Below, one piece after another: positions 1 to 64,000 of a DNA stretch of 64,000 nt (its first letter is position 1; the number at the start of each line of letters is the position of its first letter). Under the pieces are notes generated by a model, which made no database searches, was not told the origin of the DNA, and saw only the letters and a program-made list of their open reading frames with translations. Source of the stretch: Amycolatopsis lurida (GTDB taxonomy: Bacteria; Actinomycetota; Actinomycetes; Mycobacteriales; Pseudonocardiaceae); NCBI RefSeq assembly GCF_900105055.1, contig NZ_FNTA01000004.1:1550001-1614000 (forward strand). The letters run 5' to 3'. Both the position numbers and the translations under genes were made by a program.

Positions 1-1055
1 CGCCGGGCGAGGTCCAGCTCGAACTCTGGCGCGACGGCAGGCTCCCGGCGGGCGAGGTCCTGCTCGAAGACGGCGTGCCGTACGCGCTGGGTTCGCGGCC
101 GCGGTTCGTCGTCGAACGCCTTCCCCACGACCGCCGGGTCGCGCTGCGCTACCCGCTGCAGCCGGTGCTGCGCGGGGTCCAGCAGGTCGGTCCGCTGCGG
201 GCGACGATCACCGACCCGTTCGGGCTGTGCGAGTTCGAACGGGAGCTGATCGGGCATTCCCGGCTGGTCGTCGTGCCGAAGGTGGTCGGCCTGTGGGGGC
301 TGCCCAGCGGCGCCGGGATCGGTGCCGGCGACGACGGCAGCATCCGCCTGCACGCCGGACAGGGCGAATCGGACGTGATCGTCCGGCAGTACCGGCAGGG
401 CGACGACCTGCGGAAGGTCCACTGGCGTTCGACCGCCCGCCGCGACGAGATCATGGTCCGCGTCGAGGAGCGGCCGTGGCGCGGCGGCACCACGGTGCTG
501 CTGGACCACCGCGCGGCGGCGCACCACGGCACCGGCCCCGCGGCGAGCCTCGAATGGGCCGTCTCGTTCGCCGCTTCCGTGTCGCTGCACCTGCGCCGCT
601 CCGGCCACCGGGTCCGGCTGATCACCGAACACGGCCAGACCCTGGCCGACACCCCCGGCGAGGGAGGCGAGCACTACGACAACGTCGTGCTCGACGTCCT
701 CGCCGCGCTCCAGCCCGCGCACCAGCGCGACATCACCCTTGGCCACGACCCGGCCGAGGGACAGGAACTCATCGCGGTGCTCGGCACCGTCAGCAACGAA
801 TCCGTGCACGAGCTGTCCCGGTACCGCCCGCGCGGGATCCGGAGCCTCGCCGTGCTGCTCGACACCCCCGGCTGGTCCTCCGGCGTCAACCGGCCCGAAA
901 ACCGTGCCGCCGCCACCGAAGAATCGGTGGCGCTGCTGCGGGCCGCGGGCTGGGGCGTCGTCGTCGCCGGCCCCGGCTCGCCCATGCCGCAGGTCTGGGC
1001 CGAGCTCTGCCAGACGGCCACCCGCCGGGGCACGCTGATCGGAGGCGGCCTGTGA
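1..1055 (+). CDS. DUF58 domain protein (5' end outside window)
   Basis: The reading frame is open from the left edge, so the N terminus, which in this family usually carries two membrane helices, is missing. About 350 residues remain. The family signature GDDLRKVHWRSTARRDEIMVR is visible around nt 400-470. DUF58 proteins of actinomycetes are normally encoded between a MoxR-type AAA ATPase and a TgpA-like transglutaminase; the second partner follows here with a 4-bp GTGA overlap, so the two are translationally coupled. The exact molecular role is unknown; a cell-envelope function is inferred from the family context. Confidence 0.85.
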   Translation, partial: PGEVQLELWRDGRLPAGEVLLEDGVPYALGSRPRFVVERLPHDRRVALRYPLQPVLRGVQQVGPLRATITDPFGLCEFERELIGHSRLVVVPKVVGLWGLPSGAGIGAGDDGSIRLHAGQGESDVIVRQYRQGDDLRKVHWRSTARRDEIMVRVEERPWRGGTTVLLDHRAAAHHGTGPAASLEWAVSFAASVSLHLRRSGHRVRLITEHGQTLADTPGEGGEHYDNVVLDVLAALQPAHQRDITLGHDPAEGQELIAVLGTVSNESVHELSRYRPRGIRSLAVLLDTPGWSSGVNRPENRAAATEESVALLRAAGWGVVVAGPGSPMPQVWAELCQTATRRGTLIGGGL

Positions 1056-3559
1056 CCGCGACCGCGCCACCCCGGCCGCACACCCCCCAACCTCGGCCGT
1101 CCGCGCCGCCCCCGGTCTGGACGAGCAGTGTCCTCGCGCCGGTCGCCGCCGGGCTCGCCACACTGTTCGCCTCGACCTCGCTCACCGGTGTGGTCTCCGG
1201 CTGGGCGTGGTTCGGCTACCTGCTGGTCGCCGTCGTGCTGATCGCCTCGACCGGGCTCGCCCTGCGCTCGCTGCGCGCGCCGACCATCGTCGTCGGCTTG
1301 GCGCAGCTGCTGGTGTTGCTGTTGCTGATCACCGGGGCGTTCACCACCAGCGGGATCCTGAAGATCTTCCCCGGCCCGGACGCGTTCGGGGAACTTCGCG
1401 GCGTCCTCGCCGCGGCGGCCGAGCAGATCCGCGTCGGCCTCCCGCCGATCGAGGGCACCCCGCCGATCCTCTGCCTGATCACGATCGCGATCGGCCTGGT
1501 CGCGGTCCTGGTCGACACGCTGGCCGTGGCCGCCGCCGCGCCCGCCGCGACCGGCCTGGTCCTGCTGTGCGTGTACGCCGTCCCAGCCGCGCTGGCCGAG
1601 GACATGCTGCCGTGGTGGACGTTCCTGCTCGGCGCGGCCGCGTTCGCCGCCCTGCTCGCCGTCGACGGCAACCACCGGCATCGCCGCTGGCGCAACCGGG
1701 ACGCGCCAGGACTGGGCAACTCGGCGAGCACGTTGTCGGCCCCCGTCGGCGTGGTGGCCGCCGCGATCGCGATGGGCCTGGTGATCGGCGCGGCCGTCAC
1801 CGGGGTCGGCACGGTCGGCAGCCTTCCGGGCGGGACCGGTTCGGGCCGCGGCGGCGCCGGCGGCTTCGGTGTCGAGCCGTTCACGCAGCTGCGCGGCCTG
1901 CTCGACCAGGGCGAGAACGTGGAGCTGTTCAAGGTCTACGGCATGGGCGCGGACAAACGGCTGCTGCGCGCGTTCACCCTCGACACGTACACGCCGAACA
2001 AGGGCTGGGGGCTCGCACAGAACGGCCGCGCCCAGCAGGGTGTGCAGGCCAACAAGGGCCTTCCGCCCGCTCCGGGCGACGACGGCTCCGGTCCCGCGCG
2101 GGAGATCCGGATCGAACCGACGAACTGGGTCGACAACTGGCTGCCGATCTACGGCGTGCCGCGGTCGCTCAACGGGCTGGCCGACAACTGGCTGTACGAC
2201 CCCGTCGGCAGCGCCGTGTTCACCACGACCAAGCAGAACGCGCCCGCCTACACCGAGACCGCGTCCATCCAGAATCCGTCGAAGGACGAGCTCCGGCTCG
2301 ACGACGCGCGCCTGGCCGAGGTGCCGCAGCAGTTCACCCAGGTCGACCGCGTCGATCCCCGCGTGGTCGCGAAGGCCAAGCAGCTGACGGAAAACGAGAC
2401 CAACAACTTCGACAAGGCGCAGGCGCTCTGGTCTTTCTTCACCGCGCAGAACGGTTTCGTTTACGACACCAAGACCGCCGACGCCACCGACTCCGACGCG
2501 CTCGCCGCCTTCATCCTGAACGGCAAACGCGGGTTCTGCGAGCAGTACGCGTCCGCGATGGCCGTGATGCTCCGGTCGGTCGGCATCCCGGCACGGGTCG
2601 CCATCGGCTTCACTTCCGGGACCCCGAAGGGCGACTACCTCTCGATCACCTCGGAGGACGCGCACGCGTGGGTCGAGGTCTACTTCCAGACGAAGGGCTG
2701 GGTCAGCTTCGACCCGACCCCGCTGCTCGACGGCCGCGCGGTCGTTCCGCCGTACCTGCAGAACGACACCAGCAGCTCGACGACCAACGACACCCAGGAA
2801 GTGCCGAGCGCACCCGCGTCGAGCGCCCCCGCCACCGGCACTCCCCGCGAGCCCGGCGCCGACCTCGGCGCGGACGGCGGCACGGGCCAGCAGGAGGAAG
2901 AGCCACTGTGGCCCGCGATCCTCGCAGGGATCCTCGGTGGGCTGGCCGCCGCGCTGACCGTGGTGATGATCGTGCGGTCGCGCTTGCGGTACCGGGCGCT
3001 GATGCGGTCGTCCTCGTCCCCGGAATCGCCCGCATCGGAACACCTGTTCCTGGACAACCAGAACGTGGCGAACTGGCTGCCGCTGATCGTGATCGGGCTG
3101 TGGGTGGCGGCGTTGGCGTTCCTGGCGGCGTGGGTGTCGTGGTGGTTCGCGCTGGCGCTCGTGATCGTCCTGGGCGGGCTCGGCACGCCGACGACGATCC
3201 GGGAGATCAAGCGACGGCTGCGGCTGCAGAAGATCGCGTCCCGCTCCCCCGCCGCGGCCGACGCGGCGTGGCGCGAACTGATGGACGAATGCGCGGACCG
3301 CGGCCTGCCGCTCTCTGACGGCGACACGGTGCGCGTGGCGGGCCGGAAGGTCGTCGAGAAGCACCGGCTGGACGAGGAGGGCCGCACCGGCCTGCGGACG
3401 GTCATCGGTGTCGTGGAACGGTCCTGGTACTCGGATCAGCCCGCGGACGACCAGACGCTGGGCCCGGCCTTCGACGAGGTTCGCAAGAGCCTGAAGCGGA
3501 ACGCGCCGATGTCGTGGAAGGGCCGCCTGTTCCCGCGCTCCCTGCGGCGAGGCAAGTAG
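1052..3559 (+). CDS. TgpA-like membrane transglutaminase (DUF3488/DUF4129)
   Basis: 835 residues from the GTG that overlaps the DUF58 stop codon. The N-terminal third is a bundle of hydrophobic helices (DUF3488/TgpA_N). A transglutaminase-like core follows with the catalytic triad visible: Cys496 in GFCEQYASAM, His538 in EDAHAWVEV and Asp554 in SFDPTP. After a Ser/Thr/Pro-rich linker come further membrane helices and a basic cytoplasmic C-terminal domain (DUF4129-like). It probably acts on the outer face of the membrane on an unknown peptide or protein substrate. Long frames in the other phases and on the other strand are GC-bias shadows. Confidence 0.9.
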   Translation: MTATAPPRPHTPQPRPSAPPPVWTSSVLAPVAAGLATLFASTSLTGVVSGWAWFGYLLVAVVLIASTGLALRSLRAPTIVVGLAQLLVLLLLITGAFTTSGILKIFPGPDAFGELRGVLAAAAEQIRVGLPPIEGTPPILCLITIAIGLVAVLVDTLAVAAAAPAATGLVLLCVYAVPAALAEDMLPWWTFLLGAAAFAALLAVDGNHRHRRWRNRDAPGLGNSASTLSAPVGVVAAAIAMGLVIGAAVTGVGTVGSLPGGTGSGRGGAGGFGVEPFTQLRGLLDQGENVELFKVYGMGADKRLLRAFTLDTYTPNKGWGLAQNGRAQQGVQANKGLPPAPGDDGSGPAREIRIEPTNWVDNWLPIYGVPRSLNGLADNWLYDPVGSAVFTTTKQNAPAYTETASIQNPSKDELRLDDARLAEVPQQFTQVDRVDPRVVAKAKQLTENETNNFDKAQALWSFFTAQNGFVYDTKTADATDSDALAAFILNGKRGFCEQYASAMAVMLRSVGIPARVAIGFTSGTPKGDYLSITSEDAHAWVEVYFQTKGWVSFDPTPLLDGRAVVPPYLQNDTSSSTTNDTQEVPSAPASSAPATGTPREPGADLGADGGTGQQEEEPLWPAILAGILGGLAAALTVVMIVRSRLRYRALMRSSSSPESPASEHLFLDNQNVANWLPLIVIGLWVAALAFLAAWVSWWFALALVIVLGGLGTPTTIREIKRRLRLQKIASRSPAAADAAWRELMDECADRGLPLSDGDTVRVAGRKVVEKHRLDEEGRTGLRTVIGVVERSWYSDQPADDQTLGPAFDEVRKSLKRNAPMSWKGRLFPRSLRRGK

Positions 3560-3607
3560 CACCTGTGTGCGAAGGGCTTCACGGACAGCTCTGGCCTGGA
3601 GATGGTG

Positions 3608-3629
3608 TCGCGAAAGTAGCTTTCGCGGC
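3608..3629. repeat. short GCGAAAG/CTTTCGC hairpin
   Basis: Inverted repeat CGCGAAAG-TA-GCTTTCGCG lies 50 bp after the transglutaminase stop. The same GCGAAAG...CTTTCGC core recurs in the larger palindrome at 42759-42811. It is likely part of the terminator complex for the upstream operon. Confidence 0.5.
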
Positions 3630-3676
3630 CCCTCGGCCAACCCGGCACCCAGCGGGCCTTGGGCGAGCGAGAAACA

Positions 3677-3768
3677 CCGGTACGGAGTGAGGCCAGGTGG
3701 TCGTGAGTGTTAAGTGTCGTTCTAACGACACTTAACACTCACGACCACCCAGACCCACTCCGTACCGG
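3677..3768. repeat. large palindrome between convergent genes, family A variant
   Basis: A nested inverted repeat. The inner arms (3696-3721 and 3724-3749, 26 bp each, perfect, 2-nt centre CT) read GGTGGTCGTGAGTGTTAAG... and are a diverged copy of the palindrome found at 5755, 35301, 54591 and 63759. Outer arms CCGGTACGGAGTG (3677-3689) and CACTCCGTACCGG (3756-3768) extend the stem. It lies between the convergent transglutaminase and DUF3040 genes and could form a strong U-less bidirectional terminator. Confidence 0.8.
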
Positions 3769-3811
3769 CGCCGTCGCACTTCCGGCAGGGCGAACGCACC
3801 GAGGCACGACA

Positions 3812-3856
3812 ACGCGAACATGCCGGCAGGGCAAGGCCCTGCCGGCATGTTCGCGT
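3812..3856. terminator. perfect 21-bp hairpin after the DUF3040 gene
   Basis: Arms 3812-3832 and 3836-3856 are perfectly complementary over 21 bp (ACGCGAACATGCCGGCAGGG...) around the loop AAG. It ends 9 bp from the stop codon of the minus-strand DUF3040 gene, the position expected of a factor-independent terminator. There is no clear U tract, which is common in high-GC actinobacteria. Confidence 0.75.
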
Positions 3857-3865
3857 GTGTGGGAG

Positions 3866-4279
3866 CTACTGCTCCTCGAAGCGCTGGCGGAAGCGCTCTT
3901 CCATGCGCTGGGTGAACGAGCTTCGGCGCGGGGACGCCTTGCCGCCACCTCCGCCGGCCCCCGGGCCACCGCTGTCCTTGCCGCCTTCCGGTTCGGCTCC
4001 TTGCCGAATCGATGTGACGGCCATCATGACTCCGAAGAACATCACGAGGAACCCGAGCACGCTGATCACGGGGATCTGGGCGACCCGGATGTTGACCACC
4101 ACGCCGAGCACCAACAGTGCGACGCCCACTACGAACAGGGCGATGCCCTGCAAACGCCGTCGGCGGGCGGGGCGGCGCAACCGGGTGCCTCGCACCGTGG
4201 ATGCGAACTTGGGGTCCTCGGCATAGAGCTCGCGCTCGATCTGATCGAGCAGCCGCTGCTCATGCTCGGAGAGTGGCAT
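3866..4279 (-). CDS. DUF3040 small membrane protein
   Basis: 137 residues beginning MPLSEHEQRLLDQIERELYAEDPKFAS, the typical start of DUF3040 proteins, followed by two adjacent hydrophobic helices (about residues 45-90) and a Gly/Lys/Arg-rich tail ending in a basic amphipathic stretch. A ribosome-binding site (GGAGGAAAG) precedes the ATG. It is an integral membrane protein of unknown function conserved in actinobacteria, often near division and cell-wall genes. It is monocistronic here and bounded by a strong hairpin. Confidence 0.85.
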   Translation of the reverse strand: MPLSEHEQRLLDQIERELYAEDPKFASTVRGTRLRRPARRRRLQGIALFVVGVALLVLGVVVNIRVAQIPVISVLGFLVMFFGVMMAVTSIRQGAEPEGGKDSGGPGAGGGGGKASPRRSSFTQRMEERFRQRFEEQ

Positions 4280-4476
4280 CTTTCCTCCTCCGGCACAGCT
4301 GTCGCGGGCGCCGGGCCGCGCAACGTCATGGACCCAACAGACAACCCCAGGCGGGGTGTCTCTGTCCAGGATACGAGCCCCGCGCTCGTCCGACTACCCG
4401 ATCCCGTATCCAGAAGGGATCGAATTGGGCGAAACCACCCGGCTCGGCTCTCTCGAAGACGGTCGAGCAGGTGATG

Positions 4477-5724
4477 TCACTGGTCACGAGGGGTCAACAG
4501 TGACGCGGGCCGCACCGCGGCGGCGCCGAACTTCGACCTCGCGACGTCGGCGGCGACTTCCGCATCCCGCCAACGGGGTTCGGGTGTTGCGAAAAGGAGC
4601 TGCTCTCCATCACTCTCCGTGTCCAAACCCTCGACTCTTACCCCGATCAGGCGGACTGCGCCCGTCGGCGCGTGCTCGGTGAGGAGTTCGACGGCGGTGC
4701 GGTGGATGTCGCGGGCCACATCCACTCCGACGGCGGTTGTCCTGGCGCGGGTGATCGTCTTGAAGTCCGCGAACCGCACCTTGATCGACACCGTCCGCCC
4801 GCGCAGCCCGCGGCGGCGCAAGGTGGCGGCGACGCGTTCCGACAGCCGGAGCAGCTCCAGCCCGAGCGCCGAGCGGTCGTGGAGATCCACGTCGAAGGTC
4901 ACTTCGGCACCGATCGACTTGTCCGGCGACTCCGGGACCACCTTGCGCTCGTCGTGCCCGTTCGCGAGCGCGTACAGATGCTCCCCCAGCGCCCGCCCGA
5001 GCGACCGCCTCAGCCTGGACAGCGGAGCGGCCGCGACGTCGGCGACGGTGTCGAGGCCCTGCTGCCGCAGTTGCTCCTCGGTGCGCTTGCCGACACCCCA
5101 CAGCGCCGACACGGGCAACGGACGCAGGAACGCGAGCGTCTCGGCCGCGGGCACGACGACCATGCCGTCCGGTTTCGCCATCCCGGACGCCAGCTTGGCG
5201 ACGAACTTGACCTTCGCGACGCCGACCGAGCAGCTGATCCCGAAGTCGGCGGCCACCCGCTCCCGGATCCAGGCACCGAGCCGGGCGGGCGAGGAGTCCA
5301 GCCGCTTGAGCGCCCCGCTGACGTCCAGGAACGCCTCGTCCAGGCTCAACGGCTCCACCAGTGGCGTCAGCTCGCGAAAGACCCCCATGACGCCCTTGGA
5401 CACCTCGCCGTAGAGCCCCGGCGTCGGCGTGATGCAGATCAGCTGGGGGCAGAGCCGCTTGGCGGTCGAGAACGGCATGGCCGACCGGACGCCGAACTCG
5501 CGCGCCGCGTAGCTCGCCGCCGCGACGACCGACCTCGGCCCGCCACCGGACACGACCACCGGCTTGCCCGCGAGCTCCGGGCGGGTGCGCAGCTCGCAGG
5601 ACACGAAGAAGGCGTCCATGTCGACGTGCAGCAGGCCGCAGCCGGTGTCGTCCGGCCAGGTGGTGGCCCCGGTCGTCACGCGGTAGCGGGCCATCCCGCC
5701 GGGCAGTTCAGCGTTTCGTCCCAC
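4477..5724 (-). CDS. dinB: DNA polymerase IV (Y family)
   Basis: 415 residues. Y-family signatures are present: HVDMDAFFVSCE (Asp35 and Asp37), YAAREFGVRSAMP, SLDEAFLDVSGAL and the helix-hairpin-helix/thumb region, followed by the little-finger domain. It performs error-prone translesion synthesis. The GTG at 5724 is chosen because a -10-like TAGCGT (5736-5731) lies exactly 6 nt upstream, the pattern of a leaderless actinobacterial gene; an ATG ten codons later is the alternative. I see no convincing LexA box in front. A family A palindrome lies 31 bp upstream, between this gene and the preceding methyltransferase gene. Confidence 0.93.
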   Translation of the reverse strand: MGRNAELPGGMARYRVTTGATTWPDDTGCGLLHVDMDAFFVSCELRTRPELAGKPVVVSGGGPRSVVAAASYAAREFGVRSAMPFSTAKRLCPQLICITPTPGLYGEVSKGVMGVFRELTPLVEPLSLDEAFLDVSGALKRLDSSPARLGAWIRERVAADFGISCSVGVAKVKFVAKLASGMAKPDGMVVVPAAETLAFLRPLPVSALWGVGKRTEEQLRQQGLDTVADVAAAPLSRLRRSLGRALGEHLYALANGHDERKVVPESPDKSIGAEVTFDVDLHDRSALGLELLRLSERVAATLRRRGLRGRTVSIKVRFADFKTITRARTTAVGVDVARDIHRTAVELLTEHAPTGAVRLIGVRVEGLDTESDGEQLLFATPEPRWRDAEVAADVARSKFGAAAVRPASLLTPRDQ

Positions 5725-5754
5725 GGGCAGACGCTAGCCCGGACCACCGACAGT

Positions 5755-5800
5755 CTCGTGAGTGGTAAGGACGGTTCTAACCGTCCTTACCACTCACGAG
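5755..5800. repeat. family A palindrome, copy 2 (46 bp)
   Basis: Perfect inverted repeat: 22-bp arms (5755-5776 and 5779-5800), left arm beginning CTCGTGAGTGGTAAGGACGG, 2-nt centre CT. Identical to the copy at 35301-35346, and different only in the centre from 54591-54636. It starts 2 bp after the stop codon of the minus-strand methyltransferase, consistent with a terminator role, but its sequence conservation between unrelated loci marks it as a dispersed repeat. Confidence 0.9.
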
Positions 5801-5802
5801 GG

Positions 5803-6534
5803 TCAGGGGCGGTGGGCCAGGACGTGCAGCCTGCTGGAGATGTCCCGCAGCGGCGGAACCGACGCCGCCGCCAGCTCGAACTCGGCCAGGTCCTCTTCCC
5901 GCACCCCACCGGGCACGAAGTCCGCCACGACACCGTCGCCCTGCAGTGACGTCACCTCGAGCCCGACCGCGATCAGCTGGGCGCGAAGGCCCTCCGCGTC
6001 GAAGCGCCGCAGCACGGTCTCGCGGCCGCCGCCGAGGACGCCGCTCTCGGCCGCGAGGAGTTCCCGCGCCTCGCCGAGCCGCCCGGCCAGCGCGCGCTGC
6101 AGGATCGCCGCGTGCCGGTTCGCCACCAGCACCGAGACCGCTCCGCCGGGTTTGACGGCGGCGGCCAGCGCGGTGAGCACGAGCGCCGGGTCGTCGACGA
6201 CTTCGAGCAGCCCGTGCGCGAGCACTAGGTCGGCCGAGCCCGCCGCGACGTGGGCGCCGAGCGCGTCGGAGTCGTCGGCGATCACCGTGATGCTGCCGGA
6301 GACGCCCTCTTCCTCGGCGCGGCGGCGCAGGGTCGCCAGCGCGTTGGGGTTCGGTTCGACCACGGTCACCAGGCAACCCGCCGAGGCCAGCGGCACCGCC
6401 CAGCCGCCGCTGCCGCCGCCGACGTCGACGACGTGCGGCTGTTGTGCGCCTCGCGCCCGTGCGGACCGGAGTTCTGCTTCGAGAACCCGGCGAACCGCCC
6501 CCGATCCCCGCGTGGCCACGGTGTCCGTCTTCAT
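5803..6534 (-). CDS. class I SAM-dependent methyltransferase
   Basis: 243 residues starting MKTDTVATRGSG. Rossmann-fold methyltransferase motifs are clear: motif I VVDVGGGSGGWAVPLAS (about residues 35-51), acidic motif VVEPNPNALATL, and post-I/II regions LVLAHGLLEVVDDP and VKPGGAVSVLVANRH. The substrate cannot be told from sequence. It resembles the UbiE/SmtA-like methyltransferases that lie beside dinB in many actinomycetes. The gene ends 2 bp from a family A palindrome and is divergent from parA, 109 bp away. Confidence 0.85.
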   Translation of the reverse strand: MKTDTVATRGSGAVRRVLEAELRSARARGAQQPHVVDVGGGSGGWAVPLASAGCLVTVVEPNPNALATLRRRAEEEGVSGSITVIADDSDALGAHVAAGSADLVLAHGLLEVVDDPALVLTALAAAVKPGGAVSVLVANRHAAILQRALAGRLGEARELLAAESGVLGGGRETVLRRFDAEGLRAQLIAVGLEVTSLQGDGVVADFVPGGVREEDLAEFELAAASVPPLRDISSRLHVLAHRP

Positions 6535-6643
6535 AAACGCACAGGGTAATGCCCGCCTTCCGGGCGCCGCCGGGTGTAGTCCGATGCGGTGTTCGACACC
6601 TTGCCAAGGAGCCACCCCGCCGACTGCCCGTAGGCTGTATCGA

Positions 6644-7501
6644 GTGCACACGGTCGCTGTTCTCAGCCTGAAGGGTGGCGTCGGTAAAACGACGGTCGCC
6701 CTCGGTGTCGCGTCCGCCGCGCTGCGTAGGGGCGCCCGGACTCTCGTGGCCGACCTCGACCCGCAAGGCAACGCCACCACCTCGCTGGACCCGCCCTTCA
6801 CCGATCGCACGCTGGCCGACGTCCTGGAGACGCCGGTGCGCTCGGTGCTCGAACGCGCGATCGCGCCCAGCGTGTGGAGCGACCAGATCGACGTCCTCGT
6901 CGGCGCCGAAGAGCTGGAGATGCTCAACGAACCGGACGCCGACAACCGCCGTTTGGAGAACCTCTCCCGCGCGCTCGACGAGCTGCACACGAATCCGCTG
7001 CGCGAAGAACCCTACGAACTGGTGATCCTCGACTGCCCGCCGTCGCTCGGCAGGCTGACCCGCTCCGCGCTGGTGGCCGCGGACAGTGCCCTGATCGTCA
7101 CCGAGCCCACGATGTACGCCGTCTCCGGTGCGCGCCGCGCGCTCGACGCGATCGAGAAGATCCGCGAAGAGCAGAACCCGGGGCTGCGGCCGATCGGCGT
7201 CGTGGTCAACAAGCTCCGCGTGCGCTCCTACGAGCATCAGTTCCGCGTGGCCGAGCTGCGGGAGAACTTCGGCCCGCTGGTGATGCCGACGGCCATCCCG
7301 GACCGGCTCGCGGTGCAGCAGGCACAGGGCGCGTGCAGCCCGATCCACGAGTGGCACTCCCCCGGCGCGCAGGAGATCGCGCTCACCTTCAACATGGTGC
7401 TGGCGAAGGTCCTGCGTTCGAGCCGGGCCGGACGGCATCGCGTCCGTGGCGAAGAAGAGCCCGAAGCACCCGCCAAGCTGAGCGACACCGGCACGGGCTG
7501 A
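6644..7501 (+). CDS. ParA/Soj family ATPase (orphan)
   Basis: 285 residues from a leaderless GTG (box TAGGCT at 6631-6636, 7 nt before the start). It has the deviant Walker A motif KGGVGKTT (residues 10-17), the DLDPQGNAT switch region and the LVILDCPPSLG Walker B. No ParB or parS-like cluster is adjacent, so this is a chromosomal orphan ParA-like ATPase and not the main segregation pair. It is followed 6 bp later by the endonuclease VIII gene, so the two probably share a transcript. Confidence 0.88.
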   Translation: MHTVAVLSLKGGVGKTTVALGVASAALRRGARTLVADLDPQGNATTSLDPPFTDRTLADVLETPVRSVLERAIAPSVWSDQIDVLVGAEELEMLNEPDADNRRLENLSRALDELHTNPLREEPYELVILDCPPSLGRLTRSALVAADSALIVTEPTMYAVSGARRALDAIEKIREEQNPGLRPIGVVVNKLRVRSYEHQFRVAELRENFGPLVMPTAIPDRLAVQQAQGACSPIHEWHSPGAQEIALTFNMVLAKVLRSSRAGRHRVRGEEEPEAPAKLSDTGTG

Positions 7502-7507
7502 CGTCCG

Positions 7508-8311
7508 ATGCCCGAAGGCGACACCGTCTTCCTCGCCGGCAAGGTCCTCGACAAGGCACTGGCCGGGAAGACCCTGCTGCGAGGCGAGTTCAGGGTCCCT
7601 CAGCTGGCCACGACGGATCTCGCCGGACGTGACGTGCTCGGCGTCGGCACGGTCGGCAAGCACCTGCTGACCCGTCTCTCCGGCGATCTCACCCTCCACA
7701 GCCATCTGCGCATGGACGGCAAGTGGGACGTCTACCGGGCGGGCGCGCGCTGGCGGCATCCGGCGCATCAGGCGCGGGTCATCCTGGCCACCGAAGATCT
7801 GCAGGCGATCGGCTTCCGCGTGCACGACCTGGAACTCGTGCCCACGGACGAAGAACACCGCCTGGTCGGACACCTCGGCCCCGATCTGCTCGATCCACAA
7901 TGGACGGACGAAACCGCGGAACGCGCGGCGGCGGCGCTGGCCGCGGACCCGGATCGCGAACTGGGCGACGCCCTGCTGGATCAGCGGATCATGGCGGGCA
8001 TCGGGAACATGTACAAGGTCGAGATGTGCTTCCTGCTCGGCGTCACACCATGGACACCGGTGTCCGAAGTGGACCCGGCGAAGGTCGTCGCGCTCGGCCG
8101 CAAACTGCTGAAGACCAACGCCTGGCACACCTCGCAGACCACCACCGGTGATCTGCGCCGCGGCCGTGAACACTGGGTCTACGAACGGACCAAACAGGGC
8201 TGTTTCCGCTGTGGCGGACGGCTCAAGGTCGCTCCCCAGGGTGCCGGACACCAGGCGAGGCCGACGTGGTTCTGCCCGAAATGCCAGTCCGGGCCCGCCC
8301 CGAACGGCTAA
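7508..8311 (+). CDS. nei: Fpg/Nei-family DNA glycosylase (endonuclease VIII type)
   Basis: 267 residues. The mature N terminus PEGDTVF supplies the catalytic Pro2 and Glu3 typical of the Nei branch (Fpg enzymes start PELPEV). The helix-two-turn-helix region is GDALLDQRIMAGIGNMYKVEMCF, and a C-terminal zinc finger has Cys232, Cys235, Cys256 and Cys259. The enzyme excises oxidised bases and nicks the abasic site. It is most like the actinobacterial Nei2 subgroup. Its stop codon TAA is part of the TAAGCT promoter box of the next transcript. Confidence 0.92.
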   Translation: MPEGDTVFLAGKVLDKALAGKTLLRGEFRVPQLATTDLAGRDVLGVGTVGKHLLTRLSGDLTLHSHLRMDGKWDVYRAGARWRHPAHQARVILATEDLQAIGFRVHDLELVPTDEEHRLVGHLGPDLLDPQWTDETAERAAAALAADPDRELGDALLDQRIMAGIGNMYKVEMCFLLGVTPWTPVSEVDPAKVVALGRKLLKTNAWHTSQTTTGDLRRGREHWVYERTKQGCFRCGGRLKVAPQGAGHQARPTWFCPKCQSGPAPNG

Positions 8312-8314
8312 GCT
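8309..8314 (+). promoter_or_regulatory. -10 box TAAGCT for a leaderless small ORF
   Basis: TAAGCT matches the actinobacterial TANNNT extended -10 consensus and ends 6 nt before GTG 8321. Transcription is therefore predicted to start at or next to that GTG. Confidence 0.55.
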
Positions 8315-8320
8315 GGCGTC

Positions 8321-8383
8321 GTGACGCTGTTCAAGCTCCCGCTCTACGGGGCCGACACCGAACGCGGCGACCTCGCTCCCTGA
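8321..8383 (+). CDS. 20-residue leader ORF upstream of add
   Basis: GTG 8321 to TGA 8381-8383 encodes VTLFKLPLYGADTERGDLAP. It sits directly after a leaderless-type -10 box and has high G/C third positions. Its last codons and stop (GCTCCCTGAG, 8375-8384) are the exact reverse complement of 8422-8431, which contains the ribosome-binding site of add. Translation of this ORF would therefore be expected to open the stem and free that site. I know of no named family for the peptide. It could instead be a chance ORF, but the coincidence of promoter box, stop codon and stem argues against that. Confidence 0.5.
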   Translation: MTLFKLPLYGADTERGDLAP

Positions 8384-8431
8384 GCCGCCCGTTCCCTCCG
8401 CACGTCACCTTTGTCTTCTCTCTCAGGGAGC
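8375..8431 (+). promoter_or_regulatory. stem sequestering the add ribosome-binding site
   Basis: Perfect 10-bp inverted repeat GCTCCCTGAG (8375-8384) and CTCAGGGAGC (8422-8431), loop 37 nt. The right arm includes the GGGAG ribosome-binding site of add; the left arm includes the stop codon of the leader ORF. This is the geometry of a translation-coupled attenuator. Confidence 0.55.
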
Positions 8432-8437
8432 TTTGTC

Positions 8438-9487
8438 ATGCCCGGAATCCTCACGGGCACGGCGCTGCGCGCGTTCGTGCACGCCCTGCCCAAGGTCGAA
8501 CTCCACGTCCACCTCGTCGGTTCGGCGAGCCTGCCCACGGTGCTGGAACTGGCCCGCCGCCGCCCGTCCGCAGGTGTGCCGACGGAACCGGCGGCGCTCG
8601 CCGGGTTCTTCACCTTTCGCGATTTCCCGCATTTCCTCCGCAACTACCTCGCGGTGACGTCGCTGGTGCGCGACGCCCGCGACATCCACACCCTCGTCAC
8701 CGGACTGGCGGCGGATCTGGCCGCGCAGAACGCGCGCTACGCGGAAGTGACCGTGACGCCGTACAACCATGTCCTCGACGGGATGTCGACCGACGATCTC
8801 CTCACCGGTCTCGCGACCGGGCGGGCGGCGGCACGGGCGGACCACGGAGTGGAACTGGCCTGGTGCTTCGACATTCCCGGCGAGAAAGGGGTCGTCGCCG
8901 GCCGGGAGACGGTGGTGTTCGCGCTCCGCGAACGCCCCGAAGGCCTGGTGTCCTTCGGGCTCGGCGGCCCCGAGGTCGGCGTCGGCCGCGCGCAGTTCGC
9001 CCCCTTCTTCACCGCGGCCAGGGAGGCGGGGTTGCACAGCGTCCCGCACGCGGGTGAGACCACCGGCCCCGCCACCGTCTGGTCGGCGGTGCACGATCTC
9101 GGCGCCGAGCGGATCGGGCACGGCATCGGCGCGCACACCGATCCGGCGCTCCTGGAATACCTTGCCGTGCAGCGGATCCCGCTGGAGGTCTGCCCCACGT
9201 CGAACGTGCGGACCGGGCAGTGCGCTTCGATCGCGGCGCATCCCGTGCGACGGCTGCTGGATCACGGCGTGCTGGTGACGCTCAACACCGACGACCCGCC
9301 GATGTTCGGCGCGACCCTCGACGGCGAGTACGTGGCGGTGGCCGAGACCCTGAGCCTGACGGCGGCCGAAATCGCCCTGTTCGCGAAGAATGCCGTGGAC
9401 GCCTCTTTTCTGCCGTCGGCGGACAAGACCGTCCTGAGGACGGAGATCGAAGAAATCTTGTTGCCGGACCCCGAACTCCTCGCATAG
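8438..9487 (+). CDS. add: adenosine deaminase family protein
   Basis: 349 residues from ATG 8438 (GGGAG 7 nt upstream). Zinc and catalytic motifs of the adenosine/adenine deaminase superfamily are visible: KVELHVHLVGS near residue 20, PHAGE (catalytic Glu), ERIGHGIGAHTDP and TLNTDDPPMFG (Asp pair). It hydrolytically deaminates adenosine or a related purine in salvage. The family also contains adenine and aminofutalosine deaminases, so exact substrate is not proven. The start further upstream at 8411 has no ribosome-binding site. Expression is probably controlled by the leader described above. Confidence 0.85.
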   Translation: MPGILTGTALRAFVHALPKVELHVHLVGSASLPTVLELARRRPSAGVPTEPAALAGFFTFRDFPHFLRNYLAVTSLVRDARDIHTLVTGLAADLAAQNARYAEVTVTPYNHVLDGMSTDDLLTGLATGRAAARADHGVELAWCFDIPGEKGVVAGRETVVFALRERPEGLVSFGLGGPEVGVGRAQFAPFFTAAREAGLHSVPHAGETTGPATVWSAVHDLGAERIGHGIGAHTDPALLEYLAVQRIPLEVCPTSNVRTGQCASIAAHPVRRLLDHGVLVTLNTDDPPMFGATLDGEYVAVAETLSLTAAEIALFAKNAVDASFLPSADKTVLRTEIEEILLPDPELLA

Positions 9488-9488
9488 C

Positions 9489-9640
9489 GTGGCGGTACAC
9501 GAGAGAGGAGGTGGTCCAAAGTTGTATTCCAACAGGACTCGTGAGGTGGCTGTCCGCTAGCGGACCCCACGCGTAGGACTTCAGAGCAGCGATACAACGC
9601 AAGTTGGAGCCACCTTCGGCTCGTCGTCTCTGCTTCGCGT
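9489..9640 (+). ncRNA. putative structured RNA element or leader with a super Shine-Dalgarno
   Basis: Non-coding by frame analysis but highly structured. A long-range stem joins GGTGG (9510-9514), CCAA (9516-9519) and GTTGTAT (9521-9527) to ATACAAC (9592-9598), TTGG (9604-9607) and CCACC (9610-9614). Inside lies a hairpin GTGG-CT-GTCCGC-TA-GCGGAC (9546-9565) closed by CCAC (9567-9570). The segment 9502-9517 (AGAGAGGAGGTGGTCC) can pair over all 16 nt, with two G-U pairs, to the 3' end of actinobacterial 16S rRNA. A 23-codon frame runs from GTG 9489 to TAG 9560 and a 12-codon TTG frame starts 9-10 nt after the GGAGG. No Rfam family is recognised by eye. Confidence 0.45.
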
Positions 9641-9654
9641 GATGCCTGATAGCG

Positions 9655-9718
9655 AATACCAGGCAGTCACCGGGCCCCCGAGGTTCCCGAGCACCGGTCC
9701 GGCTCGGGCCCGGCCGCC
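9655..9718 (+). terminator. hairpins downstream of the structured element
   Basis: An imperfect G/C-rich stem pairs the CGGGCCCCCGAG segment starting near 9671 with CTCGGGCCCG near 9703-9712. A smaller GCCTG/CAGGC hairpin lies just upstream. Together they could end the transcript that starts after add. The remaining sequence to 9823 shows only the leaderless promoter of the next gene (TAGCCT at 9812-9817). Confidence 0.35.
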
Positions 9719-9823
9719 GATTCCGGCGTCCGGGAGCCGCCTCGGGGGTACCCCTATTTCCGAGGTGTGCCGTCCACCGCGATTCCGCCCCAAGAACCTC
9801 GCCGACTCCGATAGCCTGACGCC

Positions 9824-10387
9824 ATGCTGAGGCCCGATTTCCCGATCATCACCCAGCGGCTGACCCTCCGCGCCTTCACGCCGGCGGATCTCGACGAACT
9901 CAACTCCTTCCAGTCCCGCGCCGACGTCGCCCGCTACCTCTACTGGGGGCCGCGCAGCCGGGCCGAATCCGCCGCCGCGCTCGCCAAACGGGTGCACAGC
10001 AGCACCTTGTCGAAGGAAGGCCAGTTCCTCGCGGTGGCCGCGGAACTGACCGAGACCGGGCAGCTCATCGGCGACCTGAACCTCGAATACCTCAGCAGTG
10101 AGCGTCGCCAGGGCGAGATCGGGTTCGTCTTCCATCCCGACCACCACGGGAAGGGGCTCGCCGCCGAGGCGGCCGTCGAGGTGCTGCGGCTCGGGTTCGA
10201 GGACCTCGGCCTGCACCGGATCATCGGCCGCTGCGACGGGCGCAACACCTCCTCCGCCGCGCTGATGGAACGCCTCGGCATGAAGAAGGAAGCCCATCTG
10301 CGGCAGAACGAGATCGTGAAGGGCGAGTGGTGTGACGAACTCGTCTTCGCGATGCTCGAAGACGAGTGGAAGGCGAGCCGCACGTGA
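9824..10387 (+). CDS. GNAT N-acetyltransferase (RimJ/RimL type)
   Basis: 187 residues. The family pattern is clear: ITQRLTLRAFTPADLDEL at the N terminus, the acetyl-CoA loop region HPDHHGKGLAAEAAVEVLRLGFEDLGLHRIIGRCDGRNTSSAALMERLGMKKEA, typical of the Acetyltransf_3 group that modifies protein N termini or small amines. The actual acceptor is unknown. The start is leaderless: TAGCCT ends 6 nt before the ATG. It is a single gene followed by a 21-bp repeat block. Confidence 0.85.
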   Translation: MLRPDFPIITQRLTLRAFTPADLDELNSFQSRADVARYLYWGPRSRAESAAALAKRVHSSTLSKEGQFLAVAAELTETGQLIGDLNLEYLSSERRQGEIGFVFHPDHHGKGLAAEAAVEVLRLGFEDLGLHRIIGRCDGRNTSSAALMERLGMKKEAHLRQNEIVKGEWCDELVFAMLEDEWKASRT

Positions 10388-10395
10388 TCGAAGCC

Positions 10396-10484
10396 GGAAC
10401 TCGCGGCCTCCGTCGTGGTACGCCTCCAAGCACGTGAGTTCCGCTTCCCAGCACGCGTGATCCGCCTTCAGGCACCCGTGACAC
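10396..10484. repeat. 21-bp tandem repeats, locus R1
   Basis: Three head-to-tail 21-mers, 10422-10442 (GCCTCCAAGCACGTGAGTTC...), 10443-10463 and 10464-10484, preceded by an inverted partial copy beginning GGAACTC at 10396, so the block can fold back. The core CAC(G/C)(C/T)G(T/A)GA is shared with blocks at 13504, 23151 and 52834. The block lies between the acetyltransferase stop and pyrD. Confidence 0.7.
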
Positions 10485-10568
10485 GTCCGTCTCGGCCCGG
10501 AGGACGTCGCCACGGGCTTAAGGCAAGCGGGATCATTCGGCACGTCGGCCACCAGGCATGATGGGGCC

Positions 10569-11618
10569 GTGCTCTTCGACAAGATCGTCCGCCCCGCTCT
10601 CTACCGGGTCTCCGGCAGCGACCCCGAAACCGTGCACGAACGCACCATCGGCACGCTCGCCAGGCTGAGCCGCGTCTCTCCCGCCCTCGCCGCGCTCGGC
10701 CGCGTCTACCGGACGGACGATCCGGTCACCTTCCTCGGGCTCCGCTTCCCGAACCGGGTCGGCCTCGCCGCCGGGATGGACAAGAACGGCCGCGCCCTGC
10801 ACGCCTGGCCCGCGCTCGGCTTCGGTTTCGTCGAGGTCGGCACGGTCACCCGGCATCCGCAGCCGGGCAACGACAAACCGCGGCTGTTCACCCTCGCCGA
10901 GACCGACGCGGTGATCAACCGGATGGGCTTCAACAACGAAGGCGCGGAGGCGCTCGCCGCCCGCCTCGCCGCGACCGGGAAACCTCCCGTGCCGCTCGGC
11001 GTCAGCATCGGCAAATCCAAGGTGACCCCGCTCGACGAGGCCGTCGAGGACTACCGGTTCTCACTGCGGGCCCTGTACCCGTACGCCGACTACTTCGCGA
11101 TCAACGTCAGTTCCCCGAACACGCCGGGGCTGCGGGCCCTGCAGGACAAGTCCGCGCTGGCCGAGCTGCTCGCCGAGCTGCGGAAGACCTCGGCCGAACT
11201 CGCCGGCGACGCGAAGCCGACTCCGGTGCTGGTGAAGGTCGCCCCCGACCTCACCGACGAAGCACTCGCGGAACTGCTGGAGGTCTGCCTCGAACACGGT
11301 GTCGCCGGGCTGATCGCGACCAACACGACGCTGTCGCGCGAAGGGATCGCCCCGCCGGAGGCCGCCGTCGGCGAGCAGGCGGGCGGCTTGTCCGGCCGCC
11401 CGCTCACCGCGCGCTCGGTCGAGGTGGTGCGGTTCGTGCACGACGAGACCGGCGGCAAGCTGCCGATCATCGGCGTCGGCGGGATCTTCGACGCCGGTGC
11501 CGCCGCCCGGATGCTCGACGCCGGCGCCGGCCTGATCCAGCTCTACACCGGTTTCGCCCTGCACGGTCCCGGCCTGGTCAAGCGGGTCGCCCGAGGTCTC
11601 GCGGCCCGGCCGTACTGA
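10569..11618 (+). CDS. pyrD: dihydroorotate dehydrogenase (quinone), class 2
   Basis: 349 residues from GTG 10569. It starts with the amphipathic N-terminal helix ([15 protein letters not shown]) that anchors class 2 enzymes to the membrane and admits quinone. Then come [45 protein letters not shown] (with the class 2 catalytic Ser), TNTTLSREG and the FMN phosphate site [10 protein letters not shown]. It oxidises dihydroorotate to orotate in pyrimidine synthesis. Its 3' end overlaps the convergent allophanate hydrolase gene by 41 bp. Confidence 0.95.
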
Positions 11619-13212
11619 CGAACCTCAGGTAGGCACGCCAGCACTGGTATCTCGTCAGCTCCGTCGCCGTCGCCGCGGCGGCCTGGTCGCACAGGACCGC
11701 CAGCGGCGTTTCCCCGTTCTCCAGCCGGATCCGGCCCAGGACGAACGGGGCGGGCAGGGTGGCCGCGAAGGCACCGAGCGCGGCGGGCGAGAGCCTCCAG
11801 CGTTCACCCGAAAGCATCGTGTGCTCGCCCGTGGCGCTCACCGGCACCACCCCCGGCTGGGGCGGATCGGTGGGCAGCAACAGCATCCGGTAGCCCTCGC
11901 CGGTCCGGACCAGGCCGGTGAACCGGGCCCCGGCGGCGACCAGGCTTCCGTTCAACGGCTGCCCGCGCAGCTGCGCGCCGAACACGACGAGATCCGCACC
12001 CGGTGCGGGATAAGGGAAATCAGCCTGTTCGTCGGTGAGCACGGCGGCGAGGTCGATGGCGACCTGGTCGTCGAACGGCCGCACCACCACGGAAACCCCG
12101 TACGGCCCCAGATCCGATGGCGACGACGGCACCGTGACCGCGGCGAGGTCGAGCAGGTTGACGAACGCCGTGAACCGCTCCAGCCGTTTCGCGACACCGT
12201 CCGGATCGGACAACGCCTCGGCGACCGAGGGATGATCCGCGACCGTCGGGAGCACGAGGGCGTCGTACTCCGACAGCATCCGGAGCGCGAGCATCCCGGC
12301 CTCGGCGACGCGCTGCCTGTCGGCGGTGAAGCCGTCGTCGTGGATCAACCCGCCCACCGTCAGCAGTGCCGACACCTCCACCGTCTCCACCCGGGCACCG
12401 GACGCCCGCAGCGCCGAAACCGCGCCGAGGAAGGCGGACCGGGATTGCAGTGAAAGACCGGTCAGCGTGTCGGAGCCCGGGATCGCCACCCTCGGCCGGT
12501 CACCCGCGGCCAGCCGGACGTCCGGGGGCCAGTCGCGGGCGAGCGGGTCGATCCCGTCCGGACCGGTCATCAGTCCCAGTGCGCGCTGCCCCAGGGTGAG
12601 GCTGCGGGCGAACAGGGCGATCCCGGCGCACGGCGCGGCGCCGGTCTTCGGGACGAGGCCCAGCGTCGGCTTCACTCCGACGATCCCGTTGAGGGAAGCG
12701 GGAATCCGGCCCGCTCCGGCCGTGTCCGTGCCGACCGCCAGGTCCACGAGGCCGAGCGCGACGGCGACGGCCGCGCCGCTGCTCGCGCTCCCGGAGACCC
12801 GCTCGGTGTTCAGCGCGGCGCTCACGGCGCCGTACGGGCTATGGGTGTGTTCGAGGTCGCCGCCGAACCGGTCGCAGTTGGTCTTGCCGATCACGACCGC
12901 GCCGGCCGCGGTCAGCCGGGACACGGCGGTGGCGCCGGCACAGCAGACGTCCTCCCCCGCCGTCGGAAGGCCGGCGACGTCGATGACGTCGGCGACCGCC
13001 ACCAGCGTCCCCGCGAGCGGCAGGTCCGCGCCCGCGCGAAGACGTTCGTCCACCGCCTTCGCGTCCACGAGGGCGTCTTCCACCGGGCGGAGGGTGATCC
13101 AGACGTCGGGCCGGTCGACCTCGGCGATCCGGTCGTAGGCGGCTATGACGCGCTGATAGGAACTGGGAGGAGGAGCGGGGACAGGTTCTGGTTCCGGGGG
13201 GAGCGTCGTCAC
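11578..13212 (-). CDS. atzF: allophanate hydrolase (amidase-signature plus C-terminal domain)
   Basis: 544 residues from GTG 13212, chosen for AGGAAAGGA placed 8-9 nt upstream; a frame extension to 13263 lacks support. The amidase-signature core shows the catalytic Lys in [23 protein letters not shown] and the Gly/Ser-rich [34 protein letters not shown] with the Ser-cisSer-Lys elements. The last 130 residues match the allophanate hydrolase C-terminal domain ([14 protein letters not shown]...). It splits allophanate to ammonia and CO2. The usual partner urea carboxylase is not in the window, so the gene is locally orphan. The end overlaps pyrD. Confidence 0.82.
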
Positions 13213-13503
13213 TGGGCGTCCTTTCCTCGGTGGGGACGAGAAAGACCACTGCGCGAGATCCACTGTGTCCGGTCCGCCACCCTGGGACGCCCGCTCACGC
13301 GGGCTGGGTTCAGGCCCGAGCTGGGAAGAGCACTGCGTGCATAGGAGAAACGTTAAGCATCGCGGGTCGCCGTCACCAGCGGATTCGGGTCACGCGAGCG
13401 TTTCGGTATCACACAGTGAGGATGTCGTTACGCAATGGAGTATTAGCGACGACGAATGAGACGATGGTCCAGGAAAGCGCCTGCTCAGAGCCTACCCGTT
13501 TCC
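13213..13503. other. AT-richer intergenic region upstream of atzF
   Basis: About 290 bp without a credible gene. The part 13340-13480 is clearly richer in A and T than its surroundings and contains TTA/ATT runs rare in this genome, as in promoter regions. It should carry the promoter of atzF. I see no convincing operator, RNA fold or small ORF. Confidence 0.4.
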
Positions 13504-13545
13504 GTAACTCGCGTGATCCGAGGCGTATCTCGCGTCAGGACAGCT
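13504..13545. repeat. 21-bp tandem repeats, locus R2
   Basis: Two 21-mers, GTAACTCGCGTGATCCGAGG... (13504-13524) and GTATCTCGCGTCAGGACAGC... (13525-13545). The first matches the unit at 52834-52854 at most positions. The second unit runs into the last codons of pspM (stop at 13535), so the repeat forms part of the coding 3' end. Confidence 0.55.
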
Positions 13546-14521
13546 CGCGCAGCGCCATGGCCAGTCCGGCGAGCTTGTCGGTCGCGTCGGACAGTTGCTC
13601 CTTGGAGGACGTCATGCCGTCCGAACTCGCGGCGACGGTGTGCCCGGCGGCCGCGACGAGACCGCCGTAGCCGTCGAGACCGTCGTCGAGCTGCTCGCGC
13701 AGCTGTTTGACGGCGGCGTCGAGGGCGCCGCGTTCCCGCTCGGGCGCGGCGTCGCGTCCACGTTCGATGGCCTGGATCCGGCCCGCCAGCCCACGCAGGG
13801 CCTGCGCCGCCTCGGCGGCGGTGGTGCGCGCGTCCGCGACGGCGATCTCCGAGACCGGCATGGTGCCGAGTGACGTCGGCTGCGAAAGCTGGCGAAGCAG
13901 CTCCGCCAGCGAAGCCTCGCTCTCGGCGAGACGCTCCATCGGCTCCCGCGCGACGGACCGTGCCGGAGGCAGCGGCGGCGGAGCGGCGGGCGCGGCGGGC
14001 AGCACGGTGCGGTTCAGCGTCCGCAGCCGCAGCCCCGACTTGACCCCGAAGGTGCCGAAGATGATGGCGAACGCGCCGCCCGCGATGGCCTGGAGGACGT
14101 CGGCCTGGCCGTCCTTCAACAGGCCGGTGCCCGCGACGACGGCGAACAGTCCGCAAAGGAAGGTGAGGAGGATCCAGAACGTCAGCGCGCGAGACGTCCG
14201 GCGCTTGCGTCGCTCCAGTTTGGCGGCGGGTTCGTTCCAGCGCGCCCATTTGGCCTTCGCGTCGGCGACGACCGGGATCTGGCCCGCGGCCATCGACGTC
14301 AGCTGCTGAGAGATCTTCGGCATGGCCGGCATCGGCGGCATCTGCGGGCGCGGCTTGGGCGGCGCCGGCCGAGCGGGCCGCGAAGATCCCTGCTGCTCGG
14401 AGGGCGGGATGTAGCGCTGCAGCTTCTCCTGCGCGCGCTGGGCGTAGTCGGGCAGCTTTTCGATGTGCTTCTCAAGCTTGGCGGTGAACTCCCCGAAGTC
14501 CTTGCGCCTGCCCTGGCCCAT
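13535..14521 (-). CDS. pspM: PspM-like membrane protein of the phage-shock system
   Basis: 328 residues from ATG 14521 (MGQGRRKDFGEFTAKLEKHIEKL). An N-terminal amphipathic and Pro-rich part is followed by two membrane helices (ALTFWILLTFLCGLFAVVAGTGLL and an adjacent Ala/Gly-rich segment, about residues 130-185), then a long coiled-coil/helical cytoplasmic tail. Position directly downstream of pspA and topology match the mycobacterial Rv2743c/PspM, which binds and controls PspA. The mycobacterial fourth gene (pspN) is not present. Its 3' end coincides with a 21-bp repeat unit. Identification rests mainly on synteny. Confidence 0.7.
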   Translation of the reverse strand: MGQGRRKDFGEFTAKLEKHIEKLPDYAQRAQEKLQRYIPPSEQQGSSRPARPAPPKPRPQMPPMPAMPKISQQLTSMAAGQIPVVADAKAKWARWNEPAAKLERRKRRTSRALTFWILLTFLCGLFAVVAGTGLLKDGQADVLQAIAGGAFAIIFGTFGVKSGLRLRTLNRTVLPAAPAAPPPLPPARSVAREPMERLAESEASLAELLRQLSQPTSLGTMPVSEIAVADARTTAAEAAQALRGLAGRIQAIERGRDAAPERERGALDAAVKQLREQLDDGLDGYGGLVAAAGHTVAASSDGMTSSKEQLSDATDKLAGLAMALRELS

Positions 14522-14548
14522 TGCCCTCTCCCCTGTCTTCGGGTGAGA

Positions 14549-14580
14549 CCGGTCCCGCACCCGCGTGGGTGCGGGACCGG
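14549..14580 (-). terminator. hairpin between pspA and pspM
   Basis: A 14-bp perfect stem CCGGTCCCGCACCC / GGGTGCGGGACCGG with a GCGT loop lies in the 73-bp gap after the pspA stop. It could partially terminate the transcript, so that PspA is made in excess over PspM, or stabilise the pspA 3' end. Confidence 0.6.
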
Positions 14581-14594
14581 CTCTAGGTGGTGTG

Positions 14595-15440
14595 TCAGGC
14601 GGGGTTCTTGCCCTGTTCGGCCTGAACCCGTGCCTGGATCTCACGCTGGATGTCCGCGGAGCTCGCCGCCTTCGCCGGTGCGGCGGCGGTCTTGCCGTCG
14701 GTCACCTGAGCGACGGAGTCGCCCTTCATGGACGCGCGGATCTGCTCCAGCCGCGAGTGCCCCGCGAGCTGCGTCGTGGAGGCCTGGACCTCCATCATCC
14801 GGCCCTGGACGGAGTTCTGTGCGAGTTCGGCCGAGCCCAGCGCGGTGGTGTAGCGCTTCTCGATCTTGTCGCGAACGTCTTCCAGTGACGGGGTGTTGCC
14901 CGGCGCGGCCAGCTGGCTCATCTGGTTCAGCGAAGCGGAGACCTGCTCCTGCATCTTCGCCTGCTCCAGCTGCGAGAGCAGCTTGGTGCGCTCGGCCAGC
15001 TTCTGCTGCAGCATGGTCGCGTTGCGCTCGACGGCCTTCTTCGCCTGCTCCGCAGCCTGAAGCGACTGGTCGTGCAGGGTCTTGAGGTCCTCGATGCTCT
15101 GCTCGGCGGTGACGAGCTGCGCGGCGAAGCTCTCCGCCGCGTTCTCGAACTCGGTCGCCTTCTGCTCGTCGCCCTTGGCACGCGCCTCGTCGGCGAGCAC
15201 CAGCGCCTGGCGGGTCGAAGCCTGCAGCTTCTCCACGTCGCCGAGCTGGCGGTTCAGCTTCATCTCCAGCTGACGCTGGTTACCGATCACCGAGGCGGCC
15301 TGCTGGGTCAGCGCCTGGTGGTTGCGCTGCGCCTCCTCGATGGCCTGCTGGATCTGTACCTTCGGGTCGGCGTGCTCGTCGATCTTCGACGAGAACGCCG
15401 CCATCATGTACTTCCAGAACTTCACGAACGGGTTGGCCAT
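14595..15440 (-). CDS. pspA: phage shock protein A (PspA/IM30 family)
   Basis: 281 residues from ATG 15440 (GGCGGAGGAG upstream). It begins [44 protein letters not shown], the amphipathic membrane-binding helix plus the start of the long coiled coil; the rest is almost entirely helical, rich in Ala, Gln and Glu, as in mycobacterial PspA (35-kDa antigen). It coats and stabilises the inner membrane during envelope stress. A stress sigma type promoter (GGAAC-N18-CGTT) lies about 70 bp upstream. It is encoded with pspM, while clgR has been separated from it by an ECF41 cassette. Confidence 0.9.
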
Positions 15441-15510
15441 CTCCTCCGCCTGCCTTCTCGCATCCCACGGGCTGTTACCTCGAGGTGGGGCGTCCCCTCT
15501 GTGATGTTGC

Positions 15511-15537
15511 AACGTCCCGACCCCGGCGTTGAGTTCC
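15511..15537 (-). promoter_or_regulatory. stress sigma promoter GGAAC-N18-CGTT before pspA
   Basis: Read on the minus strand, GGAAC (15537-15533) is followed after exactly 18 nt by CGTT (15514-15511). This fits the SigE/SigR group consensus. The predicted start leaves a leader of about 60-65 nt before the pspA ATG. Confidence 0.55.
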
Positions 15538-15634
15538 ATCGTGTCAGGTCGGCGTCCCGCGTTCCAGGCGACCCCGACGGAATTCAGGGATCCCCCTGAC
15601 TGTGATGTCCACGACGTTTCGGGTTGACCCTCCG

Positions 15635-16516
15635 TCAGCGGCGCAGTGCGGTCTCCTCGTCCATGCGTGACAGCTTCTCGGGATTGCGCACGGCGTAGAG
15701 CCCGGTGATGAGCCCGTTCTCCACTCGCAGCGCGACGACGGTGTCGACCTCGTCGCCGAGCCGGAGGATCAGCGCGGGATGGCCGTTGACCTGAGCGGTC
15801 CGCATCGTCGCCCTGTCGTCGCGGACCGGACGGCTCGCCGCCAGCAGCGGCGCGACCAGCGCGGCACCGACCACGGGCTCCAGCACGGCTTGCACGACTC
15901 CGCCGCCGTCGCCGAGGAAGACGACGTCCGGAGCGAGGACGTCGAGCAGTCCTTGCAGGTCACCCGTCCGGACCGCGCGATGGAACGCGTCGAGCACGTC
16001 CTTGGTCTCGCCGGGCGACGCGGCACCACGCGGCCTCCGCGCGGCGACGTGCGCCCGCGCCCGGTGGGCGATCTGATGGACCGCGGCCGGGGTCTTGCCG
16101 ACGGCTTCGGCGATCTCGCCGTAGGCGACGTCGAACACCTCCCGCAGCACGAACACCGCGCGTTCGGTCGGCGTGAGGGTCTCGAGCACCAGCAGCATGG
16201 CCATCGAGACGCTGTCGGCCAGTTCGACGTCGTCGGCCACGTCAGGGCTGGTCAACAGGGGTTCGGGCAGCCACGGGCCGACGTAGGACTCCTTGCGGCG
16301 GCCGAGCGTGCGCAGCCTCCCGAGCGCCTGCCGGGTGGCGATGCGGACCAGGTACGCCCGCGGGTTCTCCACGGTGCCGAGGTCGACCCCGGACCAGCGC
16401 AGCCACGTCTCCTGCAGGACGTCTTCGGCGTCGGCGGCCGAGCCGAGCATCTCGTAGGCGACCGTGAACAGCAGATTCCGGTGGGCGACGAACGCCTCAG
16501 TGGCGGTGTCGGACAT
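15635..16516 (-). CDS. ECF sigma factor of the ECF41 (SigJ-like) group
   Basis: 293 residues from ATG 16516. Region 2 ([33 protein letters not shown]) and region 4 ([44 protein letters not shown]) are clear. About 110 further residues form a SnoaL-like C-terminal domain ending in the diagnostic [17 protein letters not shown], where ECF41 factors carry a NPxKL-type motif. In this group the C-terminal extension replaces an anti-sigma factor. The divergent gene encodes the usual ECF41 partner, a carboxymuconolactone decarboxylase-like protein, and both have matching promoters. Confidence 0.92.
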
Positions 16517-16552
16517 GGACGGCTCCTGTTCTCGGCGACGGTGTCCCCACCA

Positions 16553-16579
16553 GACGCCGCGACCCTTCGATTTCTGACA
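16553..16579 (-). promoter_or_regulatory. ECF41-type promoter of the sigma factor gene
   Basis: On the minus strand TGTCAGA (16579-16573), 16-nt spacer, CGTC (16556-16553). The ECF41 target consensus is TGTCACA-N16-CGTC, so the sigma gene is probably autoregulated. The leader would be about 30 nt. Confidence 0.65.
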
Positions 16580-16613
16580 CGTCGAGGCCGTGGCGCACGT
16601 CACGTTCCGGTGC

Positions 16614-16640
16614 TGTCAGCGAGCCAGGGTCACCGGCATC
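16614..16640 (+). promoter_or_regulatory. ECF41-type promoter of the AhpD-like gene
   Basis: TGTCAGC (16614-16620), 16-nt spacer, CATC (16637-16640): same spacing as the divergent promoter with one change in the -10 tetranucleotide. It would drive the AhpD-like gene 46 bp downstream. Confidence 0.55.
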
Positions 16641-16686
16641 TGGTGGTCGTCCGGTTCAGCACACGACCACGAAAGAGGACGAGATC

Positions 16687-17163
16687 ATGGATTCCCGTTT
16701 CGATCTGAACGGCAACGAGCTCGGCGCCAAGCTCGGCAAGCGTTTCGCCAATGTCAGTGTGGCCATCAAGGGATCGGCCCTGCCGAAGGTCACTCAGGAG
16801 CTGGTGTCCCTGCGGGCCAGCCAGCTCAACGGCTGCGGATTCTGCGTGGACGCCCACGCCAAGGACCTGGCTGCCGCCGGCGAACCCGCCGTCCGCGTCA
16901 ACCTGGTCGCCGCCTGGCGCGAGTCCACGGTGTTCACCGAGGCCGAGCAGGCCGCGCTGGCCCTCGCCGAGGAAGGCAGCAGGCTCGCCGACGCGCATCA
17001 GGGTGTCTCCGACGAGACCTGGGACCTGGTGCGGAAACACTACGACGACGACCAGATCGCCGCGCTGATCTACCTGGTCGCGATGATCAACGCCGCCAAC
17101 CGGCTGCTCGTCATCACGCGCACCAAGGGCGGCTCCTACCAGGCGGGCACGTTCGACAACTGA
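16687..17163 (+). CDS. carboxymuconolactone decarboxylase/AhpD-like protein
   Basis: 158 residues. The AhpD core signature is ASQLNGCGFCVDAHAKDL with the CxxC redox pair and downstream His (about residues 56-64). Such proteins act as peroxidase-linked thiol reductants or decarboxylases; the substrate here is unknown. Pairing with an ECF41 sigma factor is a standard arrangement and suggests it is the regulated output of that sigma factor. A strong ribosome-binding site (AAAGAGGA) lies 8 nt before the ATG, and a bidirectional hairpin follows the stop codon immediately. Confidence 0.9.
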   Translation: MDSRFDLNGNELGAKLGKRFANVSVAIKGSALPKVTQELVSLRASQLNGCGFCVDAHAKDLAAAGEPAVRVNLVAAWRESTVFTEAEQAALALAEEGSRLADAHQGVSDETWDLVRKHYDDDQIAALIYLVAMINAANRLLVITRTKGGSYQAGTFDN

Positions 17164-17204
17164 CGGCAAAAGCCCCAGGCGGACTGCCTGGGGCCTTCTG
17201 CCGT
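17163..17204. terminator. bidirectional terminator between the ahpD-like gene and clgR
   Basis: Stem GCCCCAGGC (17172-17180) / GCCTGGGGC (17186-17194), extended by ACGGCA / TGCCGT at the outside, with an A run on one flank and CTTCTG on the other. It lies between convergent stop codons and should serve both. Confidence 0.85.
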
Positions 17205-17215
17205 TCACAGCGTCG

Positions 17216-17662
17216 CTAGGCGGCGACCATCTTCGGTGCGGAGATCGTCGTCCGCAGTGCGGGGCTCATCCGCGGCGGCGAGATCCGCAGGTCGGCCAGG
17301 TCGTTGCCGATCAGCTCGGACACCAGGCGGCCACCTTCGAGGCCCGCTTCGGCGCCTTCCCGCTCCGGAGCGCGCCGCTTGCCCGCTTCGACCTTCTCGT
17401 CCACCGGGGCGACCTCGACGTTGTCCATCGCCGAGACGTCCGCCGCGACCTTGTGCAGGAGCTCGCCCAGCGGAAGGTCCAGGGCCTCGCAAATGGACGC
17501 CAGCAGCTCGCTGGACGCCTCCTTCTGCCCGCGCTCGACCTCGGACAGGTAACCGAGGCTCACCCTGGCGGCGCGGGAGATGTCCCGCAGCGTTCGACGC
17601 TGGTTCGTGCGGGCGTGTCGGAGCCGGTCGCCGATCGCCTCGCGCAACAGCACGGTCATCAC
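17216..17662 (-). CDS. clgR: ClgR transcriptional regulator (XRE-type HTH)
   Basis: 148 residues. The helix-turn-helix [47 protein letters not shown] matches ClgR, the activator of clp protease and chaperone genes in actinobacteria. The C terminus ends in MVAA; ClgR homologues end in similar Ala-Ala tails that are recognised by ClpP, giving feedback turnover. Synteny with pgsA, cinA and pspA supports the name. A perfect ClgR box 74 bp upstream points to autoregulation. ATG 17662 and the next codon ATG 17659 are equally possible starts. Confidence 0.92.
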
Positions 17663-17735
17663 GCGCCTCCCTTCCAGGACTGACTACCCCCTACGTTACC
17701 CAGAGCGGTGCCCTGGGCGCAGGTGTTGACACGGC

Positions 17736-17753
17736 AATACGCCAAGGGCGAAC
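17736..17753. promoter_or_regulatory. ClgR operator (perfect consensus match)
   Basis: AATACGCCAAGGGCGAAC matches every position of WNNWCGCYNANRGCGWWS, the ClgR consensus reported for corynebacteria. It lies between the cinA stop and the clgR start, 74 bp upstream of clgR. Confidence 0.7.
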
Positions 17754-17760
17754 GCGGCGA

Positions 17761-18222
17761 TCATGCGAGATGTTCCCCCAGCAGGGCGAACGCGCCCGAG
17801 ACCGCACCGGCCCTGACCGAGGCTCGATCACCGGGCAAGTCCAGTGTGCGGACGGTGAGGACCCCTGGCCCCGCGAGGCCGACGTGGACGGTGCCCGGCT
17901 CGACGCCGTCCTGCCCGTCCGGGCCCGCGACACCGGTCAGGCCGAGCCCCCAGGTGGCGCCGCACCGGTTCTTCGCGCCGGTGGCCAACTGCGCCGCGAC
18001 CTCGGGATGCACGGCACCATGCGCGGCGAGGAGGCCTCCGTCGACCCCGGCCAGCTTCGCCTTGAGGTCGGTGGCGTAGACCACCAGTCCACCCCGGACG
18101 GCGGCACTCGATCCCGGGACCTCGGTCAACGTCGCGCAGACCAGTCCGGCGGTCAGCGACTCGGCCGTCGCCACCGTTTCCCCACGCTCGATCAGGTGAG
18201 TGATCAAGGTCTCAGGTTCCAT
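17761..18222 (-). CDS. CinA C-terminal domain protein (nicotinamide-nucleotide amidase)
   Basis: 153 residues from ATG 18222 (an in-frame ATG at 18240 is the alternative). The sequence carries the amidase-domain hallmarks: TVATAESLTAGLVCATLTEVPGSSAAVRGGLVVYATDLKAKLAGV and GLGLTGVAGPDGQDGVEPGTVHVGL. Only the C-terminal CinA domain is present; the N-terminal molybdopterin-binding-like half of full-length CinA is absent, as in other actinobacteria. PncC-type enzymes deamidate NMN in pyridine nucleotide salvage. It follows pgsA by 51 bp and probably belongs to the rimO-pgsA-cinA operon. Confidence 0.88.
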   Translation of the reverse strand: MEPETLITHLIERGETVATAESLTAGLVCATLTEVPGSSAAVRGGLVVYATDLKAKLAGVDGGLLAAHGAVHPEVAAQLATGAKNRCGATWGLGLTGVAGPDGQDGVEPGTVHVGLAGPGVLTVRTLDLPGDRASVRAGAVSGAFALLGEHLA

Positions 18223-18273
18223 CCATGCCCCCGCCGCCACCCTCAGCGGACGCGCTGCGCGCGGCTGTGCCTG

Positions 18274-18915
18274 TCATAAGCCCGCGGCCCGCCTTCCGGC
18301 GGCGCGCAGCCGGACCGCGCGAACGACGTAGTCGAGCCCGGTCACGACGGTCAGCACGAGCGCGAGCCCCATCAGCACCCAGCGCACCGGCTCGGCGGAC
18401 GCGGGCAGGGGCAGCAGATACGCGGTGATGGCGGCGATCTGCGCGAGCGTCTTGGCCTTGCCGCCCCGGCTGGCCGGGATGACACCGTGCCGGATCACCC
18501 AGAACCGCAGCAGCGTCACGCCGATCTCGCGGATCGCGATGACGATGGTGACCCACCAGCCCAGCTCGCCGAGCACGCTCAGCCCGATCAGCGCGGCGCC
18601 GATCAGTGCCTTGTCCGCGATCGGGTCGGCGATCTTGCCGAAGTCGGTGATCAGCCCGTATTTGCGCGCGACCCAGCCGTCGACCTGGTCGGTGAACGAC
18701 GCGATCGCGAACAGCGCGGTGGCGATCGCGCGCCAGAAGGTGTCCGCCCCGTCGCCGGTGAACAGCGCCAGCACGAACAGCGGCACCAGCACCAGCCGCG
18801 ACATCGTGAGCAGGTTCGCCAGGTTCAGTGTCGGGACCGGGGTGGCCTCGGGGACCCTGGCGTGCTCACCGCCCGTCCCCTCACCGGCCCCGGCGTCGCT
18901 CGGGGCGGCATTCAC
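18274..18915 (-). CDS. pgsA: CDP-diacylglycerol-glycerol-3-phosphate 3-phosphatidyltransferase
   Basis: 213 residues from a GTG that overlaps the rimO stop codon by 4 bp (GTGA). The CDP-alcohol phosphotransferase motif [28 protein letters not shown] (DxxDGxxAR...GxxxDxxxD) is intact, flanked by six or so membrane helices ([18 protein letters not shown] first). It makes phosphatidylglycerol phosphate. The gene order rimO-pgsA-cinA-clgR follows the mycobacterial pgsA3 locus. An acidic, Gly-rich 28-residue N-terminal extension precedes the first helix. Confidence 0.92.
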
Positions 18916-20360
18916 CGGTCGGCCTCGGGCGGCGCGGGCCGCACGATCAGGTCGACGCCCTCGGAGTCGACGACCTCGCAGCGCACGAAGTCACCCACCG
19001 CCAGCGGCGGCAGGTCTTCGGTCTCGATCAGGACGCATTCGCCGTCGACCTCGGGGGCCTGGTGCGCGGCGCGGCCGATCGGGTCCTCGCCGTCCTCGGC
19101 CTGCTCGATCAGGACGTCGACGAAGTCGCCGATCCGGTCCTCGGCACGCTGCGACGTCAGCTCCTCGACCAGCGCGGAGATCCGCGCGACCCGCTCGGCC
19201 ACCACGGACTCGTCGAGTTTGCCGTCGAAGGTCTCGGCCTCGGTGCCGTCCTCGTCCGAGTACCCGAAGACGCCCACCGCGTCCAGCCGCGCGCCGGTCA
19301 GGAAGCGCTCCAGCTCGGCGAGGTCCTCTTCGGTCTCGCCGGGGAAGCCGACGATGACGTTGGTGCGGATGCCGGCGTTGGGCGAGTGCTCCCGGATCTG
19401 GTCGCACAGCGCGAGGAAGGAGTCCGTGGACCCGAAGCGGCGCATGCGGCGCAGCACGGTCTCGCTGGAGTGCTGGAAGGAGAGGTCGAAGTAGTCGGCG
19501 ACGCCCGGAGTGGTCGCGATGGCCTTGACCAGGCCGGGACGGGTCTCGGCGGGCTGCAGGTACGAGACGCGGACGCGTTCGATCCCCGGCACCGCGGCCA
19601 GGCGCGGAACCAGCAGCTCCAGCGCGCGGGCGCCGTCACGGCCGAAGTCCTTGCCGTAGGAGGTGGAGTTCTCCGAGACGAGGAAGACCTCCTTGACACC
19701 GTTCTCCGCGAGCCACATCGCCTCGGCGACGATCTCGTCCGGCTGCCGGGACACGAAGGACCCGCGGAACGACGGGATCGCGCAGAACGAGCAGCGGCGG
19801 TCACAACCGGAGGCGATCTTCAGCGCGGCCACCGGGGAGGTGTCGAGCCTCGTCCGCAGCACGCGCGGGCCCCAGCCGTGCTGCGCGTGCCCCGGCACCT
19901 CGACCGACTCGGCGGCCGTCGGCCGCTGGACCGGGCTGATCGGCAGCAGCTTGCGGCGATCGGACGGGGTGTGGGACTCGACCTTGCGGCCGGCCACGAC
20001 GTCGTCGAGACGCTCGGCGAGGTCCGCGTAGTGGTCGAAACCCAGGACCGCGTCGGCCTCGGGCAGGCTCTCGGCCAGCTCGTTGCCGTAGCGCTCGGCC
20101 ATGCAGCCGACGGCGACGACCTTCTTGCCGGTGTCGGACGCCGCGAGCAGCGTGTCGACCGAGTCCTTCTTGGCGGACTCGACGAAGCCGCAGGTGTTGA
20201 CGACCACGACGTCGGAGTCCTCGGGCTCGGCGGCGAGCTCCCAGCCGCCCGCCGCCAGCCGTCCGGCGAGTTCCTCGGAATCGACCTCGTTGCGGGCGCA
20301 ACCGAGGGTCAACAAGGAAACGCGACGGGTGGCGACAGGATCAGTGGTGGGAGAAGGCAC
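18912..20360 (-). CDS. rimO: ribosomal protein uS12 methylthiotransferase
   Basis: 482 residues. The N-terminal UPF0004 domain begins [22 protein letters not shown] with Cys ligands of the auxiliary cluster (also [18 protein letters not shown] and [10 protein letters not shown]). The radical-SAM motif is [15 protein letters not shown], followed by a C-terminal TRAM domain. The conserved NTCGF and GCMAERY patterns distinguish RimO from MiaB. It methylthiolates an Asp of S12. The GTG start is leaderless (TACCCT at 20373-20368, 7 nt upstream). Confidence 0.93.
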
Positions 20361-20448
20361 GTGCCTTAGGGTAGCTGGCCTGCTCGCGGGGTCGGCGATC
20401 GCTCGCTCGGGCGAGCCCTCGACCGGCCGGGGCGCCGGGGATGGCTTA

Positions 20449-20976
20449 ATGGTGGACGTGCCCTCAGACCCCCTCCTTCACCGCCGCCCCACCGTCCGCC
20501 GGGCGCGGATCGCGGACGTCCGCAAGATCAAGGCGCTGGTCGACTCCGACGCCGGGACGGTGCTGCTGGAGAAGGAACTCGTCACCCTCTACGAGAGCGT
20601 CCAGGAGTTCTGGGTGGTCGAAGACGGCGACGACGTGCTCGGCTGCGGCGCGCTGCACGTGCTGTGGGAGGACATCGCCGAACTGCGCACCATCGCCGTC
20701 GACAAGGACTCCCGTGGTCGCGGTATCGGGCACGCGCTGGTGGGGCAGCTGATCGACTTCGCCCGCGAGATCGGACTGAAGCGGCTGTTCGTGCTGACCT
20801 TCGAGACCCACTTCTTCGCCGGTCACGGGTTCGTCGAGATCGACGGGACCCCGGTGACCCAGGAGGTGTACGAGGAGATGCGGCGTTCGGCCGACCCGGG
20901 TGTCGCGGAGTTCCTCGACCTGCCGTACGTGAAGCCCAACACCTTGGGCAACAGCCGGATGCTGCTGGAGTTGTAG
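20449..20976 (+). CDS. argA: amino-acid N-acetyltransferase (single-domain N-acetylglutamate synthase)
   Basis: 175 residues, GNAT fold only. [20 protein letters not shown] at the N terminus, [54 protein letters not shown] in the centre and the C-terminal [14 protein letters not shown] match mycobacterial Rv2747, the short NAGS used in arginine synthesis; synteny with pgsA and ftsK agrees. ATG 20449 is chosen; GTG 20458 is equally plausible as no ribosome-binding site is obvious. The stop is 1 bp from a tandem repeat block. Confidence 0.85.
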
Positions 20977-20977
20977 C

Positions 20978-21065
20978 CGAAGGGCGCTTTCCCCGCGTTA
21001 GACGCGGCGAAGGGCGCTTTCACCGCATCGCATGCGGTGAAGGACGCTTTCAGCCCTTCGCAGCG
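20978..21065. repeat. 30-bp tandem repeat (locus F) overlapping a gene end
   Basis: Unit 1 (20978-21007, starting CGAAGGGCGCTTTC) and unit 2 (21008-21037, same start) are each 30 bp; a third partial unit TGAAGGACGCTTTCAG starts at 21038. Each unit has its own mini-hairpin (CCGCGT/ACGCGG, CCGCAT/ATGCGG). The third unit supplies the last codons and the stop (21050) of the convergent CGNR gene. Confidence 0.75.
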
Positions 21066-21577
21066 TGCCGGGCCACCCGGACCCGGTTGCCGCACAGCGA
21101 CGGCGTACACCAGACCCGCCTGCTGTTGGCCGCCACGAACAGCATCGAGCAGTCGTGCGCGCCGCATCGCCGCAGCTGAGCGGCACGCGGCCCGGACACG
21201 AGATCGATCGCCGCGACCGCCACGGCGGCCAGCGCGATCTCGCCGCCGTCCTCGCCATGCCAGGACGTCTCCGCTCCCTCGGCGGTGAGCCGCGGGCTGG
21301 TCGGGACGGCGGCAGCGGCCGCGTTGATCCGCTCGACCGCCCACGCCTCCGGCTCCCGTGCGGCCACTGTCGCCTCCAGCAGTTCACGCACCGCTGAACG
21401 CAGGCGCCTCGTCTGCTCGGCCGAAGGCGCCCAGGCACCTTCGGGCAAAGCTTGAATCGCCCAGAACTTCGCATGCCCGTCGTCGAGCAGGTCGATCGAC
21501 GGTGAGACGGCCAGCATCACGGTGTCGGCGAGGTTCACCGCGAGATCGTCACCGGGAAGCGAGTCGAGATCGAGCAT
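21050..21577 (-). CDS. CGNR zinc-finger / ABATE domain regulator
   Basis: 175 residues. The C-terminal treble-clef motif is C-GAHD-C ... WCTPSLCGNRVRVARHAAKG, with the CGNR tetrad. The N-terminal part is the ABATE-type helical ligand-binding region with the usual LVNTV-like segment seen as LAVNLADTVML. Such proteins are presumed transcription regulators. The gene is leaderless (TAGTGT, minus strand of 21589-21584, 6 nt upstream). It diverges from a hydrolase/nitroreductase operon across a 58-bp gap holding an inverted repeat, so it probably regulates both sides. Its last codons come from a repeat unit. Confidence 0.88.
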   Translation of the reverse strand: MLDLDSLPGDDLAVNLADTVMLAVSPSIDLLDDGHAKFWAIQALPEGAWAPSAEQTRRLRSAVRELLEATVAAREPEAWAVERINAAAAAVPTSPRLTAEGAETSWHGEDGGEIALAAVAVAAIDLVSGPRAAQLRRCGAHDCSMLFVAANSRRVWCTPSLCGNRVRVARHAAKG

Positions 21578-21596
21578 GCCTTGACACTATCAGGTA

Positions 21597-21626
21597 CTAA
21601 TGGTTCAAGGCAGTTTTAACCATTAG
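21597..21626. promoter_or_regulatory. operator-like inverted repeat CTAATGGTT-N12-AACCATTAG
   Basis: Perfect 9-bp arms (21597-21605 and 21618-21626) in an AT-rich gap between the divergent CGNR regulator and hydrolase genes. The left arm overlaps the promoter spacer of the CGNR gene and the right arm abuts the ribosome-binding site AGGGAG of the hydrolase gene. Confidence 0.65.
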
Positions 21627-21635
21627 GGAGTGCTC

Positions 21636-22481
21636 ATGGCGACCATCCGGCACCGTTCGGTCAAGCTCGGCGACGTCGAGGTCTTCTATCGCGAAGCAGG
21701 CGACCCCGAAGCACCCGTGTTGCTCCTGCTGCACGGCTTCCCGACGTCGTCACACCAGTTCGTGCGGCTGATGCGGCGCCTCGCCGGCCGGTGGCGGCTC
21801 ATCGCGCCGGATCTGCCCGGATTCGGGCAGACCGTCACCCCGGAGGGCTTCTCGTTCACCTTCGACCGGCTCGCGGAAGTGGTGGGCGAGTTCGTGGACG
21901 CGTTGGAACTGCGCCGCTACGCGCTCTACGTCTTCGATTTCGGCGCCCCGACCGGCCTGCGGCTGGCCGTGTCGCGCCCGTCCCAGGTGACGGCGCTCAT
22001 CACGCAGAACGGCAACGCCTACGTCGAGGGGCTGGGCCCGGCGATGCCGGACTTCCCCTCCCTGACCGACGAAACCGAGGCGCGGCGGGGGTTCGAGGCG
22101 ATCCTCGAACCGGAGCAGATCCGGTTCCAGTACAGCGGCGCCCGCGATCCGGAGACCATCGATCCCGCGAACTACCTGCTGGACCAGTACTTCCTCGGCC
22201 TGCCCGGCCGGGCGGAGGCGATGCTGGACCTGCTCTGGGACTATCGGAACAACCCGCCCGTGTACCCGCGATTCCAGGCCTGGTTGCGCGAAGCCCAGCC
22301 GCCCGTACTCGCCGTATGGGGCCGCAACGACCCGTTCTTCGTCCCTGCGGGCGCCGAAGCGTTCCGGAATGATGTTCCCTCGGCGGAGGTTCACCTCTTC
22401 GACACCGGGCATTTCGCGCTGGAGGAGGACCTCGAACCGATCAGCGAGCTGATCGACCGCTTCCTCGCGGAACATCTCTGA
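21636..22481 (+). CDS. alpha/beta hydrolase (epoxide hydrolase/dehalogenase type)
   Basis: 281 residues from ATG 21636 (AGGGAG upstream). The oxyanion motif HGFPTSSHQF, the nucleophile elbow YVFDFGAPTG (Asp in place of Ser, as in epoxide hydrolases and haloalkane dehalogenases), the acid region WGRNDPFFVPAG and the terminal His in FDTGHFALEE are all visible. The substrate is unknown. It is the first gene of a pair with a nitroreductase (10-bp gap) and is divergent from the CGNR regulator, suggesting a small detoxification or catabolic regulon. Confidence 0.87.
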   Translation: MATIRHRSVKLGDVEVFYREAGDPEAPVLLLLHGFPTSSHQFVRLMRRLAGRWRLIAPDLPGFGQTVTPEGFSFTFDRLAEVVGEFVDALELRRYALYVFDFGAPTGLRLAVSRPSQVTALITQNGNAYVEGLGPAMPDFPSLTDETEARRGFEAILEPEQIRFQYSGARDPETIDPANYLLDQYFLGLPGRAEAMLDLLWDYRNNPPVYPRFQAWLREAQPPVLAVWGRNDPFFVPAGAEAFRNDVPSAEVHLFDTGHFALEEDLEPISELIDRFLAEHL

Positions 22482-22491
22482 AAGGCGGCTC

Positions 22492-23136
22492 ATGGACACC
22501 TCGGTCACCGACCACCTGCTCAGCACGACGCGAGCGGTCCGCCGCAAGCTCGACCTGGACCGGCCGGTGGAACCCGGGGTGCTCGAAGAGTGCCTGCGGC
22601 TCGCGCTGCAGGCGCCCACACCGGGCAACCAACAGGCGTGGCGCTGGCTCGTGGTGCGGGATCAGGGAGTGAAGGACCGGTTGTCCGAGCTGTTCCGGCG
22701 GGTCGGGAAGGCGTACCTGGAGGCGAACGCGGCAGCGCTGGGCGAAGCGATCACCGAGCCCTCGGTGGCGCGGGCGTTCGCGTCGGGGCAGCATCTGATC
22801 GACGTGATCGACCAGGTGCCCGTCTTCGTCATCCCGTGTCTGACCGGCAGGCCCAGCGGGGACAACGCGGCCGACGCCGCGTTCTACGGCGGGATCTTCC
22901 CGGCGGTGTGGAATTTCCAGCTGGCGCTGAGGTCACGCGGCCTCGGCTCGACGCTCACGACGTACCACCTGACCCACGAGGCGGAGGCGGCCGAAATCCT
23001 CGGCATCCCCGCCGATGTCACGCAGGTCGGGCTGTTACCGGTCGCCTACACGACCGTGCCGGACTTCAAACCCGCGGCGCGGGTGCCGGTGTCGGAAGTC
23101 GCGTACCTCGACGGCTGGGGCAACCCGCTCCAGTGA
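22492..23136 (+). CDS. nitroreductase-family FMN oxidoreductase
   Basis: 214 residues. The N-terminal phosphate-binding pattern TTRAVRRKLDLDRPVEPGVLEECLRLALQAPTPGNQQAWRWLVV is typical, with the dimer and FMN elements GGIFPAVWNFQLALRSRGLGSTLTT later. It probably uses NAD(P)H to reduce a quinone, nitro or enone compound; the true substrate is unknown. It is co-transcribed with the hydrolase. Leu182 is encoded by the rare codon TTA (23035-23037), which in filamentous actinomycetes can tie expression to the bldA tRNA. Confidence 0.88.
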   Translation: MDTSVTDHLLSTTRAVRRKLDLDRPVEPGVLEECLRLALQAPTPGNQQAWRWLVVRDQGVKDRLSELFRRVGKAYLEANAAALGEAITEPSVARAFASGQHLIDVIDQVPVFVIPCLTGRPSGDNAADAAFYGGIFPAVWNFQLALRSRGLGSTLTTYHLTHEAEAAEILGIPADVTQVGLLPVAYTTVPDFKPAARVPVSEVAYLDGWGNPLQ

Positions 23137-23150
23137 GGCAGTCGTGACGG

Positions 23151-23234
23151 TTTCGCGTGTCGTCCGTCCAATCACGCGTGTCGTCCGGCCAGTCACGCGT
23201 GTCGTCCATCCAGACACATGTGTCGTCCATCCGG
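23151..23234. repeat. 21-bp tandem repeats, locus R3
   Basis: Four head-to-tail 21-mers starting at 23151, 23172, 23193 and 23214 with the shared core CGTGTCGTCC, for example TCACGCGTGTCGTCCGGCCA. A degenerate fragment lies on each side. Period and the CACGCGTGA core (other strand) link them to loci R1, R2 and R4. They fill the gap between convergent nitroreductase and lipoprotein genes. Confidence 0.8.
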
Positions 23235-23241
23235 TCACTCG

Positions 23242-23706
23242 CTAGGCCTTCGACACCCGCAGGGTGACCTGGTCGCCCCCCGAACTCACGGCGACCAGGT
23301 CCACCCGGCAGGCGGCGAACTCGACGGACTGCCCGCCACTCCGTCCGGTGGAGGCGAGGGCCGCCGTCGTCCGCTCACCGCGTCCCGGTTCGGCCAGGGC
23401 CAGCTCGATCACGGCCTCCCCTTCCCAGACGCAGACCATTCCCGCGGCGCAGCGGGAATCGGACACCACGCGAGCGAAACGGATACTGACGTCCTTCGAC
23501 GCGACCTCGGCCGTTTCACCGGCCTTGAGATCGACGGTCTCCCCCAGCTCGACGGCGCCTCGAACAGGCTGGGTCCGCTGTACCGGCGCGGGCTGGACCA
23601 CCGTGGGCCTGCTCGTGGCGGGTTGTTCGCGCGCAGCGGAGCTACCGGCTCCGCAAGCGAGGCCGATCAGGGCGCAGAGGACGACGAGCAGCTTCTTGGG
23701 GTGCAC
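23242..23706 (-). CDS. small secreted lipoprotein of unknown function
   Basis: 154 residues. A signal peptide MHPKKLLVVLCALIGLAC ends in the lipobox L-x-A-C, with Cys18 as the predicted lipidated residue. A Pro/Thr/Gln-rich linker follows, then a beta-rich domain with three Cys (SDSRCAAGMVCVWEG and FAACRVDL), two of which probably form a disulphide. The CxxGxxCxWxG pattern is often seen in small secreted proteins of bacteria, but I do not recognise a named family. It is convergent with the nitroreductase across repeat R3. Confidence 0.7.
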   Translation of the reverse strand: MHPKKLLVVLCALIGLACGAGSSAAREQPATSRPTVVQPAPVQRTQPVRGAVELGETVDLKAGETAEVASKDVSIRFARVVSDSRCAAGMVCVWEGEAVIELALAEPGRGERTTAALASTGRSGGQSVEFAACRVDLVAVSSGGDQVTLRVSKA

Positions 23707-23759
23707 GTGTCCTGGACGTAGCGGAGGCTCCGGTCCGTTGCATCGGTCCTTCGAAAGCC

Positions 23760-26258
<2,499 letters not shown>

Positions 26259-26385
26259 GCCTCCACGGTAGCCGTACCGGCCCTCCAGCCTCGGCTGCCA
26301 CTCGGAGCACATCCGGAACATTCGTCTCAGGTCACAGCTTGAGCGGCCATCCGGGTGAAAAGCGGTTCATGACATGCTCTGCCCC

Positions 26386-27195
26386 ATGTTCGCGCTGCAT
26401 CAGGATGAGAATTCGGCTCGCCGCGCCCCGGCCATCTGGCGCACGATGCTGAACATCGACCGGGGGCTGGTCAACTTCGTCGGCAAACTCACCGTGACCG
26501 GCGGTGTCTCGGCCGAACTGCGCCGTAAGCCCTTGCTCATGACGGCCAATCACATCGGCGTGTTCGACGCGTTCGTGCTGATGGCGGCCTGCAAACGGAT
26601 CGGCATCAACCCGCGGTTCATGCTGGCGGGCGGCATCCTCGACGCGCCGGTCATCGGCCCGGCGCTGCGGGTCAGCGGCCATCTGCGGGTCGACCGCAAA
26701 CAGGCGTCGACGGCCATCGGCCAGTTCGCCGAAGCCACCGAAGCCCTGCGGACCACCCGCGACCCGCTGATCGTCTACCCCGAGGGCCGGATCAGCCACG
26801 ATCCCGGCCTGTGGCCGGAACGCGGCAAGACCGGCGCGGCGCGGCTCGCGCTGGCCGCCGGGGTGCCGGTGATCCCGATCAGCCAGTGGGGCGCGCACGA
26901 AGCCGTGTACTGGGGCACGGAGACCGTCAACGGCCCCGCCGACCTGGTGCCGCTCGCGAAGTCCGGGCTGAGCGCACCCCTGCGGCGGCCGCGGTTCCAG
27001 GTGCACTTCGGCGATCCGGTGGATCTGTCGGAGGTCGAGCCGGAGCGGCCGGGCGCCGGAGTCCGCGCGCACGCCAAGATCATGCAGGCGATCACCGACG
27101 GCCTGGTCCCGCTGCGCCGCGACGAACTCGACAAGCCGCGCTTCCACGACCCGACGCGGCCGACGGACACCGTCAGCCCCTGGAAGAAGTACTGA
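26386..27195 (+). CDS. 1-acyl-sn-glycerol-3-phosphate acyltransferase-like (PlsC)
   Basis: About 269 residues from ATG 26386; an ATG at 26374 is also possible. The acyltransferase blocks are present: block I NHIGVFD (NHxxxxD), block II-like NPRFMLAGGILDAPVIGPALRVSGHLRVDR, block III VYPEGRISHDP and block IV VPVIPISQWGA. It probably acylates a lysophospholipid or a related glycerol substrate on the inner membrane face. No membrane helix is obvious. It diverges from ftsK and is the first gene of an accessory stretch not found at this place in mycobacteria. Confidence 0.85.
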   Translation: MFALHQDENSARRAPAIWRTMLNIDRGLVNFVGKLTVTGGVSAELRRKPLLMTANHIGVFDAFVLMAACKRIGINPRFMLAGGILDAPVIGPALRVSGHLRVDRKQASTAIGQFAEATEALRTTRDPLIVYPEGRISHDPGLWPERGKTGAARLALAAGVPVIPISQWGAHEAVYWGTETVNGPADLVPLAKSGLSAPLRRPRFQVHFGDPVDLSEVEPERPGAGVRAHAKIMQAITDGLVPLRRDELDKPRFHDPTRPTDTVSPWKKY

Positions 27196-27242
27196 GTCCG
27201 GATCCTGAGACGGTTGTCCACGCTCGCCTAAGGTCGGCGGAC

Positions 27243-27857
27243 GTGAGCACCCGCATCCTCGTCGTCTACTACAGCGCGACCGGCAACACCGCGAAACTGG
27301 CGTCGGCGCTGGCCGACGGCGCCCGTGAGGCCGAAGCCGACGTCCGCGTCCGCACGGTTCCCGAAACCGCCCCGCCCGGTGCGGTGGCGAGCAATCCGCG
27401 GTGGCAGGCGTGGGTGGACGCGGGGCCGCACCACGAGACGGCGACGCTGGAAGACCTGGAGTGGGCCGACGGGTTCGCGGCCGGGAGCCCGACCAGGTTC
27501 GGCGGTCCCGCCGCCCAGCTGAAGTCCTTTTTGGACAGCACCGGCGGCCTGTGGGCCAAGGGAAAGCTGGTGAACAAGGTCGCGACGTCGTTCACCACCG
27601 CCTCCACCGCGCACGGCGGGCTCGAAGCGACCGTGCTGGCGACGAACAACATTTTCTATCACTGGGGCGCCATCGTCCTGCCGCTCGGCTACACCGACCC
27701 GCGGCTGCTCGAATCGGGCAATCCGTACGGCGGCTCGTTCGTCTCGCGCAAATCCGCCGAACCCGACGAACTGGCCCTGGACGCTCTCCGTCTGCAAGGG
27801 CGGCGTCTCGCCACCGTTTCGCGCTACGTCGCCGACGGTCTTTTCAAGGACGGGTGA
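27243..27857 (+). CDS. flavodoxin-like NAD(P)H:quinone oxidoreductase (WrbA type)
   Basis: 204 residues from a leaderless GTG (TAAGGT at 27229-27234, 8 nt upstream). The FMN-binding loop VVYYSATGNTAKLA is at the N terminus, then the second flavin loop GSPTRFGGPAAQLKSFLDSTGGLWAKGKLVNKVATSFTTASTAHGG and the C-terminal YTDPRLLESGNPYGGSF, matching WrbA. It reduces quinones by two electrons, avoiding semiquinone radicals. Single gene with its own promoter. Confidence 0.88.
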   Translation: MSTRILVVYYSATGNTAKLASALADGAREAEADVRVRTVPETAPPGAVASNPRWQAWVDAGPHHETATLEDLEWADGFAAGSPTRFGGPAAQLKSFLDSTGGLWAKGKLVNKVATSFTTASTAHGGLEATVLATNNIFYHWGAIVLPLGYTDPRLLESGNPYGGSFVSRKSAEPDELALDALRLQGRRLATVSRYVADGLFKDG

Positions 27858-27927
27858 AGGGAACCGCGCGTCCGGCTCCCGCGTCATAGTGTGGTCACAC
27901 AGCGTCACGCTACGGGGAGGAAGCGGG

Positions 27928-28218
27928 ATGACCGGCGGGTACGAGGTGGCCTTGGAGGCGATCGGCGCGGCGTCGATCGCGGCGAAACGGGCTTCGGACG
28001 ACGTCGGGAAGGTGAACCTCGCGGCCACGCTCGCCGACGTCGCGGCGGGGTTGCCGGGCGGCGTGTCCGGTGAAGCGGCCCGCCTGCTCGCGGACGCCTG
28101 GGGCCGCGCGGTGCCCGGCTGGGCCGGGAACACCGCGGACTACTCCGCACGGCTCGACGCGGCGGCCGCGCGTTATCGCTCGAACGAACTGACGGCGTCG
28201 CGGGAACTTCCCGTCTGA
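27928..28218 (+). CDS. small EspC/WXG100-like helical protein
   Basis: 96 residues from ATG 27928 (GGGGAGG upstream). Mostly helical, with Ala-rich helices and the pattern VPGWAGNTADYSARLDAAAARYRSNE, which contains a W-x-G turn and a C-terminal helix like those of type VII secretion targets. No signal peptide. Its stop overlaps the start of the next gene (TGATG), and the next protein also has an N-terminal helical hairpin with FTGWTGDAA. I infer that they form a co-secreted or chaperone pair; direct evidence is lacking. Confidence 0.6.
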   Translation: MTGGYEVALEAIGAASIAAKRASDDVGKVNLAATLADVAAGLPGGVSGEAARLLADAWGRAVPGWAGNTADYSARLDAAAARYRSNELTASRELPV

Positions 28219-29750
28219 TGCTCACCTGGGGAGACGTTCGCCGGTGGGATCCGGCCGCGGTCGGCCGGGTCGCCGACGCGCTCAACGACGGTTGCACCAA
28301 GATCATCGCCGCGAACGACGACGTCGAAGCCATGGTCCGCTTCACGGGCTGGACCGGCGACGCGGCCATCGCCGCCGCGACGCGGGGCGCGTCGCTGACC
28401 TCCACCTTGGAACGGCTCGTCGCCGAGGCCTCCGCAGTCCGGCGAGGCGCTCACGAAGTACAGATCGCGCTGGACCGGATCGTCGCGTTCGTGCGGGAGA
28501 CCGACGAACTGGCGCATCGGAACGGCCTGATCATCGGTGCCGGCGGCGACATTTCGGTCGGCGCTCCACAGCCGGACCAGGCACGCGTGCTGGCGGAACT
28601 GGCCGACAGGATCGAGCAGGGCCTGCGCCGCGCGGCCGACGTCGACGCCGATTTCGCCGAGATCCTCCGGCGAGCGCTTCATGGCGAAATCACCGAACAG
28701 GGTGGCGGCAAGCTCGCCCAAGCGGCGGACGCCGGAGCCGCGCAGAGCGGCCTGTCGATCATCGGCCCACCCGAGAACGGCTCCCCCGGCGACAACAAGG
28801 CCTGGTGGGCGAGCCTGTCGGACACGGCGAAAGTCGCTCTGCTGCTAGGCAATCCGGGACTCGTCGGCGATCTCGACGGTATCCCGGCGGCCGACCGCGA
28901 CGCCGCCAACCGCGCCGTCCTCGCCCGCGAGATCGCGCGGCTCCAAGGCGATCCGAAACTCAAGGGCCTGGAAGCCATCCAACAGCGGCTGGATCGGTCG
29001 GATCCGCAGGCGTTCCTGCTGGCGCTGGACACCAGTGGCGACGGGAAGGCGATCGTCTCGGCGGGAAACCCCGACACGGCGGCCAACGTGGCGACGTACG
29101 TGCCGGGGACCGGCTCGGAGCTGTCGAAAATCGGCGGCGACCTCAACCGGTCCGACAAGATGTGGGCCGCGGCGACCACCTCGGGCTCCCCTTCGACCGC
29201 GGTGATCACCTGGCTCGGCTACGACGCGCCGAACGAGATCACCGACGCCGCGAGCGACAAGTACGCCGACGGTGGCAAGGCGGCCCTCGCGCAGTTCCAG
29301 GACGGGCTGCGGGAAACGCATCAAGGGCCGCCGTCGCACAACACGGTGCTGGGCCACAGCTACGGCACCACCGTCGTCGGGCACGCGGCCGGTGACGGCG
29401 GCCTCGCCGCGGACGAACTCGTCTTCGTGGCGAGCCCCGGCGTCGGCGCGCACGACGTGAGCGAACTGCACCTCGACGGGGTGAATCAGGACGAGATCGG
29501 CAAGCACGTGCACGCGACGGTCGCCGAACACGACATGATCAACCTGGCCAACGTCGAGATCGCGGGGTACGACCCGATCCTCGGCCAGGACCCGACCGAC
29601 GCGGACTTCGGCGGGCAGGTGTTCACCTCGGCGCCGGGCACGGACGGGTGGGGCGGGTTCAGCACGGAGGCGCACAGCGAATACTGGGAGGACAACAACC
29701 CTTCGCTGAACAATCTCGGCCAGATCATCGCCGGGAAACCGACGACGTGA
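28218..29750 (+). CDS. WXG-like helical domain fused to DUF1023 alpha/beta hydrolase
   Basis: 510 residues. Residues 1-130 are a helical hairpin with the W-x-G turn GWTGDAAIAAATRGASL, resembling ESX substrates; the rest is a DUF1023 (Abhydrolase_8) hydrolase with nucleophile elbow GHSYGTTVVG (Ser381) and a late VHATVAEHDMINL segment that may supply the catalytic His. There is no signal peptide, so export would need the type VII route. It is translationally coupled to the gene before (1-bp overlap) and the gene after (4-bp GTGA overlap). The substrate is unknown; a lipase, esterase or interbacterial effector role is possible. Confidence 0.78.
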   Translation: MLTWGDVRRWDPAAVGRVADALNDGCTKIIAANDDVEAMVRFTGWTGDAAIAAATRGASLTSTLERLVAEASAVRRGAHEVQIALDRIVAFVRETDELAHRNGLIIGAGGDISVGAPQPDQARVLAELADRIEQGLRRAADVDADFAEILRRALHGEITEQGGGKLAQAADAGAAQSGLSIIGPPENGSPGDNKAWWASLSDTAKVALLLGNPGLVGDLDGIPAADRDAANRAVLAREIARLQGDPKLKGLEAIQQRLDRSDPQAFLLALDTSGDGKAIVSAGNPDTAANVATYVPGTGSELSKIGGDLNRSDKMWAAATTSGSPSTAVITWLGYDAPNEITDAASDKYADGGKAALAQFQDGLRETHQGPPSHNTVLGHSYGTTVVGHAAGDGGLAADELVFVASPGVGAHDVSELHLDGVNQDEIGKHVHATVAEHDMINLANVEIAGYDPILGQDPTDADFGGQVFTSAPGTDGWGGFSTEAHSEYWEDNNPSLNNLGQIIAGKPTT

Positions 29751-30376
29751 ACCGGGCACGCACATTCATCCTCGCCTCGCTGATGTTCTCGGCGGCCTGT
29801 TCCCCTGGAGGTGGGGACGACATGGAATCGACGATCACCGAACAGCAGGCTCGCGACAAGGTCGAGCAGTACATCCAAGGCGCGCTGTCGGCATTGCCCG
29901 ACGGCGCCGCAGTGAAGCCGTTCACACGGAACCGTTCGGAATGCACGGACCCGACCGACAAAGGCCCGCTGGGCCGCTTCGAGATCTCCGCTACCTACGA
30001 GATCGTCGGCCTGGACTCCGCGCGGTTCGCCGAGCATTTCGCCGCGATCACCCAGTGGTGGGAAGCGAACGCCTTCAAGATCCTGACCGACGCCCGGCCG
30101 ACGGATCAATATGTCTTCGCACGCAACACCGGCGATGCCTTCGACATGTCGATCAAGGCGAACGATCTCGGCAAGTTCTACGTCGGGGCGACCTCGCCCT
30201 GCGTCTGGCCGAACGGCACACCCGAACCCCAGGCTCTCGAAGCCACCGGACCCGACGAGCCGGTCGCCGCTCCCCCGACACCGGAACCGGAACCGGTCCG
30301 CAAACCGCGTCGCGCCCCCGTCGACGACGAGGACTTCGCCCAGACGAACTGGACCGACGGCGGCACCTCCTTCTGA
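29747..30376 (+). CDS. lipoprotein, third gene of the DUF1023 module
   Basis: 209 residues from GTG 29747, overlapping the preceding stop by 4 bp. The signal peptide NRARTFILASLMFSAAC carries the lipobox SAAC; the mature protein has an alpha/beta domain of about 130 residues with two Cys (SECTDP and SPCVWP) and a Pro-rich tail (about residues 165-195). It would be anchored on the outer membrane face. Close coupling to the hydrolase suggests it binds or neutralises it, or assists in export. I do not recognise the fold. Confidence 0.68.
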   Translation: MNRARTFILASLMFSAACSPGGGDDMESTITEQQARDKVEQYIQGALSALPDGAAVKPFTRNRSECTDPTDKGPLGRFEISATYEIVGLDSARFAEHFAAITQWWEANAFKILTDARPTDQYVFARNTGDAFDMSIKANDLGKFYVGATSPCVWPNGTPEPQALEATGPDEPVAAPPTPEPEPVRKPRRAPVDDEDFAQTNWTDGGTSF

Positions 30377-30444
30377 CCCTGATCGTTGTCCGTCCGCTGG
30401 GAAAACGGGTCGACCCGCCGCCACCCGGCCTCTACCCTCCGGCC

Positions 30445-31416
30445 GTGACCGCCGAACTCGCCGCCACTCCCGCCCCGCACGTCGCGCATCGCGGCCGGGG
30501 CATCACGCTCATCCTGCTCGCCGCGCTCTTCTTCGGAACCTCGGGTGTGCTGGGCAAACCGGCGATGCAGGCCGGGTTGTCCCCGGAACAGGTCGCGGCG
30601 ATCCGCATCGGGCTGTCGGCGATCGTGCTGCTCGCGCTGGTCGCCGTTTTCCGGCCGAAGCTCCTCAAGGTCACGAAGAACGAGTGGCCGCTGCTGCTCG
30701 CGTACGGCTCGCTCGGTGTCGCGGGTGTCCAGCTCATGTACTTCCTGGCGGCGGGCCGGATCCCGGTCGGGATCGCGATCCTGCTCGAGTTCACCTCGCC
30801 GGTGCTGATCGCCCTGTGGGTGCGGTTCGTGCGCCGGGTGCGGCTGCCCAGGGTGATGTGGGCGGGGATCGTGCTGGCGATGACCGGGCTCATGTTGGTC
30901 GCGCAGGTCTGGGAGGGGCTCAGCCTGGACGTTCTCGGGTTGCTCGCCGGGCTGGGCGCGGCCGTCTGTTCGGCGGGCTACTTCCTCCTGGGCGAGCGTG
31001 GTGTCGCGGACCGCGATCCGCTCGGCATGGTCACCTGGGGGATGACGATCGGCGCGGTCCTGGTGTGCGCGGTCGCGCCGCCGTGGACGATTCCGTGGGG
31101 TGTCCTCGGCACCCCGACGACGTTCGGGCCGTGGGAGCCGCCGGTGTGGTCGTTGCTGATCGCTCTGGTGCTGATCGCGACCGTCCTCGCCTACGCGACG
31201 GGCATGGCGGCGCTGCGGCATCTCCCGGCGCCGGTGGCGAGCGTCGTCGGGCTGGTGGAGCCGTTGATCGCCGCCACCGCGGCCTGGCTGCTGCTGGGTG
31301 AGGCCCTCAGCTGGATCCAAGCCGCCGGCGCGGTGGTGCTGCTGACCGGCGCGTACCTCGTCCAGCTGAATTCCAACGTGGTCCAGACGGACTCAACCCT
31401 GCTGGAAGCCCCGTAG
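30445..31416 (+). CDS. EamA/DMT-family exporter
   Basis: 323 residues from a leaderless GTG (TACCCT at 30433-30438, 6 nt upstream). Ten predicted membrane helices in two EamA repeats: the first begins GITLILLAALFFGTSGVLGKPAM, the second LSLDVLGLLAGLGAAVCSAGYFLLGERG. Members export amino acids and other metabolites (RhaT/YdcZ-like). The substrate cannot be predicted. Its last 24 bp overlap the end of the convergent DUF305 gene. Confidence 0.88.
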   Translation: MTAELAATPAPHVAHRGRGITLILLAALFFGTSGVLGKPAMQAGLSPEQVAAIRIGLSAIVLLALVAVFRPKLLKVTKNEWPLLLAYGSLGVAGVQLMYFLAAGRIPVGIAILLEFTSPVLIALWVRFVRRVRLPRVMWAGIVLAMTGLMLVAQVWEGLSLDVLGLLAGLGAAVCSAGYFLLGERGVADRDPLGMVTWGMTIGAVLVCAVAPPWTIPWGVLGTPTTFGPWEPPVWSLLIALVLIATVLAYATGMAALRHLPAPVASVVGLVEPLIAATAAWLLLGEALSWIQAAGAVVLLTGAYLVQLNSNVVQTDSTLLEAP

Positions 31417-31983
31417 GTCGCTGATCTCCTGCTGCTGCGAACGTGAGGTCGTCGCGGCGAGATCGCGGGCGTCGGGGTTGCGGCCGTGCTGGGTTTCGGC
31501 GTCGGCGATGCGGACGCCCGCTTCGCGCTGGCGCAGCAACCGCGCGGCGAACTGGCGGTCGAAGTCCTTTCCGGACAGTCCGGCCAGTGCCGCCATGTCG
31601 CCGGGACCGATGTACCCGTCGCGCTGGACGTGTTCGAGGTTCGGGTCGTCCGGCGCGGGCTGGCCCCACGCCTCGATGAGCCCGGACAGCCGCGCGATCT
31701 CCGGTTCGTGCGTGTCGATGACCCGCTTCGCGAGCGCCTTCAGCTGCTCGTTCGCCGCGCGGGTTTCCGCCAGGGAAGCCAGATCCACACCCTGCTGGTG
31801 GTGCGCCAGAGCCTGCCGCGCGAATGCGACGTCGGCGTCGTTGAACGGAACGGCGGCCTGCTGCGCCACCGGTGATGACCCCGGAGGCGCCGTCTGCGAC
31901 TGGGGTGCCTCGTCCGAGCAGCCCGCGAGCGCGACGGCGGCCAGGGCGACGGCGGGCAGGAACCGGAGGACGGCGTGCGGCAT
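31393..31983 (-). CDS. DUF305 lipoprotein
   Basis: 196 residues. Signal peptide VLRFLPAVALAAVALAGC with lipobox LAGC, then a helical four-bundle DUF305 domain with the HHQQGVDLA motif (His pair conserved in the family), the second helix AKRVIDTHEPEIARLSGLIEAWGQ, and an MAALAGLSGKDFDRQFAARLLRQREAGVRIADAE segment. The family is ferritin-like in fold and is found near metal and copper handling genes, but its function is not established. The 3' end overlaps the EamA gene. Confidence 0.88.
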   Translation of the reverse strand: MPHAVLRFLPAVALAAVALAGCSDEAPQSQTAPPGSSPVAQQAAVPFNDADVAFARQALAHHQQGVDLASLAETRAANEQLKALAKRVIDTHEPEIARLSGLIEAWGQPAPDDPNLEHVQRDGYIGPGDMAALAGLSGKDFDRQFAARLLRQREAGVRIADAETQHGRNPDARDLAATTSRSQQQEISDLRGFQQG

Positions 31984-32136
31984 CGAAGAGCTCCTCGGAA
32001 CGCGCGGTGGAGGTGCCTAGGTTGGCAGAGTCCACATCGGCCTGTTCACCTGGGGTTGCGCAAACACTTTTCCTCCCGGCCTCGCGGTGCGACAATCCCG
32101 CGATCCGCCGTCACTTCGAGGAGGAGGTCACCGCGA

Positions 32137-33546
32137 ATGGGCGCCGAGACCACGACCGAACGGGCGGGGTTGCGCCCGGAGCTGCGGCAACGCCACGTCC
32201 GGATGATCGCCCTCGGCGGCATCATCGGTGCGAGCCTGTTCATCGGCAGCGGCGCGGTCATCCACACCGTCGGCCCGGCGGCCGTCCTCTCCTACGCCAT
32301 CGGCGGCCTGATCGTCGTGCTGGTGATGCGGATGCTCGGCGAGATGGCGACGGCCACGCCGTCACAGGGTTCCTTCATGGAATACGCGCGGACCTCGCTC
32401 GGCGGCTGGGCGGGCTTCACGGTCGGCTGGCTGTACTGGTACTTCTGGGTCGGCGTGGTCGCGTTCGAGGCCGTCGCCGGGGCGAAGATCCTGCAGACGT
32501 GGATTCCCGTTGTACCGCAATGGATCTTCTCACTGGTGCTGATGTTGCTGCTGACCGCGACCAACCTCGCTTCCGCCCGCTCGTTCGGGGAGACGGAGTT
32601 CTGGCTCGCGTCGGTCAAGATCGCCACGATCGTGGTGTTCCTCGTGGTGGGCATCCTGTTCGTGCTCGGGGCTTGGCCCGGCGGATCGTTCTCGGTCGGC
32701 AACATCGCGCAGGACGGTTTCCTGGCCAACGGCCCGTTCTCGGTGGTGCACGGGGTGGTGATCGTGATCTTCTCCTACTTCGGCGCGGAGATCGTCACCA
32801 TCGCCGCCGCCGAATCGCGGGAGCCCGAAACGGCCGTACGCAAGGCGACCTCGTCGATCGTCTGGCGGGTCATCGTGTTCTACGTCGGCTCCGTGACGCT
32901 GCTGGTGATGATCACCGGCTGGCGCGACATCCCGACCACGACGAGCCCGTTCGCCGCCGCGTTCGGCCGGTTCGGCATCCCCGCCGCCGAGACCGTGGTC
33001 AGCGCGGTGGTGCTGACGGCCGTGCTGTCGGTGCTGAATTCGGGGCTGTACACCGCGTCCCGCATGTTGTTCGCGTTGCGCGGCAACGGCTGGGCTCCGA
33101 AATGGATCGCGGACACGAACCGGCGCGGCGTGCCGTGGAAGGCGATCCTGGTGTCCACCTCGGTCGGTTACGTGGCCGTGGTGATGAACTTCGTCTCCCC
33201 GGACAAGATCTTCTACTTCGTCATCAATTCCGCCGGGGCGGTCGCGCTGTTCGTCTACGCGATCATCGCCGGCTCCCAGCTCCGGATGCGGCGCCGTCTG
33301 GAGGCCGAAGCACCGGAACGGCTGAAGTTGCGCATGTGGGGCTACCCGTGGCTGAGCTGGCTGACGCTCGCCGGGACGCTGGCCGTGGTCGCGTCGATGC
33401 TGTTCGTGGACGCGGACACGCGCGCCCAGCTGTACCTGAGCTTGGTCAGCCTGGCGGTGATCCTCGGCGTCTACTTCATCCAGCGCCGGCGATCCGGCCC
33501 AGAGCACCGTAAAACACCTCTCCGATCTTCGCGGGATCACGGCTGA
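32137..33546 (+). CDS. amino-acid permease (APC superfamily, GABA/aromatic type)
   Basis: 469 residues from ATG 32137 (GAGGAGGAGG upstream). About twelve membrane helices. The signature RHVRMIALGGIIGASLFIGSGAVIHTVGPAAVLSYAIGG at the N terminus and FFSYFGAEIVTIAAAESREPETAVRKATSSIVWRV in helix 6 are typical of the amino-acid/proton symporters such as GabP and CycA. The exact amino acid is unknown. The C-terminal 24 codons overlap the end of the convergent VWA gene by 71 bp. Confidence 0.9.
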   Translation: MGAETTTERAGLRPELRQRHVRMIALGGIIGASLFIGSGAVIHTVGPAAVLSYAIGGLIVVLVMRMLGEMATATPSQGSFMEYARTSLGGWAGFTVGWLYWYFWVGVVAFEAVAGAKILQTWIPVVPQWIFSLVLMLLLTATNLASARSFGETEFWLASVKIATIVVFLVVGILFVLGAWPGGSFSVGNIAQDGFLANGPFSVVHGVVIVIFSYFGAEIVTIAAAESREPETAVRKATSSIVWRVIVFYVGSVTLLVMITGWRDIPTTTSPFAAAFGRFGIPAAETVVSAVVLTAVLSVLNSGLYTASRMLFALRGNGWAPKWIADTNRRGVPWKAILVSTSVGYVAVVMNFVSPDKIFYFVINSAGAVALFVYAIIAGSQLRMRRRLEAEAPERLKLRMWGYPWLSWLTLAGTLAVVASMLFVDADTRAQLYLSLVSLAVILGVYFIQRRRSGPEHRKTPLRSSRDHG

Positions 33547-35023
33547 GGAAGGCCTGACCGCCGGCGGGCGCGACGAGCTGACGCAGTTCGGTCTCGTCGG
33601 CCTCCGGCCCGATCCCGATGGCGATCAACGGCACCGGGCGGTCCCGGTCGCTCAGCTTTCCCAGTTCCGCCACCAGGTTCTCGCGGCTGATACCGCCGGG
33701 ATCGGTGTCGCGGCCGTCGGTCATCACGATGACGAGGTTCAGCTTCCCCCGCTCCCATTCACCGTGCGCGAGCCGGTAGACGTCGAGGACGCTGTCGTAG
33801 AGCCCGGTCTGCCCGTCCGGCACGGCGCGGACCGCGCGCAACCGGTCGACGGCGGCCAGCTGCCGGGCGACCGGCGCCATCGGCAGGATCTCCCGGTAGT
33901 CGCGGTCACCGTCCACTTTGGTCGCGAAGGCCAGAAAACGGACCTGTGACGCGGATCTGAACAGGTGCAAGGCGTTCTCCGCCGCCTCCAGGGTGATTCG
34001 CAGCCGGGACTTGCCGGTTCCCGGGACCGGCGCGCTCATCGAACCGGACACGTCGATCAGCACCTGGACCCGGGCACTCGCGTTCACCGCGGCCCAGTGG
34101 CTGAGCGCCTTGGCGACCTCCTCGGCGGCCGGGATCTCGGCGCTGCGCTGTCCTTGTGCCTCGACGCGTTGATCGGTTTCGGTAAGCCGCAACGCTTGCC
34201 CGCCAGGGGCACGCAAGTCGGATCGCGGACCTGTCGCGGCTCCGTAGAGCAAAGTGCGTTTCAGTTCCGCGACGGCCTTGCCCTGCTGCGGGGTCGCTCC
34301 CGCGACCTCGACGAACGGGTAATCGAGCGCTGGGGCGTCGGGTGAGTACACGGCCACCAGCGCGGTCTCGCCTTCGAGAAGCCCGGAGTTGTGCCGCAGC
34401 ACCGCGTTCTCCGCCGTGGGGAACACCGTCGCGCCGGATGTGGTGGCGGAGAACTTCCGGAGCAAAGCCACGTACGCGGCGGCGGGATCCGAAACACCCT
34501 TCGTGACTTCGCGCAGTGCCAGCAGCGCGGACACCCCGGCGGGATCGTGTACCGGATCCGGCATCCCCGCGACGACTCCGGCACCGGCGAGTACTTCCGG
34601 CCAGGTCAGCGACTTGCGCGGCCAGCCGAGCGCCCGCGCGACCGGCTCCGCGACGGCGAGCACCACCGGCGAACTGGCGATCGAGGGCCCGGAGGCGGGC
34701 ACACCGCCGGCCTTTCTCAGGTACAACGTCGAGGACGGGATCCAGGCCTGCGGCCGGGGCGCCGTCCCGGACAGCTCGGCCGCGACCTGGTGGGATTCCC
34801 TGGCCTGGACATCGAAGGCGACGCAGGCGAGATCGAGGGCCCGGGCGGCCTCGGTGACCGCGGGGGCGATGTCGGGCGACGCGGCGACGACCACCCGCGC
34901 CGGCTCGCAGCCGGGTTCGGACCGCGCCATGGCCACGGCCACCCAGGTGGCCGCGCCGAGCGCGATCGCCAGCAACGGGAGCAGTATCCGTCTTCGGGTC
35001 CGGGTGGTGGCGTGGCGTCCCAT
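33476..35023 (-). CDS. membrane-anchored substrate-binding and VWA domain protein
   Basis: 515 residues from ATG 35023 (GGGAGAG upstream). An N-terminal signal anchor RRRILLPLLAIALGAATWVAVAM is followed by a periplasmic-binding-protein-like domain (about residues 40-300) and a von Willebrand factor A domain with the MIDAS motif DVSGSMSAP and the later TDGRDTDPGG. The architecture of binding protein plus VWA is common in actinobacteria and of unknown role; metal-dependent protein binding outside the cell is inferred. The 3' end overlaps the permease gene. Confidence 0.85.
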   Translation of the reverse strand: MGRHATTRTRRRILLPLLAIALGAATWVAVAMARSEPGCEPARVVVAASPDIAPAVTEAARALDLACVAFDVQARESHQVAAELSGTAPRPQAWIPSSTLYLRKAGGVPASGPSIASSPVVLAVAEPVARALGWPRKSLTWPEVLAGAGVVAGMPDPVHDPAGVSALLALREVTKGVSDPAAAYVALLRKFSATTSGATVFPTAENAVLRHNSGLLEGETALVAVYSPDAPALDYPFVEVAGATPQQGKAVAELKRTLLYGAATGPRSDLRAPGGQALRLTETDQRVEAQGQRSAEIPAAEEVAKALSHWAAVNASARVQVLIDVSGSMSAPVPGTGKSRLRITLEAAENALHLFRSASQVRFLAFATKVDGDRDYREILPMAPVARQLAAVDRLRAVRAVPDGQTGLYDSVLDVYRLAHGEWERGKLNLVIVMTDGRDTDPGGISRENLVAELGKLSDRDRPVPLIAIGIGPEADETELRQLVAPAGGQAFLSRDPAKIGEVFYGALGRIAGAG

Positions 35024-35203
35024 GGACTCTCCCGGTCTCCCGGCATGGGGCTCGAGGAGCGTCCGAGGGTACGCCGCGAGCACCCCTAGGGGAAGGCTGC
35101 GACTTTCGGCGGAGAAAAACCCCACCGAGGCGGGAGGTGCCCCGACGCGGGTCGCGAAACACTTGCCCGGTAAGGAAAGCACTCGAAACCGGGGGAATTC
35201 GTG

Positions 35204-35314
35204 ATGAACCGGCCCACTCGCGCGGAACAGCGCAAAGCCCGCAACGCCCTCTTCGGCCAGGCGCTCACGGTCGCCTTCGCCCTGCTGCTGGCCGCCGCCT
35301 CTCGTGAGTGGTAA
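35204..35314 (+). CDS. 36-residue membrane peptide ended by a family A palindrome
   Basis: ATG 35204 (in-frame GTG 35201 before it; GGGGGAA as ribosome-binding site) encodes MNRPTRAEQRKARNALFGQ followed by a hydrophobic helix and SREW. Codons up to the Ala triplet at 35291-35299 have nearly pure G/C third positions; the frame then enters the palindrome at 35301, whose TAA (35312-35314) is the stop. It looks like a small single-helix membrane protein whose 3' end was replaced by the repeat. Nothing of a lost 3' part remains before rnj. It could be a functional short peptide or a remnant. Confidence 0.5.
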   Translation: MNRPTRAEQRKARNALFGQALTVAFALLLAAASREW

Positions 35315-35346
35315 GGACGGTTCTAACCGTCCTTACCACTCACGAG
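35301..35346. repeat. family A palindrome, copy 3 (46 bp, inside an ORF)
   Basis: Identical over all 46 bp to the copy at 5755-5800 (22-bp arms, centre CT). It provides the last four codons and stop of the small ORF on the plus strand and ends 7 bp from the stop codon of rnj on the minus strand. Confidence 0.9.
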
Positions 35347-35353
35347 GCACTGA

Positions 35354-39680
<4,327 letters not shown>

Positions 39681-39762
39681 GGTTTGGTGCTCCTTCGGTT
39701 CGCGCAGGATGCTAACTCGGACCCGTTCGCGCTCCGAAAGGTTCCTTCGCCGGGCTCGTGAA

Positions 39763-40155
39763 TCAGACCGTGACCTCGTGCCCGGCTTCCCGGAGCGCCT
39801 TCACCGCGCGCTCCAGCTCCGGAGCCCGGACCAGCACGTGGTCGGTGTCGAAAGTGGACATCGAGAACAGCGCCACCCCGGCGGCGGCCAGCTCGCTGGA
39901 CAGCGCCGCGATGATGCCGGTCAGCGTGAAGGCCAGCGGCCCGCGCACCGACAGCAGCCGCCAGCCGTCCTCGACGGTGGCCCCGGCCGGCGCGAGACCG
40001 GCCGGGCAGATCACCGACAGTTCTTCCGGGGTGCGCGTGATCGAGATCAGCACGGGCTCGCCGGGGTCGAGCAGGTTCGCCGGAACCGGCGCGTCCGGGG
40101 CGAGGCGGGCGACCGTGTACTCGCCGGGCCGGACGTCGATCGCGAGGCGTCGCAT
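39763..40155 (-). CDS. ACT-domain protein (CASTOR/GATS-like ACT_7)
   Basis: 130 residues from ATG 40155, whose A is shared with the thyX stop (TGATG). Two tandem ACT-like folds: YTVARLAPDAPVPANLLDPGEPVLISITRTPEELSVICP and LRGPLAFTLTGIIAALSSELAAAGVALFSMSTFDTDHVLVRAPELERAVKALREAGHEV-type pattern in the second half. The family probably senses amino acids; no enzyme domain is attached. Translational coupling to thyX suggests co-regulation, without a clear biochemical link. Confidence 0.82.
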   Translation of the reverse strand: MRRLAIDVRPGEYTVARLAPDAPVPANLLDPGEPVLISITRTPEELSVICPAGLAPAGATVEDGWRLLSVRGPLAFTLTGIIAALSSELAAAGVALFSMSTFDTDHVLVRAPELERAVKALREAGHEVTV

Positions 40156-40907
40156 CAGCCCTCGAGGACCTTCGGGCTGGACGCGACCTCGGTGCCGTCG
40201 GGCAGCGCGGAGATGGTGAAGTCCGCGAACACGTTGCCCGAAGCCTTCTGCAGCTCGCGCAGGCACTCGATGGCCAGGGCGCGGATCTCGACGTCGGCGT
40301 GCTCGGTGGCGCGCATCGCGATGAAGTGCCGCCAGGCGCGGTAGTTGCCGGTGACCACGATGCGGGTCTCGGTCGCGTTCGGCAGCACGGCGCGGGCGGC
40401 CTGGCGGGCCTGCTTGCGGCGCAGGGTCGCGCTCGGCACGTCGGCGAACTTCTCCTCCAGCCCGGCGAGCAGCTCGGTGTAGGCGTCGACGGCGGCCTGC
40501 GAGGCGGCGAGGAACTTGGCGTGCAGCTCCGGGTCCTGCGCGATGACGTCGGGCTCGACGAACGCGGCGTCGCGCTCGGGCACGTAGCGCTGCGAGAGCT
40601 GCGAGTAGGAGAAGTGACGGTGACGGATCAGCTCGTGCGTCAGCGACCGGGAGATCCCGGTGATGTAGAAGCTGACGGAGCCGTGCTCCAGCACCGAAAG
40701 GTGGCCGACGTCGATGATGTGCTCGAGGTAGCCGGCGTTGGTGGCCGTCTTCGGGTTCGGCTTCTTCCAGGACTGGTAGCAGGCCCGGCCCGCGAATTCG
40801 GCCAGCGCCTCACCACCGTCGGCATCGGTCGACCACGGTACGTCCGACGGCGGGAAGAACTCCGTCTTCGCGATCAGTTGAACCTTGGGTGACACGGTCT
40901 CGGCCAC
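40155..40907 (-). CDS. thyX: flavin-dependent thymidylate synthase
   Basis: 250 residues from GTG 40907, preferred over GTG 40937 because AAAGGAG lies 7-8 nt before it. The ThyX motif [16 protein letters not shown] (RHRxxSxxxxSxR) is intact, together with the FAD and dUMP sites ([14 protein letters not shown] and the C-terminal [32 protein letters not shown]). It makes dTMP with FAD and methylene-tetrahydrofolate. The neighbourhood of dapA and rnj is conserved in mycobacteria. Confidence 0.95.
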
Positions 40908-40989
40908 GTTCGCACTCCTTTTCGACCCCTGCTCCACGACTCCAGGCAGCGTAACCGCAACCCTCTTTGACGCCGGGGCGACATCACGA

Positions 40990-41040
40990 TGACGTCATGT
41001 CTCCTTGACTGACATCAAAAGTGACGTCATAGTGGTGTCA
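40990..41040 (+). promoter_or_regulatory. promoter with repeated TGACGTCA operators
   Basis: Promoter TTGACT (41005-41010), 17-nt spacer, CATAGT (41028-41033), with the ATG of the next gene 6 nt later, so the transcript is leaderless. Palindromic 8-mers TGACGTCA (40990-40997), TGACATCA (41010-41017) and TGACGTCA (41022-41029) flank and overlap both promoter boxes, and TGGTGTCA (41033-41040) is a weaker copy. Confidence 0.7.
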
Positions 41041-41564
41041 TGGATCTGACGCCGTACATCACAAGCCTTCGCGAGGACCTCGCGAACACGGCTTCGGCCG
41101 GCGACGAGCAGACGCGGCGCGCTGCCGCGCTGCTGTCGTCGGCGCTGGAGCCCGCCGCCCGCCTGACCATCATGAACGCCCTCGCCGACCTGGCCGCCGA
41201 AGTGACTTCGGCGCTGCCGGGCCACGTCGTCGACGTCCGGCTCGACGGCCGCGACGTGCGCGTCGTCGTCACCGGTTCCGCCGAGGGCTCCGAGCAGTCC
41301 GCGCCCCGCCAGGAGGCGCCGCGGGAGGCTCCGCGCGCGCCCAAGGTGGACACGGGCGACATCACCCGCATCACGCTGCGCCTGTTCGAGCAGGTCAAGG
41401 GCCAGGCCGAAGCCGCGGCCGCCGCTCAGGGTGTCTCGCTGAACACGTTCGTCTCGCAGGCCGTCCAGGGGGCGCTGGGCAAGAGCGGGAGCGAGCACTG
41501 GCACTACAAGCAGAAGCCGGGCGGCGGTGCCGGTTCGCACCTGCACGGCTGGGTCCAGGGCTGA
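41040..41564 (+). CDS. ribbon-helix-helix (HicB-antitoxin-like) DNA-binding protein
   Basis: 174 residues. The N-terminal part (1-80) is helical then beta (LTPYITSLREDLANTASAGDEQTRRAAALLSSALEPAARLTIMNALADLAAEV...). After an acidic Pro-rich linker comes a ribbon-helix-helix domain, ITRITLRLFEQVKGQAEAAAAAQGVSLNTFVSQAVQGAL (about residues 108-146), then a Gly/His tail. No toxin gene accompanies it. The TGACGTCA sites over its promoter suggest autorepression. It forms an operon with the DUF4097 gene (11-bp gap), an association frequent in actinomycetes. Confidence 0.78.
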   Translation: MDLTPYITSLREDLANTASAGDEQTRRAAALLSSALEPAARLTIMNALADLAAEVTSALPGHVVDVRLDGRDVRVVVTGSAEGSEQSAPRQEAPREAPRAPKVDTGDITRITLRLFEQVKGQAEAAAAAQGVSLNTFVSQAVQGALGKSGSEHWHYKQKPGGGAGSHLHGWVQG

Positions 41565-41575
41565 GGGGGACGGAA

Positions 41576-42484
41576 ATGACCGAGGAAAACACTCCCGCGG
41601 GTGAAGAGACCGTGCGCGTCGAGGACTTCGAGGCCGAGGGCCCGATCGAGATCGACGTGAGCGTGGGCATCGGCCGGGTGACCATCGAACTGACCGGCGA
41701 GAGCGGCGTCCACGCCGAGGTCCGCCGGGACGGTGGCGAACAGCAGCCGTGGGTGGACGGGATGACGAGCCTGCTCAGCTGGGTCGGGGAACGCTTCGGC
41801 GACCAGCTCGGCGGTTCACCGGCCGGTTCGGTGGGCGACGCCGTGGCGCAGACGCGGATCGAGAAGGTCGGCAACCGGCTGGTCGTCCAGGCGCCGAAGG
41901 CCTGGCAGCTGAAGAACGTCCCACTGGCCGTGACCGTCCGGGCGCCCGCCGGTTCGCATCTGGAGGTGCGGGCCGGGGCGGCCGACGTCACGGTCACCGG
42001 CTCGGCCGGACGGGCCGACCTCCTGACCGGCGCCGGCAAGATCGGCCTCGAACGGGCCGACGGCTCGGCGATCGTCCGCACCGGCACCGGTGACATCAAA
42101 CTCGGGCCGACCCTCTCCGGGCTCCAGCTGCGCACCGGCAGCGGCTCCGTCGAGGCGGCCTCGGTGAGCGGTTCGGCCACGCTCGCGACCGGCACGGGTG
42201 ACGTCTGGCTCGGCGAGGTCGCGGGCGAGGTCCTGGCGCGCACCGGCAGCGGCTCCCTCTCGGTGGCGGACGCCGCCTCCGGGACGCTGGAGCTGACCAC
42301 CGGATCGGGTGAGGTCCGGGTCGGGATCCGCGGCGGCGTGAACGCCGAGGTCGACCTTTCGTCGACGACCGGGTCGGTGTCGAGCGAACTGGAGGTCGCG
42401 GAGACCGCGCCTTCGGAGGTCTCGCTGAAGGTGCGGGCGCGCACCGGCACCGGCGACGCGGTGGTGACCAGCGCGGCCAGCTGA
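41576..42484 (+). CDS. DUF4097 beta-helix repeat protein
   Basis: 302 residues. After an acidic N terminus, the sequence consists of short beta-strand repeats with recurring (R/L)TG(S/T)G(S/D) turns (IVRTGTGDIKLG, LQLRTGSGSVEA, TLATGTGDVWLG, VLARTGSGSLSV, LELTTGSGEVRVG), as in DUF4097 right-handed beta-helix proteins. There is no signal peptide or membrane helix. Function is unknown; such proteins often sit beside small DNA-binding proteins and are thought to work as adaptors. It ends before a cluster of hairpins. Confidence 0.88.
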   Translation: MTEENTPAGEETVRVEDFEAEGPIEIDVSVGIGRVTIELTGESGVHAEVRRDGGEQQPWVDGMTSLLSWVGERFGDQLGGSPAGSVGDAVAQTRIEKVGNRLVVQAPKAWQLKNVPLAVTVRAPAGSHLEVRAGAADVTVTGSAGRADLLTGAGKIGLERADGSAIVRTGTGDIKLGPTLSGLQLRTGSGSVEAASVSGSATLATGTGDVWLGEVAGEVLARTGSGSLSVADAASGTLELTTGSGEVRVGIRGGVNAEVDLSSTTGSVSSELEVAETAPSEVSLKVRARTGTGDAVVTSAAS

Positions 42485-42504
42485 GCCGCGGGCTGCAGGG
42501 GGAT

Positions 42505-42556
42505 CGAGGGACCTTTGCTCGCACTTTTCCACGGGGGTGGGAGCAAAGGTCCCTCG
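42505..42556. terminator. 16-bp hairpin after the DUF4097 gene
   Basis: Arms CGAGGGACCTTTGCTC (42505-42520) and GAGCAAAGGTCCCTCG (42541-42556) are perfectly complementary, with a 20-nt loop. First of four successive hairpins. Confidence 0.75.
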
Positions 42557-42627
42557 CTCATTTCTTGAGCGGGGCGCCACGCGAGGAGCCCTGCACGCCC
42601 GCGAGGCAATGCCGGCGAGGTAGCGAA

Positions 42628-42663
42628 GGCCTCCTTCCCTACTTGAGGGTAGGTAAGGAGGCC
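42628..42663. repeat. hairpin GGCCTCCTT...AAGGAGGCC
   Basis: GGCCTCCTT-C-CCTAC (42628-42642) pairs with GTAGG-T-AAGGAGGCC (42649-42663). Second hairpin in the cluster. Confidence 0.7.
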
Positions 42664-42694
42664 CTTCACGGACCTCCCTGCGGCGGCCGCCGCG

Positions 42695-42731
42695 ATGAAC
42701 GGTCCTTTCCTGCCAGGAAAGGACCGTTCAT
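42695..42731. repeat. palindrome ATGAACGGTCCTTTCCTG
   Basis: 18-bp arms (42695-42712 and 42714-42731) separated by a single C, a nearly continuous palindrome. The GGTCCTTTCCTG core recurs in the stem at 49351-49403. Third hairpin in the cluster. Confidence 0.75.
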
Positions 42732-42758
42732 TGCGTTCGGGAGGGGCCCCGGTGACGT

Positions 42759-42811
42759 GTTGCGAAAGCCACTTTCGCAACGTTGAGAGTTGCGAAAGTG
42801 GCTTTCGCAAC
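42759..42811. repeat. 23-bp inverted repeat of nested GTTGCGAAAG palindromes
   Basis: Left arm GTTGCGAAAGCCACTTTCGC... (42759-42781), 7-nt spacer, right arm 42789-42811. Each arm is itself near-palindromic, so alternative folds (one long stem or two short ones) are possible. Fourth hairpin in the cluster. Confidence 0.75.
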
Positions 42812-42845
42812 GTCGGCTGTGGCGGGCGGGCACCCGGCCCAGGTG

Positions 42846-43026
42846 CTCGTGAGCGGGAAGGGCGGTTAGTCCAGCAGGTGCCTTCGGTACCTACGTGGAT
42901 TCAGGCTGCGGTGGACTCGGGGGCGCGGTGGTCCGTGAAGGCCCCCATCCCTCGGCTCAGTCGAAGAAAGGCGGCCTCCACACACCGGCACCGAGCCCGT
43001 CAACCACCGTCATCACCACTCGCGAG
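42846..43026. repeat. family A palindrome, copy 6, split by about 130 bp
   Basis: The left arm CTCGTGAGCGGGAAGGGCGG (from 42846) and the right arm ending CACCACTCGCGAG (43014-43026) match the two arms of the intact palindrome with several changes, but 132 bp (42870-43001) separate them. The right arm ends 2 bp before the stop codon of the minus-strand YcaQ-like gene, the same place as in copy 2. The inserted segment has no recognisable ORF or ends typical of a transposon. Confidence 0.55.
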
Positions 43027-43028
43027 GC

Positions 43029-44249
43029 TCAGTGCACCAGGCGCGACAGCACCGGCGCCAGGTCGCCCCGCTCCCCCACCACGACCCCGTCCAGTCCCTG
43101 CCATTCCGCCATCAGCCGCAATTCGCCCGCCAGCTCACTGGCGACCCGCGCGACCTCCACCCCGGGCTCGGAAAAGGCGCCCTGAACGCGAAGCACTCCG
43201 GCGGCGCGATCGCATTTGAGGTCGACCCGGCCGACGAGTTCGCCGTCGAGCAGGAAGGGGAACACGTAGTACCCGTAGATCCGCTTCGGCTCGGGCACGT
43301 AGATCTCGATGCGGTAGAAGAAGTCGAAGATGCGCTCGGTGCGGGCGCGTTCCCAGATCAGCGGGTCGAACGGCGACAGCAATGCCCGGCCGGTGACGCG
43401 GCGAGGCGCCTTCGCCGCGACGTGCCGGTACGCCGGGGCGGGCCAGCCGTCCACGGTCACCCGTTCCAGCACACCCTCCTCGACCAGTTCGGCCACCGCC
43501 CGCTTGCTGACGTCGGGGCCGAGCCGGTAGTAGTCCCGCAGATCCGGTTCGGTGCCGATGCCCAGCGCGACGGCCGCGCGCGTGATCAGTTCGCGGGCGC
43601 CTTCCTCCGGGCTCACGGTCCGCGACAGGATCTCCGGCGGGACGACGCGTTCGGTCAGGTCGTACAGCCGCTCGAACGACCGGCGCGTGCCGGTGGTCAG
43701 CTGCCCCATGCCGAAAAGCCACTCGCAGGCCTTCTTGACCTCCGACCGCTCCCACCACGAACCGGGCCGCGAGCCTCCCGACTTGCCCTCCAGCGCACGC
43801 TCGATACCGCCCGCGCCGATCGGTCCCTGCTCCTTGACCACAGTCAGGATGTCGTCCACCAGCTGGGGTGTCTGCTCCAGCACCCGGGCGTAGTTGGTCC
43901 ACCAGCCCATGCGTTTCGCCCCGGACCGCAGGAGCGGCCAGTCCGCCACCGGCAGCAGACTCGCCTCGTGGGCCCAGGTTTCGACCAGCATCCGGGGCTT
44001 GCGCGCGGAATGGGACCAGGCCGCGTCGTCCACCAGCGCGGGCTCGTACGCGCCGAGCCGGGAGAACAGCGGCATGTAGTGCGCGCGGACCGCGACGTTC
44101 ACCGAATCCAGTTGCAGCAACTGGATTCGCGACAGCACGCGCTGCAGATGCCGCCTTGTCACCGCTCCGCCCGGACGTGCCTCGGCGAACCCCTGTGCGG
44201 CCAGCGCGATCCGGCGCGCGACCGGCCCGCTGATGGTCGTAGTGCTCAT
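43029..44249 (-). CDS. YcaQ/AlkX-like winged-helix DNA glycosylase family protein
   Basis: 406 residues from ATG 44249. The HTH_42 family core is recognisable: RRHLQRVLSRIQLLQLDSVNVAVRAHYMPLFSRLGAY contains the QLDSVNV catalytic-loop motif (QxD) of interstrand-crosslink glycosylases, and the ARTERIFDFFYRIEIYVPEPKRIYGYYVFPFLLDGELVGRVDLKCDR segment is the C-terminal signature. Homologues unhook DNA crosslinks such as those made by azinomycin in producer streptomycetes. General repair is the likeliest role; no antibiotic cluster is in the window. Confidence 0.87.
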   Translation of the reverse strand: MSTTTISGPVARRIALAAQGFAEARPGGAVTRRHLQRVLSRIQLLQLDSVNVAVRAHYMPLFSRLGAYEPALVDDAAWSHSARKPRMLVETWAHEASLLPVADWPLLRSGAKRMGWWTNYARVLEQTPQLVDDILTVVKEQGPIGAGGIERALEGKSGGSRPGSWWERSEVKKACEWLFGMGQLTTGTRRSFERLYDLTERVVPPEILSRTVSPEEGARELITRAAVALGIGTEPDLRDYYRLGPDVSKRAVAELVEEGVLERVTVDGWPAPAYRHVAAKAPRRVTGRALLSPFDPLIWERARTERIFDFFYRIEIYVPEPKRIYGYYVFPFLLDGELVGRVDLKCDRAAGVLRVQGAFSEPGVEVARVASELAGELRLMAEWQGLDGVVVGERGDLAPVLSRLVH

Positions 44250-44363
44250 CGTCGGAATGGTGCCATCCACCACCGACAGTTTCCGGCGACACCGCTAAAT
44301 CCACCTTCCTCCCCACCCCCACCCTCAACGGAAGGAGCTTCGCTCCGCTGTAGATTTCCTGCC

Positions 44364-44924
44364 ATGGCCGCCGCCGAAGTCCGCCCAGCTGTCGTGTCCG
44401 ACGCCCCCGAGATCGCGCGCATCCAACGCGACACCTGGCGAAGCGCCTACACGGAGTTGCTCGGCGAAGCGGCTGTCGCCGGGCTCGACATCGAGGAACT
44501 CGAGAAGACCTGGGCCGAAACGATCGAGTACCCGGGCACGCGCGTCTTTCTCGCCACCGAAGGCGAGTTCACCGTCGGCTTCTGCGTCGCCGGCCGCGCT
44601 CCGGAGAGCGAGGTGGCCACCGCCGACGGTTCGCTGCCCGACGACGCTTCGACGACGGCGCTCATCGCCTCGCTGCTGGTCGAGCCGCGCTGGGGACGGC
44701 GCGGGCATGCGGGACGGCTGCTGGCGAACGCATCCGCCTGGCTGCGCGAGGACGGCGCCACGCGCGGGATCAGCTGGGTCGCCCAGACCGATCACGCGTC
44801 ACTGGGCTTCTTCCGCCGCGCGGGCTGGTCGCCCGACGGCACCGTCCGCATCCTCGACACCGGAAGCACGAACGTGCGCGAAGTCCGGCTCACCGGCGGC
44901 CTCGACCTCGAGCTCACTCCCTGA
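44364..44924 (+). CDS. GNAT N-acetyltransferase
   Basis: 186 residues from a leaderless ATG (TAGATT at 44351-44356, 7 nt upstream). GNAT features are VRPAVVSDAPEIARIQRDTWRSAYTELL at the N terminus (typical of the ribosomal-protein-Ala acetyltransferase-like group), the CoA loop LLVEPRWGRRGHAGRLLANASAWLREDGATRGISWV, and DHASLGFFRRAGWSPDGT. The acceptor is unknown. The last 126 bp overlap the C-terminal tail of the convergent GtrA gene, an unusually long antisense overlap. Confidence 0.86.
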   Translation: MAAAEVRPAVVSDAPEIARIQRDTWRSAYTELLGEAAVAGLDIEELEKTWAETIEYPGTRVFLATEGEFTVGFCVAGRAPESEVATADGSLPDDASTTALIASLLVEPRWGRRGHAGRLLANASAWLREDGATRGISWVAQTDHASLGFFRRAGWSPDGTVRILDTGSTNVREVRLTGGLDLELTP

Positions 44925-45398
44925 CTTCGCGAACACGACCCAGCGCATCACCGAGTACATGAAGACGCCTTCGCACGCCCCGGCGATGAGCCTGGAGAGG
45001 CGGTAGTCGACGCCCAGCGCGGCCAGCCCGGCGCCGACGCCGAGCAGGAACGCCACGTAGTTGACGACGATCGCGATGACGTACAGCACCGCCTGCCTGC
45101 CGACGGGCGCGTGCGAGCGGAAGTTCATGCTGCGGTTCAGCACGAAGCTCAACCCGAACGCCGCCGCGTACGCGAGCGTGATCGCCAGCCACACCGGCAG
45201 GCCGAGCCAGCTCCGGAGCAGGGTCAGCAGGATCAGGTCGACCCCGAAGGTGAACCCGTTGATGAGCGCGAAACCGAGGAAACTCGGCGCCACCAGCCGG
45301 GAAAGCCCGAAGGGGAGGCGCCGCACCACGGCCGCGCAGAAGTCGGCGAAGCGATCCGCGAAACCTTTGCCGCGGACCGCGTCGTGCACGTCGGCCAC
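44799..45398 (-). CDS. GtrA-family membrane protein with extended C terminus
   Basis: 199 residues. Four membrane helices with the GtrA signatures FLGFALINGFTFGVDLILLTLLRSWLG and AAFGLSFVLNRSMNFRSHAP (NRxxxFR-type loop) and MRWVVFAKS at the end of helix 4. GtrA proteins take part in transport of lipid-linked sugars or teichoic/arabinogalactan precursors. About 40 acidic residues after the last helix (SGSELEVEAAGEPD...) are encoded on the strand opposite the acetyltransferase gene; they may reflect loss of an original stop codon. Confidence 0.87.
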   Translation of the reverse strand: MADVHDAVRGKGFADRFADFCAAVVRRLPFGLSRLVAPSFLGFALINGFTFGVDLILLTLLRSWLGLPVWLAITLAYAAAFGLSFVLNRSMNFRSHAPVGRQAVLYVIAIVVNYVAFLLGVGAGLAALGVDYRLSRLIAGACEGVFMYSVMRWVVFAKSGSELEVEAAGEPDFAHVRASGVEDADGAVGRPARAAEEAQ

Positions 45399-45547
45399 GG
45401 CTCCAGCATGGCAGCGGCAGGTGGCCGCGAGCCGACGAACAGGTGATCTTCTGGTGCGGCCAGGAAGCCGGGAACGGGGGCTGGCCCCAGTGCGTCCTGG
45501 TTTTCAGCTGATAGCTTGGAGAGGACGAACATAACGGGGAGGCAACG

Positions 45548-46069
45548 ATGGCGGGCTGGTTGCTCCTGTCGTTCGGCGTCGCCTTCGGTTCCGCGATCCT
45601 CCCCGTCGTCAGCATCGAGATGTTCCTCATCGGCCTGTGCGCGAGCCAGCCGACGATGCCGTGGCTGCTGCTCGGTGCCATCGTCGCGGCCGGTCAGGTG
45701 GGCGGGAAAACGCTCTACTACCTCGCCGCGAAGGGCACGATCAAACTTCCGAAACCGCTGCACGACCGCCTCCACCGGGAGCGGCCACCCACCCCGCGCC
45801 GGGAACGATGGCGGGCGCGCACCAAGAAGATGCGCGCCCGGCTCGACGCACTGCGCGAACGGTGCCATCGGCATCCGCATTGGATGGCGGGCACATACGG
45901 GGTGAGTTCGGTCGTCGGCCTGCCGCCGTACATGGCCACGAGTGTGCTCGCGGGGCTGGTGCGGATGCCGCTGGCGACGTTCCTGGCCACCGGTTTCCTG
46001 GGCCGCTGGCTGCGGTTCAGCCTGCTGGCCGCTTCCCCCGCCCTGTTCGCGGGCTGGTTCCACTACTGA
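45548..46069 (+). CDS. small VTT/YqaA-like membrane protein
   Basis: 173 residues from ATG 45548 (GGGGAGG 6 nt upstream). Hydrophobic helices at 1-30, 35-60 and a C-terminal group (MATSVLAGLVRMPLATFLATGFLGRWLRFSLLAASPALFAGW) surround a basic cytoplasmic loop (KLPKPLHDRLHRERPPTPRRERWRARTKKMRARLD). The fold resembles the SNARE-associated/VTT (DedA, YqaA) group, thought to move lipids or drive membrane homeostasis. The assignment is by pattern only; the conserved G-x-x-x-G segment is seen as AGQVGGKTLYYLA. Confidence 0.7.
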   Translation: MAGWLLLSFGVAFGSAILPVVSIEMFLIGLCASQPTMPWLLLGAIVAAGQVGGKTLYYLAAKGTIKLPKPLHDRLHRERPPTPRRERWRARTKKMRARLDALRERCHRHPHWMAGTYGVSSVVGLPPYMATSVLAGLVRMPLATFLATGFLGRWLRFSLLAASPALFAGWFHY

Positions 46070-46120
46070 GCCGGATAAGGTGATGCGCGCCATGACGGCC
46101 GCGCTCTAAGGTTTCGACCC

Positions 46121-46774
46121 ATGCCGACTCCGTCCGCGTATCCGCCGTTGAACGTGCAGGTGCACACACCCCGGTTGTCCTTGCTGGGAGCGACGGACGA
46201 ACTCCTGGAGCGGCTGGTCCCGACGGTCCGCAAGGGCGTGGTCACCGAACCGCCGTGGCCCTTCGACGATCCGGCCTCGCTCTACGAAGACAGCCCGCAG
46301 CGCGAATGGCGCTGGCTGCGCGGGATCTGGCGGGGCCGGGGTCAGGTGACCGAGAGCCAGTGGCGGCTGTACTTCGCCGTGGTCGTCGACGGCGAGCCGG
46401 TGGGCATGCAGGATCTGATCGGTATCGACTTCGCCACGTTCGGCACGGTCACCTCCTTCTCCTGGCTCGACCCGGATCTGCGAGGCCGCGGGCTCGGCAA
46501 GGAGATGCGGCAGGCCGTGCTGCAGCTGGCGTTCGAGGGGTTCGGAGCGCGCGAGGCGTCCAGCGACGCCTTCTTCGACAACCAGGCCTCGAACGGTGTC
46601 TCGCAGGCCCTGGGTTACGAGCCGAACGGCGTCACCTGGGACACCCGGCGCGGCGAACCCGCACAGCTCAAGCAATGGCGGCTGCTCCGCGACCACTGGC
46701 GGCGCCGGGACGACATCGAACTGGTCGCCGTCCGCGAATGCCTGCCCGTTCTCGGGATCGAGTCCCGCGTTTAG
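46121..46774 (+). CDS. GNAT N-acetyltransferase (RimJ/RimL-like)
   Basis: 217 residues from a leaderless ATG (TAAGGT at 46107-46112, 8 nt upstream). VHTPRLSLLGATDELLERLVPTV begins the fold, with FSWLDPDLRGRGLGKEMRQAVLQLAFEGFGAREASSDAFFDNQASNGVSQALGYEPNGV as the CoA-binding core. The acceptor is unknown. It ends 4 bp before the stop codon of the convergent membrane protein gene, with no hairpin between. Confidence 0.87.
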   Translation: MPTPSAYPPLNVQVHTPRLSLLGATDELLERLVPTVRKGVVTEPPWPFDDPASLYEDSPQREWRWLRGIWRGRGQVTESQWRLYFAVVVDGEPVGMQDLIGIDFATFGTVTSFSWLDPDLRGRGLGKEMRQAVLQLAFEGFGAREASSDAFFDNQASNGVSQALGYEPNGVTWDTRRGEPAQLKQWRLLRDHWRRRDDIELVAVRECLPVLGIESRV

Positions 46775-46778
46775 CGGG

Positions 46779-49332
<2,554 letters not shown>

Positions 49333-49350
49333 CGGATTCCTTACTCACAT

Positions 49351-49403
49351 GTCAGGAAAGGGTCGTTCAGGACGAAAACCGTCCTGAACGACCCTTTCCT
49401 GAC
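49351..49403. terminator. 23-bp hairpin between pnp and the M16 gene
   Basis: Arms GTCAGGAAAGGGTCGTTCAG... (49351-49373) and its perfect complement (49381-49403), loop GAAAACC. It lies between the pnp stop (49427) and the M16 start (49332), so it probably terminates pnp transcription or protects its 3' end. The arm sequence is related to the palindrome at 42695-42731. Confidence 0.8.
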
Positions 49404-49426
49404 GTTTCACATCGGTACAGCCAGGA

Positions 49427-51691
49427 TTACTGGGCGTCGGCCTTCGGAGCCTCGGCCTTGTCGCCTTCGGCGGCCTTGGCGTCCTTCGAGTCCGCCGAGT
49501 CTTCTTCCTGGACCACGATCAGGCTGATCTTGCCGCGGTTGTCGATGTCGGCGATCTCGACGCGGAGCTTGTCGCCCACGTTGACCACGTCCTCGACCTT
49601 GGCGATCCGCTTGCCGTTGCCCAGCTTCGAGATGTGCACCAGGCCGTCCTTGCCCGGCAGCAGCGAGACGAACGCGCCGAACGCGGCCGTCTTCACCACG
49701 GTGCCGAGGAAGCGCTCGCCGACCTTGGGCAGCTGCGGGTTGGCGATGGCGTTGATCTTGTCGATCGCCGCCTCCGCCGACGGGCCGTCGGCCGCGCCCA
49801 CGTAGATCGTGCCGTCGTCCTCGATGGAGATGTCGGCGCCGGTCTCCTCGGTGATCGAGTTGATCATCTTGCCCTTCGGGCCGATGACCTCGCCGATCTT
49901 GTCCACCGGGATCTTCACGCTGGTGACGCGCGGGGCGAACGGGCTCATCTCGTCCGGAGCGTCGATCGCCTCGGCGATGACCTCCAGGATGGTGAGGCGA
50001 GCGTCCTTCGCCTGCTTCAGCGCGGCCGCGAGGACCTCCGACGGGATGCCGTCGAGCTTCGTGTCCAGCTGCAGGGCGGTGATGATGTCCTTGGTGCCGG
50101 CGACCTTGAAGTCCATGTCGCCCATGGCGTCCTCGGCACCGAGGATGTCGGTCAGCGCGACGTAGCGGGTCTCGCCGTCGACCTCGTCGGAGATGAGACC
50201 CATGGCGATGCCGGCGACCGGCGCCTTCAGCGGGACACCCGCGTTCAGCAGGGCCATGGTCGAGGCACAGACCGAGCCCATCGAGGTGGAGCCGTTGGAG
50301 CCCAGCGCCTCGGAGACCTGGCGGATCGCGTACGGGAACTCGTCCCGCTTCGGCAGGACCGGGACCAGGGCGCGCTCGGCGAGCATGCCGTGGCCGATCT
50401 CGCGCCGCTTCGGCGAACCGACGCGGCCGGTCTCGCCGGTGGAGAACGGCGGGAAGTTGTAGTGGTGCAGGTACCGCTTCGTGGTCTCCGGGGAGAGCGA
50501 GTCGATCTGCTGCTCCATGCGGAGCATGTTCAGCGTGGTGACGCCCAGGATCTGGGTCTCACCGCGCTCGAACAGCGCGGAACCGTGCGCCCGCGGGATC
50601 ACGGCGACCTCGGCGGCGAGCGAGCGGATGTCGGTCAGCCCGCGGCCGTCCATGCGGATCTTGTCCGTGAGGACGCGCTTGCGCATGATCTTCTTCGACA
50701 GGGCCTTGAACGCCGCGCCGATCTCCTTCTCGCGGCCTTGGAAGGCTTCGCCCTCGCCCAGGCCGACCTTCTCCAGCACCGCGGCCTTGACCTGGTCGGT
50801 CGCGTTGTCACGGTCCTGCTTGCCCGCGATGGTCAGGGCGTTCGCGAGGTCGTCGGTCGCGATGGCGGCGACGGCGTCGAAGGCGTCCTGCTCGTAGGCC
50901 AGGAAGACCGGGAACTCACCGGTCGGCTTGGCGGCCAGCTCGGCCAGCTGCTGCTGGGCCTCGCACAGCACCTTGATGAACGGCTTCGAGGCCTCGAGGC
51001 CCTCGGCGACGGCGATCTCGTCCGGCGCCTTGCCGCCGTCGGCGATCAGGTCGAGAGTCTTCTCGGTGCCTTCGGCCTCGACCATCATGATCGCGACGTC
51101 ATCACCGACGATACGGCCGGCGACCACCATGTTGAAGGTGGCGTCCTCGAGCTGCTTCCAGGTCGGGAACGCGACCCACTGGCCCTCGATCAGCGCGACG
51201 CGGACGCCGCCGACCGGGCCCGAGAACGGCAGGCCGGCGATCTGGGTCGAGGCCGAGGCCGCGTTGATCGCGAGCACGTCGTACGGGTCGTCCGGGTTGA
51301 GGCTCTGGACGGTGATGACGACCTGGATCTCGTTGCGGAGACCGTCGGCGAACGACGGGCGCAGCGGCCGGTCGATCAGGCGGCAGGTCAGGATCGCGTC
51401 GGTCGACGGGCGGCCCTCGCGACGGAAGAACGCGCCGGGGATGCGTCCGGCGGCGTACATCCGCTCCTCGACGTCCACGGTCAGCGGGAAGAAGTCGAAG
51501 TGGTCTTTCGGGTGCTTCGACGCGGTGGTCGCCGACAGCAGCATGGTCTCTTCGTCGAGGTACGCGACGACGGAGCCGGCGGCCTGACGGGCCAGGCGGC
51601 CGGTCTCGAAGCGGACGGTGCGAGTGCCGAAACGGCCGTTGTCGATCACGGCTTCGGTTTCGTGCACGGTGACTCCGGTGGAGTCGGTCAT
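49427..51691 (-). CDS. pnp: polyribonucleotide nucleotidyltransferase
   Basis: 754 residues from ATG 51691 (GAGGAGA upstream). Two RNase PH-like domains (first from residue 15, second with [27 protein letters not shown] and the [23 protein letters not shown] phosphate site), the KH domain ([32 protein letters not shown]) and an S1 domain ([32 protein letters not shown]), then an acidic tail. It degrades RNA 3'-5' phosphorolytically and adds tails. Its leader contains the probable Actino-pnp element. Confidence 0.97.
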
Positions 51692-51764
51692 AGGGTGTAT
51701 CTCCTCTTTTGTTCCTCTGTAACGGCGCGAGTCTCCCACCCTGGGACCTGTTTCGCCTGCGGAC

Positions 51765-51842
51765 GCTCGAGGAGTGAGGCCGGTCTTCGATCGAAGCCCC
51801 CGGGCCGTTGCCCGGGAACCACTACCGAGGACCGGCGGACGG
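51765..51842 (-). promoter_or_regulatory. Actino-pnp-type leader RNA
   Basis: On the minus strand, between rpsO and pnp, an outer stem GCCGGTC / GACCGGC encloses a CGGTAGTGGTTCCC segment, a CCGGGC-AACG-GCCCGG hairpin and a CTTCGATCGAAG hairpin. Position and layout fit the Actino-pnp motif known from 5' leaders of actinobacterial pnp genes, thought to be cleaved or bound in PNPase autoregulation. Identified by recall of the motif, not by a covariance search. Confidence 0.65.
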
Positions 51843-51875
51843 TTCCTCGTGCGCGCTCGCGCCTGTGTTCTTAGA

Positions 51876-51912
51876 CCGAGGGGGAGCGACCGATGTGGTC
51901 ACTCCCCCTCGG
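51876..51912 (-). terminator. terminator or processing hairpin after rpsO
   Basis: Arms CCGAGGGGGAG (51876-51886) and CTCCCCCTCGG (51902-51912), with the inner pair GACC/GGTC, directly after the rpsO stop. In many bacteria an RNase III hairpin between rpsO and pnp starts pnp autoregulation. Confidence 0.75.
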
Positions 51913-51919
51913 GTTCAAG

Positions 51920-52189
51920 CTATCGGCGGAGGCCGAGACGCTGGATCAGCGCACGGTAACGCTCGATGTCCACCTTCATCACGTAGTTCAGCAGCCGGCG
52001 GCGGCGGCCGACCAGCAGCAGAAGCCCGCGACGGGAGTGGTGGTCGTGCTTGTGAGCCTTGAGGTGCTCGGTGAGGCCGACGATGCGCTTGGTCAGCAGC
52101 GCGACCTGGGCCTCGGGGGATCCGGTGTCCGAGTCGTGCACGCCGTACTCGGCAAGGATCGACTTCTTCTCTTCGGTGGACAAAGCCAC
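51920..52189 (-). CDS. rpsO: 30S ribosomal protein uS15
   Basis: 89 residues from GTG 52189 (GGAG 8 nt upstream). It matches S15 throughout: [70 protein letters not shown]. It binds the central domain of 16S rRNA. The rpsO-pnp order is universal in this phylum. A -10-like TAGCCT on the minus strand near 52291-52296 may be its promoter, leaving a structured leader of about 100 nt that could allow S15 autoregulation. Confidence 0.97.
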
Positions 52190-52317
52190 AGTGGTGCTCC
52201 TAGATATCTGTGCCGTGCGGCCCGGACGATGTCTTCACGCCGGGTGAGACGGTCACGGCCGCCACGGACTGCAGCCGGACCCGATCGTCAAGGCTACCAG
52301 CCTCGTGATCAGCGGCT

Positions 52318-52827
52318 TCAGGCGCGGGCGTGGTCCAACGCGTACGACCGGATCACCCGGTAGCGCGAAACGCCCTGTTCACGGTCACTGCCCATCAGAA
52401 CGGCCTCGGTCGCCGTCCAAGTCTCACTGGTGAACCCGGCCAGCCGCTCCTCCCACGCGCTCGCGGCGCGGGGCCGGTCGCGGGGGAAGCGGGCCAGTGT
52501 CAGGTGGGCCACGTACGGCCTGCCTTCACTCTCCGCGCCGGCCTTCACGGCCAGCTCGTGGAGCCCGGTTCCGAACACACTCAACCACAGCACCCCGGGG
52601 AATGTCGCCGCCTTTTCCAGCCGGAGGTCGATCGGGCCCGCGCCGTCCAGCCGCCCGGCGAGCCAGTCGCCTCGGCCCGCCGGGTCGTCCTGGCCGTAGA
52701 AACCGAGGGTGATATGCCAGTCTTCCCGCGGCGACCAGCGGAAATCGTCTTGTTCGGGCGTGCCGAGCGCGGCGGCGACCTGGTCGAGGACCTCGTCCGG
52801 CGGGATCACCGCGCTGAAGAGCGTCAT
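52318..52827 (-). CDS. thpR: RNA 2',3'-cyclic phosphodiesterase (2H family)
   Basis: 169 residues from ATG 52827 (an in-frame GTG at 52833 is the alternative; neither has a clear ribosome-binding site). The two HxT motifs of the 2H phosphoesterases are HITLGFYG (about residue 40) and HLTLARFP (about residue 108). ThpR/LigT opens 2',3'-cyclic phosphates of RNA ends and can ligate tRNA halves in vitro. It sits upstream of rpsO-pnp, consistent with RNA metabolism. Confidence 0.88.
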   Translation of the reverse strand: MTLFSAVIPPDEVLDQVAAALGTPEQDDFRWSPREDWHITLGFYGQDDPAGRGDWLAGRLDGAGPIDLRLEKAATFPGVLWLSVFGTGLHELAVKAGAESEGRPYVAHLTLARFPRDRPRAASAWEERLAGFTSETWTATEAVLMGSDREQGVSRYRVIRSYALDHARA

Positions 52828-52833
52828 GGGCAC

Positions 52834-52933
52834 GTGACTCGCGTGATCAGAGCCGTAACTCGCGTGCTTGGAGGCGTAACTCGTGAGTTACGCCTCCAAG
52901 CACGCGAGTTACGCCGCCAGACACGCGAGTCAC
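52834..52933. repeat. 21-bp repeats arranged as a giant hairpin, locus R4
   Basis: Units GTGACTCGCGTGATCAGAGC... (52834-52854) and GTAACTCGCGTGCTTGGAGG... (52855-52875) run into the palindrome GTAACTCGTGAGTTAC (52876-52891), then the same units inverted (52892-52912, a perfect partner, and 52913-52933). The whole 100-bp gap between the thpR start and the stop codon of the HTH gene is this fold-back repeat. Confidence 0.85.
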
Positions 52934-52934
52934 G

Positions 52935-53417
52935 TCAAGAACCGTTCCTCGCGGCGCGGCGCAGCAGGTCCGCCAGGGCCGGGAAGTCTTCGTCGAGCAG
53001 CTTCGCGGCTTCGGTGAGGTCTTCGTCCTCGCCGATGTCCCGCAGTGCCACGAGCACGCCCTGGTCGTCGGCGACGGCGCCGACCGGGATGCTGTCCCTG
53101 CCCACCGTCGGCCGCGAATCGCGGACGTCCTCAAGTGCCTCCTGCATGGCCTTGCGGTCTCCCGCGGCGACCGCCGGGACCAGCACCTTGCGCTCCAGCA
53201 TGATCATCTTGGCGAGGACGACCGGGTTCCCGATCTTCGCGCGGCGGCCGCTCATCACCTGGCTGAGCATGGGCGCGCTGATGCCGAGGACCTCGGCGAG
53301 GAAGGCCTGGGAGATGTCGAAGGCGACGACCAGTCTCCGCACGCGATCGCCGAGCGGCTCCCCGTACCACTCCCTCTGCAGCGCGATGTTCCGCTGGACG
53401 ATCTTGTGGTCCTCCAC
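52935..53417 (-). CDS. XRE-type helix-turn-helix DNA-binding protein
   Basis: 160 residues from GTG 53417 (GGGGAG 10 nt upstream). A single HTH, DISQAFLAEVLGISAPMLSQVMSGRRAKIGNP (about residues 34-65), is followed by a helical acidic C-terminal part with no known sensor domain. The target is unknown. A similar regulator is found beside ribF in related Pseudonocardiaceae by my recollection of the family, which I cannot verify here. The gene ends 2 bp from the R4 fold-back repeat. Confidence 0.75.
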   Translation of the reverse strand: MEDHKIVQRNIALQREWYGEPLGDRVRRLVVAFDISQAFLAEVLGISAPMLSQVMSGRRAKIGNPVVLAKMIMLERKVLVPAVAAGDRKAMQEALEDVRDSRPTVGRDSIPVGAVADDQGVLVALRDIGEDEDLTEAAKLLDEDFPALADLLRRAARNGS

Positions 53418-53534
53418 CTTGGTCCGCTCCCCTTAACCCCATCGAACGCCATGCGCGGTCCGTGACATCTTGCCACCGGAACGCACGTGAGCGGGTGTGT
53501 TTGTCGATTGTCATCCGGCCAAGGCCGGAACCGG

Positions 53535-54497
53535 TCAGGCCTGCCCGCCGAGCAGTTCCCTGGTGCGGGCGACGTCCTCGTCGATCTGCGCCACCAGCCC
53601 CTCCGACGTCGGGAACCGGACCTGATCCCGCAGCTTGGCGACGAAATCGAGCGCGACGTGCTGCCCGTAGAAATCCTCGTCGATGTCGAGGACGAAGGCC
53701 TCGACGGTGCGTTCCCGCCCCGAGAAGGTCGGATTGGTGCCGACGGACACGGCGGCACGCAGCCGTCGGCCGGAATCCGACGAACGGGTGAACCAGGCGC
53801 TGTAGACCCCGTCGGCGGGCACCGCCGCGAACCGCGGCGTCGACAGGTTCGCCGTCGGGTACCCGAGATCGTGCCCCCGGCCGTCGCCCCGGACGACGAT
53901 GCCCTCCAGCCGGTGCGGCCTGCCGAGCGCTTCGGACGCGGCGACGACGTCTCCGGCGTCGATGCACGAGCGGACGTAGGTCGAGGAGAAGGTGATGTCG
54001 TTGTCCGCCTGCTCCTGGGCGAGCAGCCCCTGAAGTTCCGCGCCCTGCGCCACGAAACCGAACCGCTTCCCCAGCGTGCGGAGGAGTTCGACGTCACCGG
54101 CCGCCTTGGCGCCGAAGGTGAAGTTCTCCCCCACGATCACCGCGGCCGCGTGCAGCTTGTCCACCAGTACCTCGTGCACGAACTCGTGCGCCGTCAGCCG
54201 CGACAGTTCGAGCGTGAACGGCAGCACGCAGAAGACGTCCACGCCCAGGCCCTCGACCAGTTCCGCCTTGCGGCGCAACGTGGTCAGCTGCGCCGGATGA
54301 CTGCCCGGCCGGATCACCTCCGACGGATGCGGATCGAAGGTCAGCACCACACTCGGCACGCCGCGTTCGGCGGCGGCGCGGACCGTCCTCGAAATCAGCT
54401 CCTGATGACCCCGGTGCACGCCGTCGAAGACGCCGATCGTCACCACACACCGTCCCCAGCTCCCGGGGAGGTCACCCAAACCACGCCAACGCTGCAC
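53535..54497 (-). CDS. ribF: bifunctional riboflavin kinase / FAD synthetase
   Basis: 320 residues from GTG 54497. The N-terminal nucleotidyltransferase shows GVFDGVHRGHQEL (HxGH-type) and the ISSTYVR-like motif as FSSTYVRSCIDAGDV. The C-terminal kinase has GHDLGYPTANLSTP and the VFVLDIDEDFYGQ-like EAFVLDIDEDFYGQHVALDFVAKLRDQVRF. It phosphorylates riboflavin to FMN and adenylates FMN to FAD. The truB-ribF-rpsO-pnp order is the actinobacterial norm. Confidence 0.96.
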   Translation of the reverse strand: MQRWRGLGDLPGSWGRCVVTIGVFDGVHRGHQELISRTVRAAAERGVPSVVLTFDPHPSEVIRPGSHPAQLTTLRRKAELVEGLGVDVFCVLPFTLELSRLTAHEFVHEVLVDKLHAAAVIVGENFTFGAKAAGDVELLRTLGKRFGFVAQGAELQGLLAQEQADNDITFSSTYVRSCIDAGDVVAASEALGRPHRLEGIVVRGDGRGHDLGYPTANLSTPRFAAVPADGVYSAWFTRSSDSGRRLRAAVSVGTNPTFSGRERTVEAFVLDIDEDFYGQHVALDFVAKLRDQVRFPTSEGLVAQIDEDVARTRELLGGQA

Positions 54498-54590
54498 TTC
54501 TAGCCCCGTCTCCTCAGGCCCGCTCCGGTCAATACCCTAGGCCGTGCCCTGCGCGGCACGCTCGCGGGCTTCGCGCCCAGGCGGCCCTGA

Positions 54591-54636
54591 CTCGTGAGTG
54601 GTAAGGACGGTTAGAACCGTCCTTACCACTCACGAG
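54591..54636. repeat. family A palindrome, copy 4 (46 bp)
   Basis: Perfect 22-bp arms (54591-54612 and 54615-54636), identical to copies 2 and 3 except the centre, AG instead of CT (that is, the reverse orientation). It ends 9 bp before the stop codon of truB on the minus strand. Confidence 0.9.
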
Positions 54637-54645
54637 GTCCCCTAC

Positions 54646-55569
54646 CTAAGCGGGCAGCAACACGACCACCGACCGGGCCAGCTCGCCTTCGTCCGCGGCG
54701 AGCGCGAGCACCCGGCCGTCCGGCCCGAACATCCCGTACGTGCCTTCGATCCCGGCCGCGGGCACCCTCTGTCCATATCGGACCGCCTGGGCCATGCGGA
54801 CGTCCAGATCGCGGCGCGGGAACGCGGCGGCGACGGCGGCGTCGAGGTCCAGCGACAGCTCCGGCTTGTCCTCGAGCTGGTCGAGGGTGCGCGCCTTGGC
54901 GAGGGTGAACGGCCCGACCGTGGTGCGCCGCAACGCGAGCAGATGCCCGCCGGCGCCGAGCCCGGCGCCGAGATCGCGGGCCAGCGCCCGGACGTAGGTC
55001 CCCGACGAACATTCGACGACGGCGTCGAGTTCGATCCGGCCCGCCTCGCGGCGGGTGGCGAGCAGATCGAAGCGGTGCACGGTGACCGGCCGCGGCGGGA
55101 TGACGACCTCTTCGCCGGCGCGGACCCGGGCGTACGCGCGCTTGCCGTCGATCTTGACCGCGCTGACCGCGCTCGGCACCTGCTGGATGTCACCCGTCAG
55201 CGCGGCAATCCCGGCGGCGATCGCTTCGTCGGTGATCTTCTCGACGACTTCCGGGGCGGCTTCGGCGATCGGCTCGCCCTCGGCGTCGTCGGTCGTGGTG
55301 GACAGTCCCAAGGAGAGGGTCGCGAGGTAGGTCTTGCGGTCCAGAGCCAAGTGGCCGAGGAGTTTCGTCGCGCGTTCGATGCCGAGCACGAGGACACCGG
55401 TGGCCATCGGATCGAGGGTGCCGGCGTGCCCGACCTTGCGGGTGCCCATGAAGCGCCGCGCCCTGGCGACGACGTCATGGGAGGTCATCCCCGACGGCTT
55501 GTCGACGATGACGAGACCGGGGGGCGGGGCGGGACGTTTCTTGGCTTGAGCCTGATTGGGGCGCGACAC
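54646..55569 (-). CDS. truB: tRNA pseudouridine(55) synthase
   Basis: 307 residues from GTG 55569. GLVIVDKPSGMTSHDVVARARR starts the fold and the catalytic Asp is in KVGHAGTLDPMATGVLVLGI; the later YLATLSLGLSTTTDDAEGE, FTGDIQQVPSAVSAVKIDGKRAYARVRAGEEV and CSSGTYVRALARDLG motifs and a C-terminal PUA-like region complete it. It modifies U55 in the T loop of tRNAs. The ORF could be extended upstream but that part is a shadow of the MFS gene. It ends at a family A palindrome. Confidence 0.96.
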   Translation of the reverse strand: MSRPNQAQAKKRPAPPPGLVIVDKPSGMTSHDVVARARRFMGTRKVGHAGTLDPMATGVLVLGIERATKLLGHLALDRKTYLATLSLGLSTTTDDAEGEPIAEAAPEVVEKITDEAIAAGIAALTGDIQQVPSAVSAVKIDGKRAYARVRAGEEVVIPPRPVTVHRFDLLATRREAGRIELDAVVECSSGTYVRALARDLGAGLGAGGHLLALRRTTVGPFTLAKARTLDQLEDKPELSLDLDAAVAAAFPRRDLDVRMAQAVRYGQRVPAAGIEGTYGMFGPDGRVLALAADEGELARSVVVLLPA

Positions 55570-55598
55570 GGGCCGAACCCTATCTTTCGGGGCTTCGC

Positions 55599-56909
55599 CT
55601 AGGACGAGACGGGCAGCGGCGCTTCGGCGTCCCAGCGGCGGCGCCGGATCTGCACCGGGATCTCCTCGCCGCGGGCCTCGGCCTCGAACAGCACGGCGCG
55701 GGTGCGCCGCCACCACACGAGCATCCGGAAGGTGCCGAACGCGAGCACCGCGATCACGGACAGCAGTGCCAGGCGGAACGTGCCGCCCGTCCACTCCAGC
55801 AGCACGCCGACCGCGAGCGCCGAGATCGTCGTGGCCACGAACCCGCCGACGTTCACCACCCCGGTCGCGGTGCCGACGCGCGAGAGCGGGTTGTAGTCCC
55901 GCGCCAGCGCGAACCCGATCATCGACGCCGGGCCGCCCAGGGAAAGGAACGCGAACACGGGGACCAGGACCGCGACGGGGATCGTCCCGCCCCAGCCGAG
56001 CAGGACCGCCCACATCACCGCGGCGCCGCCGATGTACCCGCCGACGAGCGGCATCCGCAGCGACGGGCGCCGTCCGATCAGCCCGCCGGCCACCGGTCCG
56101 CCGATCATCGAGCCGAACACGAACACGATCAGCAGCGAACTCGCGGTGGACTTCGGATATCCCTGCCCCTGTACGAGGAACGGGACTCCCCACAGCATGG
56201 TCAGCACGTTGGGGGCGAACATCGTGCTGAAGTGGACCCAGAACCCCAGCCGGGTCCCCGGGGTGCGCCACGCCTCGGCGACCTGTCGGCCCAGCACCTT
56301 CGGATGGACCTTTTCCCGCACGGGCTCCGGCATCCCGCGCGGGGTGTCTTCGACGCGGAGGGCGACGACGGCGGTGTACAGCGCCGTCACCAGCCCGACG
56401 GCGAGGAACGTCGAGGTCCAGCCGGGGCCGTCGAGCAGCAGGCCCAGCGGGAGGGTCGCGGCGAGGTTGCCGACGTAGCCGATCGCCCCGGTCAGCGCGG
56501 CGAGCAGGGCGTACTGGCGGCCGGGGAAATGCGCGGCGATCAACCGCAGGATGCTGACGAAGGTCAGCGCGTCACCGAAGCCGACGACGGCGCGGGCGAG
56601 CAGGCCGAGCGGGTACGAATCGGCGACCGCGAGCAGGATCTGGCCGAGCCCGAGGAAGAACACGGCGCCGGTGAGCACGCGGCGCGGGCCGTAGCGGTCG
56701 ACGAGGACGCCGGTGGGGATCTGCATCGCGGCGTAGACGCCGACCTGCAGGACGGTGAACGTGCCGAGCGCGGCCGCGCCGACGCCGAAGCGGTCGGCGG
56801 CCTGGAGCCCGGCGACACCGAACGAGGTGCGGTGGAAGACGGCGAGAAGGTAGACGGTGACGGCGGCGAACCAGATGAACCAGGACCGGCGGGTGGCTCG
56901 GCCTGTCAC
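55599..56909 (-). CDS. MFS transporter
   Basis: 436 residues from GTG 56909 (GGAGGAAAC upstream). Twelve membrane helices with the A-type motif GVLVDRYGPRRVLTGAV between helices 2 and 3 and the matching GGLIGRRPSLRMPLVGG between 8 and 9. The N-terminal WFAAVTVYLLAVFHRTSFGVAGLQAADRFGV is typical of a broad group of metabolite and drug transporters; the substrate cannot be told. A Thr-Tyr-rich hydrophobic core without charged binding residues suggests a neutral or hydrophobic solute. Confidence 0.88.
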   Translation of the reverse strand: MTGRATRRSWFIWFAAVTVYLLAVFHRTSFGVAGLQAADRFGVGAAALGTFTVLQVGVYAAMQIPTGVLVDRYGPRRVLTGAVFFLGLGQILLAVADSYPLGLLARAVVGFGDALTFVSILRLIAAHFPGRQYALLAALTGAIGYVGNLAATLPLGLLLDGPGWTSTFLAVGLVTALYTAVVALRVEDTPRGMPEPVREKVHPKVLGRQVAEAWRTPGTRLGFWVHFSTMFAPNVLTMLWGVPFLVQGQGYPKSTASSLLIVFVFGSMIGGPVAGGLIGRRPSLRMPLVGGYIGGAAVMWAVLLGWGGTIPVAVLVPVFAFLSLGGPASMIGFALARDYNPLSRVGTATGVVNVGGFVATTISALAVGVLLEWTGGTFRLALLSVIAVLAFGTFRMLVWWRRTRAVLFEAEARGEEIPVQIRRRRWDAEAPLPVSS

Positions 56910-57036
56910 AGTGTTTCCTCCTCGGGCACGGTTTCGGGCGAAGAGACGCCCGCACTGCCGCCTCATATAGTTGTAGCGCGTACGCAACGACGAAACATAG
57001 CCGTTACCCGGGTGCTTTTCGCCACACGCCCGGCTC

Positions 57037-57060
57037 CCGCGTTCAGAGGACTAAACGCGG
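57037..57060. repeat. family H hairpin at the end of the MATE gene
   Basis: CCGCGTT...AACGCGG (24 bp). Its minus-strand sequence, starting CCGCGTTTAGTCCTCTGAAC, differs at one base from the sequence at 63884-63906. It contains the MATE stop codon (57053-57051). Confidence 0.6.
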
Positions 57061-58373
57061 ACGGCGCCCTCGACGGCCCACCGCCCCGAGCGCCACCGCA
57101 CCAGCAGGGTCGCCAGCCGCAGCAGCATGAACAGCGAGAGCCCGGTCCAAATCCCGGCCAGCCCCCAGCCGAACGCGAGCGAAAGCCAGATCAGCGGCAG
57201 GAACCCCAGCGCCGCGCTCAGCAGGGTCGCGTTGCGCAGGAAGGCGGCGTCGCCGGCGCCGAGCAGGACGCCGTCCAGCGCGAACACCACCCCGGCGATC
57301 GGTTGCAGCGCGACGAAGAACCACCACGCGTGCGGGATCTGGCCGAGCACGGCCGCGTCGGAGGTGAACACCTGCGGCAGCACCCCGGCCACCGACGCGA
57401 ACACGACACCGAGGAAGCAGCCGAAGATCAGCCCGTAGCCGGTGATCTGACGCGACAGCCCGAGAGCCCGTTTGCTCGCCCCGGCACCGAGGGCCGCCCC
57501 TACGAGCGACTGCGCGGCGATCGCGAGCGAGTCCAGCACCAGCGCGAGGAAGGTCCACAGCTGCAGCACGACCTGGTGCGCGCCGACGGCCTCGGTGGAC
57601 GTCCGCGCGGCGACCGCGGCGGCGGAGACGAAACACGCCTGGAAGGCGAGACTGCGGAGCACCAGGTCCCGGCCGAGGCCGAGCTGGGCACGCATGACCT
57701 TCGGCTCCGGGCGCAGCGGGACCCGTTCCCGCACCAGGGCCGCGACGAACAGGGACGCCGAGATCACCTGCGCGACGACGTTCGCGATCGCCGACCCTTC
57801 CAGCCCCCAGTCCGCGCCGTACACCAGCACCGGGCACAGCACGGCGGAGATCCCGTTGCCCGCCAGCACATAGCGCAATGGCTTCGCGGAATCCTGGACG
57901 CCGCGCATCCAGCCGTTGCCCGCCATCGTGATCAGGATGAACGGCGTCCCGAACAGCGCGATCCGCAGCCAGGAAACGGCCGCGTCGGTGATCGCGGCGT
58001 CGCCGGAAAGGACCCGCGCGATCGGCGCGGCCAGCAGCTGCCCGGCGACGATCACGACCAGCCCGACGATCACCGCCAGCCAGGTCGCCTGGACTCCTTC
58101 GCGGACAGCGTCGCCACGACGGCCCGCGCCGTGCAGCCGCGCGGTCCGTGACGTGGTGCCGTACGACAGGAACGTCAGCTGGCTCGAAACCTGCGACAGC
58201 ACGACCCCGCCGACGGCGAGCCCGGCCAGCGGCAGCGCGCCGAGGTGGCCGACGACGGCCGTGTCCACCAGGACGTACAGCGGTTCGGCGGCGAGGACGC
58301 CGAGTGCGGGCACGGCGAGGCCGAGCACGCGTTTCGGCGGGACGCGCTCGTCGATTTCGGAAGCTTCAGGCAC
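57051..58373 (-). CDS. MATE family efflux transporter (DinF type)
   Basis: 440 residues from a leaderless GTG (TAGTCT on the minus strand, 58385-58380, 6 nt upstream). Twelve helices in two halves; PLYVLVDTAVVGHLGALPLAGLAVGGVV is the N-terminal MATE/DinF signature, with EAVGAHQVVLQLWTFLALVLDSLAIAAQSLVGAALG in the second half. Drug/cation antiport is the family function. Position near truB and nrnA corresponds to mycobacterial dinF. Confidence 0.92.
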   Translation of the reverse strand: MPEASEIDERVPPKRVLGLAVPALGVLAAEPLYVLVDTAVVGHLGALPLAGLAVGGVVLSQVSSQLTFLSYGTTSRTARLHGAGRRGDAVREGVQATWLAVIVGLVVIVAGQLLAAPIARVLSGDAAITDAAVSWLRIALFGTPFILITMAGNGWMRGVQDSAKPLRYVLAGNGISAVLCPVLVYGADWGLEGSAIANVVAQVISASLFVAALVRERVPLRPEPKVMRAQLGLGRDLVLRSLAFQACFVSAAAVAARTSTEAVGAHQVVLQLWTFLALVLDSLAIAAQSLVGAALGAGASKRALGLSRQITGYGLIFGCFLGVVFASVAGVLPQVFTSDAAVLGQIPHAWWFFVALQPIAGVVFALDGVLLGAGDAAFLRNATLLSAALGFLPLIWLSLAFGWGLAGIWTGLSLFMLLRLATLLVRWRSGRWAVEGAVRV

Positions 58374-58410
58374 CCCTGGAGACTAAAGGCCCGCAGCCGG
58401 CGTGCTCACG

Positions 58411-59124
58411 TCACAGCGCGGAAGGCGACAGCTCCACGAAGAACTGGGCGGAACCCGGGCGGATCACGGTGAGGACGGCCTCGATCACGGTTCCGTCCTC
58501 CGCCCGGGTTTCCCTGCGGCGCCGCAGGGTCGGCACGCCGGCCTCGCTGTCGAGCAGCTCCGCGTCCCCCGCGTCGAGCAGCACCGGATCGAGATAGACC
58601 CGGACCGGGCCCAGCGCGATCTTCTTCGCCGCGAAATACCGCAGGCTGACGAACTCCGCGAGATCCTCGTCGAGCAGGTTCGGCGCGACCGAGAAGAGAA
58701 TCGCGTGCCGTTCGACGGTGCGCGGCCGCTCCTGGAGGTCGAGTTTGACGCGGACCAGCTCGACGACCGCGGAATCCGGGTCCGCGCCGGGGATCTCGAC
58801 GACCGCGTCTCCTGCCCGCACGATCCGCTGGGACACCACCTCGTGCCTGCCGGGAACGCCTTTCCCGGCCGCTCCCGGTGCGGTGAAGTTCAGCAGGTTG
58901 ATCTGCTGCCGGAAGTCGGCGACGAACGTTCCGTGCCGTCGCCTCCGCACGACGAGCCCGGCATTGGCCAGCTCGTTGAGGGCGCGCTGCGCGGTGGCCC
59001 GGCTGACCCCGTACTGGCTCTGCAGCTCCGCTTCGGCGGGCAACCGCGCGCCGGGCGGGAGGTCGCCGCGCTGGATCTTCTCCTCCAGCTCACGCCGGAT
59101 CTTCAGGTGCAGCGGCGTGGCCAT
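58411..59124 (-). CDS. GntR/HutC-family regulator with UTRA domain
   Basis: 237 residues from ATG 59124, a leaderless start (TATGGT ends 6 nt upstream). Winged helix: LKIRRELEEKIQRGDLPPGARLPAEAELQSQYGVSRATAQRALNELANAGLVVRRRRHGTFVA (residues 4-70). A UTRA ligand domain with NLLDEDLAEFVSL and VYLDPVLLDAGDAELL fills the rest. It probably represses itself and the divergent oxidoreductase gene through the palindrome in between; the ligand may be the substrate of that oxidase. Confidence 0.92.
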   Translation of the reverse strand: MATPLHLKIRRELEEKIQRGDLPPGARLPAEAELQSQYGVSRATAQRALNELANAGLVVRRRRHGTFVADFRQQINLLNFTAPGAAGKGVPGRHEVVSQRIVRAGDAVVEIPGADPDSAVVELVRVKLDLQERPRTVERHAILFSVAPNLLDEDLAEFVSLRYFAAKKIALGPVRVYLDPVLLDAGDAELLDSEAGVPTLRRRRETRAEDGTVIEAVLTVIRPGSAQFFVELSPSAL

Positions 59125-59130
59125 GCTCTG

Positions 59131-59200
59131 ACCATACAAATCGTGATTCGATCGGTCAATCGGCGGATTGACCGGCCTATTGTCGTTTTGTACGGTCAAT
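59131..59200. promoter_or_regulatory. divergent mirror-image promoters around a GntR operator
   Basis: Operator CGGTCAATC-GGCG-GATTGACCG (59153-59174), with a third half-site CGGTCAAT at 59193-59200. Both arms contain a TTGACC -35 box. On the plus strand TTGACC (59168-59173), 17-nt spacer, TACGGT (59191-59196); on the minus strand TTGACC (59159-59154), 17-nt spacer, TATGGT (59136-59131). One bound dimer would cover both -35 boxes. Confidence 0.75.
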
Positions 59201-59222
59201 TGCGAACCCGAAGGGAGTGCGC

Positions 59223-60377
59223 ATGAAGATCGTCGTCGTCGGCGCCGGAATCATCGGCGCGAGCGTGGCGCGGGCACTCGCCGTCGCCGGGGCGGACGTG
59301 GTGCTGCTGGACCAGCGGGGCCCCGGAAGCGGAACGACCGCCAGGACATTCGCGTGGACCAACGCGAACCGCAAACCCGATCCCGCCTATCAGCGGCTCA
59401 ACATCGCCGGGATGGAAGAACACGAGAAGCTCGCCGGGGAACTCGCCGGTGCGCCGTCGTACTTCCGGAGTGGCGGCCTGCACTGCGCCGACGCGGGCAA
59501 CGAACCGTCGCTGACCGCGAACGTCGAGCTGCTGCGGTCCCGGGGCTACCCGGCCCAGTGGGTCGACCGCGACGAAGCCCGGCGGATCGCCGGTGACGTG
59601 CTGATTCCCGAAGCCACGAAGGCGATCGCGTACTTCCCCACCGAGGGCTACGTACTCCCGGAACGCTTCCTCGCCGCCGTGCTCGGCGATGCCCGCCGAC
59701 ACGGCGCGACGCTGACGATCGGGCAGGTCGTCTCGGTCGGCGAACGGCCGCAGGGCGCGTCGGTCACCCTGGCCGACGGCACCGTGCTCCGCGCCGACCG
59801 GGTCGTGGTCGCCGCCGGCCGGTGGACCGCCGGACTCGCCGCGCGCAGCGGCTTCGACATCCCCATGGTGACCGACGTCCAGCGCGGTTCCCCGATCGTC
59901 GGCCTGCTGGGGTTCGTGCGCTCCCCCGCGATCGGCCTCCGCTGCGTCCTGCACACCCCCGGCCTCAACCTCCGACCCGCCGCGGAGGGTGCCACCGTGG
60001 TGCAAGCGCTCGATCTGAACCCCCTCGTCGACCCCGCGGACGCCGAGGTCGACCGCGACATCACGGCCGCCATCTCCGCGCGGTTCACGGCGGTGACCGG
60101 TCACCCGTCGCCGGACATCGAGTTCCGGGTGGCGATCCGGTCCATGCCCGCGGACGGGCACACCATCGCGGGAAACCCGCCGGAAAGTGCGCGGATCTAC
60201 TTCCTGGTCACCCACAGCGGAATCACCCTCGCCCCGATCCTCGCCCGGCTGACCGCGGCGGAGATCGTCACCGGTACGGGGCAGAACGCCCTCGCCCCCT
60301 TCCGCCCGTCCCGGTTCGCGGGAGCGCCGCGCTCGGATGCGGCGATCGCGCACCCGGTACACCTCGGCGAGCAGTGA
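59223..60377 (+). CDS. FAD-dependent oxidoreductase (DAO family)
   Basis: 384 residues from ATG 59223 (AGGGAG 6 nt upstream). The Rossmann motif IVVVGAGIIGASVARALAVAGADVVLLDQRGPGSGTT binds FAD; the C-terminal GHPSPDIEFRVAIRSMPADGHTIAGNPPESARIYFLVTHSGITLAPILARLTA is the DAO signature with the HSG-type flavin contact. It probably oxidises an amine or D-/N-methyl amino acid. It is controlled by the divergent GntR regulator. Convergent with the SecY homologue 38 bp away, without a clear hairpin. Confidence 0.88.
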   Translation: MKIVVVGAGIIGASVARALAVAGADVVLLDQRGPGSGTTARTFAWTNANRKPDPAYQRLNIAGMEEHEKLAGELAGAPSYFRSGGLHCADAGNEPSLTANVELLRSRGYPAQWVDRDEARRIAGDVLIPEATKAIAYFPTEGYVLPERFLAAVLGDARRHGATLTIGQVVSVGERPQGASVTLADGTVLRADRVVVAAGRWTAGLAARSGFDIPMVTDVQRGSPIVGLLGFVRSPAIGLRCVLHTPGLNLRPAAEGATVVQALDLNPLVDPADAEVDRDITAAISARFTAVTGHPSPDIEFRVAIRSMPADGHTIAGNPPESARIYFLVTHSGITLAPILARLTAAEIVTGTGQNALAPFRPSRFAGAPRSDAAIAHPVHLGEQ

Positions 60378-60415
60378 CTCCCTGCGGTGAACCCGCCGCC
60401 AGGTGAGGCGTCCGC

Positions 60416-61585
60416 TCAGCGGAGGAAAGGTTCGTAGCGCCGTTGCCTTCGCAGCGATTCGATCTGCCGCGTGGTGTCGAGCGAGACACTGACGAGGAAC
60501 ACGAGGACCACCTGCAGCGTCACCCCGGAGACGAGCAGCGTCGGGCCCCCGTCCAGCAGGGCCAGACCGGCGACCGGGATCAGCGCGACCACTCCCGAGC
60601 AGAGCGCTCCGAACGCGAGGACCCGGCGGTTCACGGAATCGAGATATTCGGCGGTCCAGTTCCCCGGCCGGATGCCGGGGACGAAACCGCCCACCCGCAC
60701 CAGTTCGCCCGCCACCTTGGCCATGTCCTGCGCCGCGGCCGCCCGCATGAAGGCGAAGAGGCAGACGAGGACGAAGTAGACCGCGATCCACCCGGGATCC
60801 GCCAGGCCGAGGTAATGCACCAGTACCGACAGCAGGACCGCGGCGACGACGGCCGGACTGTTCGCTTGGGGGAAGCGGAGGGGAACATAGGTCGGTGTCC
60901 CGCCGAAAGCCCGCCTGCCGATCATCCGCTTGGCGTACTGCACCGGGACACGGCGCTGTCCCTGCGCGATGACGATCGTGAGCACCGTGATCGACAGCGT
61001 CACCACGGTCATCACCGCGATCGCGGCCCAGCCCGTCCTTTCGTACAGGCGCAGGAACTCCGCGGGCAGCACCGCCAGGACCTGCGCGAGCAGCAGGATC
61101 CGGACGCCGTCGCCGAAACCGCGGTCGGTGATCACCTCGGTCAGCCGCAGGACCAGCGCGGTGCCCGCGGTCAGGCACGCGACCGCGACGGCCCCTTGTC
61201 CCTCGAGGACGTCCTGGCCGCGAAACACGAGCACCCCGACGGCGCCCACCTGGCCGAGTACGACGACGAGCCGCCGTTGGTACCGCTTCAGCACCCGCGC
61301 ACCGGCTTCACCTTCGGCCCGGAGCGCGGCCAGTCGCGGGATCAGGACGATCAGTCCCCGCAGGAGTCGCGGAGCGGCCAGGCAGGGCAGGACGCCGAAC
61401 GCGAACACCGGCAGGGTGGCCAGGCCGCCGCCGGTGAGGAGGTCGAGGATCCAGCGCAGCGGGTGCTCGGCTTCCGGCGCGCGGACGGTCACATGAGGGG
61501 TGGGCAGGGTCTGGCCCAGCCGGAACAGCACGATCACGCCCAGCGTGACCAGGATCCGGCGGCGGAGGGAGGCTCGCTCGTTCAT
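60416..61585 (-). CDS. SecY-family protein translocase homologue (orphan paralogue)
   Basis: 389 residues from ATG 61585, about 40-50 shorter than canonical SecY. SecY landmarks are kept: RRRILVTLGVIVLFRLGQTLPTPHV at helix 1, LPVFAFGVLPCLAAPRLLRGLIVLIPRLAALRAEGEAGARVLKRYQRR, the cytoplasmic loop RRVPVQYAKRMIGRRAFGGTPTYVPL, FVPGIRPGNWTAEYLDSVNRRV and the C-terminal QIESLRRQRRYEPFL. The standard genes (ribosomal operon, adk, map) are not nearby, nor any accessory Sec gene. Residues of the plug and pore region are strongly changed. It may serve a restricted set of substrates. Confidence 0.82.
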   Translation of the reverse strand: MNERASLRRRILVTLGVIVLFRLGQTLPTPHVTVRAPEAEHPLRWILDLLTGGGLATLPVFAFGVLPCLAAPRLLRGLIVLIPRLAALRAEGEAGARVLKRYQRRLVVVLGQVGAVGVLVFRGQDVLEGQGAVAVACLTAGTALVLRLTEVITDRGFGDGVRILLLAQVLAVLPAEFLRLYERTGWAAIAVMTVVTLSITVLTIVIAQGQRRVPVQYAKRMIGRRAFGGTPTYVPLRFPQANSPAVVAAVLLSVLVHYLGLADPGWIAVYFVLVCLFAFMRAAAAQDMAKVAGELVRVGGFVPGIRPGNWTAEYLDSVNRRVLAFGALCSGVVALIPVAGLALLDGGPTLLVSGVTLQVVLVFLVSVSLDTTRQIESLRRQRRYEPFLR

Positions 61586-61643
61586 CGTGAGGATCACGTT
61601 AGGAACGAGCGATGAAATTACGATGACACCGTTCGTCAGCGGG

Positions 61644-62657
61644 TCACAACAGCGGCGCCCTCGACAGTGCCTCCCGCACCTTGCCGAGCACCTCGTCCGC
61701 CGTCCCCTCCGCGGTGCATCCGGCGGCCTGGCGATGTCCGCCGCCGCCCAGCTCCCCGGCGGCCGCCGAGACGTCGACGCCGCCCGCCGAGCGGAGCGAG
61801 ACCGTCCATCGCCGCCGCGGCCCGATCGGCTCGGCTTCCTTGAGCACCACGGCGACGCCGGCCTCGCGAGTGGACCGGACGACGTCGATGACCGCTTCGA
61901 CCTCCTCGGCACGCACGGACCGCGCGGCGTCAAGGGTCACCACGGCGTGCGCCAGGCCGAAGCCGCGTGCCTCGTCCGGCTCGAGCCGGGCACCCGCGAG
62001 GACGTCCGACAGCATCGGCAACCACGCGAACGGGTGGTCGTCGACGATCTCGCGGACCACCTTGTCCGGGTCCACACCGGCTTCGAGCAGCTTCGCGGCC
62101 ATCAGATGGGTCGACGGCCGTGCCCGGCGGAACCCGCTCGTGTCGGTGACGAGCCCGGCGTACAGACAGCGCGCGATCGGCTCGTCGAGCTCGGCGCCGA
62201 GCTCGGCCAGCAACGCGAAGACCAGGACGGCGGTGGCTTCGGCGGTGTCGTCGACGACGTGGTGCGTGCCGTAGAAGACGTTGGACGCGTGGTGGTCGAT
62301 CACCAGGACGTCGCCGCCCGCCGCACGGACGGCGTCCACCCGCGGCGCGAGCTTCCCCAGCCTGCCCGGGGTGGGCGTATCGAGCGCGACCAGCAGCTGT
62401 TCACTCTCCGGCAGCTCGCTCGCCGGGACGAAGAGCCCGCCGACGTCCAGGCTCCGGAGGGTTTCGGGCATCTCCTCGGGCTCGCCGACCGAGACACGGA
62501 CCTTGACACCGCCACGCAACTGGAGCGCCCGGCCCAGCGCCAGCGCGCTGCCGAGCGCGTCGGCGTCCGGGCGGACATGGCCGAGCAAGGTCACGTCGTT
62601 CGCGCGCGCCAGCAGGGCGGCGGCTTCCTTCAGGTTCGGCACAGGAGTCGCTGTCAC
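61644..62657 (-). CDS. nrnA: DHH-family oligoribonuclease/pAp phosphatase
   Basis: 337 residues from GTG 62657. DHH motifs: HVRPDADALGSALALGRAL, LVALDTP, VIDHHASNVFYG, and TDTSGFRRA; the DHHA1 domain ends with GELGGGGHRQAAGC. It degrades short oligoribonucleotides and dephosphorylates pAp. Leaderless start from TAGCTT (minus strand 62671-62666, 8 nt upstream) in a 25-bp bidirectional promoter shared with the next gene. In most actinobacteria it lies beside rbfA and dinF; the MATE gene is 3.3 kb away here, behind the GntR/oxidase/SecY insertion. Confidence 0.94.
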   Translation of the reverse strand: MTATPVPNLKEAAALLARANDVTLLGHVRPDADALGSALALGRALQLRGGVKVRVSVGEPEEMPETLRSLDVGGLFVPASELPESEQLLVALDTPTPGRLGKLAPRVDAVRAAGGDVLVIDHHASNVFYGTHHVVDDTAEATAVLVFALLAELGAELDEPIARCLYAGLVTDTSGFRRARPSTHLMAAKLLEAGVDPDKVVREIVDDHPFAWLPMLSDVLAGARLEPDEARGFGLAHAVVTLDAARSVRAEEVEAVIDVVRSTREAGVAVVLKEAEPIGPRRRWTVSLRSAGGVDVSAAAGELGGGGHRQAAGCTAEGTADEVLGKVREALSRAPLL

Positions 62658-62665
62658 AATCAGTC

Positions 62666-62675
62666 AAGCTACGCT
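62666..62675. promoter_or_regulatory. overlapping bidirectional -10 element
   Basis: AAGCTACGCT contains TACGCT (62670-62675) for the plus strand and TAGCTT (62671-62666) for the minus strand; they share the central TA. Start codons follow 7 and 8 nt away. The whole gap between the two genes is 25 bp. Confidence 0.6.
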
Positions 62676-62682
62676 CTACCGG

Positions 62683-63729
62683 ATGTCCGAGTACGCGATC
62701 CTGGTCTACCCGTCCGCCAACCGGGTCTACACCGACTCCACTCCGGCCCTGCTGCGCGCGGAGCTGGCGGTGTTCGGTCTGTCCGCCTTGGAGACCGAGG
62801 TCTCCGAGATCGGCGAGACGGAACTCGGCGGCGTCGGCTACCTCACCTTCACCACGCCCGCCCCGCTGAGCGAACGCGATCTCGCGCTCCTGTCGAACCT
62901 TTCCGCGCTGTACGCGCTGTTCGAACTCGGCGACGGCGTCCTGAAGCCGGTGACGATCAGCCCGCTCGCGAACTTCGACTCGGATCTGCTCACCATCCAG
63001 AAGTACCCGGGCAAGACGAACGAGCTGTTCACCAAACTGCTCGTCAACGTCACCCTGATGTCGACGGCGAACCCGGCCGCGATGCTGGACACGCCGCTGC
63101 ATCTGCTCGATCCGCTCTGCGGCCGCGGGACCACGCTGAACCAGGCGATGATGTACGGCTTCGACGCGACCGGCCTCGACGTCGACGGCAAGGACTTCGA
63201 CTCCTACGAGCTGTTCGTCAAGACCTGGCTGAAGCAGAAGCGGATCAAGCACAGCGCCGAGTCCGGTCAGGTGCGCCGCAACAAGGTCCGCCTCGGCAGG
63301 CGGCTCGACATCGGTTTCGGGATCACCAAGGAGCGGTACAAGGCGGGTGACGTCCGCAAGCTGAGCTACCTCAACTGCGACACGCTCACCACCGACGAAC
63401 TGCTGCGGCCGAACTCGGTGGACCTCATCGTCACCGATGCCCCGTACGGCGTGCAGCACGGCAGCCACCGCACGCAGGACGCGTCGCTCGCGCGCAGCCC
63501 GCGCGACCTGCTCGCGGCCGCGGTCCCGGTGTGGACGCGGGTGCTGCGGCCCGGCGGCGCACTCGGCATCTCCTGGAACACCAACGTCGCGCCCCGCGAG
63601 GAACTCGCCGCGATCCTGGACAAGGCCGGGCTCGAAGTCCGTGAGGACGGCCCGTTCGCGGAGTTCGCGCACCGGGTGGACCAGGCGATCGTGCGGGACC
63701 TGATCGTCGCGGCGAAACCCGCCCACTGA
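62683..63729 (+). CDS. SAM-dependent nucleic-acid methyltransferase (Trm11/TrmG10-like)
   Basis: 348 residues from ATG 62683, a leaderless start. The N-terminal 130 residues resemble a THUMP-like/substrate region (YAILVYPSANRVYTDSTPALLRAELAVFGL...). The methyltransferase half has motif I HLLDPLCGRGTTLNQAMMYGFDATGLDVDGKDF and the catalytic motif IV LIVTDAPYGVQHG, a (D/N)-A-P-Y variant of D-P-P-Y used by N2-guanine and N-amino methyltransferases, followed by LRPGGALGISWNTNVAPRE. tRNA guanine is the most likely target. A family A palindrome follows 29 bp after the stop. Confidence 0.85.
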   Translation: MSEYAILVYPSANRVYTDSTPALLRAELAVFGLSALETEVSEIGETELGGVGYLTFTTPAPLSERDLALLSNLSALYALFELGDGVLKPVTISPLANFDSDLLTIQKYPGKTNELFTKLLVNVTLMSTANPAAMLDTPLHLLDPLCGRGTTLNQAMMYGFDATGLDVDGKDFDSYELFVKTWLKQKRIKHSAESGQVRRNKVRLGRRLDIGFGITKERYKAGDVRKLSYLNCDTLTTDELLRPNSVDLIVTDAPYGVQHGSHRTQDASLARSPRDLLAAAVPVWTRVLRPGGALGISWNTNVAPREELAAILDKAGLEVREDGPFAEFAHRVDQAIVRDLIVAAKPAH

Positions 63730-63758
63730 GGGCCCCGATGCGGCCGCAATTTCACGTC

Positions 63759-63810
63759 GGGGTCGTGAGTGGTAAAGAGCGTTAGAACGACCATTGCCAC
63801 TCACGACCCC
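63759..63810. repeat. family A palindrome, copy 5 (imperfect)
   Basis: Left arm GGGGTCGTGAGTGGTAAAGA... (from 63759) and right arm ending GCCACTCACGACCCC (63796-63810), centre AG; a few arm positions near the centre are mismatched. Located after the methyltransferase stop codon. Confidence 0.8.
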
Positions 63811-63883
63811 CGCACAAAGCGCCCAAATCGCGCATGCTGCCAGGCTTGGCGTCCTCACATCGCGAAGCTCGCACCACGCCCCA

Positions 63884-63948
63884 CGCGTTTCGTCCTCTGA
63901 ACGCGGTGGTCGGCATCGCGCACCACCGCATCCGGAGGACGAAACGCG
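63884..63948. terminator. nested hairpin, family H copy
   Basis: Outer arms CGCGTTTCGTCCTC (63884-63897) and GAGGACGAAACGCG (63935-63948), inner arms GCGGTGGT/ACCACCGC near 63903-63929. It ends 3 bp before the stop codon of the partial minus-strand gene, as expected of its terminator. Confidence 0.75.
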
Positions 63949-63951
63949 GGG

Positions 63952-64000
63952 TCAGGCGACGCGTTCCCCCACGAACTTCAGCACGTCCGGCATGATCCCG
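63952..64000 (-). CDS. 3' end of an unidentified gene (rest outside window)
   Basis: The minus strand is open from the right edge to TGA 63954-63952 and encodes the C-terminal residues GIMPDVLKFVGERVA. Codon third positions are all G or C except in Gly and Gly-Glu codons, and a hairpin follows the stop directly. Too short to identify. Confidence 0.55.
   Translation of the reverse strand, partial: GIMPDVLKFVGERVA

Follow-up and report, generated by a model that had tools for sequence, protein, structure and literature searches.

A stop-adjoining leader peptide motif precedes adenosine deaminase and MFS transporter genes in actinobacteria and may regulate them as a nascent chain

In leaders of the SecM, ErmC, and Cat type, a stalled ribosome opens the ribosome-binding site (RBS) of the downstream gene. 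We know of few metabolite-sensing arrest peptides, and these sense amino acids or related amines. The add gene of Vibrio vulnificus is under the control of an adenine riboswitch, and PbuE belongs to the MFS class of transporters. In Bacillus subtilis, an adenine riboswitch precedes pbuE, which encodes a purine efflux pump (PMC7707468). TnaC, the leader peptide of tnaCAB in E. coli, arrests at its stop codon with free L-Trp. For this arrest the residue at −12 must be aromatic, and Asp is needed at −9 and Pro at −1 (PMC8429421, PMC10941005). SpeFL is an ornithine-sensing peptide that undergoes termination arrest before speF and induces the enzyme for its ligand (PMC8429421). ApdA, an arrest peptide from actinobacteria, has been studied from Amycolatopsis japonica (PMC7897499). 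A leaderless mRNA arrangement is common in mycobacteria, and mycobacterial leaderless upstream ORFs (uORFs), such as the cysteine uORF before cysA2, feature clusters of one amino acid (PMC4633059).

The leader described here precedes add in Amycolatopsis lurida. The window is the whole 64,000-nucleotide stretch of DNA that was analysed, and the features of the locus are as follows.

7508–8311, plus strand: nei2-like gene, the upstream neighbour, encoding a Nei2-like DNA glycosylase (Pfam and NCBIfam searches)
8309–8314, plus strand: −10-like box TAAGCT, whose TAA is the stop codon of the nei2-like gene
8321–8383, plus strand: leader ORF of 20 codons, MTLFKLPLYGADTERGDLAP, with its GTG start at 8321–8323 and its TGA stop at 8381–8383
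8333–8340, plus strand: alternative arm AAGCTCCC, also able to pair with the RBS (GGGAGCTT) in the predicted fold
8336–8380, plus strand: conserved 15-residue C-terminal motif xPLYGxDxxRxD[L/F]A[P/W], adjoined by the stop codon
8375–8384, plus strand: anti-RBS arm GCTCCCTGAG, made up of the final two codons, the stop codon, and one base
8422–8431, plus strand: RBS arm CTCAGGGAGC, which contains the add Shine-Dalgarno sequence
8438–9487, plus strand: add, encoding an adenosine deaminase of 349 amino acids, with its ATG at 8438–8440

The box, the GTG, the 20-codon ORF, the TGA, and the 10-bp repeat had been reported in an earlier sequence-only reading, and direct inspection of the sequence found their coordinates exact to the base. 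The TAAGCT box and the leader GTG are separated by 6 nt. The add product matches Pfam A_deaminase (8.5e-89) and scores over the cut-off of TIGR01430. The Nei2-like glycosylase is a divergent member of its family, with a score of 258.6 against the 400-bit cut-off of NCBIfam endonuc_Nei2. The nei2-like gene is dispensable for the leader, as several relatives have the leader with no such gene found beside it. Fusion of the leader to add, or read-through between them, was considered, since both are in frame in the window, yet this was rejected because the spacing shifts by single bases among relatives. An Rfam search gave no match at the window leader up to an E of 1 and none at the gathering score in related loci, and a purine riboswitch or other known RNA element was rejected on this basis.

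The leader shares with TnaC a short length, a Pro at the stop codon, and a catabolic enzyme as its target. Compared with the E. coli record sequence, the add and MFS leaders feature Tyr at −12, Asp at −9, and Pro or Trp at −1, with the same spacing as TnaC. The TnaC-essential Trp12 (−13) and Ile19 (−6) are replaced by Leu and Arg. Thus, of the TnaC-family residues Trp12, Asp16, Ile19, and Pro24, the Asp at −9 is present and the Pro at −1 is present in P-type leaders only, and the leader family is not a TnaC because Trp −13 and Ile −6 are missing. It also differs from TnaC in allowing Trp for the final Pro and TAG or TAA as stop codon, and TnaC blocks Rho, whereas here the RBS is masked and the mRNA is probably a leaderless actinobacterial one. 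The proposed termination arrest, which would induce the enzyme for its ligand, sets the leader beside SpeFL by description and not by sequence; SpeFL acts with RF1 and ornithine, whereas the ligand of the add and MFS leaders is putative. As with the SecM, ErmC, and Cat-type leaders, the RBS is sequestered with the leader region and is expected to open when the ribosome is held. The leader differs in its expected stall site, which is the stop codon, in having no secretion signal, and in its targets, add and an MFS gene. ApcA and ApdA are likewise arrest peptides of actinobacteria with conserved C-termini, but they are >100 aa, are membrane or secreted proteins, are located 5′ of yidC or secDF, and undergo elongation arrest. 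The mycobacterial uORFs resemble the leader in being small ORFs that open an operon before a metabolic gene, and the leader differs in having a fixed sequence motif and stop. The adenine riboswitches share its two kinds of target, an adenosine deaminase and a transporter, which in their case is a purine exporter; here the leader is protein-coding and there is no purine aptamer.

The best overall explanation is, on balance, that the leader is a stop-codon arrest peptide that unmasks the RBS, perhaps with an adenosine-like ligand. In this mechanism, the product of 8321–8383 would be a nascent peptide that regulates by arrest at its stop codon. Transcription would start at or beside the GTG, so that ribosomes load straight onto the leader. 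A ribosome held at the stop codon would, given the observed position of the anti-RBS strand and the general size of a ribosome footprint, cover that strand, leaving the RBS of the target gene, which is add or, in Micromonosporaceae, the MFS gene, free for translation. When termination is quick or the leader is untranslated, the helix would form and translation of the target would be low. The trigger may be adenosine, adenine, or a nucleoside antibiotic, which the deaminase would convert or the transporter export. Ribosome stalling at the leader stop codon is itself quite probable, judging from the sequence comparisons.

The transcript start is suggested by a [T/C]AnnnT hexamer. Of 153 loci, 142 have this hexamer 5–8 nt upstream of a leader start codon that is in frame; where several starts are possible, the one having the better hexamer was chosen. 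With standard promoter geometry, this spacing places the expected 5′ end of the mRNA at the start codon, which implies that initiation on the leader would be leaderless.

The leader is widespread before add. It is present in 48/48 of the near-full-length Amycolatopsis add orthologues that were fetched, the one in the window included; for this set, 80 species genomes were searched with the Add protein and loci were fetched at ≥73% identity. An Add homologue of 54% identity within Amycolatopsis is without the leader. A sample of 30 Pseudonocardiaceae add homologues, picked by the Add protein alone and independently of the leader, features the leader at 21 loci and nothing similar at 9. The leader similarity scores in this sample are all-or-none and fall into two separate groups (≥46 and ≤20). 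The leader search matches 23 of 47 Pseudonocardiaceae genera, some of them with weak or broken copies. A degenerate-pattern scan of 84,980 species genomes resulted in 72 loci, in Pseudonocardiaceae and in many Micromonosporaceae (Actinoplanes, Micromonospora, Asanoa, Catellatospora, Phytohabitans, and others). The leader also precedes add in Haloactinopolyspora and Allonocardiopsis. In total, 153 distinct loci were assembled, of which 110 are before add and 43 are before an MFS gene; the scan pattern preset several residues, so residue frequencies of this set are biased, whereas those of the add-anchored set are not. A search for paralogues in the window's own genome gave one match in all, and a phylum-wide scan with a narrow pattern gave the window's own match alone. 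Four matches to a class-wide pattern, in three genomes of family f19 and one of f20, were rejected as ordinary coding sequence within other genes. The genome samples are uneven, and absence beyond the named families depends on narrow patterns.

Several loci feature decaying copies. The leader is fused into a deleted add at locus L093, a second leader is frame-shifted at L115, and the stop codon is lost at L089, where reading continues for six codons. At L065 an intact leader precedes a broken add. Locus L147 (JOAA01000014.1), titled Rhodococcus rhodnii NRRL B-16535, features a Kibdelosporangium-type leader and add, and the record looks mislabelled.

Most leaders of the 153 loci are 18–50 aa long, well below the length of ApcA and ApdA, and the N-termini are unrelated and variable in length. 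The stop codon immediately follows xPLYGxDxxRxD[L/F]A[P/W] in 151 of the 153 loci, so that, as in arrest peptides, the distance from the conserved C-terminus to the putative stall codon is fixed. In 19 add-anchored leaders the residues at −14, −12, −11, −9, −6, −5, and −4 are invariant. Mean pairwise differences among the add-anchored leaders are 2.7, 2.9, and 7.4 at codon positions 1, 2, and 3, and within the seven invariant residues they are 0.11, 0, and 2.92. The changes are mostly at the third position; therefore selection acts on the peptide sequence, and the leader is almost certainly a selected, translated peptide. Selection at the amino acid level that goes beyond the RNA is also characteristic of arrest peptides. 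In Amycolatopsis leaders the codons are unusually conserved (0.058 compared to 0.280 in the start of add), and the same is true of the P-ending add and MFS leader groups. The W-ending leaders show ordinary synonymous variation, with codons that vary as in add (0.38 compared to 0.34). This split is consistent with two overlapping constraints, one on the peptide everywhere and one on an RNA arm in the P-ending groups. TGA, TAG, and TAA all occur as leader stops, and because both RF1 and RF2 codons are included, the general mechanism cannot be a block of one particular release factor. The leader at locus L124 (genome G371) has two extra codons after the motif (DLAPCR-stop) and is a natural test of the importance of the stop position. 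Three versions of the leader gave no Pfam or NCBIfam match.

The second target of the leader is an MFS transporter gene. In Micromonosporaceae the same type of leader, for example MIPLEAVAAAYAQWITPDLPLYGNDHERADFAP, precedes this gene and not add, and the gene neighbourhoods of the leader-MFS pair are varied. Family libraries place one of the transporters in the general drug/H+ antiporter type and give another no name. Comparison with the purine exporter NepI was used to look for a purine function of the transporter; a profile built from 39 of the MFS proteins did not match NepI, and the comparison gave no support for this function. Since the MFS profile is unlike NepI, a purine ligand is suggested by the add targets and by analogy alone. 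The analogy is to TnaC and SpeFL: each controls a gene whose substrate it senses, which favours an adenosine-like trigger. Such a compound is the leading guess because the deaminase and MFS targets recall add and pbuE, the targets of adenine riboswitches. An adenosine-like ligand is the weakest step, possible but doubtful. The combined proposal, that these are leaderless stop-codon arrest peptides that sense an adenosine-like metabolite in the ribosome and induce a deaminase or an exporter, is somewhat unlikely; if true, it would be a protein-based counterpart of the adenine riboswitch.

The drug/H+ antiporter type of the MFS protein and the varied neighbourhoods of its gene would also fit a drug-sensing arrest peptide, one that responds not to an adenosine-like compound but to some other class of ribosome-targeting antibiotic and induces a resistance-like MFS exporter or the deaminase. 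The leader motif bears, to our knowledge, no resemblance to known macrolide arrest motifs, and adenosine-like nucleosides aside, we know of no antibiotic that is countered by both adenosine deaminase and this MFS protein. This explanation is unlikely. uORFs that respond to ribosome-targeting drugs have been described (PMC12121999), which is in its favour.

The leader can also pair with the RBS. In the window, 8375–8384 and 8422–8431 form a perfect 10-bp inverted repeat over the add RBS. The longest helix between the segment around the RBS and the upstream 90 nt is this length of 10 bp, a length reached once when the upstream strand is shuffled 5000 times and equalled at 0.5% of window positions. 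The local hairpin has an energy of −17.3 kcal/mol (z −2.57). Taken alone the 10-bp helix is only moderately unusual; the comparisons across loci are much stronger evidence than these statistics from a single sequence. In P-ending leaders, GCTCCC pairs with GGGAGC as the core. At add loci this pairing usually runs on into the stop codon (TG to CA, about 95% paired), whereas at MFS loci it extends the opposite way (TC to GA, 70–79% paired). The W-ending Actinokineospora leaders use GACCTC with GAGGTC, located farther upstream. Tamaricihabitans and a metagenome-assembled congener pair the bases right after the stop codon, as CUCCUGCGAU/AUCGCAGGAG and CUCCUGAC/GUCAGGAG, and the differences between these two congeners are compensatory. 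The pairing energy of RBSs with their own leaders is −14.6 kcal/mol compared to −12.1 ± 0.5 kcal/mol when permuted, and 0 of 20000 permutations are as good; the permutation groups were defined after the sequences had been viewed and the starts were chosen partly on RBS strength, so this figure is a guide. Both the permutation test and the compensatory change in the congeners therefore find that the downstream RBS pairs with the leader, which is what RBS unmasking entails. Loss of the leader frame or of the stem in close relatives had been named beforehand as evidence against the switch; instead, the frame and the RBS-sequestering stem are conserved in relatives and covary.

The position of the anti-RBS strand varies across lineages, from about −13 to +17 nt around the stop codon. 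This span is approximately the reach of one terminating ribosome. The earlier proposal, in which add is opened when a ribosome reaches the leader stop, would fit this pattern, since the strand shifts yet stays within ribosome reach. With a ribosome on the stop codon, the predicted probability that the RBS is unpaired rises modestly, from a mean of 0.20 to 0.30; for the add RBS in the window the prediction is 0.195 when the leader end is covered, compared to 0.001 when it is exposed. Kibdelosporangium, Lentzea, and one Actinoplanes group have weak RBS pairing. In Actinoplanes loci L135, L140, L148, L185, and L194, the gap from the leader stop to the MFS start is 111–145 nt and there is no clear anti-RBS, with the peptide fully conserved; regulation in this group may proceed through a different RNA structure. 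The alternative arm AAGCTCCC was rejected as the main regulatory arm and is treated as secondary, as it is limited to Amycolatopsis relatives and the majority of leaders outside Amycolatopsis lack it; the sequence at this place is AAGCTGCC in most other genera.

The conserved RBS helix at the leader end, together with a gap from leader stop to target start that is mostly 48–65 nt, is also what would be seen with ligand-free translational coupling, in which completing the leader is enough for a ribosome to melt the helix and help the next one to initiate on add, whatever the peptide sequence. The delivery of ribosomes downstream by leaderless uORFs has been discussed for mycobacteria (PMC4633059). 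Coupling needs neither seven invariant residues with varying synonymous codons nor a fixed distance from motif to stop, and it is quite unlikely as the full explanation of the locus.

The strong conservation of amino acids could instead reflect a free functional small protein that is co-expressed with add or the MFS gene and does not act in cis as a nascent chain. This is very unlikely, as the N-terminus is variable, conservation is confined to the last 15 residues, the stop is fixed, and the leader keeps a constant place shortly 5′ of two unrelated targets with whose RBS it pairs. The leader with its alternative pairing superficially resembles an amino acid or tRNA supply attenuator, in which the ribosome is slowed at scarce leader codons; this reading is extremely improbable and was already disfavoured, because no version of the conserved part has a run of a single residue and the codons at the conserved residues vary. 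Of the two inputs to the leader that the sequence-only reading had offered, codon supply is accordingly unlikely, with no repeated amino acid and varying synonymous codons, and an effect of the peptide or of a ligand is favoured. Delayed termination of the leader by its own peptide is the favoured reading because it accounts for the fixed stop, the constant place, the RBS pairing, and the invariant residues together.

A literature search found no description of this leader family, which is weak evidence because subscription papers were mostly outside its scope. It is apparently an undescribed family of arrest-type leader peptides with a new motif and new targets. The stop-ending motif is common to enzyme and transporter genes in two actinobacterial families; it provides a defined sequence for stalling tests and a short list of candidate ligands, and the two gene groups gain a likely switch. 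Natural variants (a P or W end, three stop codons, and shifted RBS partners) are available for the study of the mechanism. The family also points to leaderless uORFs as possible carriers of real nascent-chain information.

Directly 3′ of add, the window features a match to the Rfam family RF02471 Ms_IGR-5, an actinobacterial small RNA, at 9497–9755 on the plus strand (E 6.8e-17, over the gathering score). The region of this match contains a 12-codon frame, LYSNRTREVAVR, with a TAG stop.
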